64,000 bases of DNA, taken from positions 248,001 to 312,000 of the forward strand of contig NZ_WIXI01000049.1 in the NCBI RefSeq assembly GCF_009617585.1, in the 5' to 3' direction. The notes under the pieces were generated by a model. The model was not told where the DNA came from. It ran no database searches and saw only the letters and a list, made by a program, of their open reading frames with translations. Of this stretch, positions 1 to 64,000 are shown piece by piece. Positions within the stretch are counted from its first letter, which is position 1. Every line of letters begins with the position of its first letter. Position numbers and translations under genes: made by a program. This DNA comes from Endobacterium cereale. GTDB lineage: Bacteria; Pseudomonadota; Alphaproteobacteria; Rhizobiales; Rhizobiaceae.

Positions 1-595
1 CATGTTGCCGGACGGCCGTGTGGCATGGCCGGACGAGAAGGAAATGGCGGTACGGATCTATACGATCCGCAGCGTCGATCTCGAACGCGGCCAGCTGGAT
101 ATCGATTTCGTGCTGCATGAAAGCGATGGCCTGCCGATGCCCGGCGCCGAATTTGCCGTGGAGGCAAAACCCGGCGACGTGATCGGCATCATGGGTCCGG
201 GCGGCGATGGCGTCGCTCATGCCGGCTCGCTGATCCTGGCTGGCGATGAGGCCGCATTGCCGGCGATCGGCCGCATGGTCGCTGAAGCCCTGCCCACTTC
301 GACCATTCGCGCCTTTATCGAAGTCGATAATGCGGCGGAAGAACAGGAACTCATCTCCAAGGCCAAACTGGAAATTACCTGGCTGCACCGCAATGGCGGC
401 AAGGCCGGCACGATGCGCCTGCTGGAAGCCCACGTGAAGGAAGCCACCGAAACCGCACCCGAAGGCACCTATATCTGGAGCGGCTGCGAAAAGACCGAGG
501 CCCGCGCCATCCGCGATTTTCTGAAAAGTCGAGGCCATGACCGCAAGCTGATGAGCATCAGCGCCTATTGGCAGAAGCCGAAGGTCAAGGCTTGA
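1..595 (+). CDS. Siderophore-interacting protein (ViuB/SIP-type flavin reductase), 5' truncated
   Basis: The reading frame is open to the left window edge, so only the last 197 residues of the gene are present; family members are roughly 250-280 residues. These cytoplasmic FAD enzymes reduce ferric siderophores to release iron. The flavin-binding R-x-Y-T signature is visible near the start (VRIYTIRS), then the GPGG-type loop (IGIMGPGGD), and the C-terminal SIP signature is recognisable (WSGCEKTEARAIRDFL, then ISAYW). The usual W-x-A-G-E block reads WSGCE here. It ends six bases before the convergent methyltransferase gene. Family assignment is fairly sure; the siderophore partner is unknown. 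Confidence 0.85.
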   Translation, partial: MLPDGRVAWPDEKEMAVRIYTIRSVDLERGQLDIDFVLHESDGLPMPGAEFAVEAKPGDVIGIMGPGGDGVAHAGSLILAGDEAALPAIGRMVAEALPTSTIRAFIEVDNAAEEQELISKAKLEITWLHRNGGKAGTMRLLEAHVKEATETAPEGTYIWSGCEKTEARAIRDFLKSRGHDRKLMSISAYWQKPKVKA

Positions 596-601
596 GGTTT
601 T

Positions 602-2442
<1,841 letters not shown>

Positions 2443-2504
2443 TCATGAACAGAAAACCCGCCGCCATGCGTATGGCGACGGGTGCAATTTCGGTTCAGCA
2501 GGGA

Positions 2505-5500
2505 TCAGCTGAAGACAAAATAATCGTGATGCTGCTGCAGGGCAGAAACCGTCGACTGCTTGATCAGGATCGAGTTCTGGTCGTTGAACGCGATCAGAAC
2601 GTCATTGCCCTGTTGCGTCATGTTCAGATCATCGAAGTTCGCAGCCCAGTTGCTGTCGATATCGATATAATCCGGACCGCTGGCATCGTTGTTGAAGTTG
2701 AACACCGTGTCCTTGCCACCTTCGTAGAGCATCTTTCCGTCGCTGGTGGTGCGGAAATAGAAGGTGTCGTTGCCGGCGCCGCCATCCAACGTCTGCCCGT
2801 TGGCATAGGCATAAAGGTCGTGGCGACCGTCCGTATGAGAGATGTCCCGCGACAGGATCGTGCCGCCGGCGCTCATATGGTCGCTCCACACCTGACCCGT
2901 ACCATCCTGCTTGTAGGCATGCACGACACGCGAGCCATCAGCCTCGATCTCCGAATTGTAGAGAAGCGTGCCCTTGGCGTCGTAGGTGCTGACATCCTTC
3001 GATCCGTCGGCAAAGCGCTGCTCCTTGTAATCATAGGAACCATCCGCGTGGAACCGGTCGATAGCGGTGACCTTGCCGCTCGCGTCGGTGGATTGATGTT
3101 CCGTGACATAGGTCTTGCCGGTCACGTTATACGCCCAGTTGTCCATCGTGCCGTCGGCATTCAGGATGTTCTGCTTCATCAATTCGCCACCGACATAGGT
3201 CTTGTTTGTGGCACTGCCGTCGGTGTTGAGAACATAGTCGGTCAGCATCACGCCGGCCTTGTCATAGGTCGTCGTCTGCTTGTCGCCCAGATGGCCGACA
3301 TAGGAATAACCGGTGCGGATGCCGTCCGTGTAGTTGGTGGTGAACAGATCGCCATCCGGTTCCTTGACCATCTTGGAGATCATGTCGCCGCTGGCAACGT
3401 CATATTTCAGCGTCGTGTTGGTGCCGTCAGGCGCCACCGTCACGTCGTTCTGAAGCCGGCCGGCAGTGTCGTAATACATGTATTCGCGCGTACCATCGGT
3501 CGAGCGAACCTCGCGGTAATCATAGGTGCCATCCGTATGCAGCCGCTCGATCAGCAGGATATTGCCGGCCGCATCGTTCTTCTGGTGAATGGTCACGTAG
3601 GCCTGACCCTTGATATTGTAGGACCAGTTATCCAGCGTGCCATCGACATTCTGGGTGTTCACCTTGGTGAGCACGCCACCGACATAGGTCTTGTTCGTCG
3701 CGCTGCCATCGGCATTGGCGAGATAGTCCGTCAGCATGATGCCGGTTTTGGCATCATAGGTGATGGTCTGCTTCCAGCCCTCATGGCTGGTGGCGACGTA
3801 AAGCGTGCGCACACCGTTGACATAGGTGCTGGTAAACAGGTCGCCATCCGGCTCCTTGACCATTTTCGAAATCACGCTGCCGCTGGCGGGGTCGTATTTG
3901 AAGGTCGTATTGGTGCCGTCTGCCGCTACCTGCACATCGTTCAGCACACGGCCCGCGGTATCGTAATAGAGATACTGCTTGGAACCGTCGGCCGCGCGGA
4001 CTTCGCGGTAGTCATAGGTACCGTCGGCATGCAGGCGCTCGATCAGCGTGACATTGCCATTGGCATCGCTTTTCTGGTGGATGGACACATAGGTCTGGCC
4101 GGTAATGTTATAGTTCCAGCTGTCATAAGTGCCATCGGCATTCTGGGTATTCTGTTTGGTCAGCACGCCGGCGACATAGGTCTTGTTGACGGCGCTGCCG
4201 TCGGCATTGAGCTTGTAATCGACCAGAATGACACCGGTCTTGGCGTCATAGGTAATCTGTTGCTTCCAGCCTTCATGGCTGGTCACGGCATAAAGCGTGC
4301 GTACGCCGTTGGTATATTGCGAGGTAAAGACGTCGCCATCGGTTTCCTTGACGACCTTGGAAATGATCTGCTCGCTTGCTGGATCATAGGTGAAGGTCGT
4401 GCTGGTGCCGTCTGACGCCACCTGCACATCCGTCACCAGCTTGCCGGCGGCGTTGTAGTAGAAGAATTCCTTGGAACCGTCGGCCGCGCGAACCTCGCGA
4501 TATTCATAGGTTCCATCGGCACGCATGCGTTCGATCAGCGTGATATTGCCGGCCGCATCATTCTTCTGGTGGATCGTCTCATAGGCCTGGCCCTTGATGT
4601 TGTAGGACCAGTTGTCAAAGGTGCCGTCGGCGTTCTTGGTGTTGAGCTTGGTCAGCACACCATCGACATAGGTCTTGTTGGTGGCGCTGCCATTTGCCTG
4701 CACCACGTAATCGGTCAGCATCTGGCCGGTCGCGGGGTCATAGGTGATCTGCTGTTTCCAGCCCTCGTTGCTGGTCACGGCATAAACCGTGCGCACGCCG
4801 TTGGTATATTGCGTGGTGAAGATATCACCATCCGGCTCCGACACCATTTTGGTGAGGAGGTTGCCGGTCACCGGATCATAGGTCAGTGTCGTATTGGTGC
4901 TGTCGGGGGCAACGGTGACGTCATTCACCAGCTTACCGACGGCATTGTAATACATGTACTCCTTCGTACCGTCGGCTGAGCGGATTTCCCGATAATTGAA
5001 CGAGCCATCTTTGTGCATGCGCTCCAGCAGCGTCAGATTGCCATTGGCATCAAACTTCTGGTGGATCGTCGCGTAGTCCTGACCCTTGATGTAATAGTTC
5101 CAGGTCTCGTGCGAACCGTCGGTGTAATAGTTCACCTTGCTGACCGGAATGCCGCCTTCGATGCCGTAATCGGTGGTCAGCGTCAGCTTGCCGGCAGAAT
5201 CGAATTCCTGCACCTTTGTCCACTGCGCCTCGCCGTATGTCACGGAGAAGGAGAAGCCGCCCTGAACCTTGGCGAGCAGCGCCCCGTAATTGGCGATCAT
5301 GTAGGCCATGGTCTCGACCGAAGAGACAGCCAGTACATTGCCATCCGTCAAGGTCACGGTTTCCAGACCCTGCGCGTCATCGAGCTTGTGCATCTGCGAC
5401 ACGAAATCGGCAGCCGCCATCGTCAGATCCGCATCAACCGTGGTGACCGGCTCATGCACGGCTTCTGGCGCGCCGACTTCGATGATGAGAGGGCTGTCGC

Positions 5501-6692
5501 TGAGGGGGATCGTGAACTCGCTGACATTCTGGTAGACCGCAATCGGGGTCAGACCCTGCATCGGATCATAGATGCGGATGATGCTTTCGACACGGCCGAG
5601 ATTGACGGTGACGGTCTTCGGCGGATTGGTGATGTCCGTATCGGTGATGTCGTTGAAGACCAGCGCATCGCGCCACACGACGAGATCGTAGACGCCGCCG
5701 GACTTTTCCATCAGCATCGTGTGCGTATCGGATGGTTGACCGGTCAGTGTGTAGTCGACATCCAGCACGCCATCGGCGGTACCGTCATCGCCGAAGCCGA
5801 GGATGGTGGTGAGGTTGTGCAGCGCGATGGCTGCTTCCTTCGGCGTCCCGTCCTGTTCGAACAGGCCGAAATAAACTTCCTTTTCGCCACGCGGCCGGCT
5901 CGCCTCGTTGTCGAACAGTTCGTAGATATAGGTTTCCGACGCGCCGTTTTCGTAAGAAAGCAGAAGGTCCGAAAGCAGCAGCTTTGCCTGTGCGGTTTCG
6001 GATGTACCGATGCCCGGCTCGCTCTTCAGCGTCGTGTGGCCCGTTTCGGTGACGATCAGCCGGTCGCCGATGGAAGCTCCCTGCGCGAGGCCGAGCGTAT
6101 ACTCGACCTGACTGTCTGCGTCCTTGCCGGTGTGGGTGTAGGTATGGGCGTTGGCCGCATCGGAATATTTGCCGAGATCACCAAGCTTGGCGTAGTCGGC
6201 AATATTGTCATAGGCGAGACTGAGATTGATGACGGTGACGCCGGCAAGCTCCGGCTCTGCCTTCACGGCGGTGTAAAGCGCTTTCTGGAAGGCGATGGCC
6301 GCATCAAGCCCGACCATTCCGTTGAAGCTGACACTGTTGACGTTGGCTTCGTTGACGCCTTCGATGGCGATAACCGAACCCGGATGTTTTGCCATAAATG
6401 CCTTCAGGCCGGCAATATGGCCCTCGATGCCCTCGTCGCCCTTGGCCGGCAGCGTATAGGTCACGCGAAAATCGAACTGGACGCCAGCATCGGCCATGGC
6501 ATCGACGATCGGAGAAGCCTTTCCGTGTTCGGCAAAGGAATCTCGCACCTTGTTGACACCGAGATATTCCAGGCTCTCGAGTATCAGGCTCGAATTCTTG
6601 TAGCCGTCACTATAGGTCGAACCCTTGGTATTGATACCAATGGAGTTCACGAAAGTGGAAGCACTGACCACTGTATGATTTTCCGACATCAT
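2505..6692 (-). CDS. Type I-secreted clan-A glycoside hydrolase-like protein with 164-residue tandem repeats
   Basis: 1,395 residues without an N-terminal signal peptide. Residues about 10-330 look like a TIM-barrel clan-A glycosidase: an N-E pair for the acid/base (IEGVNEANV, E115) and a candidate nucleophile in IVTETGHTT (E216). A beta-rich linker follows to about residue 420. From about 500 to 1290 there are tandem 164-residue units rich in YDP, DGT, YTNGVRTLY and HQKNDAAGN motifs, resembling YD/RHS-type beta repeats. The end has one RTX nonapeptide (DGGAGNDTFYF), an M10/RTX-like C-terminal domain and the hydrophobic tail DYFVFS, as expected for type I secretion. It is probably an extracellular glycanase acting on or bound to the polysaccharide made by this cluster. 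No T1SS genes are adjacent. Start MM at 6692/6689 follows a GGGGATGA stretch. Confidence 0.7.
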   Translation of the reverse strand: MMSENHTVVSASTFVNSIGINTKGSTYSDGYKNSSLILESLEYLGVNKVRDSFAEHGKASPIVDAMADAGVQFDFRVTYTLPAKGDEGIEGHIAGLKAFMAKHPGSVIAIEGVNEANVNSVSFNGMVGLDAAIAFQKALYTAVKAEPELAGVTVINLSLAYDNIADYAKLGDLGKYSDAANAHTYTHTGKDADSQVEYTLGLAQGASIGDRLIVTETGHTTLKSEPGIGTSETAQAKLLLSDLLLSYENGASETYIYELFDNEASRPRGEKEVYFGLFEQDGTPKEAAIALHNLTTILGFGDDGTADGVLDVDYTLTGQPSDTHTMLMEKSGGVYDLVVWRDALVFNDITDTDITNPPKTVTVNLGRVESIIRIYDPMQGLTPIAVYQNVSEFTIPLSDSPLIIEVGAPEAVHEPVTTVDADLTMAAADFVSQMHKLDDAQGLETVTLTDGNVLAVSSVETMAYMIANYGALLAKVQGGFSFSVTYGEAQWTKVQEFDSAGKLTLTTDYGIEGGIPVSKVNYYTDGSHETWNYYIKGQDYATIHQKFDANGNLTLLERMHKDGSFNYREIRSADGTKEYMYYNAVGKLVNDVTVAPDSTNTTLTYDPVTGNLLTKMVSEPDGDIFTTQYTNGVRTVYAVTSNEGWKQQITYDPATGQMLTDYVVQANGSATNKTYVDGVLTKLNTKNADGTFDNWSYNIKGQAYETIHQKNDAAGNITLIERMRADGTYEYREVRAADGSKEFFYYNAAGKLVTDVQVASDGTSTTFTYDPASEQIISKVVKETDGDVFTSQYTNGVRTLYAVTSHEGWKQQITYDAKTGVILVDYKLNADGSAVNKTYVAGVLTKQNTQNADGTYDSWNYNITGQTYVSIHQKSDANGNVTLIERLHADGTYDYREVRAADGSKQYLYYDTAGRVLNDVQVAADGTNTTFKYDPASGSVISKMVKEPDGDLFTSTYVNGVRTLYVATSHEGWKQTITYDAKTGIMLTDYLANADGSATNKTYVGGVLTKVNTQNVDGTLDNWSYNIKGQAYVTIHQKNDAAGNILLIERLHTDGTYDYREVRSTDGTREYMYYDTAGRLQNDVTVAPDGTNTTLKYDVASGDMISKMVKEPDGDLFTTNYTDGIRTGYSYVGHLGDKQTTTYDKAGVMLTDYVLNTDGSATNKTYVGGELMKQNILNADGTMDNWAYNVTGKTYVTEHQSTDASGKVTAIDRFHADGSYDYKEQRFADGSKDVSTYDAKGTLLYNSEIEADGSRVVHAYKQDGTGQVWSDHMSAGGTILSRDISHTDGRHDLYAYANGQTLDGGAGNDTFYFRTTSDGKMLYEGGKDTVFNFNNDASGPDYIDIDSNWAANFDDLNMTQQGNDVLIAFNDQNSILIKQSTVSALQQHHDYFVFS
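3099..5063 (-). repeat. Four near-perfect 492-bp tandem coding repeats
   Basis: Anchoring on the His-Gln-Lys codons, copies start at 5063, 4571, 4079 and 3587, spaced exactly 492 bp; the next anchor at 3098 is 489 bp on because one codon is missing. Degenerate partial copies flank both sides (to about 5200 and 2800). All indels keep the reading frame. The array encodes the repeat region of the 1,395-residue secreted protein and is prone in principle to recombinational copy-number change. Confidence 0.9.
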
Positions 6693-7061
6693 TCATCCCC
6701 GTTCGGTAAATTAGTGAAACATGAACCTGTAAATCGCCCCTTTTGGGATTTGACTGCATTTTAGCGGCCGGACCTTGGTCGCTTTTCGGACACTTGCGCG
6801 CCGCGAAACCGGAAAACGTACCGCATGGGTACGCGGCGGCAGCCGGGGACACGACCATGCGGTCCCGCGCGGCGCTTGCCCAAATCTGCCGGCCCAAAGC
6901 CGGGACGCGATGCACCCTTGGATGCAGATCGCGGTCGCCCTCCCCGGTAAATCTGCCGACAGCACGGAACTCTCAAATGGTCCGCTTGTTCTGCTCCGGC
7001 TCGGTCGGCCTTGCGCCACCGAAATCATCACCACCCGATCTCAACTCGGGAGTAAAAAGTC
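6693..7061. other. Intergenic region upstream of the large secreted protein gene
   Basis: 369 bp between two minus-strand genes. Several overlapping short open frames occur in it but none has a good ribosome site or recognisable product. The gap is long enough to hold an independent promoter for the large secreted-protein gene; I see no clear operator or terminator hairpin. Confidence 0.5.
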
Positions 7062-8426
7062 TTACTTGATTGAAATATCTGCTGAAAAATCGGTACTATT
7101 ATGCTTTGCGAGTTCCACCAGAACCGGTGTCGCCCCTATTTCGAAACTCTTGTCTGCGGCAAGCGGCTCTGAAGCGCACAAGGCTTGCGCCTTCACCACC
7201 TCTCCCGACCGCACCGCCATTTCTGCCCGGATTTCCGCGTGTGTTGTCCATGCCGCCAGTTTCACACCCTCGCCGTCATCCATCGCCAGAACAAAAACAT
7301 CCGGCATCGGGCGGCTCAGGTGAAAGGCCTTGGCATCTTTCACCAGTCGGATCACCTCACGCACCGCGCAGGCCGCAGGCTTCGGCTTGTAGTCGTAATC
7401 GAATAGACCAAAGTTGGCCTCCAGGTCGTTTTCGTCCCGACCCTGATCCTTCAATTGATAAACCCAGGTGCCCTTCATCCACGGCGTTGCCGCCGACCAC
7501 AAAAGAAACTGTGCGATATTGTCGGACTGTGCCTGCGTACTGATCACACAGGGCTTTTTCGCCGTAGGCCAGCCGAATTCCGTAACCGAGACCGGTACCT
7601 GCTTGCCGTCCTTTTCCGACAGCATTTTCTGCAAATCTTCCAACCGGTCGACCAGTTCGGTTGCATTGCGTTTGGTCTCATCCGGCTCGCAGTGGTTATA
7701 CATATGAACCGACAGTCCGGCGGGCGCCATCACGGCACCATCATCCACGATCGCCTTGGTCCATTGCCAACCGCTATCGACACCGACAGCGCCAACCAGA
7801 AGCGGAGCGCCGGGAGCCGCCTCGGCAACTGCCGGAACGGCCGCCTTGGCCAGCGCCGAATAGAACTGTGCTGCCCGCGGATCGTCCGGTTTTCCGGGTC
7901 CGACTAGGAACGGCAACGAAAAACGCGCCGTGAGGTTCCATTCATTCCAAATTTCATAGATCGGATCGAAAGGTTCGGCCGCAGCGGCTGCCCGCGCGGC
8001 AAAATCGGAAAATGCCTTGCGACCCGCTTCGGTGAGCGGTGGATCGCCTTCCTTCACCTGCGGATGACCATGGCCGAGGATCAGAAGCGGTCTCGCCGGC
8101 CTCAGCTTCATGAAATCGAACAGTTGCTTCGGCTCTGGCCTTCCCTTTTTGGCACCCGGCTGATCGAAGGCCGGCCAGGCAAGATCATCACGATAGGAGC
8201 CGAACCCCATATCCTTGATGAGCGCGGCGGTTTTTCCCGCCACGTAATTATATTCGCCACCAATGCCGAAATGCACACCAACGCCGATGACCAAAGGCTC
8301 CGGCCGGGCAACAAGATCTGCCCGGACGAAGGAAACGGAAGCGCTGTCGGCAGCGAATACGACACCCGACTGAAGCATCAGCATGGCTGTGACCGCTATG
8401 CAGGCTTTCGCCGTTGTCTTCCGCAT
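7062..8426 (-). CDS. Secreted clan-A glycosidase-like protein (paralogue of the 23350-24738 gene)
   Basis: 454 residues with a clear Sec signal peptide (MRKTTAKACIAVTAM, cleavage near VFAA/D), so periplasmic or secreted. The GH39/GH5-like clan-A signature is plain: EIWNEWN with acid/base E162 and SVTEFGWPT with nucleophile E283, flanked by VGAVG and GLSVHMYNH strands. It aligns throughout with the 462-residue protein encoded at 23350-24738. Proteins of this kind sit in rhizobial polysaccharide loci and probably trim or hydrolyse the polymer during export; the substrate is unknown. It lies between the epimerase and the giant secreted glycosidase-like gene, all on the minus strand. Confidence 0.75.
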   Translation of the reverse strand: MRKTTAKACIAVTAMLMLQSGVVFAADSASVSFVRADLVARPEPLVIGVGVHFGIGGEYNYVAGKTAALIKDMGFGSYRDDLAWPAFDQPGAKKGRPEPKQLFDFMKLRPARPLLILGHGHPQVKEGDPPLTEAGRKAFSDFAARAAAAAEPFDPIYEIWNEWNLTARFSLPFLVGPGKPDDPRAAQFYSALAKAAVPAVAEAAPGAPLLVGAVGVDSGWQWTKAIVDDGAVMAPAGLSVHMYNHCEPDETKRNATELVDRLEDLQKMLSEKDGKQVPVSVTEFGWPTAKKPCVISTQAQSDNIAQFLLWSAATPWMKGTWVYQLKDQGRDENDLEANFGLFDYDYKPKPAACAVREVIRLVKDAKAFHLSRPMPDVFVLAMDDGEGVKLAAWTTHAEIRAEMAVRSGEVVKAQALCASEPLAADKSFEIGATPVLVELAKHNSTDFSADISIK

Positions 8427-8513
8427 CCAGCGCTCCTCGAAGCCGTCAGATCAGCGTCAGGCGCGTGCCTGATAACCTTATCATCTGGCAAAAGTGTGAC
8501 GTTGTCACGAATT

Positions 8514-9521
8514 TTAGCTGTAAAATTCCTTATACCATTCCGCGAACCGGCGTACGCCGTAATCGAGGTCCAGTTCAGGCTTGAATTTCGTCAGCGCCAC
8601 AAGCAGGTCAGGCGAGGCAAAGGTGCGCGGCACATCGCCCTTCTGCATCGGCAGCATGTTGCGAATCGCCGGCTTGCCCATGGCTTCCTCGATCGTCTCG
8701 ACAAAGCGCATCAGCTCCACCGGCTGGCCACCGCCGATATTGACGACACGGAACGGCGCATGCTGCGACAGCGTATCGACAACGCCGTCTGCGACCACAC
8801 GGTTTTCCTCGGATGGCGGCACGGCCATCAGCCGCATGATGCCCTCGACGAGGTCATCGATATAGGTGAAGTCGCGGCTCATCTTGCCTTCGCCATAGAC
8901 ATCGATCGGGCGATCGTTGCGGATGGCATCAACGAACTTGAACAGCGCCATGTCCGGACGACCCCACGGACCATAAACCGTGAAGAATCGGAAAGCCGTC
9001 GTCGGCACCTTGAACAGATGCGCATAGCTGTGCGCCATCAGTTCCATCGACTTCTTGGTCGCGGCATAGATGGTCATCTGCTCGTCGGCCTTGTCGCTTT
9101 CGGCAAATGGAATCTTTTCGTTGGCGCCGTAAACGGACGAGGTCGAGGCCAGAAGCAGGTGTTTTGGCTGGATCTGGCGAGCAAGCTCGATGATGTTGAA
9201 CGAGCCGACGAGATTGGAATCGACGTAGGAGCGCGGGTTCTCGAGGCTGTAACGCACACCGGCCTGGGCTGCGAGGTGAACGATCACATCCGGTTCGGCA
9301 AGCTCGGCCGCCTTGTCCAGCGCATCCTTGTCTTCCAGCTGCGCGATGACCGCCTTGAAGCCGTTGGAGCGGGCCAGGATTTCGTGGCGCTTTTCCTTGA
9401 GCTTGGTGTCGTAATATTGCGTCATGCCGTCGAAACCGACGACGAAATGGCCCTCGTCGAGCAGCCGCTTGGCCAGATGGAAACCGATAAAGCCCGCAGT
9501 GCCGGTAATGAGATAGCGCAT
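8514..9521 (-). CDS. lpsL: UDP-glucuronate 4-epimerase (NAD-dependent sugar epimerase)
   Basis: 335 residues from ATG at 9521, where [20 protein letters not shown] begins at the NAD-binding G-x-x-G-x-x-G motif; an upstream in-frame extension has no similarity. Short-chain dehydrogenase catalytic features are present: STSSVYGAN and the Y-A-A-T-K-K-S form of YxxxK. The overall pattern ([36 protein letters not shown]) is that of LpsL/Cap1J enzymes, which convert UDP-glucuronate to UDP-galacturonate. Substrate UDP-glucuronate would be supplied by ugd at 30292. A GGGTAAAA stretch precedes the start. Confidence 0.88.
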
Positions 9522-9687
9522 TTTTACCCTTTCGCGCGATGTGGGGTCAGGACGACCCCCACCAGGTTGATCTGGCTGCCGCCGCAATGGGTCGTCTGAC
9601 GGACAGCTAAAACGTACATCAATGATTCAAGCCCTGTCTACCGCAATGCAGCAAAATATGTGCAATTGTCATTTTTCGAGGAGGCGA

Positions 9688-10947
9688 TCATGCCGCCACC
9701 CCGATGGTTTTCGAGAACTTGAAGAGAAAAATGGCACGAGCGATGGCAACGAGGATCGCCGTGGAAAGTGCTGCAATGCCTGTGCCGGCAAAACCAAAGA
9801 TTTCGATCATGGCAAAGGCCATCGCCACCGACAGGATGACGCCGAGAAGGTTGATCGTGGCGTAATGATTGTCCTTTTTCATGCTGGTCAGGCCGACATT
9901 CAAGAGATCCGAGCAGGAACGAATGACGGCGGCGAGCAGCAGCATGATGAAGATTGAGCGGTATTCGGTGACATCCTTCATATCGAGGAAATGAATGAGA
10001 ATTTCGCTGGCGACAAAGACGCCGGCGCCGAGCACGACCGATAGTGCCGCCACCTTGACGAACTGGTTCTTCATGATCCGCTTCCAGTCGGAAGCCGATC
10101 CGGCGTTATAGGCCTTGAACAGAACCGGCAGCGCCAGCTGCACCACGGCGGTCGTCATCAGCGTCTGCAGCGCATTGGTGAGCGACCAGTAGAATGTGTA
10201 GACACCGGTCAGCGTCAGCCCAAGCATGAAGGACACGATGTAACGGTCGGCATAAACCAGACCGACAAGGCCGAGATCGCTGAAATAGATGAACCACGAT
10301 TTTTTCAGACGGCCCCTGATCCACTCGCCTTCGAACGGTGCCTTGGCAATCTCGCCCAGCGGCCATTTGCGGATCAGCCAGTAGAGCACGGCGAAAACGA
10401 CGACATAGCTGAGGATCCAGCTGGCAAACACCGCTTCGAGGCTGCGCAGTTCCGGCAACCACACGCCCAGCCCGACGATGACCGGCACCCACAACGCCGA
10501 GCGGATGAACACAAGAATATTGGCCTGCAACGCCATTTCCATGGCGATCATCGGCACATGCAGGTCCAGCGCATAGGTTTCGAGCCAGACCAGCGCAATG
10601 ATGAGGATATAGATGGCAGTGAGCGGATAACCGGTGGCAAAAGCCAGCCCGATGGCCAAAAGTGTCGCCAAGGTCAGCGAAATCGTCGTCACCACCAGCC
10701 GCGTCTTGATCTTGGCTGCCGCCGTCACGACCGGCACGCCAACCGCATCGCGGGCGACAAAATAATTCAGCCCCCAGCCGATCAGCGCCGGCATGATGCC
10801 GACCGCACCGAGCGTCAGGCCGTAGATACCGGCGGCCTCATAGCCGAGATATTTGACGATGTAGAAAGTGAGCAGGAAGCGAAAAACCAGCGTCGAAGCG
10901 CGCAGGCCAAGATTCGCAAAACTGTTCAGCTTCTTCAGAATTCGCAT
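9688..10947 (-). CDS. Wzx-type polysaccharide flippase / membrane protein
   Basis: 419 residues almost entirely hydrophobic, with about 12 predicted membrane segments and short charged loops, beginning MRILKKLNSFANLGLRASTL. This is the profile of the MOP-superfamily oligosaccharide flippase (RfbX/Wzx), which moves undecaprenyl-linked repeat units to the periplasmic face. The GWGLNYFVARDAVG and WSLTNALQTLMTTAVVQLALP segments fit that family. It lies in the minus-strand series of polysaccharide genes and is the only flippase candidate in the window. Confidence 0.75.
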   Translation of the reverse strand: MRILKKLNSFANLGLRASTLVFRFLLTFYIVKYLGYEAAGIYGLTLGAVGIMPALIGWGLNYFVARDAVGVPVVTAAAKIKTRLVVTTISLTLATLLAIGLAFATGYPLTAIYILIIALVWLETYALDLHVPMIAMEMALQANILVFIRSALWVPVIVGLGVWLPELRSLEAVFASWILSYVVVFAVLYWLIRKWPLGEIAKAPFEGEWIRGRLKKSWFIYFSDLGLVGLVYADRYIVSFMLGLTLTGVYTFYWSLTNALQTLMTTAVVQLALPVLFKAYNAGSASDWKRIMKNQFVKVAALSVVLGAGVFVASEILIHFLDMKDVTEYRSIFIMLLLAAVIRSCSDLLNVGLTSMKKDNHYATINLLGVILSVAMAFAMIEIFGFAGTGIAALSTAILVAIARAIFLFKFSKTIGVAA

Positions 10948-10992
10948 CGATGGGTATGTCCTAAAGCGCGACCACGCAGTCGCTGTTTCCTG

Positions 10993-12132
10993 TCAGCGAA
11001 TGCTGGCATCGGTGGTGCGTAAAATACGGTTGTCGTGCTCGACTTCGGCAATCATGACGAGCAGTCGTTCGGCGCTCTTCTTCCAGGAAAAATCGCCTGT
11101 CCTCACCAGCCCCCTCTCCCGCACGGCAGCGATATCGACCACGCCATCAACAACATCGCGCATGGCGGAGGTCATAGACGCCACATGATGCGGATCGAAA
11201 TAGATGACGGCATCGCGGCAGACTTCGCGCACCGGTGGAATATCGCTTGCAATCACCGGACAACCAACCGCCATAGCCTCCAAAGGCGGAATGCCAAAAC
11301 CTTCGTAAATGCTCGGAAACACCAGCGCCGCTGCCTTTCGGTACAGCGCCTGTATCTCCTCGTCGGTCAGACGGCCGGTGCTGACGACGTTGGACGGCAA
11401 TTCGCCCAACAATGATTTTGCGAACGTGTTCGCTGCCCCGCCGACCATGACAAAAGTAACATCATGCCTGTCGAGCGCGATGAAAGCCCGGATCGCGCCG
11501 GCCAGGTTCTTGTTATTGGCGGGCGAACCGACGAACAGGAAGAAGGGACGTCTTTCGAGATCGAATTTCGGCAGAACCGAAAAATCCGGTTCGACTGCGA
11601 AAACATGATCGATCGCGTTCGGCACCAACCCGATCGTCTGGACCTCCACGCCGAGCAGTTTCGACAATTCCTGTCGCGAAAAATCCGAAACGGTGGCCAG
11701 ATTGGCACGTTTCGCCAACATGCGCCCGAGCAGGCGATGAAATGTGCCATAAGCGCGGGAGAAATTTTCGGGATGGCGATAAACCAGCGCATCATGCAGC
11801 ACTGTCAATTGTCGCCCGTGCAGAACGGGGCCGGAATTGCACAGATTGACCAGCACGCCATCACGGCTGGCCCGCCACAAATCCGTCTGTTCCCAGGCAT
11901 GACCGGTACGGCTGCCGGTATTTTCGAACCCGAGATTTTTCAGCCAGTCCGGCCGCGCAACACCCTGTGGCGCCAGCACTGTGAAACGCGAAACATTCGT
12001 CGACGCGAGTTCCGCGTCGATCTCGCCGAGGATGGAACCGGCGAAACGTTCGACCCCGGTCACCGGGCGGCCGAGAAAGCGCCCGTTGATAAAAATTTTG
12101 CGGGAAGAAGCCGACCTCAATTCAACGGGCAT
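10993..12132 (-). CDS. Glycosyltransferase family 4 (group 1)
   Basis: 379 residues from ATG at 12132; a GTG at 12138 is in frame, but the GGCAGGG stretch is better spaced to the ATG. The GT-B C-terminal nucleotide-sugar domain has the E-x7-E pattern in YEGFGIPPLEAMAVGCPVIAS, and the acceptor-side start KIFINGRFLGRPVTGVERF resembles mannosyl/rhamnosyltransferases of the WbpX-like group. The donor cannot be read from sequence. It overlaps the 3' end of the upstream acyltransferase gene by 11 bp, so the two are probably translated from one message. Confidence 0.82.
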   Translation of the reverse strand: MPVELRSASSRKIFINGRFLGRPVTGVERFAGSILGEIDAELASTNVSRFTVLAPQGVARPDWLKNLGFENTGSRTGHAWEQTDLWRASRDGVLVNLCNSGPVLHGRQLTVLHDALVYRHPENFSRAYGTFHRLLGRMLAKRANLATVSDFSRQELSKLLGVEVQTIGLVPNAIDHVFAVEPDFSVLPKFDLERRPFFLFVGSPANNKNLAGAIRAFIALDRHDVTFVMVGGAANTFAKSLLGELPSNVVSTGRLTDEEIQALYRKAAALVFPSIYEGFGIPPLEAMAVGCPVIASDIPPVREVCRDAVIYFDPHHVASMTSAMRDVVDGVVDIAAVRERGLVRTGDFSWKKSAERLLVMIAEVEHDNRILRTTDASIR

Positions 12133-13291
12133 TGGCACCCTGCCCGATCGGGGCGCGGACGCCGGTCATGCGGTTCGAAAGCCGATTGAAGAATTTGCGG
12201 CCCGGTTCCTCGACGAAATAATAGGTGAAGCAGGCGCAGATGATGATCGACACCAGATAACCCAATGCCATCAGGTCCATCAGCCCGGCTGGGCCAAAGG
12301 CGAGGCGCTCATGCACACCATCGGCCTTGATCAGCGTCATGCCGATCTTGCCTTCGATAACCTTGGCACCGGCAAAAATGACCGCAAAAACGATGAAGTG
12401 GACGAGATAGATCGAATAGGAGAGTTTTCCGAGAAACAGCAGCGGCCGGACACGCAGCAGCTTTGCAACCGTGCCGCCCTCATAGGAAAACAGCAGGATA
12501 GCCGCTGAAAAACCGAGGATGTTGAAGGTCGTGTAATGCGGCTTGAACCAGAACAACAGCAGCATGATTGCCGTCGCCAGCAGTTCAGGAACGGTGCCCC
12601 GCACCGCACTGTTCTCCCGAAGCTTCAGATAAAGCTCATAGGTCAGGTTGCCGGCGAAAAAGCCAAAAATGCATTGGACGAGGCCAAGGCCGGACGCGAG
12701 GTTGAGATCCGGATGATAGGTATCGAGCCAGACCAGCAGCACGCCCGCAGCGATAAAAACCGCGACCGAACCCCACATGCGGTATCGCCCAAGCCCCAGA
12801 AACACCGCCACGAAAACGAGATAGGTGTAAAACTCCGTGCTGATCGACCAACTCGACGCGTTCCATGTCAGTTCCGGGAAGGGAATGACCGCCTGTAGCA
12901 GAAAAACGTTCGCGATCAGTGACGGAATATCGTTGGTGCCGGCGAACGCTCCCTCGCTGCTGTGAAGACCCGCACGGGCCGCCATGAACAGCTTTGCCAG
13001 TTCCAGCAGGACGAAAATGCCGAGCGTGAAAATGTGCAGCGGATAGAGCCGACCAAAACGGCGGATGACGAAACGCCAGCCGTCACTGCCGCGGACAAGC
13101 GACGTCCGATAGGCATGGGTGATAACGAAACCGCTCAGCACGAAAAAGAAGGGTACGGCCAGATTGCCGTTCCGGATCAGCGGGAAATCATAGAAAAAAC
13201 CGGCTGCCTGAAAATGGAACAGCGCCACCAGAAGGGCGGCAATACCCCTCCAGGAATCGAGGGCGTCGAACCTGATCTGCCCCTGTTTCAT
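12122..13291 (-). CDS. OafA-type membrane acyltransferase (acyltransferase 3)
   Basis: 389 residues with about ten membrane segments. The N-terminal signature FDALDSWRGIAALLVALFHF contains the conserved R and H of acyltransferase 3 proteins, followed by FFFVLSGFVITHAYR and the RFGRLYPLHIF loop. Such proteins add acetyl or other acyl groups to exported glycans across the inner membrane. It is the first gene of a minus-strand run (13291 down to at least 9688), divergent from the acetyltransferase at 13527, and overlaps the following glycosyltransferase. Confidence 0.85.
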   Translation of the reverse strand: MKQGQIRFDALDSWRGIAALLVALFHFQAAGFFYDFPLIRNGNLAVPFFFVLSGFVITHAYRTSLVRGSDGWRFVIRRFGRLYPLHIFTLGIFVLLELAKLFMAARAGLHSSEGAFAGTNDIPSLIANVFLLQAVIPFPELTWNASSWSISTEFYTYLVFVAVFLGLGRYRMWGSVAVFIAAGVLLVWLDTYHPDLNLASGLGLVQCIFGFFAGNLTYELYLKLRENSAVRGTVPELLATAIMLLLFWFKPHYTTFNILGFSAAILLFSYEGGTVAKLLRVRPLLFLGKLSYSIYLVHFIVFAVIFAGAKVIEGKIGMTLIKADGVHERLAFGPAGLMDLMALGYLVSIIICACFTYYFVEEPGRKFFNRLSNRMTGVRAPIGQGANAR

Positions 13292-13526
13292 GCGCCATAC
13301 TCCCCGGATCCGGTGTATTTGCAGCGCCAGTCTTGGTTCATCGAGACGAACCCGTCAAGCGGAATGCTGCGTTGCATATAATTCTCGATCAGATATCGTC
13401 CAGCCCAATCGGCGACCTATATCGAAACAAAATTCGAACGACACATCTCAGTGTTAACCAATGTTGTTAAGTGCCGGACCGGGCGAAAATGCGGTCTGGC
13501 GCCAAGTTTGCGGAGACAGGATCGAC

Positions 13527-14135
13527 ATGACGGAAACGCCGTTCCAGAAGGTGAAGGCCGATCTCAAGCGTTATGCCCTGCGGGAAAACAGGACATCCGC
13601 CGGCCTCGGCTTCACGCTGCGCATGTTCCTGCTCACCCCCGGTTTCCAGTTCGTCTTTTCCCGCCGCCTGCAGGAAATGGTGGTGAAAATTCCACTGATC
13701 GGCCGTCTGTTGCGCCGTATTCTCTGGTGGTGGAGCTGCGTGTTTTTCAGCTCGGAACTGGCCATGGCGGCAAAGATCGGCGGCGGGTTTTATGTGCCGC
13801 ATCCGTTCGGCATCGTCGTTGGCGCCGCCACGCTCGGCCGCAATGTCTCCATTCTCCAGAACGTCACCATCGGCCGCAAGGCGGCGGAAGATCCGCGTGA
13901 TCCTGTCATCGAGGATGGCGTGTCTATCTCTGCCGGTGCCGTCGTGGTCGGTGCCATCACGGTCGGCGAAGGTGCCACGATCGGCGCCAACGCCGTCGTC
14001 ACCAAGGACGTGCCGCCCCATTCGATCGCCATGGGCATTCCGGCAAAAATCATAGGACCCAAACCTGTCACAGACACGCCGCTTGTTGATAGGCCCGTCG
14101 CAGGCGATGCCGCCACGACCAGTCCGGCAGCATAA
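13527..14135 (+). CDS. Hexapeptide-repeat O-acetyltransferase (serine acetyltransferase-like)
   Basis: 202 residues from ATG at 13527, preceded by GGAGACAGG; the longer frame from 13461 is not supported. The C-terminal half shows the left-handed beta-helix hexapeptide pattern (IGGGFYVPHPFGIVVGAATL, NVSILQNVTIG, ISAGAVVVGAITVGEGATIG) ending VVTKDVPPHSIAMGIPAKII. That layout is shared with serine acetyltransferases and polysaccharide acetyltransferases. Beside a glycosyltransferase in an exopolysaccharide locus, sugar O-acetylation is the likelier role. It is similar in design to the 16703 gene. Confidence 0.78.
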   Translation: MTETPFQKVKADLKRYALRENRTSAGLGFTLRMFLLTPGFQFVFSRRLQEMVVKIPLIGRLLRRILWWWSCVFFSSELAMAAKIGGGFYVPHPFGIVVGAATLGRNVSILQNVTIGRKAAEDPRDPVIEDGVSISAGAVVVGAITVGEGATIGANAVVTKDVPPHSIAMGIPAKIIGPKPVTDTPLVDRPVAGDAATTSPAA

Positions 14136-14148
14136 GGAAATCGCGCCG

Positions 14149-15342
14149 ATGCGGATCGCCCTGTTCAGCGCCCTTTATCCGACCCCAAGACACCCGAAAA
14201 TCGTCGGTGGCGCGGAAGTGTTTGCCCACCAGTTCGCCGAGGCGCTTGTCGCCAGTGGCGACGAGGTGATGGTTCTCTGCAATTCACTTGAGGGCAAACG
14301 CGAGAGCGAATTCGTCAACGGCGTGCGCGTCGAATTCATTACGGTGCGCAATCTGTTTCCGCCGTTTCAGGAAAAGCAGAACCCGGCGGCGCGGGTGCTT
14401 TGGCACGTCATCGACGACTGGCAGACTGCCCATGCAGATGTCGGCAAACTACTCGACGATTTCCGCCCCGATGTGGCCAATTCCAACACGATCAACGGCC
14501 TCACCGCCGATGTGTGGCGGGTGGCAAAATCCAAAAAAATCCCCACCGTGCATACGCTGCACGATTATTACCTCACCTGTCCGCGCTGCTCCCGCTTCCA
14601 TGGGGATAAATCCTGCGGAATAGCCTGTACCGCGCTCACGGTCGGTCGGCGGCGCCGTGCAAAAAGAGTGGATGCCGTGGTCAGCGTCAGCCAGCGCACG
14701 CTCGATCTTCATCTGGAAGACGGACTGTTTGGTGGAGCCGCAAAACATGTGGTGCGCAATGTGCCCAACCCCGCCATCACGTTTTCCCCTCGCCCTTTGC
14801 CAACGGCGCCGTTGCGGATCGGTTATCTCGGCCGCTTTTCCGAGGAAAAGGGTGTTGGCCTTCTGGTGGAAGCCGTCGCACGCCAAAAGCCGGGTGCCGT
14901 GACGCTGGCTCTGGCCGGCAATGTACCGGAGGATGAAAAGGCGCGGCTGCGGGCCTTGGCTCCGCACGCCGATCTCGATTTTGTCGGCTTCGTCTCACCT
15001 TCCGAATTTTACGCAACCGTCGATGTCATCGCCATTCCCTCGATCTGGGAGGAACCCGGCGCGCTGGTACTGGTGGATGCGCTGGCGGCGGGCCGCCCGG
15101 TTATCGGCAGTCGTTTCGGTGGCATTCCCGAGGTCATCGAACATGGTGTAACGGGTTGGATCGTGCCGCCGGGAGCCGATGGTTTTGCCAAGGCTATCGA
15201 GGCTCTGGTCGAGGATCCGGCACGCGTTCTCACCGCGCATGAAAGCCTGCGGAACCGCCCCGGCCGGGTATTCGAAGATGTAGTTCGCGAATATCGCGAT
15301 ATCTATCGCTCAGTCATGCCGGTCGTTGCCGAAGCCACCTGA
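14149..15342 (+). CDS. Glycosyltransferase family 4 with cysteine-containing acceptor domain
   Basis: 397 residues from ATG at 14149 after AAGGAAATCG, 13 bp behind the acetyltransferase. N-terminus MRIALFSALYPTPRHPKIVG then GGAEVF is a typical GT4 acceptor-side start. A cysteine cluster (YYLTCPRCSRFHGDKSCGIAC) lies mid-protein; a related cluster is seen in the glycosyltransferase at 24819. The nucleotide-sugar domain shows GYLGRFSEEKGVGLLVEA and an E-x7-E type region in WEEPGALVLVDALAAGRPVIGS. Donor sugar unknown. The last 40 bp overlap the convergent acyltransferase gene. Confidence 0.85.
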   Translation: MRIALFSALYPTPRHPKIVGGAEVFAHQFAEALVASGDEVMVLCNSLEGKRESEFVNGVRVEFITVRNLFPPFQEKQNPAARVLWHVIDDWQTAHADVGKLLDDFRPDVANSNTINGLTADVWRVAKSKKIPTVHTLHDYYLTCPRCSRFHGDKSCGIACTALTVGRRRRAKRVDAVVSVSQRTLDLHLEDGLFGGAAKHVVRNVPNPAITFSPRPLPTAPLRIGYLGRFSEEKGVGLLVEAVARQKPGAVTLALAGNVPEDEKARLRALAPHADLDFVGFVSPSEFYATVDVIAIPSIWEEPGALVLVDALAAGRPVIGSRFGGIPEVIEHGVTGWIVPPGADGFAKAIEALVEDPARVLTAHESLRNRPGRVFEDVVREYRDIYRSVMPVVAEAT

Positions 15343-16415
15343 GCGGTCTTTTTCGGCTTCGTCCGTTTCGACAGCCATGCGCCCATCGGCTTTTCCAGAA
15401 ACAGATGCGCGACGATCGATCCGATGATCGACACGACCAGTCCGCCGATAAAAATACCGATCAGCGGCAGGCCAAACTTGGCACCAATCACGCCAAAAAT
15501 CTTCAGCGCAAACGGATGCGACAGATACAGCGCATAGGACGCATCACCGCCCAGCGCCAAGGCGCGCGTAATCCGGCCATCCGGCGCGGAGGGGCCAAGC
15601 ACGACGGCAGCGGTGATCAGGATCGCCGGGATGCCGCCGGTGATCAACCGCGTGACATGTTCATAAGCCGAAATCTGGTAGAGCCAGATCGCCAGAACCA
15701 GACCGGCCACGATCATCGCCACCATCACACTGAACGGCAATCGATACCCCTTGAGGTAAAGCGCCGCCAGACCGATGCCGAGCAGGAACTCGCCGACAAT
15801 ACCATTGCCCCAGAACTTGATCAGCCAGACCTGATCGGGCACCAGCACCGCCGCCGTGCACAGAACGGCGAACAGAACGAGCATCACCGCAATGCCCATC
15901 GCGCGCCGCAGACACAGGGCCAGCGCAAAGATGGCGTAAAACAGCATCTCGTAATTCAGCGTCCAGCCGAGCGACAGCAGCGGAAACAGTTCGCCGTCGG
16001 TGCGCGGCCATGGGATGAACGCGTAGGAAGCGATGATGTGGCGGATATCCAGCCCGTTATTGTTGATCAGGCTGCCGGCGGCGAGGATCGACACCAGCAT
16101 CAGCGTCGAAAAAATCCAGTAGAGCGGCACGATGCGCACCAGCCGTCTGCGCAGGAAATCGACCGGCGCGCCCGGCCGGCCAAAGCGGTCATGCATCATG
16201 AAATACATGATGAAACCGCTGATGACGAAAAAGATGTCGACGCCCAGACCCCAGTCGAGAAGACCGATGCCGCCAAACGTGCCGCCACTGCGGGCAGCAA
16301 CGTTCAGCACCTCCACATGCGCATGCGCGAACACGACGAGGAAGGCCGCGAAGAACCGCAGGATCTGCACGTTGACGACGTAGTTTCCGCTTCCACGGAC
16401 TTTTGCCTGCGACAT
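15303..16415 (-). CDS. OafA-type membrane acyltransferase (acyltransferase 3)
   Basis: 370 residues from ATG at 16415 (GAGGAATGGG upstream); an in-frame ATG at 16427 would sit directly against GAGGA, and the frame to 16583 looks like leader. Signature NVQILRFFAAFLVVFAHAHVEV has the conserved R and H, followed by GVDIFFVISGFIMYFMMHDRFG and FLRRRLVRIVPLYWIF. About ten membrane segments follow. It should acylate an exported glycan, probably with acetyl groups. It is monocistronic, convergent with the glycosyltransferase at 14149 with a 40-bp 3' overlap, and divergent from the 16703 gene. Confidence 0.82.
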   Translation of the reverse strand: MSQAKVRGSGNYVVNVQILRFFAAFLVVFAHAHVEVLNVAARSGGTFGGIGLLDWGLGVDIFFVISGFIMYFMMHDRFGRPGAPVDFLRRRLVRIVPLYWIFSTLMLVSILAAGSLINNNGLDIRHIIASYAFIPWPRTDGELFPLLSLGWTLNYEMLFYAIFALALCLRRAMGIAVMLVLFAVLCTAAVLVPDQVWLIKFWGNGIVGEFLLGIGLAALYLKGYRLPFSVMVAMIVAGLVLAIWLYQISAYEHVTRLITGGIPAILITAAVVLGPSAPDGRITRALALGGDASYALYLSHPFALKIFGVIGAKFGLPLIGIFIGGLVVSIIGSIVAHLFLEKPMGAWLSKRTKPKKTAQVASATTGMTER

Positions 16416-16702
16416 GGTTTTTCCCATTCCTCGCGCTATCTGAGGGCGCTGCCGACTAAAATCTTTTCGCGATGCAACGCTAACATGACGATGACATAGA
16501 TTCGAGCGATTATGCCTTTCATCAGGCGACAGGATGCGATTTTCGATGAATATCCTCGAGAAATCAACGATTTCGCCAGTCAAGAAAGCCCGCTGCCATC
16601 TGTCCTGAAACGGATCAAACCGTTGACATTCACGGTCAGACGGCTACGAAACATAACAGTCCTTCGCAATTGCGAGATGGAAATAGACGAACAGGAAGCC
16701 TC

Positions 16703-17221
16703 ATGAAATTCTGGGATGTCGTCAAGGCAGATCTGCATATCAATGCGGGCCACCGCAGCATGAAGAAGATGCCTTTCACGTTTCTCTTCAATCCCGGTTT
16801 CGCCACGGTCTTTCTGCACCGCGTCGCCACGCATTTCTACAAGGGCCGGCTGAAACGCCTCGGCATCATCGTCTGGCGCTGGAATGTGACGCGCAGCGGC
16901 TGCCATATCAATCTCGGCAGCCATATCGCGCCCGGCCTGTTCCTGCCACATCCGGTCGGTATCGTCATCGGCGAAGGTGTCGAGATCGGCGAAGGGGCTG
17001 CGATCTACCAGACGGTGACGATCGGCAAGACCGCCTCGCCCAAATATCCGGTGATCGGCGCCGGCGCGACGCTTTATCCGAATGCCATCGTTATCGGCCC
17101 GATCACGGTGGGTGAAAAGGCGATCGTCGGTGCCGGTTCTGTTGTCGTCAAGGACGTGCCGGCGCACGGCATCGTTGCCGGCAATCCGGCGAAACTCATC
17201 CGCGTCGGCACCGGAGACTGA
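16703..17221 (+). CDS. Hexapeptide-repeat O-acetyltransferase (serine acetyltransferase-like)
   Basis: 172 residues from ATG at 16703 (AGGAAGCC upstream). It has the same architecture as the 13527 product: a short helical N-terminal part (KFWDVVKADLHINAG), then hexapeptide repeats (GCHINLGSHIAPGLFLPHPV, GIVIGEGVEIGEGAAIYQTV) and the end VVVKDVPAHGIVAGNPAKLIR. Catalytic His is likely the one in LFLPHPVG. Role inferred as acetylation of a sugar in the exopolysaccharide repeat unit; a cysteine-biosynthesis serine acetyltransferase is less likely in this context. Confidence 0.78.
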   Translation: MKFWDVVKADLHINAGHRSMKKMPFTFLFNPGFATVFLHRVATHFYKGRLKRLGIIVWRWNVTRSGCHINLGSHIAPGLFLPHPVGIVIGEGVEIGEGAAIYQTVTIGKTASPKYPVIGAGATLYPNAIVIGPITVGEKAIVGAGSVVVKDVPAHGIVAGNPAKLIRVGTGD

Positions 17222-17297
17222 AACGGGCGAACCAGGCCCGACCGAATGAAGCCTTGGGCTTTTACGCGAACAACCGAACACGGGGGTGTTTTTGACC

Positions 17298-18344
17298 ATG
17301 GATCAGGTGAAATCGCGCAGCCAACTCTACCAGTTGAACTGGGTCCGTGCCATCGCAGCGCTGATGGTCGTGGGTTACCATCTGGAAATCACCATGGCGC
17401 TGTCGAAATATTTCGACCGGGCCGTATTTCCGATCTTCAAGGCCGGTTCGGCGGGTGTCGAACTGTTCTTCGTGCTGAGCGGTTTTGTCATCTACTATGC
17501 CCATCATCGCGACAGACAGGGCGATGTCGAGGCGGTCAAGAAATTCGTCTTCAAGCGCTTTCGCCGGCTTTATCCACCATTGTGGATCGTGCTGATCGCC
17601 ACCACCGCGATGGCATTGGCCGCCGGCGCCGAGTTCGGCGCCTGGGATGTGATCGCCGCCTACCTCATCCTGCCGGTGGAAAAGGAAGTGCTTCTCGGCG
17701 TCGAATGGACGCTGCGTCACGAAATGCTGTTTTATGCGACCTTCCTCCTCTATCTCTGGAACAGAAAAATAGGCCTCCCACTGCTGATCGGCTGGGGCGT
17801 GATCGGTTCGCTTGCCGGCGTGTTTTTCGATGAACCATGGCTCTTAAAATTCCTGCTCAGCCCGTATCACCTGCTGTTCATGGCCGGCATGGGCATCGGC
17901 CGGCTGTTTGTCCGCGAAGACATGACCTATGGCCTGCCGACCTTTATCGCCGGCACCATCGTTTTTGCCGGAACATGGTGGCAGGTCAGTTACGGCGGCG
18001 GAGCGGACCCGGACTATCTCATCCTGCTCTTCGGCCTCGGCGCCACCGGCATCATCTACGGCCTCTGTGCGCTTCCCTCGTGGAACCGTCCGTTCAAGCC
18101 ATTAGACATGATGGGCGCAGCCTCCTACAGCCTTTACCTCATCCACTATCCACTTCTGTCGCTGCTATTGAAGATCGCGATGGTCGTGCATGCGAAAATT
18201 CCGCTGCCGCTGGAGCTTTATTTCATCGGCATCGTTTTCGCCTGCCAGGTGGCCGGTCTGCTGTTTCATTATTATGTGGAAAAGCCGGTGCTCAGCCTGA
18301 CGGGGCGTTTGATGCAAAGACGACAGCCGCAGCCGGCGGAGTGA
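17298..18344 (+). CDS. OafA-type membrane acyltransferase (acyltransferase 3)
   Basis: 348 residues from ATG at 17298; in-frame GTG (17286) and TTG (17292) starts are also possible after the GGGGG at 17282-17286. Signature YQLNWVRAIAALMVVGYHLE with conserved R and H, then GVELFFVLSGFVIYYAHHRD and FKRFRRLYPPLWIV, followed by about nine further membrane segments. Third acyltransferase 3 gene of the locus. It follows the hexapeptide acetyltransferase by 76 bp on the same strand and is convergent with the polymerase gene, the repeat element lying between them. Confidence 0.83.
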   Translation: MDQVKSRSQLYQLNWVRAIAALMVVGYHLEITMALSKYFDRAVFPIFKAGSAGVELFFVLSGFVIYYAHHRDRQGDVEAVKKFVFKRFRRLYPPLWIVLIATTAMALAAGAEFGAWDVIAAYLILPVEKEVLLGVEWTLRHEMLFYATFLLYLWNRKIGLPLLIGWGVIGSLAGVFFDEPWLLKFLLSPYHLLFMAGMGIGRLFVREDMTYGLPTFIAGTIVFAGTWWQVSYGGGADPDYLILLFGLGATGIIYGLCALPSWNRPFKPLDMMGAASYSLYLIHYPLLSLLLKIAMVVHAKIPLPLELYFIGIVFACQVAGLLFHYYVEKPVLSLTGRLMQRRQPQPAE

Positions 18345-18371
18345 GGCCGAACAGGCTTTAAGGGTTTGCGA

Positions 18372-18606
18372 GGATGCGCCCAGCCGATCTCCCCCGTAAA
18401 CGGCAGGGCTATCGCATATGGATTTGAGGTGGTGCGGCTTGCTCCCAATGATCTTCCCCTTTGAGGGGGAGATATCACCGAAAGGTGACAGAGGGGGTAA
18501 CCCACGGTGCGGCAGGTGGGATGAAATCGGCATTTGCGCCAGAAATACCCCTTCTGTCCTGCCGGACATCTTCCCCTCAGGGGTGAAGATTATCAGGAGC
18601 AAGCGG
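18372..18606. repeat. RIME-like intergenic mosaic repeat
   Basis: The 270-bp gap between convergent genes holds short palindromic blocks typical of rhizobial intergenic mosaic elements: CTTCCCCTTTGAGGGGGAG, then TCACCGAAAGGTGA followed by GAGGGGGT, and CTTCCCCTCAGGGGTGAAG. These would form stem-loops in RNA from either strand and may stabilise 3' ends or terminate the converging transcripts. Assignment to the RIME class is by recognition; exact ends are approximate. Confidence 0.6.
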
Positions 18607-18614
18607 TAACAACA

Positions 18615-19973
18615 CTACCCCTGAGGCCGCGGCACCATATCCGCCTGCGCATTGGCCAGTCCCGGCTCCGCACCACCCTGCCCCATAGGCTTCAATTTCG
18701 GCTGCTGCGGCACACGCGACTTGTTGCGCACGTGGTACCCGAACATTTCGGAAAAGATGTAGCCGAACATCAGCGTCGCATAGGACGGGCCGTAACACTG
18801 GATGGTGATGCTGTAGAAGTTGAACATCGTCATCAGCGACAGTTTCACCGGATCTCGCGCATGCCGCACCATCAGGAATTGCATGACCACGAACAGCACG
18901 AAGGGCATGCCCATCATGATCAGCGTCGACATGTAGAAATTGTCGAGCGGCAGGTTGTATTCGGACAGTGCCGTGTAATCCATCGGATAACTGAAACAGC
19001 CAAGGCCGCAGCCAAATACCACGCCGGCCGGAAAGATTTCCGCGACCGTCTGGAACGGACCGGGCCAGGTATTGTCGATACGGTCCTGCAGACTGAACAG
19101 CGATGACGACACCTTGCCGAGTTCGGCGCCATAAAACATCAGCATCAGAAGTGGCGGCACCAGCAAGCACACGAAGGACCATTTGGCGACAAGCCGCAGG
19201 AAGGCGATGTTCAGCGCCCGGTCACGCAGAAAATAGACGGTGAAATAGATCCCCACATAGAGGAAATACACGCCGAGTGCCGTCTTGCTGGTCGAGACCT
19301 GGATCGCCCAGAGAATGATCGGCAGGCAGATGACATTGGTGAGAAAGCTGTAATGCGGTGACAGCAGGATGAAGATGAAGATGACCATATAGGCGGCCAT
19401 GGTGCTGTCGCCGGCAAGCCCGCCGTAACGGATGCCTCCCTCCTGCCACCACAGCTTGGTCGCCTCGCGCTCCATGCCAAAACTGCTGATCGTCTGGCCG
19501 ACCCACGGATACTCTACATAAGGATTGGCCAGAAGACCGAGGACGGAGGCGCCGCAGATGACGATCAGCACCGCCCGCACCCATTGCCGCTCCGTCACCG
19601 AACGCCCGTAGAAACAGAAGCCGACGAACATCGGGATGAACATCTTGATCGACGAAAACAGCGAAAATGCCGAATTGTTCATGAAGAAGATGCTGGTAAT
19701 CGTCGACAGGATGAAGATGTAGCAGAGATACATCCCGATCGCGTTCTTCTTGACGAAAAACTGCTGGTAGAAAAACAGGCCCATCGCCACGAACGACATC
19801 AGGTCCGGCACGAACCATAAAAACGAGACGTGCAGCAGCTGGAACAGATAACGAATACTGCCGGTCAGGCCATCGCGAATGGCGAACAGGATGAAGGTGA
19901 TCAGCAGGAAATTGTAGATCACCTCATCCCAGTCGATCCTGGGCGTATCGCTTTGATACCGTCTTGTCGTCAT
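18615..19973 (-). CDS. Wzy-like polysaccharide polymerase / O-antigen ligase-type membrane protein
   Basis: 452 residues with about 11 membrane segments and one larger periplasmic loop (about residues 300-350, containing FSLQDRIDNTWPG then PFQTVAEIFPAG). That topology is typical of Wzy polymerases and the O-antigen ligase superfamily. Sequence conservation in this family is poor, so the call rests on topology and neighbourhood. The proline/glutamine-rich tail is cytoplasmic. Its ATG overlaps the stop of the preceding glycosyltransferase gene (ATGA, 19970-19973). It is the last gene of the long minus-strand unit that starts at rfbC. Confidence 0.65.
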   Translation of the reverse strand: MTTRRYQSDTPRIDWDEVIYNFLLITFILFAIRDGLTGSIRYLFQLLHVSFLWFVPDLMSFVAMGLFFYQQFFVKKNAIGMYLCYIFILSTITSIFFMNNSAFSLFSSIKMFIPMFVGFCFYGRSVTERQWVRAVLIVICGASVLGLLANPYVEYPWVGQTISSFGMEREATKLWWQEGGIRYGGLAGDSTMAAYMVIFIFILLSPHYSFLTNVICLPIILWAIQVSTSKTALGVYFLYVGIYFTVYFLRDRALNIAFLRLVAKWSFVCLLVPPLLMLMFYGAELGKVSSSLFSLQDRIDNTWPGPFQTVAEIFPAGVVFGCGLGCFSYPMDYTALSEYNLPLDNFYMSTLIMMGMPFVLFVVMQFLMVRHARDPVKLSLMTMFNFYSITIQCYGPSYATLMFGYIFSEMFGYHVRNKSRVPQQPKLKPMGQGGAEPGLANAQADMVPRPQG

Positions 19974-21076
19974 ACGGGCTGTGGCTCCGGAAGCCGGCTG
20001 GGGAGGATCGAGACATAGACGTCATCGATCTGCCTGACCATCCGGTCTGATGTGTAACATGCCAGAAAGCGCTTGCGTCCGATCTCGCCGAATTCCTCAA
20101 GGGTTTCGCGCGTCAGGCTTGCGAGGCAATCGCGCAGCGCATCGGGATCTTCGGACGGCACCAGCATGCCGTATTTGCCGTTTCCAAGAATTTCGACCAG
20201 CCCGCCGACGGCGGCAGCCACCACCGGTTTCTGCATCCGCATCGCCTCGATCGCCACCAGACCGAACCCTTCCCAACGGGAGGGGACCACCAGCACATCG
20301 CAGGCCTTCATCTGCGCATAGACGCCGTCGCGATCCATCCAGCCAAGCTGGGCGATATGATCGGGAAGCGTTTCCGGCATGTTTTCCTCACTGACGGCAA
20401 AACCGCCGACCAGACGAACGCTGAAGCGATTACCCAGTCCCTCGACGGCTTTCAGCAGAATATCCACGCCCTTCTGGTAATCGAACCGTCCGGCATAAAG
20501 AAGGCGGATGCGATCATCCTTCCATTCGGCCGATGGCACCGGCGGCACATTGCGGTCGATACCGCTTTCCACCAGCGTCACCTTGTCGGGCGACAGACCC
20601 AGCTCCATGGCGCGCCTGTATTCGTGCTTGGAGATGACAATGATGCTGTCGGCGGCATTGCCGAGCTTGCGCTCCATCATCTCGGCGAACCCGCGCACGT
20701 AACGTGCGCCCTGCATATCCACCGACCAGCCATGCGGGCAGAAGACGATACGGTAGTTGCGGCGCAGGCCAAGCACGCGCACGATGATGCCGGCCACTGA
20801 CGAATGGGCATGCACCACATCCGGCTGGAATGTGCTCACCGCCTGCAGGTAACGCTGCACCAGCAGGAAGGAGCCCAAGAGACGGGTCGGGCGCTTGAAG
20901 GTGAGGATCTGCGCGCCGCATTCGCGGATGGCCGGATCGATGAAATCGAAATGGGTCTCGGGCACCAGAAGCTGCACGTTCTCGCGCCCATAGGCTGCGA
21001 CCTGATGCGGGATCAGTTCTGCCAGATAGGAGCCGGTACCACCGATAATGCTTTCGCAGACGTGAAGTATCTTCAT
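19970..21076 (-). CDS. Glycosyltransferase family 4
   Basis: 368 residues. MKILHVCESIIGGTGSYLAE is the N-terminal strand and glycine loop of GT-B enzymes; VVHAHSSVAGIIVRVLGLRR and FCPHGWSVD follow. The donor domain has LLYAGRFDYQKGVDILLKAV and the E-x7-E motif in WEGFGLVAIEAMRMQKPVVA. Donor sugar unknown. The gene is translationally coupled to the polymerase gene downstream. Confidence 0.85.
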   Translation of the reverse strand: MKILHVCESIIGGTGSYLAELIPHQVAAYGRENVQLLVPETHFDFIDPAIRECGAQILTFKRPTRLLGSFLLVQRYLQAVSTFQPDVVHAHSSVAGIIVRVLGLRRNYRIVFCPHGWSVDMQGARYVRGFAEMMERKLGNAADSIIVISKHEYRRAMELGLSPDKVTLVESGIDRNVPPVPSAEWKDDRIRLLYAGRFDYQKGVDILLKAVEGLGNRFSVRLVGGFAVSEENMPETLPDHIAQLGWMDRDGVYAQMKACDVLVVPSRWEGFGLVAIEAMRMQKPVVAAAVGGLVEILGNGKYGMLVPSEDPDALRDCLASLTRETLEEFGEIGRKRFLACYTSDRMVRQIDDVYVSILPSRLPEPQPV

Positions 21077-21228
21077 GGTCTAGTTGCGCCAAACAAAACG
21101 AACGGGTTCCACGGCATGTTTTACCAGTGCCGATCGCCTGAATGGTCGCGCTTGCCGGTGCATCGCGACGCTGTTGGCTGCGTTGACGTGTTCCGACAAA
21201 CGAAATCCCCCCAAGGTTGATAATAGTC

Positions 21229-22056
21229 TTACGATCGCATGATCTTTTTAAGGCCGGGCGAGCGGATAAGTGGCAGCGAGAACCGACGGCCGAACATGAC
21301 CAGGCTTCTCAGGTGCGCACGGCCGGCAAAACTGAACGGGCTGGAAGCGCTCGACCGCTGATGGTCATGCACCAGCTGAGCGCCCGGATAGCAGATCACC
21401 TTCTTGCCGGCGCGCCATACGCGGGCGCACAGATCGACGTCTTCCATGTAAAGGAAATAGGCTTCGTCCATGCCGTCCAACTGCGCGTAGAGGTCGCTGC
21501 GGATGACGAAACCCGTGCCCATCACCCATTCGGCCTCGAACGGCTTTCCATCGCGCCAGGCCTCACGCATCAGATGATGATCGATACGGCCGGTAAACAT
21601 TTTGCCAAGCATGTTGACGCGACGCGCACCGATATCGAGGATCGAATAGAAGCGCCGTGCCGAATACTGGCGGCTGCGATCCGGATTGACGAGGTCGAGA
21701 CCGACCAGACCGATGCTCGGATCACGGTTCATGAGGTCCATCACCCGCGCAACGCTGTCGAACTCGAAATAGGTATCCGGGTTCAGCACCAGCAGGTAAT
21801 CCGCATTGGTGTGTTTGTAGCCTTCGTTGATACCAGCTCCGAAGCCGGCATTACGGTCGGAGGCGATCAGTCTGACGCCGATCGGCAGTTTGGCCCGCAA
21901 TACGGGCACGCTGTCGTCACCGGAAAGATTGTCGACGACGATGATCTCCTCCGGCTTGGCGACGGCTTGTGCGATCATCGATTCCACGCAACGGATAGTA
22001 AGACCAGCAGTGCGGAAATTGACGACAATGACGTTGAGAGGCGATTTGTTTGTCAT
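21229..22056 (-). CDS. Glycosyltransferase family 2, rhamnosyltransferase-like
   Basis: 275 residues from ATG at 22056, where MTNKSPLNVIVVNFRTAGLT begins at the GT-A fold; the frame extends to 22470 but that part is low-complexity and overlaps the neighbouring gene. GT2 motifs are visible: VVDNLSGDDS, ASDRNAGFGAGINEG, the metal-binding LVLNPDTYFE (DxD equivalent) and the acceptor ED in FLYMEDVDLCARVWRAG. The pattern is that of the WcaA/RfbF-like group that includes many rhamnosyltransferases, which fits the adjacent dTDP-rhamnose genes, though the donor is inferred. Confidence 0.83.
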   Translation of the reverse strand: MTNKSPLNVIVVNFRTAGLTIRCVESMIAQAVAKPEEIIVVDNLSGDDSVPVLRAKLPIGVRLIASDRNAGFGAGINEGYKHTNADYLLVLNPDTYFEFDSVARVMDLMNRDPSIGLVGLDLVNPDRSRQYSARRFYSILDIGARRVNMLGKMFTGRIDHHLMREAWRDGKPFEAEWVMGTGFVIRSDLYAQLDGMDEAYFLYMEDVDLCARVWRAGKKVICYPGAQLVHDHQRSSASSPFSFAGRAHLRSLVMFGRRFSLPLIRSPGLKKIMRS

Positions 22057-22159
22057 CTGTGACCCATGTGTTCGTGATGGGATGAAGTGCGCTGCGGCAA
22101 CGTTTGCAGGGTTGGCAGCTGAAGCATTCGGCGAAGATTTTTTGGTTTGAAAATCATGG

Positions 22160-23350
22160 TCATGCCTTCCCCGCTGCACCCGGTACAAAGCCGGTGGCAG
22201 TATTGAAGGCAGCGTCGGGATCGGCAGGGGTGTCGATCTCCAGCGCGCTGAAGAAAATATTCGCCTGCGCCACCGAACGGCGATGCATGGCGGCGATATG
22301 GGCACGTCCGGCCTCGGCAATCGCCTGACGGTTGGCGGCGAGATCAGTAATCGCGCTGTCGAGCAGTTCCGTATCCCTGTCGAGATCGAAGGACATGAGG
22401 CGGTCGGCAGTGCGCAGACGCTCAGGGATGCAGCCGGTCGAGGACGCAAGAATATCGCACCCGTAACCATAGGCTTCCAGAATGACCAGCGGATCCGCCT
22501 CGTCGATCAGGCGCGACGGCAGGGCGAACATGTCGAGACGCTGGTAAAACGCGTCCTTTGCGTCGTCATAAACGGGGCCGAGATACTCGGCGCGATACGG
22601 ATACTTTTGGCAGAATGCCAGGATTTCAGCTTTCAGGCTTTCATCGCGCACCGGGCCGGCCAGCACGAAGCGGAAATCGTCACGCTTGGCGAAGATGCGC
22701 TCGGCCAGCGCAATCAGATAATCCACGCCCTTTTCGCGGGTGAGAACGCTGAGGTGCCCCATCGTGATCGGGCCACTGCGAACCGCACCCGCCGGTTTTT
22801 CCTTAAAGAACAGATAGGCGTTCGGCAGTACAAAGCTGCGCGCTTTCAGTTCCGGGGTAAAATAGAGATCGGCATAACGGTCGCGCATCTTTTCCGACAG
22901 AAAGACGTGGCGCTGATAGGGACCGCTGACGGCCACCAGCGCACGCGCCGAACGGGTCGGGCCGAGATTGATCGGCCGGAACGAATGGTGGTGGATGAAA
23001 TGATCCAGCCGCTTGAGACGCAGCGCCGCAAGGCATCCCATGAACAGCCAAAGACCGTTCTGGCCGGGCGGCGAGGTATAGACGTGGTCCTTGCGCGGGA
23101 TGGAAAACAGGATGATCAGCGGCAGCACGAGGGCAGCCGCAATCTTTTCCGCGCCCGTTCCGCCAGTCGGCAAAACGGTCACCGGCGCATGTTTTTCGAA
23201 CTCGGCGACAATGTGGCGATTGTAATTCGTCTGGCCGTTCAGCGGCTGCGGCATCGGGCCGATCACCCAGATACGGCTGCGCCCGCCCCTGGCGGACTTT
23301 GCTGCACCGGCTGCTGAAAACAGCGATCGAACGAAGGAAAGAACCGACAT
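22160..23350 (-). CDS. Glycosyltransferase family 4-like protein
   Basis: 396 residues from ATG at 23350 (TAATG overlap with the stop of the glycosidase-like gene). After a short basic N-terminus comes SRIWVIGPMPQPLNGQTNYN, a GT-B acceptor-domain start with a glycine loop. The donor domain reads MGHLSVLTREKGVDYLIALA and DEADPLVILEAYGYGCDILA, where the usual E-x7-E is partly conserved. Donor unknown. The one-base overlap argues for cotranslation with the periplasmic glycosidase-like protein. Confidence 0.75.
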   Translation of the reverse strand: MSVLSFVRSLFSAAGAAKSARGGRSRIWVIGPMPQPLNGQTNYNRHIVAEFEKHAPVTVLPTGGTGAEKIAAALVLPLIILFSIPRKDHVYTSPPGQNGLWLFMGCLAALRLKRLDHFIHHHSFRPINLGPTRSARALVAVSGPYQRHVFLSEKMRDRYADLYFTPELKARSFVLPNAYLFFKEKPAGAVRSGPITMGHLSVLTREKGVDYLIALAERIFAKRDDFRFVLAGPVRDESLKAEILAFCQKYPYRAEYLGPVYDDAKDAFYQRLDMFALPSRLIDEADPLVILEAYGYGCDILASSTGCIPERLRTADRLMSFDLDRDTELLDSAITDLAANRQAIAEAGRAHIAAMHRRSVAQANIFFSALEIDTPADPDAAFNTATGFVPGAAGKA

Positions 23351-24738
23351 TATTTCTGCACCTCGCTCAATTCGATCGTGACCGCATCCTGCGTGGAAAA
23401 ATCGAGGACGACTGGCGCCGGGCCGATGCGGCCGGGTTCGGCCTTGGCGAGACCTTGCGCCTCGCACATGGCCTCTGCCTTCACCGGCTGCGTGGAAGAC
23501 GCGTAACCCGCCTTGACCCAGTCGCCCTTCGTCCACATGACGATTTTCTGGCCTTCGCCGGTGCTAAGCCGTGCGACAAACACATCCGGTTTCGGTTCGC
23601 GGATTTCGACGCTGTCCGCCGACTTCACCAGTTCGGCAGCGGCCCCCATGAAGCAGACAGCCGGTTTTGGCTCGTCCTCATAGGAAAAGAGGCCGTAATT
23701 GCTTTCACGCTCCACCGGGTCCGGCGAAATGTTCTTCAATTCGTGCATCCACACACCCTTGATGTAAGGGATTGCCGAGGAATGCAGGATGAACTGGGCG
23801 AAATTATAAGCGGATGTATTAAGCGGCATGCCACAATTGCCACGCGAGGTCGGCCAGCCGAACTCGGTGATATAAAGAGGCGTCTCCGTTCCACCGCGCA
23901 CCTGTTTCAAATCCGCCTGCAGTTTCTCGACCCGCTCGATCATCTCTTCCGCCGTGCGATCATGCGGATTGGCAGAGCACTGATTGTAGAGATGAACGGA
24001 CAGGCCGTCGGCGCCGTCCATCACACCATCGCGCACGATTGCCTTGGCCCAGCCCCAATCCTCATCGTCGCCAACGGCGCCAACAACGATCTTCGCTTTC
24101 GGGTTCACCCGCCGGATCTTTTCAACGGCCACCTTGGCGACGCGGACATAATGGCTGGCGGAGCGCGGATCGTTCTTCGATCCCTCGCCCATGATGCGCG
24201 GCTGCGGTTTGCCGGTGCCTATATACATGTTCCATTCGTTCCAGATCTCGTAGATCGGATCGTATGTCTGGGTCAGTTCGACGGCCTTGCCGACATAATC
24301 CTCGAACAGTTCGAGCGCTGAATCACTGATCGGCGGCACACCGCCTTTGACGCCGGAATTGGCAAGGCCAAGGTTGATCATCGGCGTGATGCCGGCCTGC
24401 GGCAGAAAATTCATCAGCCGGCCGGATTTCGCGAGGACCGGGCCGGAGGGCGGAAAATTGAACGACTGCCACGGCATGTAATCGCGATAGGAGGTCGCGC
24501 CGATCTGAGTGAGCTGATCGCGGACTTTGTGGGCATCCTTGTAGCCGAGAACGCGCACCGTACCGAAATGCGTGTTGGCGCCGATGATCGGAGCGACAAA
24601 GTCCTTGTTCGCAGGCTTTTCGAACGTCACCGACTGTGCCGACGCAGATGACGCGCAGGCGAACACGCCGAAGCAAGCACTGAGAAGCGCGGTGCGAAAA
24701 GCGGCTTTCCCAAAAGCCTTCTGGCCTGTCGTCTTCAT
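23350..24738 (-). CDS. Secreted clan-A glycosidase-like protein (paralogue of the 7062-8426 gene)
   Basis: 462 residues from ATG at 24738 (AGGAAGAACGAC upstream), with a signal peptide ending near SSASAQS. Clan-A catalytic signatures EIWNEWN (E168) and YITEFGWPT (E292) are intact. It aligns along its length with the 454-residue protein at 7062, including VGAVGDDEDWGWAKAIVRDG versus VGAVGVDSGWQWTKAIVDDG. Located inside the glycosyltransferase run, it probably acts in the periplasm on nascent or misassembled polymer, as ExoK/ExsH-like or Pel/Psl-cluster hydrolases do in other systems; this is inference. Confidence 0.77.
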   Translation of the reverse strand: MKTTGQKAFGKAAFRTALLSACFGVFACASSASAQSVTFEKPANKDFVAPIIGANTHFGTVRVLGYKDAHKVRDQLTQIGATSYRDYMPWQSFNFPPSGPVLAKSGRLMNFLPQAGITPMINLGLANSGVKGGVPPISDSALELFEDYVGKAVELTQTYDPIYEIWNEWNMYIGTGKPQPRIMGEGSKNDPRSASHYVRVAKVAVEKIRRVNPKAKIVVGAVGDDEDWGWAKAIVRDGVMDGADGLSVHLYNQCSANPHDRTAEEMIERVEKLQADLKQVRGGTETPLYITEFGWPTSRGNCGMPLNTSAYNFAQFILHSSAIPYIKGVWMHELKNISPDPVERESNYGLFSYEDEPKPAVCFMGAAAELVKSADSVEIREPKPDVFVARLSTGEGQKIVMWTKGDWVKAGYASSTQPVKAEAMCEAQGLAKAEPGRIGPAPVVLDFSTQDAVTIELSEVQK

Positions 24739-24818
24739 GTCGTTCTTCCTGCTTTTGCGCATTCTGTCAGGCCTTGAAACCAAGCCCTCATGCGACGCAT
24801 GGAATTCCACGAGTGGCC

Positions 24819-26045
24819 TCAAACGGCCACCCGCCCGTCAAAGTTCTGGATCTGATCGATGAATTCCAAATACCGTCCGCCAAGATAATCCTGGTCGAAC
24901 TCCCCTGCCTTGGATGCGGCATTGGCCTTGTATCGCTCCAGCTTTTCGCGATCGGCCAGCAGTTCTTCCAGCGCGGCGCGCCAAGCATTTTTATCGCCCG
25001 GCGGCACCAGAATGCCGTTCTCGTCATGCTGTACCAATTCCGGAATGCCGCCGACGCGGCTGCCGATCACCGGCACGCTCATGCCCAGTGCCTGAATGAC
25101 GACACCCGGCGAGTTTTCCATCCAGATAGATGGGATGCAGAGCACGTCGCTGCCGCCGATATTGTCGATAGCTGTCTGCAAGGGCACGTGGCCGGTGAAT
25201 TCGAGCCACTTGTGATGGCCGAACCGGGCTTGCAGCGCATCTGCATCCTGACCGGAGCCGACCACCTTGAAAGTGAACGGCCATTTTTCGGCCAGTTCCT
25301 CGGCAGCTTCCAGCAGGACGTCGACACCCTTGGCGGATTCCAGACGGCCGGCATAAACAAAACGCACGATATCGCTCGGCTCGCGCGCGACGGTCGGCGG
25401 CGGATATTTGTTGGCGTTCAAAATATGCGCCATCGGGTAATCGGCCAGCGGTTGAAACATCGCATTGCGCTCCAGGTTCGCCCGTGAGGGGGAACAGAAG
25501 CCGATGCGGCGCATGGCGCGAATGCCGCGACGCTTGTAACCGGCCGACATCTTGCACGGCCCGCACTGAGTCTCGCAGGTCTTGCCGTCCACGAACATCG
25601 TCAGCTTGACACAGGACAGCGCCATGTCGGGCATGACATACATGACAGGGATATCGCGTTTGCCCAGTTCCGGCAGGACGTTATGGCCGATGCCGGTGAT
25701 GTAATGCACGTTGCAGAAATCCGGCTTGAACTCGTCCAGAACCTTGGCAACCATCTTTGGATTGCGCGGATCGAGATGATCCTGCAGGTGCCAGAACGGT
25801 TTCTTGAATTTCGAGACGCCACGGCCCTGCTTAAAGATCGGGTAAGGCCTCGGCATGTAGAGCGCCCAGATCTTCATGCCGTCGACCATCTCGCCGTATT
25901 TCACCTCGTCCGGCGACTTGGCAGCCGTCAGTACGCCGATCTCGTGGCCCTGTTTCTGCAGCCAGGTTGTGAGGTTGAACGCCGAAATTTCCGCGCCGCC
26001 AAGGATGTTGGGCGGGAACATCGCCGAGATCACCAGAATACGCAT
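24819..26045 (-). CDS. Glycosyltransferase family 4 with cysteine-containing acceptor domain
   Basis: 408 residues. N-terminus MRILVISAMFPPNILGGAEI is a GT4 start. A cysteine cluster lies in the acceptor side (LSCVKLTMFVDGKTCETQCG then PC), comparable in position to the one in the 14149 protein. The donor domain shows FVYAGRLESAKGVDVLLEAA and IWMENSPGVVIQALGMSVPV, so the first Glu of the E-x7-E region is present and the second position is Gln here. Donor unknown. Confidence 0.83.
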   Translation of the reverse strand: MRILVISAMFPPNILGGAEISAFNLTTWLQKQGHEIGVLTAAKSPDEVKYGEMVDGMKIWALYMPRPYPIFKQGRGVSKFKKPFWHLQDHLDPRNPKMVAKVLDEFKPDFCNVHYITGIGHNVLPELGKRDIPVMYVMPDMALSCVKLTMFVDGKTCETQCGPCKMSAGYKRRGIRAMRRIGFCSPSRANLERNAMFQPLADYPMAHILNANKYPPPTVAREPSDIVRFVYAGRLESAKGVDVLLEAAEELAEKWPFTFKVVGSGQDADALQARFGHHKWLEFTGHVPLQTAIDNIGGSDVLCIPSIWMENSPGVVIQALGMSVPVIGSRVGGIPELVQHDENGILVPPGDKNAWRAALEELLADREKLERYKANAASKAGEFDQDYLGGRYLEFIDQIQNFDGRVAV

Positions 26046-26129
26046 TCACACCTCAAATGTTTGCCGGATTGCTTTTTGCCGGTCGGACCGCCCTCCTCCC
26101 AAAGGGCGAAATTCTCCAGGTTTCAGGTC

Positions 26130-27014
26130 TCAAAAACCCAGGTCGTATTTGGTCTTGGCGAGCTTCATCAGGTACTGGCCATAGGCGCTCTTGCCGAGCT
26201 TGACGGCGAGCTTTTCAAGCTGCGCGTCATCGATATGGCCCATGCGGAAGGCGACTTCTTCCGGGCAGGCGATCTTGAAGCCCTGACGTTTTTCCAGTGT
26301 AGCGACGAAATCGGCAGCATCGAGCAGGCTGTCCGGCGTGCCAGTATCGAGCCAGGCATAACCACGGCCCATCAGTTCCACCGAAAGCTGGCCGCGCTCG
26401 AGATAGATGCGGTTGACGTCGGTGATTTCAAGTTCGCCACGCGGCGAAGGCGCCAGGTTGGCGGCAATGTCGATGACCTGTTCGTCGTAGAAATAAAGAC
26501 CGGTGACCGCCCAGTTGCTCTTGGGCTGGGCTGGCTTTTCCTCGATCGACAGCGCCTTCATTTTGCCGTCGAACTCGACCACGCCATAACGCTCGGGATC
26601 GGTCACGTGGTAGGCGAAGACGCGCGCACCCTTGTCCGTACCGTCTTTCGGGCGCATCAGCTGCGGCAGGCCGTGACCGTAATAGATGTTGTCGCCGAGG
26701 ATCAGCGCCGACGGATTGGAGCCGACAAAATCCGCACCGATGATGAAGGCCTGCGCCAGACCGTCCGGGGTCGGCTGCACCGCATATTCGATCGAAATGC
26801 CCCATTGGCTGCCGTCGCCGAGCAGGCGCTTGAACGCCTCGTTGTCATGCGGCGTGGTGATGATCAGGATTTCCTTGATACCGGCCAGCATCAGCGTAGT
26901 CAGCGGATAATAGATCATCGGCTTGTCATAGACCGGCATCAGCTGCTTGGAGACGGCCATGGTGATCGGATAAAGCCGCGTGCCGGAGCCGCCGGCGAGA
27001 ATGATACCCTTCAT
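26130..27014 (-). CDS. rfbA: Glucose-1-phosphate thymidylyltransferase
   Basis: 294 residues from ATG at 27014, where [20 protein letters not shown] carries the G-x-G-T-R nucleotide-binding motif and the [20 protein letters not shown] continuation of RmlA. It makes dTDP-glucose from dTTP and glucose-1-phosphate, first step of dTDP-L-rhamnose synthesis. Further motifs: [12 protein letters not shown] and [17 protein letters not shown]. The order on the minus strand is rfbC, rfbB, rfbD, rfbA, all within 3.5 kb, and the glycosyltransferase genes continue downstream. Confidence 0.97.
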
Positions 27015-27089
27015 GCTTTTTCCCTTACTGTCAGGCCCGCTTGCTTCGGGCACAAATGCGTCAGGCGCGAACCAAGTTCGCACCGATCG

Positions 27090-27971
27090 TTAGAGAAGGC
27101 GGTCGAGCACAACCTTGGTGGACTGCTTCCAGTCCGGCAGCACGATGCCGTAGGTTTTGGCGAGTTTTTCCGTCGACAGCCGCGAATTGGCAGGCCGCTT
27201 GGCCGGCGTCGGATACTCGTCCGTGGTGATGCGGCCGACAGAGACGGCCTTGCCGCTTTTCGCCTGCAGACCCGCAAAGATTTCCTCGGCGAAATCCGCC
27301 CAGGTGGCTTCGCCGCTGCCGGTCAGATGGAAGACACCCCGCAGGCTCGGATCGCTATCCGTCGCCAGACGTTTGGCGACCACGATCACCGCATCGGCGA
27401 TATCGAGTGCGCTGGTTGGCGTGCCGTGCTGGTCGGCCACGACATTCAAGGCATCGCGGGTTTCCGCCAGCCGCAACATCGTCTTCACGAAATTGGCCCC
27501 GAAGGGGGAATAGACCCAGGCGGTACGCAGGATGGCATGATTGGGCGTCGTCGCCGCAATCGCTTCCTCGCCCGCAAGCTTGCTCTGGCCGTAGACGGAG
27601 GCAGGACCGGTGGCATCGGTTTCCAGATAGACGCCGTTTTTGTCGCCGGGAAAGACGTAATCGGTCGACAGATGCACGACAGGAATGGAAAGCTCGTTGG
27701 CAATTTCGGCCAGCGCCTGCGGACCCTTGGCGTTGACGGCAAAGGCCAGTTCCGGTTCGCTTTCGGCCTTGTCGACCGCCGTATAGGCGGCCGCCGAGAC
27801 GATGGCATCCGGCTTCAGTTCGGCAAGCACCCGGCGGATCGATGCCGGATCGGCCAGATCCAGTTCCGGCCGGCCGACGGCGACGATTTCGACACCGGCC
27901 TGCTGCCCACGCTCGATCAGCGCGGTCACCACCTGCCCCTGTTTTCCTGTCACGGCAATCCGCATGCGCAT
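27090..27971 (-). CDS. rfbD: dTDP-4-dehydrorhamnose reductase
   Basis: 293 residues from ATG at 27971, overlapping the rfbB stop (ATGA). RmlD reduces dTDP-4-keto-L-rhamnose to dTDP-L-rhamnose. The NAD(P)-binding motif GKQGQV, LDLADPASIRRVL, the AAYTAVDKAESEPELAFAVN block, STDYVFPG and the YGQSKLAGE form of YxxxK are all present. Length matches the family. Confidence 0.96.
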   Translation of the reverse strand: MRMRIAVTGKQGQVVTALIERGQQAGVEIVAVGRPELDLADPASIRRVLAELKPDAIVSAAAYTAVDKAESEPELAFAVNAKGPQALAEIANELSIPVVHLSTDYVFPGDKNGVYLETDATGPASVYGQSKLAGEEAIAATTPNHAILRTAWVYSPFGANFVKTMLRLAETRDALNVVADQHGTPTSALDIADAVIVVAKRLATDSDPSLRGVFHLTGSGEATWADFAEEIFAGLQAKSGKAVSVGRITTDEYPTPAKRPANSRLSTEKLAKTYGIVLPDWKQSTKVVLDRLL

Positions 27972-29026
27972 CAACCCTTTTTCAGAACGCCGAGACGTTC
28001 GCCGGAATAGACGCCTTCGCGCAGCGGCTGCCACCACCATTCATTGTCGAGATACCAGCGCACGGTGCGCTCGATACCGCTGTCGAAATTCTCTTGCGCC
28101 TTCCAACCCAGTTCCGTTTCCAGTTTGGTGGCGTCGATGGCGTAACGCGCATCGTGGCCCGGACGGTCGGTGACATAGGTGATCAAATCCGCATGCGGCG
28201 TCGCCTTCGGACGCAACTCGTCCATCAGCGAGCAGATGCGCTTGACGACATCGATATTGCGACGCTCGTTGCGGCCGCCGACATTATATTTCTCGCCGAG
28301 ACGGCCGCGCGAGGCGATCAGGTCGAGCGCGCGTGCGTGATCCTCGACATAAAGCCAGTCGCGGATGTTGACGCCCTCGCCATAGATCGGCAACGGCTTG
28401 CCATCCATGGCGTTCAGAATGATCAGCGGGATCAGCTTTTCCGGGAAATGATAGGGCCCGTAATTGTTGGAGCAGTTCGACACCACGACCGGCAGGCCAT
28501 AGGTGCGGTGCCAGGCGATCGCCAGATGGTCACTCGCGGCTTTCGAAGCGGAGTATGGAGACGATGGATCGTAAGCCGTGACTTCCTCAAACAGGCCTTC
28601 GTCACCCAGCGAGCCATAAACCTCGTCGGTCGAAACATGCAGAAAGCGGAAGGCTTCCTTGCGGGCCGGCGAAAGGTCGTTCCAGTAATGACGCGCCGCC
28701 TCCAGCAGCGAAAACGTGCCCATGACATTGGTCTGCACGAAATCGGCAGCACCGCTGATCGAACGGTCGACATGGCTTTCCGCCGCCAGATGCATGATCC
28801 GGTCAGGCTTGAACGAATTCATCGCCTCCGACATCTTTTGCAGATCGCAGATATCGGCCTGCAGGAACTGGTAGTTCGAGGCGCCCTCGATCTCCGTGAG
28901 CGACGCGAGATTGCCGGCATAGGTCAGTTTATCGACATTGAGCACTTCGGCGCCGACATTTTTGACGAGATGGCGCACGAGGGCCGAGCCTATAAAACCT
29001 GCACCACCGGTAACGAGAATACGCAT
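27971..29026 (-). CDS. rfbB: dTDP-glucose 4,6-dehydratase
   Basis: 351 residues. NAD-binding [41 protein letters not shown], the catalytic STDEVYGSL (Asp-Glu pair) and [11 protein letters not shown] (YxxxK) are all conserved, as is [19 protein letters not shown]. The product is dTDP-4-keto-6-deoxyglucose. It lies 18 bp after rfbC and overlaps rfbD. Confidence 0.97.
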
Positions 29027-29044
29027 GGGTCTACTCCGTGCTCA

Positions 29045-29602
29045 TCAATATTGGAAAGAAGGCGGCAGATCCGCCAGCTTCGGCTGCTTCATATCCTTGT
29101 CGGACAGGATCGCATTGTCGAGCAGCAACGGCCATTCGATGCCGATTTCCGGATCATTCCACAGAAGACCGCGATCGTTTTCCGCGCTATAGGGCGCCGT
29201 CACCTTGTAGAAGATGACACTGTCCGGCTCGAGCGTGGCAAAACCATGGGCAAAACCGGCCGGAACCCAAAGCTGCTCACCGTTTGCCTTGGAAAGCTCA
29301 GCACCATACCATTGCCCATAGGTCGGGGAACCGACGCGAATATCGACGACGACATCAAAAATGCTGCCGGCAAGGCAGCGAACCAGCTTGCCCTGGGCAA
29401 ACGGTTCCAGCTGGAAATGCAGGCCGCGCACCGTACCGACAGCTGCCGACAGCGATTCATTTTCCTGCACGAAATCCACATCCGCGACATTTTCGCGGAA
29501 CCAGCCATCCTTGAAAACCTCCGCAAAATACCCGCGGTGATCGCCCAGTCGTGTCGGAATAATCTTGGCCAGTCCGGCCAGCGGCAATCGTTCGATCTTC
29601 AT
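29045..29602 (-). CDS. rfbC: dTDP-4-dehydrorhamnose 3,5-epimerase
   Basis: 185 residues from ATG at 29602; the frame to 29650 is not conserved. Cupin-fold RmlC: DHRGYFAEVFKDGWFRE, QENESLSAAVGTVRGLHFQL with the catalytic His in RGLHFQ, VRCLAGSIFDVVVDIRVGSP and the GFAHGFATLE block are present. First gene of the long minus-strand unit that reaches 18615 and faces a 689-bp intergenic region. Confidence 0.96.
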   Translation of the reverse strand: MKIERLPLAGLAKIIPTRLGDHRGYFAEVFKDGWFRENVADVDFVQENESLSAAVGTVRGLHFQLEPFAQGKLVRCLAGSIFDVVVDIRVGSPTYGQWYGAELSKANGEQLWVPAGFAHGFATLEPDSVIFYKVTAPYSAENDRGLLWNDPEIGIEWPLLLDNAILSDKDMKQPKLADLPPSFQY

Positions 29603-30291
29603 CACGCACCCATCAGTTTCATGAGAATCCCTTTTGGCAGAAAAAGGCATTCAGAACAGGAGGCATTCGACATAAAGATGCGCTTGCCTCTCGAGAATTG
29701 TCAGTTTCCGAAAGTCCCCATATCAGGGGCATTCCGGCAGCTTGAATTCGTTGCATCCAGCAATTGCCATGGCGGCAAGTTTGCACTTTTCATGCTGCAA
29801 AGCAACATTTTCTGTCTGCCTGTCAACTTTCGTCCTTCACCCTTTCTTCACCACCCGCCGGCCGGAATTAGGCATGGAAAAGCAGATGGCAAGGGTTACT
29901 CAGATATTTAAAAACCGACCATAATTGGAAACAAAGGTGAATTTCTGTTCACTGGTGCAGATTGCCTTTCGCTTCATCAAGCGACCCTGCCGAGATCATA
30001 GGACGCAAATAAAACATTTTTGTATCAAAGACATAAAAGACTTCGACAATGTGAGCATTGTTCAGCTCGCTGATTTTGCGGCAGAAAAGTCACGCTGCAA
30101 GGGTTAATTTGGCCTGACGGGCCAACTCGATTAAGAAGGCGGATTGAAAGAATGGACTTACGCCCCAGCTATGGTGGCGCCCACAATCGAATTCTCTGTC
30201 AGAAAGTGGCTTTTTGTCGTTGTCCTGAAACACAATATGACACAATAATGCCGCGCTGCAGCATCAACCTAGTCCTAACACGCGAGGGAAT
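29603..30291. other. 689-bp divergent regulatory region between rfbC and ugd
   Basis: No convincing gene. The right half (about 29860-30290) is markedly richer in A+T than the flanking genes and lies upstream of ugd, while the left half faces rfbC. A 60-codon frame at 29925-30107 lacks a ribosome site and coding character. The region should hold promoters for both the 11-kb minus-strand glycan unit and the ugd/co-polymerase unit. Confidence 0.55.
30104..30134. promoter_or_regulatory. Inverted repeat, candidate operator upstream of ugd
   Basis: TTGGCC (30109-30114) and GGCCAA (30120-30125) form a six-base inverted repeat around TGACG, with TTAA at both outer flanks (30104-30107 and 30131-30134). 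It sits about 160 bp before the ugd start in A+T-rich DNA. A regulator-binding site is possible; nothing identifies the regulator. Confidence 0.3.
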
Positions 30292-31596
30292 ATGCGTATC
30301 ACCATGATCGGTTCCGGCTATGTCGGTCTCGTCTCCGGCGTCTGCTTTGCCGACTTCGGCCATGACGTCATCTGCGTCGACAAAGACAAGTCCAAGATCG
30401 ACGCGCTCGAAAAAGGCATCATGCCGATCTACGAGCCGGGTCTCGACCAGATCGTCGCTGAAAACGTGAAATCCGGCCGCCTCACCTTCTCCACGGATGT
30501 GCCGAACAGCGTCAAGGATGCCGACGTGGTGTTCATCGCCGTCGGCACGCCGTCGCGTCGCGGCGACGGTCACGCAGACCTTTCCTATGTCTATGCCGCT
30601 GCGAAGGAAATCGCCGAGCATTGCTCCGGCTTTACCGTCGTCGTCACCAAGTCCACCGTGCCGGTCGGCACCGGTGACGAAGTTGAGCGCATCGTCAAGG
30701 AAGCCAATCCGAACGCCGATATCGCCGTTGTTTCCAACCCTGAATTCCTGCGCGAAGGTGCGGCCATCGAGGACTTCAAGCGTCCTGACCGCATCGTCAT
30801 CGGCCTTGACGATGACCGCGCCCGCGGCGTGATGACCGAAGTCTACCGCCCGCTCTACCTCAACCAGGCACCGCTTCTCTTCACCGCACGCCGCACGTCC
30901 GAGCTGATCAAATACGCCGCCAACGGCTTCCTCGCCATGAAGATCACCTTCATCAACGAGATCGCCGATCTCTGCGAGAAGGTCGGCGCCAATGTGCAGG
31001 ATGTTTCGCGCGGCATCGGTCTCGATGGCCGTATCGGCGCAAAATTCCTGCATGCCGGCCCGGGTTACGGCGGCTCCTGCTTCCCCAAGGATACGCTGGC
31101 GCTCGCAAAGACCGCGCAGGACCATGAAAGCCCGATGCGCTTGATCGAGACCACGATTTCGATCAATGACAACCGCAAGCGCGCCATGGGCCGCAAGGTC
31201 ATCTCGGCACTCGAAGGCGACGTGCGCGGCAAGAAGATCGCCGTTCTCGGCCTCACCTTCAAGCCGAACACCGACGACATGCGCGATAGCCCTGCGATTG
31301 CAGTGATCCAGACCCTGCAGGACGGTGGCGCGACCGTTGCCGCCTATGATCCGGAAGGCATGGAAAACGCCAAGAAGCTGATCGCAGGCATCGACTATGT
31401 CGCCGGTCCTTATGACGCGATCGCCGATGCGGATGCCATCGTCATCGTGACGGAATGGAACCAGTTCCGTGCGCTTGACCTGCCGCGCGCCAAGGGCATG
31501 ATGAAAAGCCCGATCCTTGTCGACCTGCGTAACATCTACCGTCCGGCAGAAGTCGCCAAGCACGGTTTTGCCTATCACGGCATCGGCCTGAACTGA
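30292..31596 (+). CDS. ugd: UDP-glucose 6-dehydrogenase
   Basis: 434 residues, ATG after GAGGGAAT. It oxidises UDP-glucose to UDP-glucuronate with two NAD. The N-terminal NAD motif MRITMIGSGYVGLVSGVCFA, GTPSRRGDGHADLSYVYAA, the substrate-binding EFLREGAAIEDF and the catalytic cysteine in GPGYGGSCFPKD (C at about 260) are intact, followed by LGLTFKPNTDDMRDSP. Equivalent to rkpK of rhizobia. Its product feeds both glucuronate incorporation and the epimerase at 8514. A strong hairpin follows the gene. Confidence 0.97.
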   Translation: MRITMIGSGYVGLVSGVCFADFGHDVICVDKDKSKIDALEKGIMPIYEPGLDQIVAENVKSGRLTFSTDVPNSVKDADVVFIAVGTPSRRGDGHADLSYVYAAAKEIAEHCSGFTVVVTKSTVPVGTGDEVERIVKEANPNADIAVVSNPEFLREGAAIEDFKRPDRIVIGLDDDRARGVMTEVYRPLYLNQAPLLFTARRTSELIKYAANGFLAMKITFINEIADLCEKVGANVQDVSRGIGLDGRIGAKFLHAGPGYGGSCFPKDTLALAKTAQDHESPMRLIETTISINDNRKRAMGRKVISALEGDVRGKKIAVLGLTFKPNTDDMRDSPAIAVIQTLQDGGATVAAYDPEGMENAKKLIAGIDYVAGPYDAIADADAIVIVTEWNQFRALDLPRAKGMMKSPILVDLRNIYRPAEVAKHGFAYHGIGLN

Positions 31597-31661
31597 GCCG
31601 AAATCACCGGTCTGTGCAGCCTTTGAAAGCTGCCCGGCAAACGGCACAGCATTGAGAAAAT

Positions 31662-31703
31662 TGGCCCCGGCATGTTTCTTTTGGCATTGCCGGGGCCATT
31701 TCC
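31662..31703 (+). terminator. Strong stem-loop after ugd
   Basis: TGGCCCCGGCA (31662-31672) pairs perfectly with TGCCGGGGCCA (31688-31698) around a 15-base loop, followed by a short T-rich stretch. Likely a terminator or partial attenuator between ugd and the co-polymerase gene. Confidence 0.55.
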
Positions 31704-31858
31704 TTAATTTCGTCAGAGATGGCATGATGATTGCCTCTCTTATGGAAGACCAGACTGACGTGGGCAGCACATGCGGCTGCCAGGCGAAACCCAGATCCCT
31801 GATCCGCATGCGTGCGGGTGGAACGCCAAAATCGTTCCGGGACCATGAGGAGCACTTG

Positions 31859-34138
31859 ATGAGGGTACCAGACCAGCTCTCCTTCCAGCAGGCCCAGGGT
31901 CCGTTTGGTCAAGGAGGGGACGATCCGGAAATTACTCTGATCGATTTCGACGCGATCATTGCGATGATCCGTCGTCAATGGCTGATCATGGCGGCGATGG
32001 TCGTCGTCTTCGCAGGCCTCGGCTTTGCCTATGTATCGACCACCGTGCCGCAATTCACCGCCTATACCAGCCTGATCATGGATCGCGGCAATAGCGGCGT
32101 CATGTCCGACATGAGCGAGAACCAATCGCGTGTCACCGTAGATGACGAGGCAACCATCCTCAGTCAGCTGGAAATCATCAAGTCCGACAGCGTTGCCGAC
32201 CTTGTGATCGACAAGCTGAACCTCACCCAGAACGAAGCCTTCATGGGCGCATCCGGCTTTTCGATCGGCAAACTGCTCGGGCCGCTCAATGTCGCCCGAT
32301 GGTTCCGCTCTGAAGAAGAGGTGGCGGAAGACAACAGAACGATCGCCCGCACCATCCTGCAGGGCAACATGGCGGTTGCTCGCAGCGGCCAGTCCTATGT
32401 CATCAATCTGGGTTACACATCCGCCTCGGCGCAGCTTTCCTCCCAGATCGCCAACACCTACGCCAGCACCTATCTCTTAGATAAGTTCAACGCCCGTTTC
32501 GAATCCACCCGCCGCGCCAGCGAATGGCTGGAGCTGCGCCTTACCGAGCTGAAGCAGCAGGTGATGGATTCGGATCTGGCCGTGCAGAAATTCCGCCGCG
32601 ACAATGGCCTGATCTCCGCCAAGGATGGACTGCTCGTCAACGAACAGCAGCTTTCCGAAATCAACAGTTCGCTGATCGTGGCGCAGGCCGACACCGCGCG
32701 TGCCCAGGCGAAATACAACCGCATCCAGACCATCGTCAACGAACGCCGCTCCGATGCATTGGTCACAGATGCACTGGTCAATTCGATCTCCGCCAACCTG
32801 CGCGACAAATATCTGACCGCATCGCGCAAGGAAGCCGAGATCTCGCAGAAATTCGGCGAAAACCATGTTCAGGCCATCCGCCTGCGCGGAGAAATGGAAC
32901 AGTACGAACAGCAGATGTTCGGCGAACTGGGCCGTATCGCCGAAAGCTATCAGAGCGAGCTCGATGTCGCCCGCGCCAAGCAGAAATCGCTGGAGGAGAA
33001 TGTCGCGAGCCTCACCTCCGTCTCGGCCATGGCCGGTGAAACGCAGGTGCAGTTGCGCGAGCTCGAGCGCTCCGCCGACAGCTACAAGAACCTCTACCAG
33101 ACGTTTCTCGCGCGTTATCAGGAAGCGATGCAACAGCAATCCTTCCCGGTCACCGAGGCTCGCGTGATCACGGAAGCGACGCCGCCGCTGAAGCCGAGCA
33201 AGCCCAACAAGCCGATGCTGATGGTGCTGTTTGCCTTTTTCGGCCTGATGGTCGGCGCCTCGATCGGCGGTTTCCGTGAATTCCGCGACCGCTTCTTCCG
33301 CACCGGCGACCAAGTGCGCGACCAGCTGGGCCTCGAATATCTCGGCCTCGCCCCCCTCATCACCGATGTGCGCGCACCAGCCAACAGCAGTGAGCCGGCA
33401 CGCCCTGGCGTCATCCGTCCGCTCAACAATGCCTATCGTTATTGCGTCGACCACCCGCTGTCGCAATTCGCCGAGACGCTGCGCAGTGCCAAGATCGCCG
33501 CCGACCTGTCCTTCTCCGGCCAAGGTGCCAAGGTGATCGGCGTGGTGTCGGCCTTGCCGGGCGAAGGCAAGACGACGGTTTCCGCCAACCTCGCTGGCCT
33601 GCTGGCCATGCAGGGTGCCCGCACGCTTCTGCTCGACGCCGACCTGCGTAATCCCGGCGCCACGCGGGCGCTTGGCCAACATGCCGAACGCGGCATCCTC
33701 GAAACGCTCACCAATAACGAGCCGCTCGACCAGACGCTGATGTTCGATCCGCAGACGCGGCTTGCCTTCCTGCCGGCGGTGGTGCGCCGCCGCGTGCCGC
33801 ATTCGTCGGATCTGCTGGCGTCGCCGGTCATGGGCCGGATCATGGAAACGCTGCGCCGCAATTTCGATTACATCATCGTCGACCTTCCGCCGCTCGGCGC
33901 AGTCGTCGATGCCCGTGCCATCGGCCCCATGCTGGATTCCATCGTGATGGTGGTGAAATGGGGAGAGACCTCCCCGGCCGTGGTGCGCAACACACTGTTT
34001 TCGGATGCCGAACTGCACGCCAAATGCGTCGGCGTCATTCTCAACAAGGTCGATATGGAAAAGATGAAACTCTACGGCCAGCACGGCTCGAACGAGTATT
34101 ATCACAGCCAGTTTTCCAGTTATTATCATGAGAAGTGA
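31859..34138 (+). CDS. Polysaccharide co-polymerase with BY-kinase domain (Wzc/ExoP type)
   Basis: 759 residues from ATG at 31859 (GAGGAGCACTTG upstream); the frame to 31652 is leader. The N-terminal Wzz domain has a first membrane segment (WLIMAAMVVVFAGLGFAYVS), a long periplasmic coiled-coil region (about 200-430), the proline-rich PLKPSKPNKP and a second segment. The C-terminal cytoplasmic kinase shows Walker A (ALPGEGKTT, about 566), Walker A' (LLLDADLRNPG, about 590) and Walker B (YIIVDLPPLG, about 670). The tail has five tyrosines in LYGQHGSNEYYHSQFSSYY, the usual autophosphorylation cluster. It controls polymer length and export together with Wzy and an outer-membrane exporter not present in this window. 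Confidence 0.93.
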   Translation: MRVPDQLSFQQAQGPFGQGGDDPEITLIDFDAIIAMIRRQWLIMAAMVVVFAGLGFAYVSTTVPQFTAYTSLIMDRGNSGVMSDMSENQSRVTVDDEATILSQLEIIKSDSVADLVIDKLNLTQNEAFMGASGFSIGKLLGPLNVARWFRSEEEVAEDNRTIARTILQGNMAVARSGQSYVINLGYTSASAQLSSQIANTYASTYLLDKFNARFESTRRASEWLELRLTELKQQVMDSDLAVQKFRRDNGLISAKDGLLVNEQQLSEINSSLIVAQADTARAQAKYNRIQTIVNERRSDALVTDALVNSISANLRDKYLTASRKEAEISQKFGENHVQAIRLRGEMEQYEQQMFGELGRIAESYQSELDVARAKQKSLEENVASLTSVSAMAGETQVQLRELERSADSYKNLYQTFLARYQEAMQQQSFPVTEARVITEATPPLKPSKPNKPMLMVLFAFFGLMVGASIGGFREFRDRFFRTGDQVRDQLGLEYLGLAPLITDVRAPANSSEPARPGVIRPLNNAYRYCVDHPLSQFAETLRSAKIAADLSFSGQGAKVIGVVSALPGEGKTTVSANLAGLLAMQGARTLLLDADLRNPGATRALGQHAERGILETLTNNEPLDQTLMFDPQTRLAFLPAVVRRRVPHSSDLLASPVMGRIMETLRRNFDYIIVDLPPLGAVVDARAIGPMLDSIVMVVKWGETSPAVVRNTLFSDAELHAKCVGVILNKVDMEKMKLYGQHGSNEYYHSQFSSYYHEK

Positions 34139-34154
34139 GCCCCGCGCGGGGCTC
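34137..34154 (+). terminator. Palindrome at the end of the co-polymerase gene
   Basis: A perfect GAGCCCC-GCGC-GGGGCTC hairpin begins inside the stop codon of the co-polymerase gene. There is no T-tract, so it may act as a 3'-end stabiliser or weak terminator. Confidence 0.4.
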
Positions 34155-34374
34155 CGAACGACCGTCGGCATGCATGCCACTCAGTCGCGGCAGCTGGCGA
34201 TTTGACAAACAGCAGGACAGCCAAGCCTTTGTGCTTGCTGCAGAATCCCGCATACACCTTGTTTTCCAGGGCTACACGACGGCGTGCGAAATCCTGTCAT
34301 AAAAAATACGAAAATTATTCGCTTTACCGCTTGTGCGAGACAAGAGCCTCTATTATAGAAACCCCCGCTGGCCA

Positions 34375-34451
34375 CGGAGTGTAGCGCAGTCTGGTAGCGC
34401 ACCACGTTCGGGACGTGGGGGTCGCAAGTTCGAATCTTGCCACTCCGACCA
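34375..34451 (+). tRNA. tRNA-Pro (anticodon CGG)
   Basis: 77 bases including an encoded CCA. Acceptor CGGAGTG (34375-34381) pairs with CACTCCG (34441-34447); D arm GCGC/GCGC; anticodon stem CCACG/CGTGG around TTCGGGA, giving anticodon CGG; T arm GCAAG/CTTGC around TTCGAAT. A T-rich terminator follows immediately. Confidence 0.97.
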
Positions 34452-34459
34452 GCCAGAAT

Positions 34460-34483
34460 AACCCCGCTCATGCGGGGTTTTTT
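34460..34483 (+). terminator. Rho-independent terminator of tRNA-Pro
   Basis: ACCCCGC (34461-34467), loop TCAT, GCGGGGT (34472-34478), then a T run to 34483. Nine bases after the tRNA 3' end. Confidence 0.9.
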
Positions 34484-34646
34484 CGTTTCTGGCCGGTGTG
34501 ACCGGGCAGACGTAATTTGCCGCAGCGCATCGGTTTTGCAGCCCCGGAAGTGACTGATAAAAGCCACGAAACGATCATTTTTCATTCATTCACGGTTCAC
34601 CGGCCGAGGCGCCAAATCCCCCTACCCGAACAAGGAGGGATATGAG

Positions 34647-34961
34647 ATGCGCGGATTGATCTTGAGCGCCGGGATGATTTTCGGGATGCTGCTCGGCAGT
34701 AGCGCCAATGCGATGCCAATCGGCCAACCGGCAGCGCCGATGGCTTCGACGGTACAGAATGTCGATTATTATTGCGGACGCGGTTATCGCCTGTCTCCAC
34801 GGGGCGTCTGCCGTCCCAACAGACCACCACCGCGTTATGAACGTCGCTGGCACCGACACGACCATTGGCACGACCGGCGCGAATGGCGTGATCGCCGCGA
34901 GCGTCGGGAATGGCGCGAGCGCCGCCATGATCGGCATTATCGCGACTATCGCGATTGGTAA
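34647..34961 (+). CDS. Small secreted Arg/His/Trp-rich protein (GCG_CRPN-like)
   Basis: 104 residues, ATG after AGGAGGGATATGAG. A signal peptide (MRGLILSAGMIFGMLLG) ends near ANA-MP. The mature part holds YYCGRGYRLSPRGVCRPNR, resembling the paired-cysteine GCG...CRPN segment of small secreted proteins common in Rhizobiales, followed by a 45-residue tail of R, H, W, D and E (RRWHRHDHWHDRREW). Function unknown; the tail could bind metal, nucleic acid or anionic glycan. It stands alone between two terminators. Confidence 0.7.
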   Translation: MRGLILSAGMIFGMLLGSSANAMPIGQPAAPMASTVQNVDYYCGRGYRLSPRGVCRPNRPPPRYERRWHRHDHWHDRREWRDRRERREWRERRHDRHYRDYRDW

Positions 34962-34965
34962 CGAG

Positions 34966-34995
34966 AAGCCCTTCCGGAAACGGAAGGGCTTTTTT
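34966..34995 (+). terminator. Rho-independent terminator of the small secreted protein gene
   Basis: AAGCCCTTCCG (34966-34976), GAAA tetraloop, CGGAAGGGCTT (34981-34991), T run to 34995. It begins four bases after the stop codon. Confidence 0.93.
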
Positions 34996-35176
34996 CTGGC
35001 AATCACGATCCGCCACACCAACGGGAGATGGAACGAGGCGAAATCCGGATTTTTTAAACACGCTTATGCTCAAGCCTCGCCCCACGTCCTCCCGTGATTG
35101 TGATGAGGAGAAATTTGCAACCGCAAAAGACACACCCGATATTGACCAATGTCACCTGACGTGATGGAGCACCTTC

Positions 35177-35311
35177 ATGAAGCCCTGGATTGTCATGGGT
35201 ATATTGGCCACCGCCGTCTTAACCGCCCGCTGGTTTTTGTGGGCCTATCCGAGCGTGACGGAAGCATCCGCGCATATTGGATCGCTGATGGTCCGGTTCG
35301 CCACAGGTTGA
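35177..35311 (+). CDS. Candidate small membrane protein, 44 residues
   Basis: ATG preceded by GGAG at eight bases' distance. The product starts MKPWIVMGILATAVLTARWF and has one hydrophobic segment (residues 4-23) and a short C-terminal part (YPSVTEASAHIGSLMVRFAT). No family recognised. Support is the ribosome site, the membrane segment and the neighbouring genes of similar type; chance remains possible. Confidence 0.4.
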   Translation: MKPWIVMGILATAVLTARWFLWAYPSVTEASAHIGSLMVRFATG

Positions 35312-35406
35312 CCTGGAAATCAGTGTGATTTGTAACGCAATGTTGCACTAAGTGATTAAACTTCAAGGTGATCGCGAGTTATATGTCGCTCGGTAAAGGA
35401 GCGGCC

Positions 35407-35502
35407 ATGAACGACAAACTACGTTTTGAAGTTTTCGGATGGGTGTTCGGCGCGACCATTATTGCAGCATGGATATCCATGCCTTTCTGGTTGGGAAGCT
35501 GA
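35407..35502 (+). CDS. Candidate small membrane protein, 31 residues
   Basis: Strong Shine-Dalgarno AAAGGAGCGGCC precedes the ATG. Product begins MNDKLRFEVFGWVFGATIIA and ends AAWISMPFWLGS, one membrane segment with a charged N-terminus. No family recognised. The quality of the ribosome site makes it more credible than its length suggests. Confidence 0.5.
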   Translation: MNDKLRFEVFGWVFGATIIAAWISMPFWLGS

Positions 35503-35591
35503 ACCTGTCGACAGCCCGCCATAGGGCGGCCAATCGCATGTCGGGGGCGACCTGCCCCCGTCCGTCGTCAGCAAACGATGGGTATCCTGCG

Positions 35592-35999
35592 TTACGTAGC
35601 CGTCTCCACATTACCGGCACCATCAACGTGTTTCTGAAACCGTCTCCGATATTCTGAAGGCGAAATTCCCACCTCCTTCTTGAACGCCTTGCAGAAATAA
35701 TTCGCATCCGCGTAGGAAAGATCCAGCGCTACGTTGGTGATCGGCAGGTCGCTGTTTTTCAGGAGCGCCTCCCTTGTTCTCCCTTCCGTCATTCGACCGA
35801 AGTGACGAGAGACGCGGCTGCCTGAAAAAACGGGATAGGTGCAGCGAGAATTCATTGATAATCCCGGATATGCTAAAAGGAATAATGCGCGTATCGCTTC
35901 CGCAAGACTGTCCGTATCGACCTTCGATCCTGCCAAAATCGATAGCCTGACCTTTTTTGGTATTTCTGACCTATCGCAAAGGCGAGCAATATTTGGCAA
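35592..35999 (-). pseudogene. AraC-family regulator remnant (DNA-binding domain only)
   Basis: A 135-codon frame whose C-terminal half is an obvious AraC second helix-turn-helix (LPITNVALDLSYADANYFCK then AFKKEVGISPSEYRRRF). The first helix-turn-helix is degenerate and shortened (YPVFSGSRVSRHFGRMTEGR), there is no ligand domain and the frame opens with TTG. This looks like the decayed end of a larger regulator such as the ArgR/GlxA type. The DNA around it is unusually A+T-rich for this window. Confidence 0.55.
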
Positions 36000-36124
36000 T
36001 TATTTGAAAGTCATGCTCAGCATGAGGTCTCGCGCTGCTGGCTGCGGAACTTCTTCGCCACCGATGGGTTGATACTTCAAAGCCGCTTCGGGGGCAGAAG
36101 GTTTCAACAGCGAGGAGCAGCTTC

Positions 36125-36244
36125 ATGCAGAACAATCACCCGGAAGCCCGCCGCGGCATGGTCAAGTTCGTGCTGACCATTTTTTTCATCGCAATCGTGA
36201 TTGCCGGCATTTATCTGTTGGGCTTCACTCCCGGTGAAGCCTGA
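36125..36244 (+). CDS. Small membrane protein, 39 residues
   Basis: ATG preceded by GAGGAGCAGCTTC. Product MQNNHPEARRGMVKFVLTIF continues into a hydrophobic segment (FIAIVIAGIYLLGF) and a short TPGEA tail. Followed within 25 bases by a strong terminator. The ribosome site, membrane segment and terminator together support a real gene; function unknown. Confidence 0.6.
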   Translation: MQNNHPEARRGMVKFVLTIFFIAIVIAGIYLLGFTPGEA

Positions 36245-36266
36245 TCAGCCGCTTTGCTTCTCTCAT

Positions 36267-36303
36267 AAAAAAAGCCCCGGTGGTTACCCACCGGGGCTTT
36301 TTC
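36267..36303. terminator. Bidirectional terminator between the 39-residue gene and the MFS gene
   Basis: AAAGCCCCGGTGG (36271-36283), loop TTAC, CCACCGGGGCTTT (36288-36300), with an A run upstream and T run downstream, so it can end transcripts from both converging genes. Confidence 0.93.
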
Positions 36304-36322
36304 ATATGTCTGCATGCAATGA

Positions 36323-37666
36323 TCAAACCGTGCCGGCGCTATCCGAACTAGTGTCCAGCGCCCGGCTGAGGCCGAGAGCAACCAGCGTACAGATTGCACC
36401 GGAAATCAGGTAACCACCGATGAAGATGATACCGAAATTGCTGGCAAGACCAAGCGCAACGAGCGGCGCAAAACCGGCACCCAGCAACCATGCAAGGTCT
36501 GACGTAAACGCCGCGCCGGTGTAACGATAGCCCTGGCTGAAGCGGAACGACACCGAACCGGATGCCTGGCCGAAAGACAGGCCGAGAATACCGAAGCCGA
36601 TGATGATGAACGCATCCTGTCCGGCCGGACCGGCATCGAGCAGGAAAGGCGCGGTGAAGCTGAAGATGGCGATGATGATGGCACCGATCATCAACTGACC
36701 ACGACGGCCGATGCGGTCGGCCAGCATGCCCGATAGGATGATCGTCATCACGCCGACCACGGCACCGGCAACCTGAACGAACAGGAATCCTGCTGGCGAC
36801 TGACCACCGTAGAGCGTCACCCAGCTCAACGGGAAGATAGTCACCAGATGGAACATGGCAAAGCTCGCCAGCGGCACGAAGGCCCCGAGCAGGATATCGC
36901 GTCCATGCTTGTTGATCGTCTTCAGGATCGGCTGGGCTTCCAGCTCGTGGTTTTCCAACTGCGTGCCGAACTCCTTGCTGGCAACGATGCGAAGCCGCGC
37001 AAACAGCGCCACGACGTTGATGGCAAACGCCACGAAGAAAGGAAAACGCCAGCCCCAGCTCAGGAAGTCCGCATCGGACAGGTTGGCGACGAAATAGCCG
37101 AACAACATGCTGGCCATGGCAAAGCCGATGGGCGCACCGAGCTGCGGGATCATCGCATACCAGCCGCGCCGGTTCTTTGGCGCATTCATCGCCAGAAGCG
37201 ACGCCAGACCATCCCATGCGCCTCCCAACGCAAAGCCCTGGCCCATTCGGAACAGTGCCAGAAGAGCGACAGACCACATGCCGACGGTTTCGTAACCGGG
37301 CAGAAAGGCGATAGATGCAGTCGAGCCACCGAGGATAAGAAGCGCGATCGTCAGCTTGGTGCCGCGACCATAGACGCGGTCGATCCACATGAACACGACC
37401 GAGCCGACCGGGCGGGCAAGGAATGCCAACGAGAACACGGCGAATGAATAAAGCGTTGCAGTCACCGGATCGGGTGCGAACGAAAACACCAGACGCGGAA
37501 ACACCAGAACGGATGCGAGGCCATAAACGAAGAAGTCGAAGAATTCGGACATGCGACCGATAACGACGCCGATGGCGATATTGCCTGGCGAGACCGGCTT
37601 GTCCTCATGCATGTGCCTGACGTCGTTTTCGGCAGACGTCGACGAGGGTATTGCGACAACGGTCAT
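36323..37666 (-). CDS. MFS transporter, metabolite:H+ symporter type
   Basis: 447 residues, 12 membrane segments, start after AGGAGGACGC. The loop 2-3 region (ARPVGSVVFMWIDRVYGRGT) and GQGFALGGAWDGLASLLAMN fit the MHS family of the major facilitator superfamily (proline/betaine, alpha-ketoglutarate or shikimate transporters). The GRMSEFFDFFVYGLASVLVF N-terminal segment is typical. Substrate cannot be assigned. Divergent from cyoA across 308 bp. Confidence 0.85.
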   Translation of the reverse strand: MTVVAIPSSTSAENDVRHMHEDKPVSPGNIAIGVVIGRMSEFFDFFVYGLASVLVFPRLVFSFAPDPVTATLYSFAVFSLAFLARPVGSVVFMWIDRVYGRGTKLTIALLILGGSTASIAFLPGYETVGMWSVALLALFRMGQGFALGGAWDGLASLLAMNAPKNRRGWYAMIPQLGAPIGFAMASMLFGYFVANLSDADFLSWGWRFPFFVAFAINVVALFARLRIVASKEFGTQLENHELEAQPILKTINKHGRDILLGAFVPLASFAMFHLVTIFPLSWVTLYGGQSPAGFLFVQVAGAVVGVMTIILSGMLADRIGRRGQLMIGAIIIAIFSFTAPFLLDAGPAGQDAFIIIGFGILGLSFGQASGSVSFRFSQGYRYTGAAFTSDLAWLLGAGFAPLVALGLASNFGIIFIGGYLISGAICTLVALGLSRALDTSSDSAGTV

Positions 37667-37974
37667 GAATTGCGTCCTCCTTCGCTTTCAATTCCGGTAC
37701 CAATAAAGTGATGATGTCGGCGAATAGGCTCGGCAATCAAGCACATTCTTAAAAAGACATGCGAATTTAGATTATTTGACTAATTTCAAAACCGCTTTCG
37801 CCTTGGCTTTGCCCTATTCCCGCCTTAATTGGAAAACGTCTGCAGTGTGGGGCTTCTGCCTCATGCAATGATTTTTGGCAGCGTTCGTTCCCTTGCAGAA
37901 GCGCATTTTTTGTTGCGATGCGACGAAACACCTCATAGAGGCTACGGCGACGCTGCATTAGTCAAAATAAACAA
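37667..37974. other. Divergent promoter region between the MFS gene and cyoA
   Basis: 308 bp, A+T-rich near 37735-37800. It must hold promoters for both directions. I see no perfect FNR/FixK-type TTGAT-N4-ATCAA palindrome and no T-rich terminator. A TTGTTGCGATG stretch precedes cyoA but I cannot assign it. Confidence 0.45.
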
Positions 37975-39123
37975 ATGCGAATTTCGAACAGAAAGATGCC
38001 CAGGTTGTTGAAGCTTGTATCTCGCCTCTGTGCGCTCGCCGTCCCACTCGCCCTTGCTGGCTGCGATATGGTTGTCATGTCGCCCTCGGGGGATATTGCG
38101 GCGCAGCAGAGGGATCTCATCGTCGTATCCGTACTCCTGATGCTCCTCATCATCGTACCGGTACTTTTCCTGACCCTGTATTTCGCCTGGCATTATCGCC
38201 ATTCGAACACCAAGGCGCGGTATGAGCCCAATTGGCATCATTCGACGCGCCTCGAAGTCGTGATCTGGTCGGCGCCGCTGGCCATTATCATCGTACTCGG
38301 CGCCATCACCTGGATCAGCACCCATAAGCTCGATCCCTACCGTCCGCTGGACCGGCTCGATGCAGAGCGCCCGATCCCGGCCGACACCAAGCCGCTCGAA
38401 GTCGAAGTCGTTGCGCTCGACTGGAAATGGCTGTTCTTCTATCCCGAATACGGAATCGCAACCGTCAACGAGATGGCGGCTCCCGTCGATCGTCCGATCA
38501 CCTTCAAGATCACCGCTTCGTCGGTCATGAACTCCTTCTACGTTCCGGCGCTGGCAGGCATGATCTACGCCATGCCGGGCATGGAAACGAAGCTGCACGC
38601 CGTCATCAACAAGGAAGGCGTGTTCGACGGTCTTTCGGCCAACTACTCGGGCGCAGGTTTCTCCCACATGCGCTTCAAGTTCCATGGCGTGACCAATGAA
38701 GGCTTCGATGGCTGGATCGCCCGCGTCAAGCAGAACGGCACCGCGCTCAGCCGCGACGCCTACCTGAAACTCGAAAAGCCTTCCGAGCGCGAACCGGTTC
38801 GTTATTTCGCCACCGTCGAGGATGGCCTTTACAGCCGCGTTCTCAACATGTGCGCCACGCCCGGCAAGATGTGCATGAACGAAATGATGCATATCGACAT
38901 GATGGGCGGTGCTGGCGTCGAAAGCCACGAGAACCGCGAAAAGCTGAAATACGACAACCGCCACGCTGGCGAAGTCGGCCACGGCACCGGTTCCGGCATG
39001 GGTGACACCGTTCCGGCCACCGGCGAACCGGCTCGCAGCGAAGCGGCTCCGCACGAAAGTCATTCGGCACCGGTCGAAAACAACAATGGGACGCCGGCAC
39101 CGGCTCAGCTCAACAGCAATTGA
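37975..39123 (+). CDS. cyoA: Cytochrome bo3-type quinol oxidase subunit II
   Basis: 382 residues; an in-frame ATG at 37996 is an alternative start with a slightly better ribosome site. Lipoprotein signal with lipobox LALAGC (C30), two membrane segments, and a periplasmic cupredoxin-like domain (VEVVALDWKWLFFYPEYGIA, ASSVMNSFYVPALAGMIYAM) lacking the CuA ligands of cytochrome oxidases, as expected for a quinol oxidase. The C-terminal 60 residues (HGTGSGMGDTVPATGEPA onwards) are a hydrophilic extension rich in His, Glu, Pro and Asn. Confidence 0.95.
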   Translation: MRISNRKMPRLLKLVSRLCALAVPLALAGCDMVVMSPSGDIAAQQRDLIVVSVLLMLLIIVPVLFLTLYFAWHYRHSNTKARYEPNWHHSTRLEVVIWSAPLAIIIVLGAITWISTHKLDPYRPLDRLDAERPIPADTKPLEVEVVALDWKWLFFYPEYGIATVNEMAAPVDRPITFKITASSVMNSFYVPALAGMIYAMPGMETKLHAVINKEGVFDGLSANYSGAGFSHMRFKFHGVTNEGFDGWIARVKQNGTALSRDAYLKLEKPSEREPVRYFATVEDGLYSRVLNMCATPGKMCMNEMMHIDMMGGAGVESHENREKLKYDNRHAGEVGHGTGSGMGDTVPATGEPARSEAAPHESHSAPVENNNGTPAPAQLNSN

Positions 39124-39170
39124 ATCTGGCGCGTTGCGTCCCTTTAAGAAATCAATGAACGGGTTACTCC

Positions 39171-41174
39171 ATGTTCTCCAATCCTGATCTTGCCAAATGG
39201 ATCTTTGGGCGGCTCACACTTGATGCCATACCCCATGAACCAATTGTCATCATGACTTTCATAGCAGTCGTGCTCGGCGGTATCGCCGTGCTCGGTCTGA
39301 TCACCTACATGAAATGGTGGGTTCCGCTGTGGCGGGACTGGGTTACCAGCGTCGATCACAAGAAGATCGGCATCATGTATATCATCCTCGCCATCATCAT
39401 GCTGTTCCGCGGTTTTGCCGACGCCATCATGATGCGTATCCAGCAGGCGATTGCCTTCAACGGCAACGAGGGTTACCTCAACTCTCATCACTACGACCAG
39501 ATCTTCACCGCCCACGGCGTGATCATGATCTTCTTCGTGGCGATGCCGTTCGTGACTGGTTTCATGAACTATGTCGTGCCGTTGCAGATCGGCGCACGTG
39601 ACGTGTCCTTCCCCTTCCTGAACAACTTTTCGTTCTGGATGACGACGGCAGGTGCGATCATCATCATGATCTCGCTGTTCGTTGGTGAATTCGCACGCAC
39701 CGGCTGGCTGGCCTATCCGCCGCTTTCGGGCGCGGATTACAGCCCCGGCGTCGGTGTCGACTATTACATATGGGGCCTGCAGGTCGCCGGTGTGGGAACG
39801 ACGCTGTCCGGCATCAACCTGATCGCCACCATCGTCAAGATGCGCGCTCCGGGCATGTCGTTCATGAAGATGCCTGTCTTCACCTGGACCTCGCTTTGCA
39901 CCAACATCCTGATCGTCGCCACCTTCCCGATCCTGACCGCAACCCTCGTGCTCTTGTCGCTCGACCGTTACGTCGGTACCAACTTCTTCACGAACGACCT
40001 CGGCGGTAACCCGATGATGTACGTGAACCTGATCTGGATCTGGGGTCACCCGGAAGTCTACATCCTCGTCCTGCCTGCCTTCGGTATCTTCTCCGAAGTC
40101 GTTGCGACCTTCTCCGGCAAGCGCCTGTTCGGTTATGCCTCGATGGTCTACGCAACCTGTGTGATCATGGTCCTGTCCTACCTCGTATGGCTGCACCACT
40201 TCTTCACCATGGGTTCGGGCGCATCGGTCAACGCCTTCTTCGGCATCACCACGATGATCATCTCGATCCCCACGGGCGCGAAGATGTTCAACTGGCTGTT
40301 CACGATGTATCGCGGCCGTATCCGTTACGAAGTTCCGATGTACTGGACGGTCGGCTTCATGGTCACCTTCGTCATCGGCGGCATGACTGGCGTCATGCTG
40401 GCAATTCCGCCGGCCGACTTCGTGCTCCACAACTCGCTCTTCCTCATCGCCCACTTCCACAACGTCATCATCGGCGGCGTGCTGTTCGGCCTGATGGCAG
40501 GCGTCACCTACTGGTTCCCGAAGGCATTCGGCTACAAGCTCGATCCTTTCTGGGGCAAGATGTCCTTCTGGTTCTGGCAGATCGGCTTCTTCTTCGCCTT
40601 CATGCCGCTCTACGTTCTCGGTCTTATGGGTATTACCCGTCGTGTTTCGCAGTTCGAAGATCCGTCCCTGCAGATCTGGTTCATCATCGCTGCCTGTGGC
40701 GCCGGTATGATCGCGATCGGCATCGCCTCCTTCGTCATCCAGCTCGTCGTCAGCTACTTCAAGCGCGAACAGCTGAAGGACGTCACCGGCGACCCGTGGA
40801 ACGGCCGCACACTCGAATGGGCGACCTCTTCGCCGCCGCCGGACTACAACTTCGCGCTCACCCCTGTTGTCTACGACCATGACAGCTGGGATGACATGAA
40901 GGCGCGCGGTTACGTTCGCCCGACCGAAGGCTTCCGCAAGATCCACATGCCAAAGAACACCGGCACGGGTGCCATCCTCAGCGGTCTCAGCGTCGTCCTG
41001 GCGTTCGCCCTGATCTGGTACATCTGGTGGCTCGCGATCGTCGCTTTCGTCGGCATCATCGCAGTCTCCATCGCCCATACCTTCAACTACGATCGTGATT
41101 TCTACATTCCGGTGGAAGAAGTCATCGCGACCGAAGGCAAGCGCACTGAACTGCTTGCAAAGCAGGTGTCATGA
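39171..41174 (+). CDS. cyoB: Cytochrome bo3-type quinol oxidase subunit I
   Basis: 667 residues, about 15 membrane segments. Heme-copper ligands are visible: His in the [12 protein letters not shown] segment (low-spin heme), [10 protein letters not shown] with the His-Tyr pair, [19 protein letters not shown] for CuB, and [13 protein letters not shown] for both hemes. The enzyme oxidises quinol, reduces oxygen and pumps protons. Stop overlaps the cyoC start (ATGA). Confidence 0.98.
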
Positions 41175-41797
41175 CCATGAGTGAGATCAACACACAGACG
41201 GCTGAAAAGCCGGAATTCTACCTGACGGAAGACCACCACCCGGAAAATTCTACCAATCTGGGTTTCTGGCTCTACCTGATGAGCGACTGCCTGATCTTCG
41301 CAGTGCTGTTCGCCACCTATGCCGTCGTCGGCCGCAACTATGCGGCCGGCCCTTCGCCGGCCGACCTGTTCGACCTGAAGCTCGTCGCCATCAACACCGC
41401 GATGCTGCTTTTCTCGTCGATCACCTACGGTTTCGCGATGCTGCAGATGGAGCGCGGCGCCAAGGCGGAAACGCTGTTCTGGCTCGGCATCACCGGCCTG
41501 TTCGGTCTGGCCTTCCTGGGTCTCGAACTCTATGAGTTCTACCACCTGATCCACGAGGGTGCGACGCCGCAGCGTTCGGCCTTCCTGTCGGCCTTCTTCA
41601 CGCTGGTCGGTACCCACGGTCTGCACGTCACCTTCGGCATCATCTGGCTGATCACGCTGATGGTGCAGGTCTCCAAGCGCGGCCTGATCCCGGAAAACCG
41701 CCGTCGCCTGATGTGCCTGTCGATGTTCTGGCACTTCCTCGACGTCGTCTGGATCGGCGTGTTCTCTGTTGTCTATCTCATGGGAGTAGTCGGATGA
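41171..41797 (+). CDS. cyoC: Cytochrome bo3-type quinol oxidase subunit III
   Basis: 208 residues with five membrane segments; [20 protein letters not shown], then [20 protein letters not shown], and [15 protein letters not shown] with the Glu/His of subunit III. Start overlaps cyoB (ATGA), and its stop overlaps cyoD (ATGA). Confidence 0.97.
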
Positions 41798-42198
41798 GCT
41801 CTAACGCCCCTTCGCACGAAGATGCACACGATGCGCATCACGCCCACAGCCACGGTCATGAGGCCAGCCACGGTTCGCTGAAAAGCTACGTGATCGGTTT
41901 CGTCCTGTCGGTCATCCTGACGGCGATCCCGTTCTGGCTGGTCATGGGCGAGGTCATCGAAAGCAAGGCCGCTCTGGTCGCTGCGATCATGATCCTCGGC
42001 GCCATCCAGATCGTTGTTCACATGGTGTACTTCCTGCACATGAACACCAAGTCGGAAGGCGGCTGGACGATGATGGCGCTGATCTTCACGATCGTTATCG
42101 TCGCCATTGCGCTCGCCGGTTCCTTGTGGGTGATGTACCACCTGAACGCCAACATGATGCCGCAGATGTCGCCTGAGATGATGCGAAACCTGCCCTGA
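41794..42198 (+). CDS. cyoD: Cytochrome bo3-type quinol oxidase subunit IV
   Basis: 134 residues from ATG at 41794; the longer frame from 41713 lies inside cyoC. Three membrane segments as in the CyoD family (SYVIGFVLSVILTAIPFWLV, ILGAIQIVVHMVYFLHM). The N-terminus is strikingly histidine-rich (HEDAHDAHHAHSHGHEASHG, 8 His in 20 residues), a possible metal-handling tail. No cyoE heme O synthase follows. Confidence 0.95.
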   Translation: MSSNAPSHEDAHDAHHAHSHGHEASHGSLKSYVIGFVLSVILTAIPFWLVMGEVIESKAALVAAIMILGAIQIVVHMVYFLHMNTKSEGGWTMMALIFTIVIVAIALAGSLWVMYHLNANMMPQMSPEMMRNLP

Positions 42199-42213
42199 CG
42201 GGCTCAAGTCTTC

Positions 42214-42243
42214 AAAGGGCGGCTTCGGCCGCCCTTTTCTTTT
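42214..42243 (+). terminator. Rho-independent terminator of the cyo operon
   Basis: AAAGGGCGGC (42214-42223), TTCG tetraloop, GCCGCCCTTT (42228-42237) and a T-rich tail, starting 16 bases after the cyoD stop. Confidence 0.92.
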
Positions 42244-42289
42244 GATGCCGCGGCGAAAACGCCGCCAATGATTTTACGGCACTCCATCG

Positions 42290-43036
42290 ATGTCTTCCGA
42301 GAATGCAAAACCGGCCGGCAAGGGCCGCATCATCCTGTTCGTGGCAATGCTGATCGTCACGGCAGCGACCACCGCGCTCGGCGCCTGGCAGGTGCAGCGC
42401 CTGATCTGGAAACGCGAATTGATCGCCCGTGTCGACGCACGCGTTCACGCCGAACCAGTCTCGCCTCCCCCGGCCTCCGCAAGCGTCACGGCGGCGAACG
42501 ACGAATACAAACACGTCCGCGTTGCGGGCACCTATCTGAACGACAAGGAAAGCTTTGTTCAGGCGGTCACCTCGCACGGCCCCGGCTTCTGGGTCGTCAC
42601 CCCGCTTCTGACGGCGGACGGTTCACACATCCTGATCAACCGGGGTTTCGTGCCCGCAGATCGTCGTGATCCATCAAAGCGTGCCGAAGGTCAGGTGGAA
42701 GGCCAGACGGAGGTCACCGGACTGTTGCGCATGACCGAGCCGGGCGGCGGTTTCCTGCGTGAAAACGACGCTGCCAACGATCGCTGGTATTCCCGCGACG
42801 TCACTGCTATTGCAGCCGCAAGAAACGTTGCACCGACAGCGGCCTATTTCATCGATGCGGAGGCAAATCCGGCCGCAGCGACCGCGCCCGTAGGCGGGCT
42901 GACGGTGATAAAATTCCCCAACAACCACGCTTCCTACATCTTCACGTGGTTCGCACTGGCCGTGATGTCGGCAGCAGCAGCGTTCTACGTGCTGCGCGGT
43001 CACTGGCCGTTCATGAAGCGCAAAACAAAAGCCTGA
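42290..43036 (+). CDS. SURF1-family oxidase assembly protein
   Basis: 248 residues with the two terminal membrane segments of SURF1/Shy1 proteins (ILFVAMLIVTAATTALGAWQ and SYIFTWFALAVMSAAAAFYV) and the conserved GAWQVQRLIWKRELI, GFWVVTPLLTADGSHILINR and GFVPADRR blocks. SURF1 helps insert heme into subunit I of heme-copper oxidases; here it presumably serves CyoB. It sits behind the cyo terminator, so it may be expressed by readthrough or its own promoter. Confidence 0.93.
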   Translation: MSSENAKPAGKGRIILFVAMLIVTAATTALGAWQVQRLIWKRELIARVDARVHAEPVSPPPASASVTAANDEYKHVRVAGTYLNDKESFVQAVTSHGPGFWVVTPLLTADGSHILINRGFVPADRRDPSKRAEGQVEGQTEVTGLLRMTEPGGGFLRENDAANDRWYSRDVTAIAAARNVAPTAAYFIDAEANPAAATAPVGGLTVIKFPNNHASYIFTWFALAVMSAAAAFYVLRGHWPFMKRKTKA

Positions 43037-43043
43037 AACGACA

Positions 43044-43077
43044 AAGGGCGCTCGACCCTTGCGGGGAGCGCCCTTGC
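43044..43077 (+). terminator. Stem-loop after the SURF1 gene
   Basis: AAGGGCGCTC (43044-43053) pairs with GAGCGCCCTT (43066-43075) around 12 bases, eight bases after the stop. No T-tract, so termination strength is uncertain. Confidence 0.5.
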
Positions 43078-43226
43078 CTACCCGGAGGATTTCGAACGCG
43101 ATCGCTAGACGCTGAACAACGGAGCGGCTCGCAAGAAATCATCGAAACGGGTGGTAGGCCTTAGATGCGCATGCCCGGCACTGTTTTCAAGAGGCAGCTT
43201 AAACAAGCCAACCGGGCGCGACAGCG

Positions 43227-44153
43227 CTACTGAAGCCGATAATTACGCCAGGCGCTCGGTGTCATGCCGGTTTCCCGTACGAAGGACCGAGACAGATGGC
43301 TGTGATCGGTAAAACCGCATCGGTGCGCGATCGTCTGCAAACTAAGCGAACGCTGGCTTAGCAAATCCTTGGCGCGATCGATTCGCACCTGCATCAGCCA
43401 TTGATAGGGCGTCACCCCGGTCACCTGACGGAACCCGAGCGATAATTGCCGTATCGACACCCCGGCGACGGCGGCAATCGACCCGACAGTCAGGTTCTTC
43501 TGCAGGTTCTCCAGAACATAGTCCTTAACTGCCTTTTCTTGAGCCTTGGTCAGGATATTCGGTTCGCTATCGACGAAGGTTTCCATTTCGGGCAGGCGAC
43601 CATAATCATGCAGGAGATGCGTGCACAGGGCGATAGCCATATGCCGCAGCGTCGCCGTCGAACACGGATCATTTCGCTCGAAAAGTGGCAACAGCGCCTT
43701 GCCCATGTGATCGATCATTGCATCGGCAATGCCTCGACGGCATTGCAGGCTGCAGGCCGCCAGATCCGTCATCAACTCTCCAAGCTCGTCGAAAAGATCA
43801 TACGGCACGATGAATGCAAGCGAGTCGAGACGTGATTGCAGCATGATCGCCGCGCCGTCTTTCAGATCGACCAGACAGATGGAACCGCGTGGATAATGCC
43901 GGGCAGCGGTGAGGGAACCATCCTGACGAATGTCGCAATGGCTGACATCATCGAGATAAAGCATGACAAGATAGGCATTCTCGGCAGGTATCCTGACGGC
44001 GGCGGGGATGCTGCGCGATACGTTCCGGCAAAGTCGCGTGACGGAGAAGGCTGCACTCCTGACGGGAACCACAGTCAAGCATGGTGCGCTCGAAACCCCA
44101 AAGCAACGACCGACCCTATCCAGATCATGAGCAAGCGTTTCCAATGACTTCAC
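43227..44153 (-). CDS. AraC-family transcriptional regulator
   Basis: 308 residues. The N-terminal about 190 residues resemble the AraC-binding-like sensor domain (VMLYLDDVSHCDIRQDG). The C-terminal two helix-turn-helix motifs are complete: LTVGSIAAVAGVSIRQLSLG and LQTIAHRCGFTDHSHLSRSF, ending TGMTPSAWRNYRLQ. It is transcribed away from fdoG across 488 bp, which makes control of formate dehydrogenase or of itself a reasonable guess; the inducer is unknown. Confidence 0.9.
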   Translation of the reverse strand: MKSLETLAHDLDRVGRCFGVSSAPCLTVVPVRSAAFSVTRLCRNVSRSIPAAVRIPAENAYLVMLYLDDVSHCDIRQDGSLTAARHYPRGSICLVDLKDGAAIMLQSRLDSLAFIVPYDLFDELGELMTDLAACSLQCRRGIADAMIDHMGKALLPLFERNDPCSTATLRHMAIALCTHLLHDYGRLPEMETFVDSEPNILTKAQEKAVKDYVLENLQKNLTVGSIAAVAGVSIRQLSLGFRQVTGVTPYQWLMQVRIDRAKDLLSQRSLSLQTIAHRCGFTDHSHLSRSFVRETGMTPSAWRNYRLQ

Positions 44154-44641
44154 CAGAAATCCTTTGATTGGAAGTCAATCTGCAAACAGGACAGCACTAC
44201 CATAAAGTAGCCCGAAATGCCGTGCAACAAAAAGAAAAGACAATTAATAATTGCATAACAAACTAACAAGGCAAAACATTTGTTCCATAAGCGCGGTGGA
44301 TACCATCACGCGAAACGGCATCGTCTGCCTGATAACAGACAATTCCGTCACAGTAACATATTTTTGCGCAATATCAGGAATGCGACGTTGAGAATTGCCA
44401 TTTCCGAGTCTATGGCAGGTTAGCAATTCACGCTCGGATTAGCCACCGGCCAACACAGGATTGTCCGGCAGCGGACAAAACAACCCCATCCCGAAGACGC
44501 CAAACCTTTTGAAATATCGATTTTTGACAACCTGTTAGCCTCGATCAACATCTCGTTGGGTGCAAGCCTGCTTGCTTGACTTAATTGTCGCAGGGGTGGA
44601 TTCTGCCAAATTAGAAATGACTTAAGTTGAGGAGAATATTC
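44154..44641. other. 488-bp divergent regulatory region between the AraC gene and fdoG
   Basis: No gene. It is A+T-rich from about 44200 to 44400. A weak sigma70-like pair, TTGACT at 44576-44581 and GATTCT at 44599-44604 (17-base spacer), lies about 40 bases before the fdoG start. I found no perfect FNR palindrome and no sigma54-type GG/GC element with correct spacing. Confidence 0.4.
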
Positions 44642-47600
44642 ATGAATATGGATCTCTCGCGGCGCAGCTTTATGAAGCTAGCCGGAGCGGGAGTGGCGGC
44701 AACATCGCTCTGTGCGATGGGCTTCAGCGAAGCGGAGGCAGCCGAAGTCGCGCATGTCCGCGCCTTCAAGCTGGCAACGACCACCGAAACCCGTCAGACC
44801 TGTCCCTACTGTTCCGTCGCCTGCGGCATCATCATCTATTCCAAGGGTGACGTTCGCAAAGGTGATCATGCGGAAGTCGTTCACATCGAAGGCGATGTCG
44901 ACCATCCGACCAACCGCGGGACGCTCTGTCCCAAGGGGGCGGCGCTGAAGGACTTCGTGAAGTCTCCCACCCGTCTCCTTTACCCGATGCACCGCAAGCC
45001 TGGCGCAGACACGTTCGAGCGCATGTCCTGGGACGAGGCTCTCGATCGCATCGCGCGGCTGATGAAGGACGACCGCGACGCCAACCTTCTTCTGAAAAAC
45101 GAGAAGGGTCTGGACGTCAATCGCTGGACGACCACGGGCATGCTCGCAGCGTCGGCCACATCAAACGAAACGGCATGGGCGACCTTCAAGTTCGCCAAAT
45201 CGATAGGCATTGTAGGTTTCGACAATCAGGCACGCGTCTGACACGGCCCGACGGTGGCGAGTCTCGCCCCATCATTCGGCCGTGGTTCCATGACCAACGC
45301 CTGGACTGACATCAAGAATACCGACCTCGTCGTCGTCATGGGCGGCAACGCGGCGGAAGCACACCCCTGTGGTTTCAAGTGGGTGACGGAAGCAAAGGCC
45401 CATCGCGGCGCCAAGCTGATCGTCGTTGACCCGCGTTATACCCGCACGGCCTCCGTATCAGACTTCTATGCTCCGATCCGTCAGGGTTCGGACATCGCTT
45501 TCCTCAACGGCGTGATGAAGTACTGCATCGATAACGGCCGGGTGCAGTGGGAATATATGAAGGCCTTCACCAACGCGTCCTACATCGTCAAGGACGGCTT
45601 TGGGTACAAGGACGGCCTGTTCACCGGCTATGACGAGGAAAAGCGCGATTACGACCGCTCGACCTGGGATTACGTGATCGGCGAGGACGGCTTTGCCGTG
45701 ACCGACCCGACGCTCGAACATCCGCGTTGCGTCTGGAACCTCCTGAAGGAGCATCTCGCCCCTTACACGCCGGAACTGGTCGAACAGGTCTGCGGCACAC
45801 CGAAGGACAAATTCCTGAAGGTGGCCGAAATGATCTCGGAATGCTCGACGCCGACAAAAACGATGACGTCGATGTATGCGCTCGGCTGGACCCAGCATTC
45901 CAAGGGTTCGCAGAACATCCGCGCCATGGCGATGCTGCAGCTGATCCTCGGCAATATTGGTGTACGCGGTGGCGGCATGAACGCCCTTCGCGGTCACTCG
46001 AACATCCAGGGTCTGACCGACCTTGGCCTGATGTCGCACCTCCTCACCGGTTATCTGACGATGCCGAGCGAGAAGGACACCGACTTCGAGACCTATATGT
46101 CGACGCGTCAGTTCAAGCCGCTTCGTCCGGGTCAGACCAGCTACTGGCAGAACTACAAGAAGTTCATGGTCTCCTTCCAGAAGGCCATGTGGGGCGATGC
46201 CGCGACAGTCGAAAACGGCTGGGCATTCAACTACCTGCCGAAACTCGATGTTCCGGCATACGATGTCCTTCGCATGTTCGAACTGATGAACAACGGCAAG
46301 GTCAACGGCTATCTTTGCCAGGGTTTCAACCCGATCCTCGCCTTCCCCAACCGTGCCAAGATCACGTCTTCCCTGTCGAAGCTGAAGTTCATGGTCACTA
46401 TGGACCCGCTGGAAACCGAGACCTCGCGGTTCTGGGAAAACCACGGCGACTTCAACGACGTGGACACGGCATCGATCAAGACCGAAGTGTTCCAGCTGCC
46501 TACGACCTGCTTTGCAGAAGAAGACGGCTCGCTGACCAATTCGGGCCGTTGGCTTCAGTGGCACTGGCAGGCAAGCTCGCCTCCGGGCGAAGCCAAGCAT
46601 GACTCGTGGATCATCGCGCAGATCTTCCTGCGCATGCGCGAACTGTACCGCAAGGAAGGCGGCGCCTTCCCCGATCCGATCCTCAACCTGTCATGGGATT
46701 ACGAGGACGAGAACGAACCGACGGCGGAAGAACTGGCGAAGGAGATCAACGGCCGCGCGCTGTCTGATGTCATGGACCCGACCGATCCGACCAAGGTTCT
46801 GGTTGCGAGCGGCAAGCAGGTGGTCAACTTCTCGCAACTCAAGGACGATGGCTCCACCATGTGCGGCTGCTGGGTTTATTCCGGCTGCTGGAACGAAGTT
46901 GGCAACAACATGGGCCGTCGTGACAACCACGACCCGGACGATACCGGCGCCTATCTGGGCTGGACGTTTGCCTGGCCGCTGAACCGCCGCACGCTCTATA
47001 ACCGTGCGTCGGCGGATATCAACGGCAAGGCCTGGGATCCTACTCGCAAGATCATCGAGTGGGATGGTGCCAAGTGGACCGGTTATGACGTTCCGGATAT
47101 CGCCCCCACGGCGAAACCCCAGGATGTCGGCCCGTTCATCATGAACCAGGAAGGCGTTTCGCGTCTGTTCGCGCGCGGCATGATGCGTGACGGTCCGTTC
47201 CCAGCTCATATGGAGCCTTTCGAGTCTCCGGTCGAAAACGTGTTCAACCGGAAAATGCGCGGCAACCCGGTTGCCCGCGTATTCGCCTCGGATGCGGCAC
47301 AGCTCGGCACGTCGGCGGAGTTCCCCTATGCGGCGACCTCCTACCGCCTGACCGAACATTTCCACTACTGGACGAAGCACAACCGAGTGAACTCGGCGCT
47401 TCAGCCAGAATTCTTCGTGGAGATTTCGGAAGAGCTGGCCAAGGAAAAGAACATCGAACAGGGCGGCTGGGTCCGCGTCTGGTCGAAACGTGGTTCGGTG
47501 AAAGCAAAGGCTGTGGTGACGAAGCGCATCCGGCCGCTCATCTGCGACGGAAAGCCGGTTCATATCGTCGGCATCCCGCTGCACTGGGGCTTTACCGGCT

Positions 47601-47737
47601 CGGCGAAGAAGGGCTTTGGCCCCAACTCGCTCGCGGCCTTTGTCGGTGACGCCAATATCGAGACCCCGGAATCGAAGGCGTTCCTCGTCAATATCGAACC
47701 CTCGACCGCACCCAAGGACAAGGAGGTGAACGTCTGA
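44642..47737 (+). CDS. fdoG: Formate dehydrogenase alpha subunit, selenocysteine-containing, Tat-exported
   Basis: 1,031 residues reading the UGA at 45239-45241 as selenocysteine (residue 200). Start ATG at 44642 after GAGGAGAATATTC; the TTG at 44627 is only the ribosome site. The N-terminus has a textbook Tat motif ([12 protein letters not shown]). A [4Fe-4S] motif follows (CPYCSVACG, then LCPKGA). Residues around the UGA read [21 protein letters not shown], as in the FdnG/FdoG family. The molybdopterin guanine dinucleotide domains continue with [20 protein letters not shown]. The enzyme oxidises formate in the periplasm and passes electrons to FdoH. Its stop overlaps fdoH by one base (TGATG). 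Without Sec insertion only a 199-residue fragment would be made. Confidence 0.97.
45239..45284 (+). promoter_or_regulatory. Selenocysteine UGA codon with SECIS hairpin in fdoG
   Basis: UGA at 45239-45241 is followed at once by CACGGCC (45242-45248), which pairs with GGCCGTG (45278-45284). The apical stem is GG/CC plus GGCGA/TCGCC (45253-45268) with a GUC loop at 45261-45263 and a bulged U at 45255. The bulged U and the G-U in the loop are the features SelB recognises in E. coli SECIS elements. Confidence 0.93.
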
Positions 47738-48729
47738 TGGCCAATACCATGGACAGCCCACGCACCGCCGTCAGCAATCCGCCGGTGCAGCCGATGGAAA
47801 CCAACCTGACGCAGCGCGACCTTATCCGTCGCTCCGCAACATCCGAGCTGCCGCCACCCGAGCGGCAGCTCACCCCCGTCGCAAAACTCATCGACGTGTC
47901 GAAATGCATCGGCTGCAAGGCCTGCCAGTCGGCCTGCGTGGAGTGGAACGACACCAATCCGGAAGTCGGCGAAAACGTCGGGGTCTACACCAACCCGCAT
48001 GACCTCACCGCCGACATGTTCACGCTCATGCGGTTTTCGGAATGGATCAATCCGGAAACCGATAATCTGGAATGGCTGATCCGCAAGGACGGCTGCATGC
48101 ATTGTGCCGATCCGGGCTGCCTGAAGGCCTGTCCGTCGCCGGGTGCGATCGTGCAGTATTCCAACGGCATCGTCGACTTCATCCACGACAACTGCATCGG
48201 CTGCGGTTATTGCGTGAAGGGCTGTCCCTTCAACATTCCCCGCATCTCCAAGGCGGACCACCGTGCCTACAAATGCACGCTCTGTTCCGACCGTGTTGCC
48301 GTTGGCCAAGGCCCTGCCTGCGCAAAGGCCTGCCCCACCCAGGCGATCGTCTTCGGCACCAAGGAAGACATGAAGAAGCATGCGGAAGGCCGCATCGCCG
48401 ACCTGAAGTCGCGCGGTTACGCCAATGCCGGCCTTTATGATCCGCCAGGCGTCGGCGGCACGCATGTCATGTACGTGCTTCACCATAACGACAAGCCGCA
48501 TATCTATGCGGACCTGCCGGACAACCCGGCCATCTCAGCTGTCGTACAGACATGGAAGGGCGCAACCAAATATGCCGGCCTCGCCGTCATGGGTCTTGCC
48601 GCTGCCGGCACCCTCCTGCACGGCCTGTTCGGCCGCGCCAACCGCGTGTCGAAACACGAGGAAGAAGAGGCAAAGGAACTGGTCGACGAGAGCGTCGAGC
48701 ATGTTGAAAAGCGCGAGGAGGATGCCTGA
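47737..48729 (+). CDS. fdoH: Formate dehydrogenase beta (iron-sulfur) subunit
   Basis: 330 residues with four ferredoxin-type cluster motifs: [35 protein letters not shown] and [21 protein letters not shown] single C-terminal membrane helix ([20 protein letters not shown]) anchors it, followed by an acidic tail. It carries electrons from FdoG to the cytochrome b subunit. Overlaps fdoG and fdoI by one base each (TGATG). Confidence 0.97.
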
Positions 48730-49430
48730 TGAGCACGCCTGCCAGCACAAAACACACGAAACTCGGCAGTGAGGATTCCATCCGTCGCGGCCCGCCCGTC
48801 GAGGTGGTCCGTTACGGACCCGGCAAACGCATCAACCACTGGGTGACGGCGATCAGCCTGATCCTGCTGCTATTGTCCGGCCTTGCCATGTTCCATCCGT
48901 CGCTGTTCTTCCTCACCGAACTGTTCGGCGGCGGGCAGATGACGCGCTGGATCCATCCGTGGATCGGCGTCGTACTGTTCATCTCCTTCTTCATCCTGTT
49001 CGCGCAGTTGTGGAAGCTGAACATCCCGAACCGCGACGACGTGAAGTGGGCCTCGCAGATCTCTGACGTAATCGGCGGCAATGAGGAAAACCTGCCGGAA
49101 CTCGGCAAATACAATGCCGGCCAGAAGTTCATCTTCTGGGGCATGGCATCCCTCATCATCGTGCTGATCGTCACCGGCATCATGGCCTGGGAACAGTATT
49201 TTGGTCAGCTGACAAGCATTCCCACGCAGCGTATCGCGCTGCTTGTGCATTCGCTTGCCGCCGTCGCCATCATTCTGATCTTCATGCTGCATGTCTACGC
49301 GGCCATCTGGACCCGCGGCACTATTCGGGCGATGACCCGTGGTACCGTGACTGGCGGCTGGGCATGGCGACACCACCGCAAGTGGCTGAAGGACATGGCT
49401 GGACGCGGCCGGATTGATCCGACAAAATAA
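48729..49430 (+). CDS. fdoI: Formate dehydrogenase gamma (cytochrome b556) subunit
   Basis: 233 residues with four membrane segments. GKRINHWVTAISLILLLLSG contains the first heme His, and further His ligands lie in WIHPWIGVVLFISF and LVHSLAAVAIILIFMLHVYA. It passes electrons to quinone. Third gene of the fdo operon; a hairpin follows. Confidence 0.96.
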   Translation: MSTPASTKHTKLGSEDSIRRGPPVEVVRYGPGKRINHWVTAISLILLLLSGLAMFHPSLFFLTELFGGGQMTRWIHPWIGVVLFISFFILFAQLWKLNIPNRDDVKWASQISDVIGGNEENLPELGKYNAGQKFIFWGMASLIIVLIVTGIMAWEQYFGQLTSIPTQRIALLVHSLAAVAIILIFMLHVYAAIWTRGTIRAMTRGTVTGGWAWRHHRKWLKDMAGRGRIDPTK

Positions 49431-49447
49431 CCGTCACAGACGGCAAA

Positions 49448-49478
49448 AGCCGCGCGCCTTCCTTTTGGGCGCGCGGCT
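49448..49478 (+). terminator. GC-rich hairpin between fdoI and fdhE
   Basis: AGCCGCGCGCC (49448-49458) and GGCGCGCGGCT (49468-49478) form an 11-bp stem with a nine-base loop. No T-tract follows; it may protect fdoGHI mRNA or attenuate transcription into fdhE-selA-selB. Confidence 0.5.
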
Positions 49479-49567
49479 GACCGTATCCCTGAAGTGCGTG
49501 TCGCGAGCCATCAAGGCCGATACGCTTGATTTGAGAAAGCTGTGGCCGGTCGGCCCTGCGAGGTTTT

Positions 49568-50500
49568 ATGTCCGTATCTTCCATTCAGCCCGATCCCTCG
49601 ATGATCGGCGGCATTTCCAAGGCGCCCTTTGCCCTGATGCCCAATCCCGCCCGTTTCTTTCAGGAACGCGCCACCCGTTTCAAGATCCTTGCCGATACAA
49701 GCAATCTCGGCCCCTATCTCAGATTTCTGAGCGCGATCGCCGATCTGCAGGCAAAACTCATCGAAGAACTGCCACAGGTGACATCGGTCGACGCCGATCA
49801 GGTCGCTCGTGCCCGTGAAAACACCATGCCGCCGATTGATCGCGCCGCCATGGTGAAAAGCGAAGACTACCGCAAGACGCTCGCCCTTTTCCTCCAGCGC
49901 GCAAAAAGCATCGAAAAGCCGGTAGCCGCACAACAGGTTCTCGAGGCCGTTATCGCCGCCGGAGAAGACACGCTCGACTGGATGATCGGCAATGTGATCG
50001 CCGATACGATGCCGGTCGAGGGCCTTGCTCATCACCTATATATCGCCGCCGCCACGCAGGTTCATGCCGCACGTCTCGCAGCCGGCCTCGATGCGCTGAA
50101 ACTCGTGCCAGTCGCGCCGGGCGTCTGCCCCTCCTGCGGCGGCAAGCCGGTCGGCTCGATGGTTTTAGGCGTTCAGGGTGCCGAAGGCGCCCGTTATGCC
50201 TGCTGCTCCGGATGCGCGACGATGTGGAATGAGGTGCGTGTGAAATGCATCGCCTGCGGCACCACCAAGGGCGTCGGTTATCGTGCCGTCGAGATCGAAG
50301 GTGATCCCGAAGGCAAGACGGCGGTCATCAAGGCGGAAGTCTGCGACGAGTGCAAAAGCTGGACAAAGATCCTCTACCAGAACAGGAACCCGTCGCTGGA
50401 AATCATCGCTGATGATGTCGCAAGCCTCGGCCTAGACCTTCTGATGAAGGACAGCGAATACAAACGTGCCGGTTTTGATCCCTTCCTTGTGGGGTACTGA
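49568..50500 (+). CDS. fdhE: Formate dehydrogenase accessory protein FdhE
   Basis: 310 residues. The C-terminal half carries four paired-cysteine motifs (CPSCGGKP, CCSGCATMW, CIACGTTKG, CDECKSW), the rubredoxin-like metal sites of FdhE, and the N-terminal helical part has the ARFFQERATRFKILAD block. FdhE is needed for activity of Tat-exported formate dehydrogenases and is thought to act on FdoG before export. The stop lies five bases before the selA start. Confidence 0.95.
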   Translation: MSVSSIQPDPSMIGGISKAPFALMPNPARFFQERATRFKILADTSNLGPYLRFLSAIADLQAKLIEELPQVTSVDADQVARARENTMPPIDRAAMVKSEDYRKTLALFLQRAKSIEKPVAAQQVLEAVIAAGEDTLDWMIGNVIADTMPVEGLAHHLYIAAATQVHAARLAAGLDALKLVPVAPGVCPSCGGKPVGSMVLGVQGAEGARYACCSGCATMWNEVRVKCIACGTTKGVGYRAVEIEGDPEGKTAVIKAEVCDECKSWTKILYQNRNPSLEIIADDVASLGLDLLMKDSEYKRAGFDPFLVGY

Positions 50501-50504
50501 GACC

Positions 50505-51905
50505 ATGGCGGATCTTTCGAGTTTGCGCCACCTCCCCTCGGTGGACCAGATTCTCAAAGCCCCGGAAACGGCGCCGCTTCTGGATACCTATGGCCGCGCC
50601 ACCGTCACCGACGTTTTGCGCACGCTTCTCGACGAAATCCGCACAGCCATGCGCGGCGGCGCGCCTCTGCCGGATGTCGCCGCTATTCTCGCCTCGCTGA
50701 CCAGCAAACTCGAATATCACGATCGCTCCAACCTGCGCCCGCTGATCAATCTCACCGGCACCGTGCTGCACACCAATCTCGGCCGCGCGCTGCTGGCCGA
50801 GGAAGCGGTGAAGGCCGCCGTTGATGCCATGCGCGAGGCCGCGGCGCTTGAATTCGACCTCGACACCGGCAAGCGCGGCGAACGCGACAGCCATCTGCGC
50901 GAGCTTCTGTGCGAACTGACCGGCGCCGAAGACGCCACCATCGTCAACAACAATGCTGCCGCCGTGCTGATCGCGTTGAACGCCGTTGGTGCCGGCCGTC
51001 AGGCCATTGTCTCGCGGGGCGAACTGATCGAAATCGGCGGCGCATTCCGCATGCCCGACATCATGGAACGCGCCGGCGTCCAACTGGTCGAAGTCGGCAC
51101 CACCAACCGCACCCACCCAAAAGATTACCGCAATGCCATCCGTGAAGAGACGGCGCTGATCCTGAAAGTGCACACATCCAACTACCGTATCGAGGGTTTT
51201 ACGGCCGAAGTTTCGGGCGCGGAACTGGCCAAGATCGCGAAAGATGCAGACATTGCTCTGTTGAACGATCTCGGCTCCGGCACGCTGGTCGACCTCTCCC
51301 AATACGGCCTTGCCCGCGAACCGACAGTGCGCGAGGCGGTGGCTGAAGGCGCGGATCTCGTCACCTTCTCCGGCGACAAACTGCTCGGAGGCCCGCAGGC
51401 CGGTTTCATCGTCGGCCGCCGCGACCTGATCGCCGAGATCAACCGCAACCCGCTGAAAAGGGCGCTGCGCGTTGACAAGATCCGCATCGCCGCCCTCGCC
51501 GCAACGCTTAAACTTTATCGCGATCCGGATCGCCTCGGCCAACGCCTGCCGACCTTGCGCATGCTGTCGCGCCGCCAGAGCGACATTGCCGAACAGGCCG
51601 AACGCCTGTTGCCGCACGTCTCCGAGACGCTGGCAAAATTCGGCTACGCGGTGGAAACCTGCCGCTGCGCCAGCCAGATCGGCTCCGGCGCGCTCCCGGT
51701 GGATACGATACCGAGCGCGGGACTGCGCATCGGACACACCAGCGGCGGCGCTCTCGAAAAGCTGGCCGCAGTGTTTCGCGCCTTGCCCCGCCCCATCCTC
51801 GGGCACATCCGCGATGGTGCCTTGATCCTCGACCTGCGCTGCCTCAACGATGAAACCGCCCTTCTCTCCAGCCTTTCGCATGTGAATGCCAATGCGCTGG
51901 CTTGA
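50505..51905 (+). CDS. selA: L-seryl-tRNA(Sec) selenium transferase
   Basis: 466 residues from ATG at 50505; the frame from 50466 overlaps fdhE. A PLP enzyme that converts Ser-tRNA(Sec) to Sec-tRNA(Sec) with selenophosphate from SelD. Conserved blocks: INLTGTVLHTNLGRALL, ALEFDLDTGKRGERDSHLRE, VNNNAAAVLIALNA and the PLP-lysine motif TFSGDKLLGGPQAG. Normal length. Confidence 0.97.
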   Translation: MADLSSLRHLPSVDQILKAPETAPLLDTYGRATVTDVLRTLLDEIRTAMRGGAPLPDVAAILASLTSKLEYHDRSNLRPLINLTGTVLHTNLGRALLAEEAVKAAVDAMREAAALEFDLDTGKRGERDSHLRELLCELTGAEDATIVNNNAAAVLIALNAVGAGRQAIVSRGELIEIGGAFRMPDIMERAGVQLVEVGTTNRTHPKDYRNAIREETALILKVHTSNYRIEGFTAEVSGAELAKIAKDADIALLNDLGSGTLVDLSQYGLAREPTVREAVAEGADLVTFSGDKLLGGPQAGFIVGRRDLIAEINRNPLKRALRVDKIRIAALAATLKLYRDPDRLGQRLPTLRMLSRRQSDIAEQAERLLPHVSETLAKFGYAVETCRCASQIGSGALPVDTIPSAGLRIGHTSGGALEKLAAVFRALPRPILGHIRDGALILDLRCLNDETALLSSLSHVNANALA

Positions 51906-52809
51906 TCGCTTTTTCCGCAGCACCACAGTGCCGACTGATCGAACGCAGCAGACAGCCACAACAGGCCATGCAGGCGTATCCGACAATGCCGCAGATGCCG
52001 GGCCAACTGGTTCGCCCCGGCCATCCATGTCACCCGACACTGCGCTTGCCCAGATGAACGCCGCCCTCACCGCCGCCAAAGCCGGCGATTACGACACGGC
52101 CCTTGCCCTATGGGAGCCGCTCGCCCGCGCCGGCAATGCCCGTGCGCAAAACAATATCGGCGCCTGTTTTGCCGAAGGTCTGGGCGTGCCTTCCGACCGG
52201 CCGTTGGCGCTGAGGTGGCTGACACTCTCCGCAGACGCCGGTGATCCCGTCGGCCAGCGCAACTGCGCCGCCTTCCACATGCAGGGCAGCGATGCGACCG
52301 GTTCCGATGCCGATCCGGCCAAGGCCGCAAAACTCTATCGCCTTGCCGCCGAACAGGGTGATGCACCCTCGCAGGACATGCTGAGCTGGCTGTTGCTCGA
52401 AGGCGAGATAATCCCCTCCGATCGGGCTGAAGCCAAACTCTGGGCCGAACGCGCAGCCGAAGGCGGTGTTGCCGCCTCGATGACGCGTCTCGGCATGCTC
52501 TATCACAACGCCATCGGCGTGGACCGCGACCCGGATAAGGCCGTGTTCTGGTGGCGCAAGGGGGCGGAAGGCGGTGATGCCGACGCGCAGGCCATGCTGG
52601 GTGCTGCCTGCCATATGGGTGCCGGAACGCAGGTTGATCGCATCGCTGCTCTCGCTTGGCTGATCCGTGCCATGCATGGTGGCAGCGCTCTTGCCCAACC
52701 GTTCCTCAATCCCGTTCGCGAAAACCTGTCAGCCGCGGATATAGCGGAAGCAGAACGCCGCGCCCGTCTGCCGCTTGTTGAGATGATCATGGCAGGAGAT
52801 GAATCATGA
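51886..52809 (+). CDS. Sel1-repeat protein
   Basis: 307 residues starting 20 bases inside the end of selA (alternative ATG at 51892). After a disordered N-terminal segment come about five Sel1-type repeats, seen as [80 protein letters not shown] and [20 protein letters not shown]. No signal peptide, so probably a cytoplasmic alpha/alpha solenoid mediating protein contacts. Its position between selA and selB suggests, but does not prove, a link to Sec insertion or formate dehydrogenase. Confidence 0.85.
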
Positions 52810-52930
52810 TTTTTGACGGCAAAGGTTCTGCAGACACCTGCACATCGGGTGATCACCTCGCGCAAAAACCGGCGACGGCCAAACGCCGTGCAAAACGGTC
52901 TCTTTCGGCGATGATCGCGGGGAGCAACCC

Positions 52931-54985
52931 ATGATTATCGGCACAGCCGGCCATATCGACCACGGCAAGACGACGCTGGTGAAAGCGCTGACCGGCACCG
53001 ATGCCGACCGCCTGAAGGAAGAAAAGGCGCGCGGCATCACCATCGATCTCGGTTTTGCCTATGCCAGATTTGCCGGCGATGCCGTCACCGGTTTTATCGA
53101 CGTGCCCGGCCATGAAAAGTTCATTCACACCATGCTGGCCGGTGCCGGCGGCATCGATTATGCGCTGCTGGTGATCGCAGCCGACGACGGCATCAAGCCG
53201 CAGGCACGCGAACATCTTGCCATTCTCGACCTTCTCGGCATTTCTCGAGGCATCGTCGCTCTCACCAAGGCCGATCTGGTTGATGCCGACCGCCTGACCG
53301 TCGTCACCAACGATATTCGCGCCTTGCTCGTCCCGACACGGCTGAGAGACATCGACATCCTGCCCGTGTCGGCCGCGACGGGTCAAGGGATCGAAGAGCT
53401 GAAATCCATCCTTGCCGAAGCCGAGCGCAACACGGTCGAAACCGCCACGGAAGGCCGGTTCCGTCTCGCCGTCGACCGTTCCTTCACGCTATCGGGCGCC
53501 GGCACCGTCGTCACCGGCACGGTATTGTCCGGCTCGGTTGCGATCGGCGATACCGTCACCGTCTCGCCCGCCGGCCTCCTCGCCCGCGTCCGCTCCATCC
53601 ACGCCCAAAACATGGCTGTCGAACGCGGTTTTGCCGGCCAGCGCTGCGCCCTCAACGTTGCCGGCGAGGCGATTGCCAAGGACGCCATCCATCGCGGCGA
53701 CATGGTGGTCGATCCCGCCCTGCACGCCCCGACCGAACGCATCGACGCCGAGCTTACCGTTCTCGCCAGCGAACCAAAAGCTATTGGCCAATGGTTTTCT
53801 GCCCGCTTTCATCATGAAAGCGTCGAGGCCGGTGTTCGCATCGTGCCGCTCGAAGGTCCGGTCGCGCCCGGCGACACCGCGCGTGTGCAGCTCGTGCTGG
53901 ACCGCCCGATTGCCGCCGCCGTCGGCGACCGCTTCATTCTCCGCGATGTCTCTGCCCAGCGCACGATCGGCGGCGGCGCCTTGATCGACCTGCGCCCGCC
54001 GGCCAGAAAACGTCGCACTCCCGAACGGCTAGAACAACTGACGGCAGCAGCCAAACCCACGTCTGCCGAACAACTGTCCGCCCTCATCGATACCGCCCCC
54101 TATCTGGTCGATCTCAACACATTTGGCCGCGACCGAGCGATGTCGCCGCAGCAATTGAATGCCGCGATGGCAGCAGCCGGCATCGTGCTGGTCGAAGCTT
54201 CCGGCATTGCCTATGCCATGTCGGCAAAAAACCGCGCTGCCTTTACGACACAACTCACCGACCTGCTGACGGCTTTCCACACGGAAAACCCGGAACTGCA
54301 GGGTCAGGGCCGCGAGCGCCTGCGCATGGCGATGACACCCCGCCTGCCCGCCCCCGCTTTCCTTGCCGTCATGCGTACAGAGACGGCAGCAGAAAACATC
54401 GTGCTCGAGGGCGCTTTCGTGCGCCTGCCCGGCCACATCGCCCAGTTGGGCGAAACGGAAGAAGCGCTTTACGCCGAAATCCTGCCGCATCTCACCGGTG
54501 AGAACCGTTTTCGCCCGCCGCGCGTGCGCGATTTTGTTGAACTGATCGGCGGCGATGAACGCGAGATCAGGCGTGTCCTAAAACTCTGCGCCCGGCTCGG
54601 CCGCGTCGACCAGATCCGCCACGATCACTTTTTTACCCGCTCGACGACAGCTGAGATGGTGGAGATCATTCGCGAAATCGCAGTCGAAGCGGAACATGGC
54701 GAATTCCAAGCCGGCGCCTTCCGCGACCGTGTGACGAGCGGTCGAAAGGTTGCCATCGAGATCCTCGACTTTTTCGACCGACATGGTGTAACGCTTCGGC
54801 GAGGCGATCTTCGCCGCATCAATCCGCATCGGCTCGATCTGTTCGGCCCGTCCGTTCCTGATGCTGATAATGGAAGAGATTCGTCCCCGGTGGGGCGTCC
54901 GGACTTCAAATCCGGGTGGGGCAGCGACGCTGTCTTGGGTGGGTTCGACTCCCATTCTCTTCCGCCATCAGGAGAAAGATCGTGA
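52931..54985 (+). CDS. selB: Selenocysteine-specific elongation factor SelB, frame extending through tRNA-Sec
   Basis: 684 residues. GTPase motifs: G1 GHIDHGKTT (7-15), [13 protein letters not shown]; then EF-Tu-like beta barrels ([20 protein letters not shown]) and the C-terminal winged-helix repeats that bind the SECIS ([40 protein letters not shown]). The SelB-like part ends near residue 646. The frame then continues through all 96 bases of tRNA-Sec as exactly 32 codons (residues 648-679) plus five more, stopping at 54983-54985. It overlaps the next gene's GTG by four bases (GTGA). Either the tail is real or translation ends earlier by a route not visible; no in-frame stop exists before the tRNA. 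Confidence 0.95.
54872..54967 (+). tRNA. selC: tRNA-Sec (anticodon UCA)
   Basis: 96 bases including CCA. Acceptor GGAAGAGA (54872-54879) pairs with TCTCTTCC (54956-54963) in the eight-base form typical of tRNA-Sec, discriminator G, then CCA. Anticodon stem CCGGA/TCCGG encloses CTTCAAA, giving UCA. A long variable arm (CAGCG-AC-GCTG) and a T arm GGG/CCC around TTCGACT are present. The gene lies wholly inside the selB reading frame. Confidence 0.96.
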
Positions 54986-55365
54986 GCAATCCTTCCGCCG
55001 AGACCGACTTCGACGACTGGGTGATCGACACTTATGCGGATGCCGGTTCCTTCACCATGCTGTTCATTCTGGTATCGATCAGCGAGACCAGGGTCGAACT
55101 GCTGCGCTCCGCCTATCTGCATGTGGTGGGTGATGAATTGCGCTGGCCGGACATGGCAAAGCTGTTTGCCGGTGCGGGTGTAAACTGGTCCGGCGTCGTC
55201 TTTTACCGCGCCGGCCGCGAAGGACTTGTCGAGGACAGGCAAGCCAAGTCACGCCTTGCGTCGCTCGTGCGCAAGCTGGATGAAGACCGCTCGCTAATCC
55301 GCGATGGCGAGTTTTTTAATGAAGACGGGTTGCGGTTGATGATCGAGGAAATCAAGCCGAATTGA
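54982..55365 (+). CDS. Conserved hypothetical protein coupled to selB
   Basis: 127 residues from GTG at 54982, with an AGGAG ribosome site (54970-54974) located immediately after the tRNA CCA end. It starts [20 protein letters not shown] and has no signal peptide, membrane segment or recognised domain. The GTGA overlap with the selB stop indicates translational coupling, so a role around Sec synthesis or formate metabolism is possible. An in-frame start at 54916 inside the tRNA is much less likely. Confidence 0.7.
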   Translation: MSNPSAETDFDDWVIDTYADAGSFTMLFILVSISETRVELLRSAYLHVVGDELRWPDMAKLFAGAGVNWSGVVFYRAGREGLVEDRQAKSRLASLVRKLDEDRSLIRDGEFFNEDGLRLMIEEIKPN

Positions 55366-55384
55366 TTGGCGGAGGTTGGGGGCT

Positions 55385-55523
55385 GCCCCTCATCCGCCTG
55401 CCGGCACCTTCTCCCCGCAGGTGGGGAGAAGGAAAATCCTGGCACCGCTTCGCCTAAATCCAAGACATCGAATATGGCAAGTCCCCTCTCCCCGCCTGCG
55501 GGGAGAGGGTTAGGGTGAGGGGC
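55385..55523. repeat. RIME1-like intergenic repeat
   Basis: A 139-bp element bounded by GCCCCTCA and its complement TGAGGGGC. It contains two palindromes: CCTTCTCCCC-GCAGGT-GGGGAGAAGG and CCCTCTCCCC-GCCTGC-GGGGAGAGGG. This is the characteristic layout of the Rhizobium-specific intergenic mosaic element. It lies between converging genes. Confidence 0.8.
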
Positions 55524-55547
55524 AAACCCCATCCCATATTCCAGAAA

Positions 55548-56615
55548 TCAGGCCGCGATTTCCTTCGAGGAAATCGAATAGGCAAACGTCTTCGGGCTCA
55601 GGCAATCCACTTCACCGCGCGACGTCAGCGCTGCCGGATACATGAAGAAGTTTTGGCGGATCTCATTTCCCGGAAGTGTGATGTCACGCGCCGTGTTGTA
55701 ACCGATCCAGTTCATTTCCCAATTGCCGAAAGCTTTCTGGCGGAAAGCCTGCACGGCATCGTTTTCCAATGGCAGCTTTTCTTCCAGCACGACCTTGCGG
55801 ACATCTGCCGGATCGACCGGCACCCAGCCCTGGCCTTGGAGATAAACTTCGGCGCGACAGTGCTGCGCACCGGTAATGTCGCCGGCACGGCCGAGTGCCT
55901 TGAACTGGTCCGAGGTGGCGACACGTACGCCAAAAACATCGCGGGCGGGCAGGCCGGCGGCGCGGGCAAGTGCCGTGTAGAGGCTGTTGATGTCGGCGCA
56001 TTTGCCGCCGAAATAGCCGGTTTCCAGCATGTCCTTGACATTGCCGACACCACAACCCGCAATATTGGCATCGCGAAACGTGTTTTCGACAACCCAGTTG
56101 TAAATGGCGCGGGCCTTGTCCTCGTCCTTCTCGCGAGTGCCGATGATATTCATCGCCGTGTCCTTGACGATGCCGTCGATCGGCGCACTTGCCGTGCCGA
56201 CAAGCGCGGCATCGAGTTCCGCCTGCTCAACGGCCACACCGTCAGCCTTGCGGTTGCGGGTCTGGATCGTCTGGGTGAATTCGATCGTGCGCTTGCCATC
56301 GGTCTGCCATTCGGCGGAGAGGATATCGGCGCCTGACGTGGCGTCCTTCTTCATCTCGACCTGCTTTGAGTCCGACGTCCAGTGCGGCGCCGATGCTTTC
56401 TGGTATTCGCCGGCCGACTGGGCAACAGGCAGCCAGAGCTTTGCAGGACCGGTGACGTCGGTCAGATCGACCTTGGTGGTGACTTCAAATGTGCGCCATG
56501 CAGTCGTATCGGACACCTTGTCGGCGGCAAAAACCGGATTTGCGCCGCGTGAAATAAAGGCGGCGGCAACGGATGCCGTAGCGGCATGGCCAAGAAAACG
56601 GCGGCGGTTCAACAT
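55548..56615 (-). CDS. Tat-exported transglutaminase-like protein
   Basis: 355 residues from ATG at 56615 (AGGAGTTGG upstream). The N-terminus MLNRRRFLGHAATASVAAAF is a Tat-type leader, cleaved near VFA-AD. A beta-rich domain (about 40-170) precedes the transglutaminase core with a complete papain-like triad: Cys in GYFGGKCADINSLY, His in TGAQHCRAEVYL, Asp in WVPVDPADVRKV. Periplasmic members may be proteases or peptide cross-linkers; substrate unknown. It is convergent with the selB unit, the RIME element lying between. Confidence 0.82.
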   Translation of the reverse strand: MLNRRRFLGHAATASVAAAFISRGANPVFAADKVSDTTAWRTFEVTTKVDLTDVTGPAKLWLPVAQSAGEYQKASAPHWTSDSKQVEMKKDATSGADILSAEWQTDGKRTIEFTQTIQTRNRKADGVAVEQAELDAALVGTASAPIDGIVKDTAMNIIGTREKDEDKARAIYNWVVENTFRDANIAGCGVGNVKDMLETGYFGGKCADINSLYTALARAAGLPARDVFGVRVATSDQFKALGRAGDITGAQHCRAEVYLQGQGWVPVDPADVRKVVLEEKLPLENDAVQAFRQKAFGNWEMNWIGYNTARDITLPGNEIRQNFFMYPAALTSRGEVDCLSPKTFAYSISSKEIAA

Positions 56616-56780
56616 GATGGTCCAACTCCTGTCGGCTGCACATTGCCACCAAAAACCACGAGGGTTTTCGCCAACGTCCATATACAGCGGAAATAGCGAT
56701 ATTATATCGCTTTGCCATACTCCCTTTGTCGCTGTCGGGGAAACAGGAATTGCCCTCATCAAGCAATTTTGACGCAGACG

Positions 56781-57173
56781 TCAGCAGTTTGCGGTCGTCT
56801 TATCCGGCTCTGATTTCGGCATGGGCATGGTGAGATCGAGACCGCGCGCCGTCGGGGGCTGCCAGGTCTTCGATTCCGGCAGCGCCCCTTGTGGATTGGT
56901 GCTGGTATGCTGGCCACCCGTGCCGCCGGTCCAGCCGGTGGACCCGGTATTGCCGGGCGCGGTGCCGGCGGCTGAATCCGTATCGGCGGGCGTCGCAGCT
57001 TCGGCCTCGCCAGCAGCATTGCAGGCGACGTTGCTTTCAAGACTCTGGGTCGAAGGTGGTGTGCCCGGGGCGCTGGTCTGGGCGGCCCCAGGCGCGGCCG
57101 CCAACATCAGCACCAGGGCAGGCGCCGTCGCACCAGCCAGAAAAGTCAGGGTTTTCAATCGGGATACGGGCAT
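56781..57173 (-). CDS. Small secreted low-complexity protein
   Basis: 130 residues. A hydrophobic leader (FLAGATAPALVLMLAAAPGA, cleaved near GAAQ) is followed by a Gly/Ser/Thr/Pro/Ala-rich region and a WQPPTARGLDLTMPMPK then SEPDKTTANC end with two lone cysteines (about 51 and 130). No family recognised with certainty. Located between the transglutaminase gene and selD on the same strand. Confidence 0.6.
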   Translation of the reverse strand: MPVSRLKTLTFLAGATAPALVLMLAAAPGAAQTSAPGTPPSTQSLESNVACNAAGEAEAATPADTDSAAGTAPGNTGSTGWTGGTGGQHTSTNPQGALPESKTWQPPTARGLDLTMPMPKSEPDKTTANC

Positions 57174-57238
57174 GGGGAACCTCCATCAGTTCCTTTCCAA
57201 ACGCCCGCACCCACAAGCTTGTTCCTTCAAAGCGCTGC

Positions 57239-58288
57239 TCAGCCGTCGACGATTATTCCGGCAGATCCCTCTTCCACCGTGCCGACGATCGATGCGAGCG
57301 GATAACCGGCAGCCCGTATCTCTTCAACCAGTGCATCAGCCCTGTCTGCCGAGACCGAAACCAGAAGCCCACCCGAAGTCTGCGGATCGGCCAGCAGCAT
57401 ACGCTGCCATTCCGGCATGCCTTCCGGCAACGTGATCGCCTCCCCATAACTGGCCCAGTTGCGACCCGAAGCGCCGGTGATGAACCCTTGCTGCGCCAGT
57501 TCTTCCGCCTTGGTGAGAAACGGAATGTCAGCAAGCTTCAGCCGCAGCGTCAAGCCGGAGGCGCGTGCCATTTCCAGCCCGTGGCCGAGAATACCAAAAC
57601 CCGTGACGTCGGTGATCGCGTGCACTTGCCGGTTGGCCGCAAGCTCGGTACCCACCTCGTTAAGCAGCGTCGTGGAAGCGATCATCTCGTCATAAGCGGC
57701 GGTCGGCAGTGCGTTCTTCTTGATCGCCGAGGAATAGATGCCGATACCGATGCCCTTGGTCAGGATCAGCTTGTCACCCGCTTTCGCACCGCCATTGCGG
57801 CGCACCTGGCTCGGATGGCAGATGCCGATGACGGCCAGCCCGTAGATCGGCTCGACGCTGTCGATCGAATGGCCGCCGGCAACCGGGATGCCGGCGGTGG
57901 AACAGATGGCCGCGCCACCTTCCAGGATCTTGCCGATGGTTTCCGGTGCCAGCTTGTTGATCGGCATCCCTAAAATGGCGAGCGCGAGGATCGGCTTGCC
58001 GCCCATGGCATAAACGTCGGAAATGGCATTGGCGGCGGCGATACGGCCGAATTCGTAAGGGTCATCCACCATTGGCATGAAAAAATCGGTGGTGGCGATC
58101 ACGCAGGTATTGTCGTCGATCTGCCAGACAGCGGCGTCATCGGCCATCTCGTTGCCGACGAGCAGTTGCGCAAACGGCTGTGCGGCCGGCTGACCTGCCA
58201 GCAGTTTCTGCAGAACGGCGGGCGCCAGCTTGCAGCCGCAGCCACCGCCATGCGCCAGTTCGGTCAAACGGAAGGATGTTTCTGCCAT
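57239..58288 (-). CDS. selD: Selenide, water dikinase (selenophosphate synthetase)
   Basis: 349 residues. It makes selenophosphate from selenide and ATP for SelA. The N-terminal active-site loop is [13 protein letters not shown] with Cys (not Sec) at the catalytic position and the essential Lys two residues on. [30 protein letters not shown] and [19 protein letters not shown] are family hallmarks. It completes the Sec pathway in this window. Confidence 0.97.
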
Positions 58289-58454
58289 AATATCGCTCCC
58301 GAGCCATTCATGGCTCGCTTATTCCGTGGCACTTCGAACCGCGAACCGACATCGAAGCCCAAGTTTGGCTCTATCATCCGAACGATCGTCCTGTCAGCGA
58401 AAACCGATCGCCTGACACGATTTTGAATGCAGTCGCATCGCCGAATCGGCACAG

Positions 58455-58484
58455 AAAAAGGGAGGGCCGCATGGCAGCCCTCCC
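58455..58484 (-). terminator. Rho-independent terminator of the chemoreceptor gene
   Basis: On the minus strand GGGAGGGC pairs with GCCCTCCC (plus-strand 58460-58467 and 58477-58484), followed by five T (plus-strand A at 58455-58459). It lies about 50 bases after the chemoreceptor stop. Confidence 0.85.
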
Positions 58485-58535
58485 CCAACTCATTTGATCA
58501 TGTCAGCCGGATTTCATTGACCCGGCAGAGGAAAA

Positions 58536-60458
58536 TCAGAACTCGGTCCAGTTCTGCTCCACGGCCACGGCAGCATTGCCGTTAAAGGCGCTGGCCACCT
58601 TGCGCACCATGGAACGGGCCGGAGAAGCAACCGGCGCATCCTGCCGGCTGGCGACGCGGGCGAGCTGCGCTTCACCCAGCTTGAACTGAGCAAGAAGCTC
58701 GTTCAGCGAGGCAACCTCGCGGGCAAGGCCATGGCTGGCGGCGGTCTGTTCTTCCACCATCGCCGCGTTCTTCTGGGTTTCCTGGTCCATCGAGTTGACG
58801 GCGGTGTTGATCTGCTGGAGGCCGGTGGACTGTTCCTGCGCGCTTTCGACGATCGCCGCCACGTGACGGTTGATCTCCTGAACTTCGACCACGATCTTTT
58901 CCAGCGCCGTACCGGTCGCACCGACCAGATCGACGCCCTCCTGAACCTGCACGTTCGAAGTGGTGATCAGCGTCTTGATCTCCTTCGCCGCATTGGCGGA
59001 ACGCTGAGCAAGCTCACGCACTTCCTGTGCAACGACCGCAAACCCCTTGCCCGCTTCACCAGCACGCGCCGCTTCAACGCCTGCGTTCAGAGCAAGCAGG
59101 TTGGTCTGGAAGGCGATATCGTCGATCACGCCGATGATATTGCCGATCTCGCTCGAAGATTTTTCGATTTTCTCCATGGCGATGACAGCCCGGCGAACGA
59201 CTTCACCGGAATGCTCGGCTTCCTGGCGGGTGCGCGACACCAGCGCACCGGCTTCCTGCGCACGCTTGGTCGAATCCTTCACCGTGGTGGTGATCTCTTC
59301 GAGAGCGGCAGCCGTTTCCTCCACGGCCGCTGCCTGCTGTTCGGTACGCTTGGCCAAGTCGTCGGCGGCAGCCTTGATCTCGTTGGCACCGGCATCAATG
59401 CCGCGAGCATTGTTGGCAACACTCTTCAACGCATCCTGCAGCTTGGCGGCAGAGGCGTTGAAGTCCGTGCGCACACCATCCAGCGAAGCCGCAAAACCGT
59501 GATCGATGCGATAGGCGACGTTGCCGTCAGACAGTTGCGACAGGCCGGTCGCCAGATTGTCGACTGCGAATTTGACGTCAGCGGATTCCTTGGCCTTGGC
59601 GGCTTCGCGCTCGATGCGCTCCTGCTCAGACAGCGAGCGATTGGCAGCCGCTTGCTTTTCAAGGTTGATGCGCTCTATGGCATTGTCGCGGAACACGGCA
59701 ACGGCTTCGGCCATCTGACCGACCTCGTCCTTGCGCTCCAGCCCGGCGATCCCTTCTGCCGTCTCCCCACCGGCAAGAGAAATCATCCGCTGCTGCAGGC
59801 GTGCGATCGGCCCGGAAATGCCGCGCGAGGCCACGAACAGCGAAGCAACAATGGCCGCCAGAAAGATCACGCCGAGGCTGGCCAAAAGCGTGGTGATGGT
59901 GCTGCTGACGGAGGTGCTGATCGCATCCGCTTCCGCAATGACTGCCTTGGTGTTGGCGATGTTCCAGTCGCGCAGATCGTCACGCAGCTTGCCGATATCC
60001 GGATCGACGCCGGCCATGATAGCCTTTGCTTCGGCAAGTTTTCCGTCGTTGATCATCGCCACAGCCTTGTCCGTCTCGGCCGTGATGGCGCGGGCACGGT
60101 TTTCAAAAGCATCGAGCGTGGCGGACTGTTCCGGAATGAGCTTCTTGGCACTGGCGAAGCGCGCAAAAACGGCGCCCTTGCCGCTCTCATAGTTCTTGGC
60201 AACATAGGCGCGGAAGTCGGCCGCGCTGTCATAGGTCATCAGCTGATAGGCGCTGTAAGCCACAGAGTTGATGGAGGTTGCGGCGCGGGAAACGTCCGTC
60301 GCGGCCACATTGTCCTTTGCGATGAAGGCATAATAGCGATCGTCGGAGCTGCTATAATTGTAGGACAGGACGCCGACACCGGCGATCCCGACAAAACAGA
60401 TCGGCAAGATCAGGGACAGTATTTTCGTGCGGATTTTCGCGTTGGATAGAAAAGACAT
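58536..60458 (-). CDS. Methyl-accepting chemotaxis protein
   Basis: 640 residues from ATG at 60458; the frame to 60584 is leader. First membrane segment about 12-32 (ILSLILPICFVGIAGVGVLS), periplasmic four-helix-type sensor to about 190, second segment (ITTLLASLGVIFLAAIVASL), HAMP domain, then a long signalling coiled coil with the tip EIGNIIGVIDDIAFQTNLLA followed by LNAGVEAARAGEAGKGFAVV. It ends NWTEF, resembling the NWETF pentapeptide that tethers CheR/CheB. Ligand unknown. Confidence 0.95.
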   Translation of the reverse strand: MSFLSNAKIRTKILSLILPICFVGIAGVGVLSYNYSSSDDRYYAFIAKDNVAATDVSRAATSINSVAYSAYQLMTYDSAADFRAYVAKNYESGKGAVFARFASAKKLIPEQSATLDAFENRARAITAETDKAVAMINDGKLAEAKAIMAGVDPDIGKLRDDLRDWNIANTKAVIAEADAISTSVSSTITTLLASLGVIFLAAIVASLFVASRGISGPIARLQQRMISLAGGETAEGIAGLERKDEVGQMAEAVAVFRDNAIERINLEKQAAANRSLSEQERIEREAAKAKESADVKFAVDNLATGLSQLSDGNVAYRIDHGFAASLDGVRTDFNASAAKLQDALKSVANNARGIDAGANEIKAAADDLAKRTEQQAAAVEETAAALEEITTTVKDSTKRAQEAGALVSRTRQEAEHSGEVVRRAVIAMEKIEKSSSEIGNIIGVIDDIAFQTNLLALNAGVEAARAGEAGKGFAVVAQEVRELAQRSANAAKEIKTLITTSNVQVQEGVDLVGATGTALEKIVVEVQEINRHVAAIVESAQEQSTGLQQINTAVNSMDQETQKNAAMVEEQTAASHGLAREVASLNELLAQFKLGEAQLARVASRQDAPVASPARSMVRKVASAFNGNAAVAVEQNWTEF

Positions 60459-60717
60459 GGCACACCACGGGGCGGGCGAGCACCGTGACGCCGCACGGAA
60501 ACTCGCAAGGTGAAGGGAAATTTTTGAAAGCTGACATCGCGCTGGAACGAGCCAATCATCGGCTCGCGCAGACGCTAGAAGCAAGATGATTAATCGCAGA
60601 TTAAATCAGGTTTTAATCAAACGAAAAAAGTTGAATCGCTGACGATTTCTCGGGAAACAATATATCGAAAGTGGCACAGAAAGCCGAAAACACCCTCATT
60701 GAGAGCATTTCGGTATT

Positions 60718-61596
60718 TCACCAGCTTACATCCGGAAAGGCATTCAATGGCAATTTCAGGTAGCGCCTGCCATCGTCTTCCGGCTCAGGCAAAGCCCCTG
60801 CATTGAGATTGACCTGCAGGGCATGCAAGAGGAGTTTCGGGAATGGCAATGTTGCATCACGCTCCTTGCGGGCTGTGATAAAATCGGCACCCATTCCCTG
60901 CAGATGGATGTTATTTTCCTTCTGCTCGGCAACCGTACTTTCCCAGAGGGGCGCGCGGCCGTCGGGACAATAATCATGGCCGGTGAACAACCGCGTCTCA
61001 TCCGGCAGCGCAAGGATCTTCTCGATCGATGCCCACAGCGTCTCCGCACTGCCGCCGGGGAAATCGGCACGCGCCGAACCACTGTCGGGCATGAACAGCG
61101 TATCGTGGATAAAGGCGGCATCGCCAATCAGATAGGTGATCGAGGCCAGCGTATGCCCCGGCGAATGGATGACCTCCACCTCCATCTCGCCGATCGCAAA
61201 ACGCTCGCCATCGACAAACAGCCGGTCCCATTGCGAACCATCACCGGCAAGGCCGGGCATGTTGTAGAGCTTGCGCCACAACGCCTGCACCTTCACCACC
61301 TCGGCGCCGATCGCCGTCGGCACACCGGTCTTTTCCTTGAGGTAGCTGGCGGCCGAAAAATGATCGGCATGCGGATGGGTGTCGAGAATCCATTGCAGGG
61401 TAAAACCCTGCTCCGCGATATAGGCAAGGATGGCATCGGCGTGGCGGGTCGCCGTCGAACCGGACTTTTCATCGTAATCCAGCACCGGGTCGATGATCGC
61501 ACAGGCATGCGTCTTCGGGCAGGCAACAACGTACTGAATGCTGCCGGTGCGTTCGTCGTAAAAACCCTTGACCAGCGGATGTGCCGGAACCGTCAT
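60718..61596 (-). CDS. Metallo-beta-lactamase-fold hydrolase, persulfide dioxygenase/glyoxalase II-like
   Basis: 292 residues from ATG at 61596 (AAGGGCATACGC upstream); 61623 is an alternative. Metal site motifs: THPHADHFSAASYLKEKTGV, HSPGHTLASITYLIG, FIHDTLFMPDSGSARADFPG and TGHDY. The layout matches the ETHE1/Blh-like subgroup, which oxidises persulfides or hydrolyses thioesters. No rhodanese or DUF442 domain is fused. Exact reaction uncertain. Confidence 0.8.
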   Translation of the reverse strand: MTVPAHPLVKGFYDERTGSIQYVVACPKTHACAIIDPVLDYDEKSGSTATRHADAILAYIAEQGFTLQWILDTHPHADHFSAASYLKEKTGVPTAIGAEVVKVQALWRKLYNMPGLAGDGSQWDRLFVDGERFAIGEMEVEVIHSPGHTLASITYLIGDAAFIHDTLFMPDSGSARADFPGGSAETLWASIEKILALPDETRLFTGHDYCPDGRAPLWESTVAEQKENNIHLQGMGADFITARKERDATLPFPKLLLHALQVNLNAGALPEPEDDGRRYLKLPLNAFPDVSW

Positions 61597-61670
61597 GCGT
61601 ATGCCCTTCTTTATTTCCGCCATATCCCTAACCGATTGGCCTGAAAATCGGAACCCGCCTGCATAAACGC

Positions 61671-61695
61671 AAAAGGCCCCGACAAGCGGGGCCTT
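61671..61695 (-). terminator. Rho-independent terminator of mqo
   Basis: AAGGCCCCG and CGGGGCCTT (plus-strand 61673-61681 and 61687-61695) form a nine-base stem; in the minus direction it ends in TTTT. It begins about 20 bases after the mqo stop. Confidence 0.87.
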
Positions 61696-61716
61696 CGCAT
61701 GCATTCATGACAACAA

Positions 61717-63417
61717 TTAGAGCGCCAGGCCCGGAGCCATCTTCACTTCGCCGGCAGGTGCCGCCGGCTTGCTGTAGGCGGCCGGATCCATGGCAGGCGA
61801 TGCGATGGCAAGCTGCAGGCGCTCTTCTGTCGCCGCCCATTCCTTGGCCAGCATGTCCGGGTTTTCGTTCAGCTTCTGACCGTAGCTCGGAACGATCGCA
61901 TGCACGCGCTCCTGCCATTCCGGCGTCTTGAGCTTGTCCGGGAACACCTTCTTCAAGACGTCGAGCATGATCGGGGCAGCGGTGGAAGCCCCCGGGGATG
62001 CACCGAGAAGAGCGGCAATCGTCCGGTCCTCGGAAGCGACGATTTCGGTCCCGAGCTTGAGAATGCCACCCTTTTCCGCGTCGTTCTTGATGATCTGCAC
62101 GCGCTGGCCAGCCTGCCAGTAACGCCAGTCTTCAGCCTTGGCATTGGGGAAATAGACCTTGAGCGCATTCAGACGGTCTTCGTCCGACATCATCAGCTGA
62201 CCGGCAAGATACTGCACGAGGTTGAACTCATTGGTGCCGACCTGCAGCATCGGCCAGATGTTTTCGAGCGTGACGGAGGCCGGCAGATCGAACAGCGAGC
62301 CTTCCTTCAGGAATTTTGTCGAGAAGGTTGCGAACGGTCCGAACAGGATGTGGCGCTTGCCGTCGAATACGCGCGTATCAAGATGCGGCACCGACATCGG
62401 CGGCGCACCGGTTTCCGCCTGGCCATAAGCCTTGGCGAGGTGCTGATCGACAATTTCCGGGTTGTCGCAGACGAGGAAGGAACCGCCGACCGGGAAACCG
62501 GCATAAGCGTCGCCTTCCGGAATGCCGGACATCTGCAGAAGCGGCAGCGCGCCGCCGCCAGCGCCGAGGAACACGAACTTCGCCTTCACCATGGTGGACG
62601 AACCGTCCTTGGTGTTGGTGTAGCTGACGCTCCAGGTGCCGTCGTCGTTTTTGACGATATCCTCGACTTCCGAGGAGGTGCGCAGGGTGAACTGCTGCTG
62701 GCTCTTCAGGTGAGCGACATACTGGCGGGTGATCTCGCCAAAGTTGACGTCGGTGCCGAGCGGGCTCCAGGTGACGGCCAGCTTCTGGTTCGGATCGCGG
62801 CCTTCCATCATCAGCGGAACCCACTTGGCGATCTGCGCGTGGTCGTTCGAGAACTGCATGCCGGCGAACAGCGGGCTTGCCTTCAGTGCTTCATAACGCT
62901 TGGCCAGGAATTCGGTATTGGCATCACCCCAGACGAAACTCATGTGCGGGGTCGAATTGATGAACGAACGCGGGTTCTTCAGAACGCCCATGTCGATCTG
63001 ATGCGACAGGAACTGGCGGGTCACCTGGAACCACTCGTTGATCTCGATCGCCTTGGTGATGTTGACATTGCCCTTGGCGTCCATCGGCGAGTAGTTCAGT
63101 TCGGCAAGCGCCGAGTGGCCGGTGCCGGCATTGTTCCAGCCGTTGGAGCTTTCCATGGCAACGTCGTCAAGACGTTCGATCATCTCGATCTTCCAGGTCG
63201 GCTCGAGCTGCGACAGCAGAACGCCGAGCGTCGAACTCATGATGCCGCCACCAATCAGCAGCACGTCGACAACACCGTCGGAACCCTGTTCCTGCGCCCA
63301 GGAAGGCATGGCGCTGACACCGATCGCAGCAGCGCCCGTCGCGGCGGAACCAAGCAACTGACGGCGGTTCAGCATCAGGTGACTGTTGGTGGACATCTTT
63401 TTGTTTTTGGAAGGCAT
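61717..63417 (-). CDS. mqo: Malate:quinone oxidoreductase with Tat-like leader
   Basis: 566 residues from ATG at 63417 (GAGGTGCTTC upstream). Mqo oxidises malate to oxaloacetate with FAD and reduces quinone. The FAD motif [20 protein letters not shown] starts only after about 50 residues. [57 protein letters not shown] and [20 protein letters not shown] are Mqo hallmarks. The N-terminal extension holds a Tat-like sequence ([20 protein letters not shown], ending PSWAQEQ), which would place this copy in the periplasm, unlike the classical cytoplasm-facing enzyme. Confidence 0.95.
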
Positions 63418-63758
63418 GAAGCACCTCGGTTGATGAGCCGCCGGACGGGTGCCTTCGGAGCAGACGAGCAAGCGACATGTGGGCGCGCGACGTCTTGTCG
63501 CGCAGTGGTCGCGTGGGGGTTTGCGCCTTCAAATTGACAAACGCCATTAAATTGGAATTTAAGAAATCACGCAGAAGCCAGGGCTGGATTGGATTTCAAT
63601 TGTCATCGATCGGCAGTAAACAGCCGCAATCACCACCGCACGATCTGACAGGGCAAGAATCTGCTGCGTGAACTGAAGCAACGCCGTCACAGTATTGTGC
63701 ATCGGCATCATGAAGGCGGCGACCTCGCGGCGCTGCAGACCGAAGCCGGGAACACACG
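63418..63758. other. Divergent promoter region between mqo and the response regulator gene
   Basis: 341 bp with no convincing gene. A short A+T-rich patch lies at 63530-63580. Promoters for both directions are expected; no clear palindrome was found. Confidence 0.4.
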
Positions 63759-64000
63759 ATGACCAAGGTCGTTCTGATCGAGGATGACGCAGATACCGCA
63801 CAGGATATCTGCGCAGAACTGAGAGACTCCGGTTACATCGTGGACTGGGCGGAAGATGGGCTGACCGGGCTTGAGCGTGCTCGTGCGGCGGATGCCGACG
63901 TGCTGGTCATTGACCGCATGTTGCCCGGCATGGATGGCCTTGCCGTCATCGACACGCTGCGCCGGGAAAAAATCCGCACGCCGGTTCTGGTCCTGAGTGC
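63759..64000 (+). CDS. Response regulator receiver domain, OmpR-like, 3' truncated
   Basis: Only the first 80 codons are present; the gene runs off the right edge. MTKVVLIEDDADTAQDICAE has the acidic pair of receiver domains, the phospho-acceptor Asp lies in VLVIDRMLPGMDGLAVID, and the Thr/Ser strand TPVLVLSA closes the visible part. A DNA-binding C-terminal domain and a partner histidine kinase are expected beyond the window. Confidence 0.88.
   Translation, partial: MTKVVLIEDDADTAQDICAELRDSGYIVDWAEDGLTGLERARAADADVLVIDRMLPGMDGLAVIDTLRREKIRTPVLVLS

Follow-up and report, generated by a model that had tools for sequence, protein, structure and literature searches.

In a 64,000-nucleotide stretch of Endobacterium cereale DNA (hereafter the window), the tRNA-Sec gene selC lies whole and in frame inside selB, on the same strand, so that the factor and its tRNA share DNA, as the initial annotation had proposed. 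This nesting, together with the proposal that tRNA excision destroys the selB message, was already published in 2021 (Mukai, Int J Mol Sci 22:4605, PMC8124441); what is new relative to that work is a set of tests of frame, peptide, and overlap, not the arrangement. For the published arrangement we favor, with a probability of roughly 0.55, a reading in which ribosomes read through the tRNA sequence until it is processed and the frame is kept mainly for reaching the overlap with the next gene. A frame that is kept around a nearly free peptide points to coupling with the next gene before it points to a function of the SelB tail.

Results

selC Lies Whole and in Frame Near the End of selB

The selB gene occupies positions 52931–54985 on the plus strand (684 codons followed by TGA) and was assigned from the open reading frame list, the TIGR00475 equivalog, and Pfam SelB domains. 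TIGR00475 matches SelB residues 1–629 with 412.9 bits against a cut-off of 242.25; the GTPase, SelB beta-barrel, and winged-helix domains were all found (Pfam, NCBIfam), and the folded part of the protein ends near residue 638–640. Behind the last winged helix, which ends in LDLF, a plus-strand spacer of nine codons (54845–54871; an anchored gap of 27 nt) leads to selC at 54872–54967 on the same strand, identified by ARAGORN and Rfam RF01852 (match at 54872–54963, 76.5 bits, gathering score 47), with anticodon UCA and an encoded CCA. Its minimum-energy fold is a cloverleaf with an 8-bp acceptor stem and an 8-bp variable arm; together with the UCA anticodon, these two long elements are the features by which tRNA-Sec is recognized.

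The distance from the selB start to the first tRNA base (54872 − 52931 = 1941 = 3 × 647) places that base at the opening of a codon, and the 96-nt selC, a multiple of three, reads as 32 selB codons. A trailer follows on the plus strand (54968–54985), consisting of five further selB codons (TCA GGA GAA AGA TCG; SGERS) and the TGA stop at 54983–54985. These coordinates bear out the earlier description of a selB frame that is stop-free up to tRNA-Sec, reads the whole tRNA as 32 codons, and then adds five more; the resulting SelB tail has 37 residues, where 38 had been given. The next gene, a 127-codon open reading frame from the same list (ORF2; 54982–55365, plus strand), starts with GTG at 54982, and the selB stop and ORF2 start share four bases (GTGA, 54982–54985), the overlap that had been described. 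A plus-strand AGGAG (54970–54974) lies 7 bases 5′ of this GTG and is the presumed Shine-Dalgarno site of ORF2. Its presence behind the CCA had been reported correctly; its position needs a small correction, as it begins on the third base after the CCA (54970). A cut at the CCA would leave ORF2 with a leader of 14 bases (54968–54981), the length first proposed. Directly 3′ of ORF2, at about 55375–55530 of the window, a GC-rich inverted repeat (ctccccgc...gcggggag) was seen by eye.

The plus strand of the window carries a formate dehydrogenase/selenocysteine operon. A plus-strand SECIS element at 45236–45294 (Rfam RF01989, 82 bits) contains the in-frame Sec UGA (45239–45241) of formate dehydrogenase, whose open reading frames 44627–45241 and 45254–47737 lie in one frame with only that TGA between them; the gene name rests on sequence and context rather than on a family search. 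This formate dehydrogenase is the presumed user of the window's tRNA-Sec, and further open reading frames of the operon resemble its subunits and fdhE. selA (50466–51905) and a Sel1-repeat protein gene between selA and selB (51886–52809) lie on the plus strand, and an AIRS-domain protein gene, presumably selD, occupies 57239–58288 of the minus strand (all from Pfam).

Genome-wide, RF01852 gave 11 matches, two of which reach the cut-off: the window's selC and one other. ARAGORN, run on the best 8 of the 11 (the remaining 3 being below cut-off), made a SeC call for the window's selC only among those 8. The sole other above-cut-off match is tRNA-Ser(tga) and was rejected as a second tRNA-Sec. An alpha-type tmRNA gene is present in the genome. 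The window's SelB shares 93% identity with the SelB of a record named R. wenxiniae HU50 and 86% with its counterpart in R. wenxiniae DSM 100734. Among seven same-genus genomes of the family sample, none gave a SelB match; the selenocysteine operon is thus patchy and may have been gained by transfer.

Nesting Recurs in One Reading Phase

To compare loci, 62 named loci from a search of relatives were combined with loci L071–L157, obtained by SelB searches of genomes from the family (394), the order (397), and the class (385), sets that overlap and each include the window's own genome, and with 40 further stretches. With an E-value limit of 1e-60, SelB was found in 48 of the 394 family, 29 of the 397 order, and 54 of the 385 class genomes. 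Loci L001–L008, tRNA matches from the window's own genome, were left out as SelB loci. Of the 189 remaining (L009–L197), L056, L065, and L176 were dropped for lack of a SelB C terminus, leaving 186, and removal of 12 duplicates (identical over 750 bases) gave 174 loci, including the window's L071. Near-identical pairs were kept (for example, L012/L013 and L044/L097); all 48 family matches were included, whereas one second fragment from the order search (G751) and two matches from the class search (G1080 and G892) fell outside the set. selC was counted on the selB strand only, and L156, with selC on the other strand, was therefore placed among loci with no selC nearby.

Across these 174 loci, selC is nested in 58, contains the selB stop in 7, and follows a selB stop by at most 300 bases in 56; it lies farther downstream in 11, and 42 have no same-strand selC in the stretch covered. 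Nested selC is read in phase 0 at 57 of 58 loci and in phase 2 at one, and stop-before loci are spread over the three phases (21/19/16, n = 56). Because non-nested selC genes behind a selB stop are open in 44, 56, and 45 of 67 cases over the three frames, a tRNA-Sec gene without an in-frame stop is not rare by itself; the other two frames are likewise open in 51 and 49 of the 58 nested genes. Recurrence in one phase is not chance. The phase 2 exception, L171, belongs to the same family and has a different tail, so more than one frame is viable.

Phase Is Kept While Spacer Length Changes

A SelB tree (FastTree) was built for 123 of the 174 loci (identity ≥45%, >250 residues extracted); length-change counts drawn from it carry its weaknesses (39 open branches among 120 inner ones and joined long branches) and rest on a single alignment anchor, of which the phases are independent. 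On this tree, the 64 nested or partly nested loci, a class itself defined by the frame reaching the tRNA, show at least 28 spacer-length changes with 3 phase changes, versus 25 length changes with 12 phase changes among the stop-before controls (32 of 56 in the tree; Fisher P = 0.005, treating the changes as independent events). The 36 nested loci with an ORF1 or ORF2 homologue downstream contribute 14 changes of length and none of phase; the 22 without contribute 8 and 1.

Stops alone do not force this phase, as shifted frames often still cross the tRNA. When the frame is shifted by one base after the last winged helix, the whole tRNA is still read in 44 of 57 loci, with a stop inside the tRNA in 6 and before it in 7; for a two-base shift, the corresponding counts are 25, 5, and 27. 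From these comparisons the open frame, rather than the peptide, looks selected, and frame-preserving evolution supports ribosomes having read through the tRNA.

Across the 123-locus SelB tree, nested and non-nested states replaced one another 18 times or more, and L040 and L043 have lost the frame within an otherwise nested clade. Relatives whose selB stops before selC, which the initial annotation had held would count against its reading if close and lacking a conserved tail, were found and speak in part against that reading: L014, L017, L019, and L077 are examples (selC called by ARAGORN), and the SelB of L014 is 89% identical to the window's over residues 1–640. In L014 and L015 (SelB 89% and 87% identical), selB stops early, the called selC and then ORF2 follow 700 and 803 bases past the selB stop, and the bases directly behind that stop resemble, by eye, a decayed selC start. 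Extra DNA (5880–6725 of L014; 5880–6873 of L015) appears by eye to part this apparent selC remnant from the intact selC and ORF2. L015 is Rhizobium sp. NFR07, for which a selC remnant in selB has been reported (PMC8124441). The comparisons indicate that the nested arrangement is favored but dispensable, the position also taken in PMC8124441.

The Tail Peptide Looks Unimportant

In 17 sister pairs of nested loci, chosen by hand from the SelB tree, pN/pS was 0.10 over the last 50 folded codons and 0.77 in the spacer, where the two wrong frames gave 1.00 and 0.59. The trailer gave 0.77 (12 pairs comparable), with 1.06 and 1.92 in the wrong frames, and its differences fall 24/13/32 by codon position, leaning to position 3. 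Within the tRNA, itself under tRNA constraint, pN/pS was 0.27 from 21 changes (12 against 9). Strong amino acid conservation inside the tRNA region of SelB has been described (PMC8124441); it needs no protein-level cause, because the minimum numbers of changes within the tRNA are distributed alike over codon positions in nested and non-nested genes (48/23/46 in 57 nested versus 67/39/56 in 31 non-nested; P = 0.60).

An AlphaFold model of whole SelB, built with 22 sequences, has pLDDT <50 at residues 641–684 and >70 for most of the rest, although parts of the GTPase (7–9 and 27–40) also fall below 50 in the same shallow-alignment model; the tail is likely disordered. Taken over pN/pS, the codon-position test, and the model, there is little sign of selection on the tail peptide; weak constraint may persist, but its amino acids appear to matter little. 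For structural studies, SelB proteins annotated with such a tail could be treated as if they stopped at about residue 640.

The Downstream Gene Commonly Overlaps the selB Stop

Homologues of the 127-codon gene are here called ORF2, and a second family of about 150–165 codons is called ORF1; these labels follow Mukai, with correspondence to his ORFs by name, not by sequence. One or the other lies downstream in 36 of the 58 nested loci, and in 30 of these 36 the stop/start overlap is exactly four bases, with the trailer having changed length at least 6 times among the 30. In the remaining six, the overlap is eight bases (L012 and L013) or absent (L086, L087, L124, and L130). The exact four-base overlap also occurs in 5 of 7 loci that have ORF1/ORF2 and no selC nearby, which suggests that selB–ORF coupling exists without the tRNA. 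The count of nested loci without an ORF1/ORF2 match (22 of 58) may be too high, as the bases behind the stop in L054 resemble an ORF1 start by eye. Over independent pairs, nesting and ORF1/ORF2 varied the same way in 4.3, the other way in 0.4, and showed no difference in 4.3, an association that is a trend only (median P = 0.125, range 0.03–1). A Fisher test of the four-base overlap (30 of 36 nested versus 0 of 8 stop-before loci) was set aside, because a stop that precedes selC can scarcely reach a gene lying beyond it.

Of 388 family genomes (the window's own included), 17 carry ORF2, and all 17 are among the 48 of 394 with SelB (compared by eye); these homologues are L199–L215, and in genome G070 the homologue sits on a different contig than selB. 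ORF2 has no Pfam or NCBIfam match, and two ORF1 examples (L026 and L082) likewise matched nothing in NCBIfam and nothing above the cut-off in Pfam. One of five ORF2 fold models is confident (mean pLDDT 89.7; others 39–51), and its best match in the PDB has E = 0.17, with none convincing. ORF2 is best regarded as a candidate accessory of the selenocysteine/formate dehydrogenase system.

Promoter and Flanking-Helix Analyses

A scan for E. coli-like sigma-70 sites found none in 52800–55600, with 0.5 expected in shuffles. Conservation of four-fold sites over the last 40 codons before the spacer was 0.626 against a gene mean of 0.523 in one clade (10 sites), which is equally high at codons 80–120 (0.654), and near the mean in two others (0.480 versus 0.448, 11 sites; 0.491 versus 0.458, 13 sites). 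At low power, neither the sigma-70 scan nor the four-fold sites give clear support for a promoter in selB.

Folding of 54842–54985 pairs TTCCTGATG (54855–54863) with about 54966–54974 in a 9-bp helix that encloses the cloverleaf, although shuffled versions of the stretch fold equally well (z = −0.55). Such a helix would cover the AGGAG of the next gene; by eye it is common to close relatives, L010 having one mismatch. When the upstream flank was shuffled by mononucleotides in 57 nested loci, a mild tendency to such pairing appeared (mean z −0.36; below −1.5 in 11 and above 1.5 in 1). As a general feature, an AGGAG-hiding helix was rejected, since true flank pairs are no stronger than mispairings with the flanks of other loci: the fraction of stronger mispairings was 0.51 per locus and 0.52 over 23 clusters (P = 0.66), with 0.44 in 46 stop-before controls.

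Discussion

Under the reading we prefer, a single formate dehydrogenase/selA/selB operon transcript would carry tRNA-Sec within the last selB codons. Ribosomes arriving before processing would cross the tRNA sequence, add the tail, and stop at GTGA, where re-initiation on the 127-codon gene could follow from the overlap. Once the cloverleaf folds, RNase P would cut its 5′ end and tRNA-Sec would be freed, leaving a non-stop selB message for tmRNA rescue and the next gene on its 14-base leader. One bifunctional transcript cut by tRNA processing is plausible, a reading with which the negative promoter scan and synonymous conservation that does not clearly rise toward the selB end agree weakly. 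The initial annotation had gone further and held the three products to be mutually exclusive per transcript. By our reasoning this is probably too strong, because an RNA translated ahead of RNase P cleavage is not consumed by it: protein would be made first and tRNA afterward. The 127-codon gene, whose AGGAG stays in the leader, might also go on being translated once the cut is made. Judged from phase and overlap across loci, the frame is probably kept most often because it couples translation of selB to that of ORF1/ORF2; coupling is not the whole reason, because the frame is also kept in the 22 nested loci without ORF1/ORF2. A bolder version, which we hold tentatively and at somewhat less than even odds, is that ribosomes routinely cross the tRNA and that selection acts on this passage and not on the peptide, with the tRNA serving as a timer and ORF1/ORF2 being unrecognized accessories dosed with SelB. 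Early transcripts would then yield SelB and, by coupled re-initiation, the next gene's protein, and later ones would mature into tRNA-Sec plus a stopless selB fragment for tmRNA to clear.

Mukai (PMC8124441) proposed a homeostatic role, in which release of the tRNA destroys the selB message and keeps SelB low relative to tRNA-Sec. An RNase P cut at 54871/54872 would indeed leave selB stopless in a genome that has tmRNA, and the idea would explain frame keeping in the 22 of 58 nested loci without ORF1/ORF2. Such a switch is, however, not generally needed, given that 56 of 174 loci have a stop at most 300 bases before selC; where selB ends in an ordinary stop ahead of selC, the tRNA would be cut out too, with selB left intact; and homeostasis alone does not demand an exact four-base overlap with the next gene. 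We consider it rather unlikely as the explanation of frame keeping, although holding SelB down relative to tRNA-Sec may be an added benefit within the coupling account. A passive origin, in which selC came to lie at the selB end, a stop disappeared by accident, the tRNA happened to be open in most frames, and the tail is read-through that is tolerated but of no benefit, would fit the commonness of open frames through tRNA-Sec (44, 56, and 45 of 67 non-nested genes), the near-neutral tail peptide, and the at least 18 gains or losses of nesting. It predicts phase drift as in the controls (12 in 25), whereas nested and partly nested loci show 3 in 28, with P about 1e-6 if about 0.55 of surviving changes are out of phase (an estimate from the shift counts, independence assumed), and the exact overlap with ORF1/ORF2 in 30 of 36 loci also speaks against it; we judge it improbable.

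We give similarly little credence to the proposal that tRNA-Sec has its own promoter within selB, which would make processing of the selB message irrelevant. The scan covers E. coli-like sigma-70 sites only, one clade has raised four-fold conservation before the spacer, and a dedicated promoter has been suggested for the antisense selC of Shewanella (PMC8124441); yet no promoter-like site was found in 52800–55600, if at low power, two other clades stay near their means, and the high clade is equally high elsewhere in the gene. That the tail is a functional SelB domain seems very improbable. The reported conservation in its tRNA region and weak leanings in our own counts (tRNA pN/pS 0.27; trailer 24/13/32) would fit such a domain, but the tRNA changes as it does in non-nested genes (P = 0.60), spacer pN/pS falls between the two wrong frames, residues 641–684 have pLDDT <50 (as do GTPase residues 7–9 and 27–40), and the frame in which L171 crosses the tRNA is a different one. 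Should ribosomes indeed translate through the tRNA, one RNA would be the message for a factor and also the tRNA that this factor carries, a natural case of competition between translation and RNA processing.

Four-base ATGA/GTGA overlaps in bacterial operons are a mark of translational coupling. The window shares with such operons its four-base stop/start overlap and a Shine-Dalgarno-like site just 5′ of it; unlike in ordinary coupling, the ribosome must here cross a tRNA sequence before it reaches the overlap.

The closest known systems are the nested loci described across Alphaproteobacteria, R. wenxiniae and Azorhizobium caulinodans among them, for which the same processing model, with tRNA release making the selB mRNA non-stop, was proposed and whose nested tRNAs are mostly 96 or 93 nt long, multiples of three (PMC8124441). 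Two reviews (PMC9312934 and PMC13188914) repeat the arrangement, and among open-licence PubMed Central papers we found no experimental follow-up of it. Like those loci, the window has a whole 96-nt tRNA-Sec in the selB frame on the same strand, a tail that begins with Gly and reads Pro at the CCA, and a stop that overlaps the start of the next open reading frame; no structural difference was found. A further parallel, as related in PMC8124441 (Doublet 2015), is the Armadillidium vulgare mitochondrion, in which tRNA-Lys lies whole inside the cox1 frame in direct orientation, as tRNA-Sec does here; unlike the window, that case concerns an animal mitochondrion, and its tRNA and protein are not partners.
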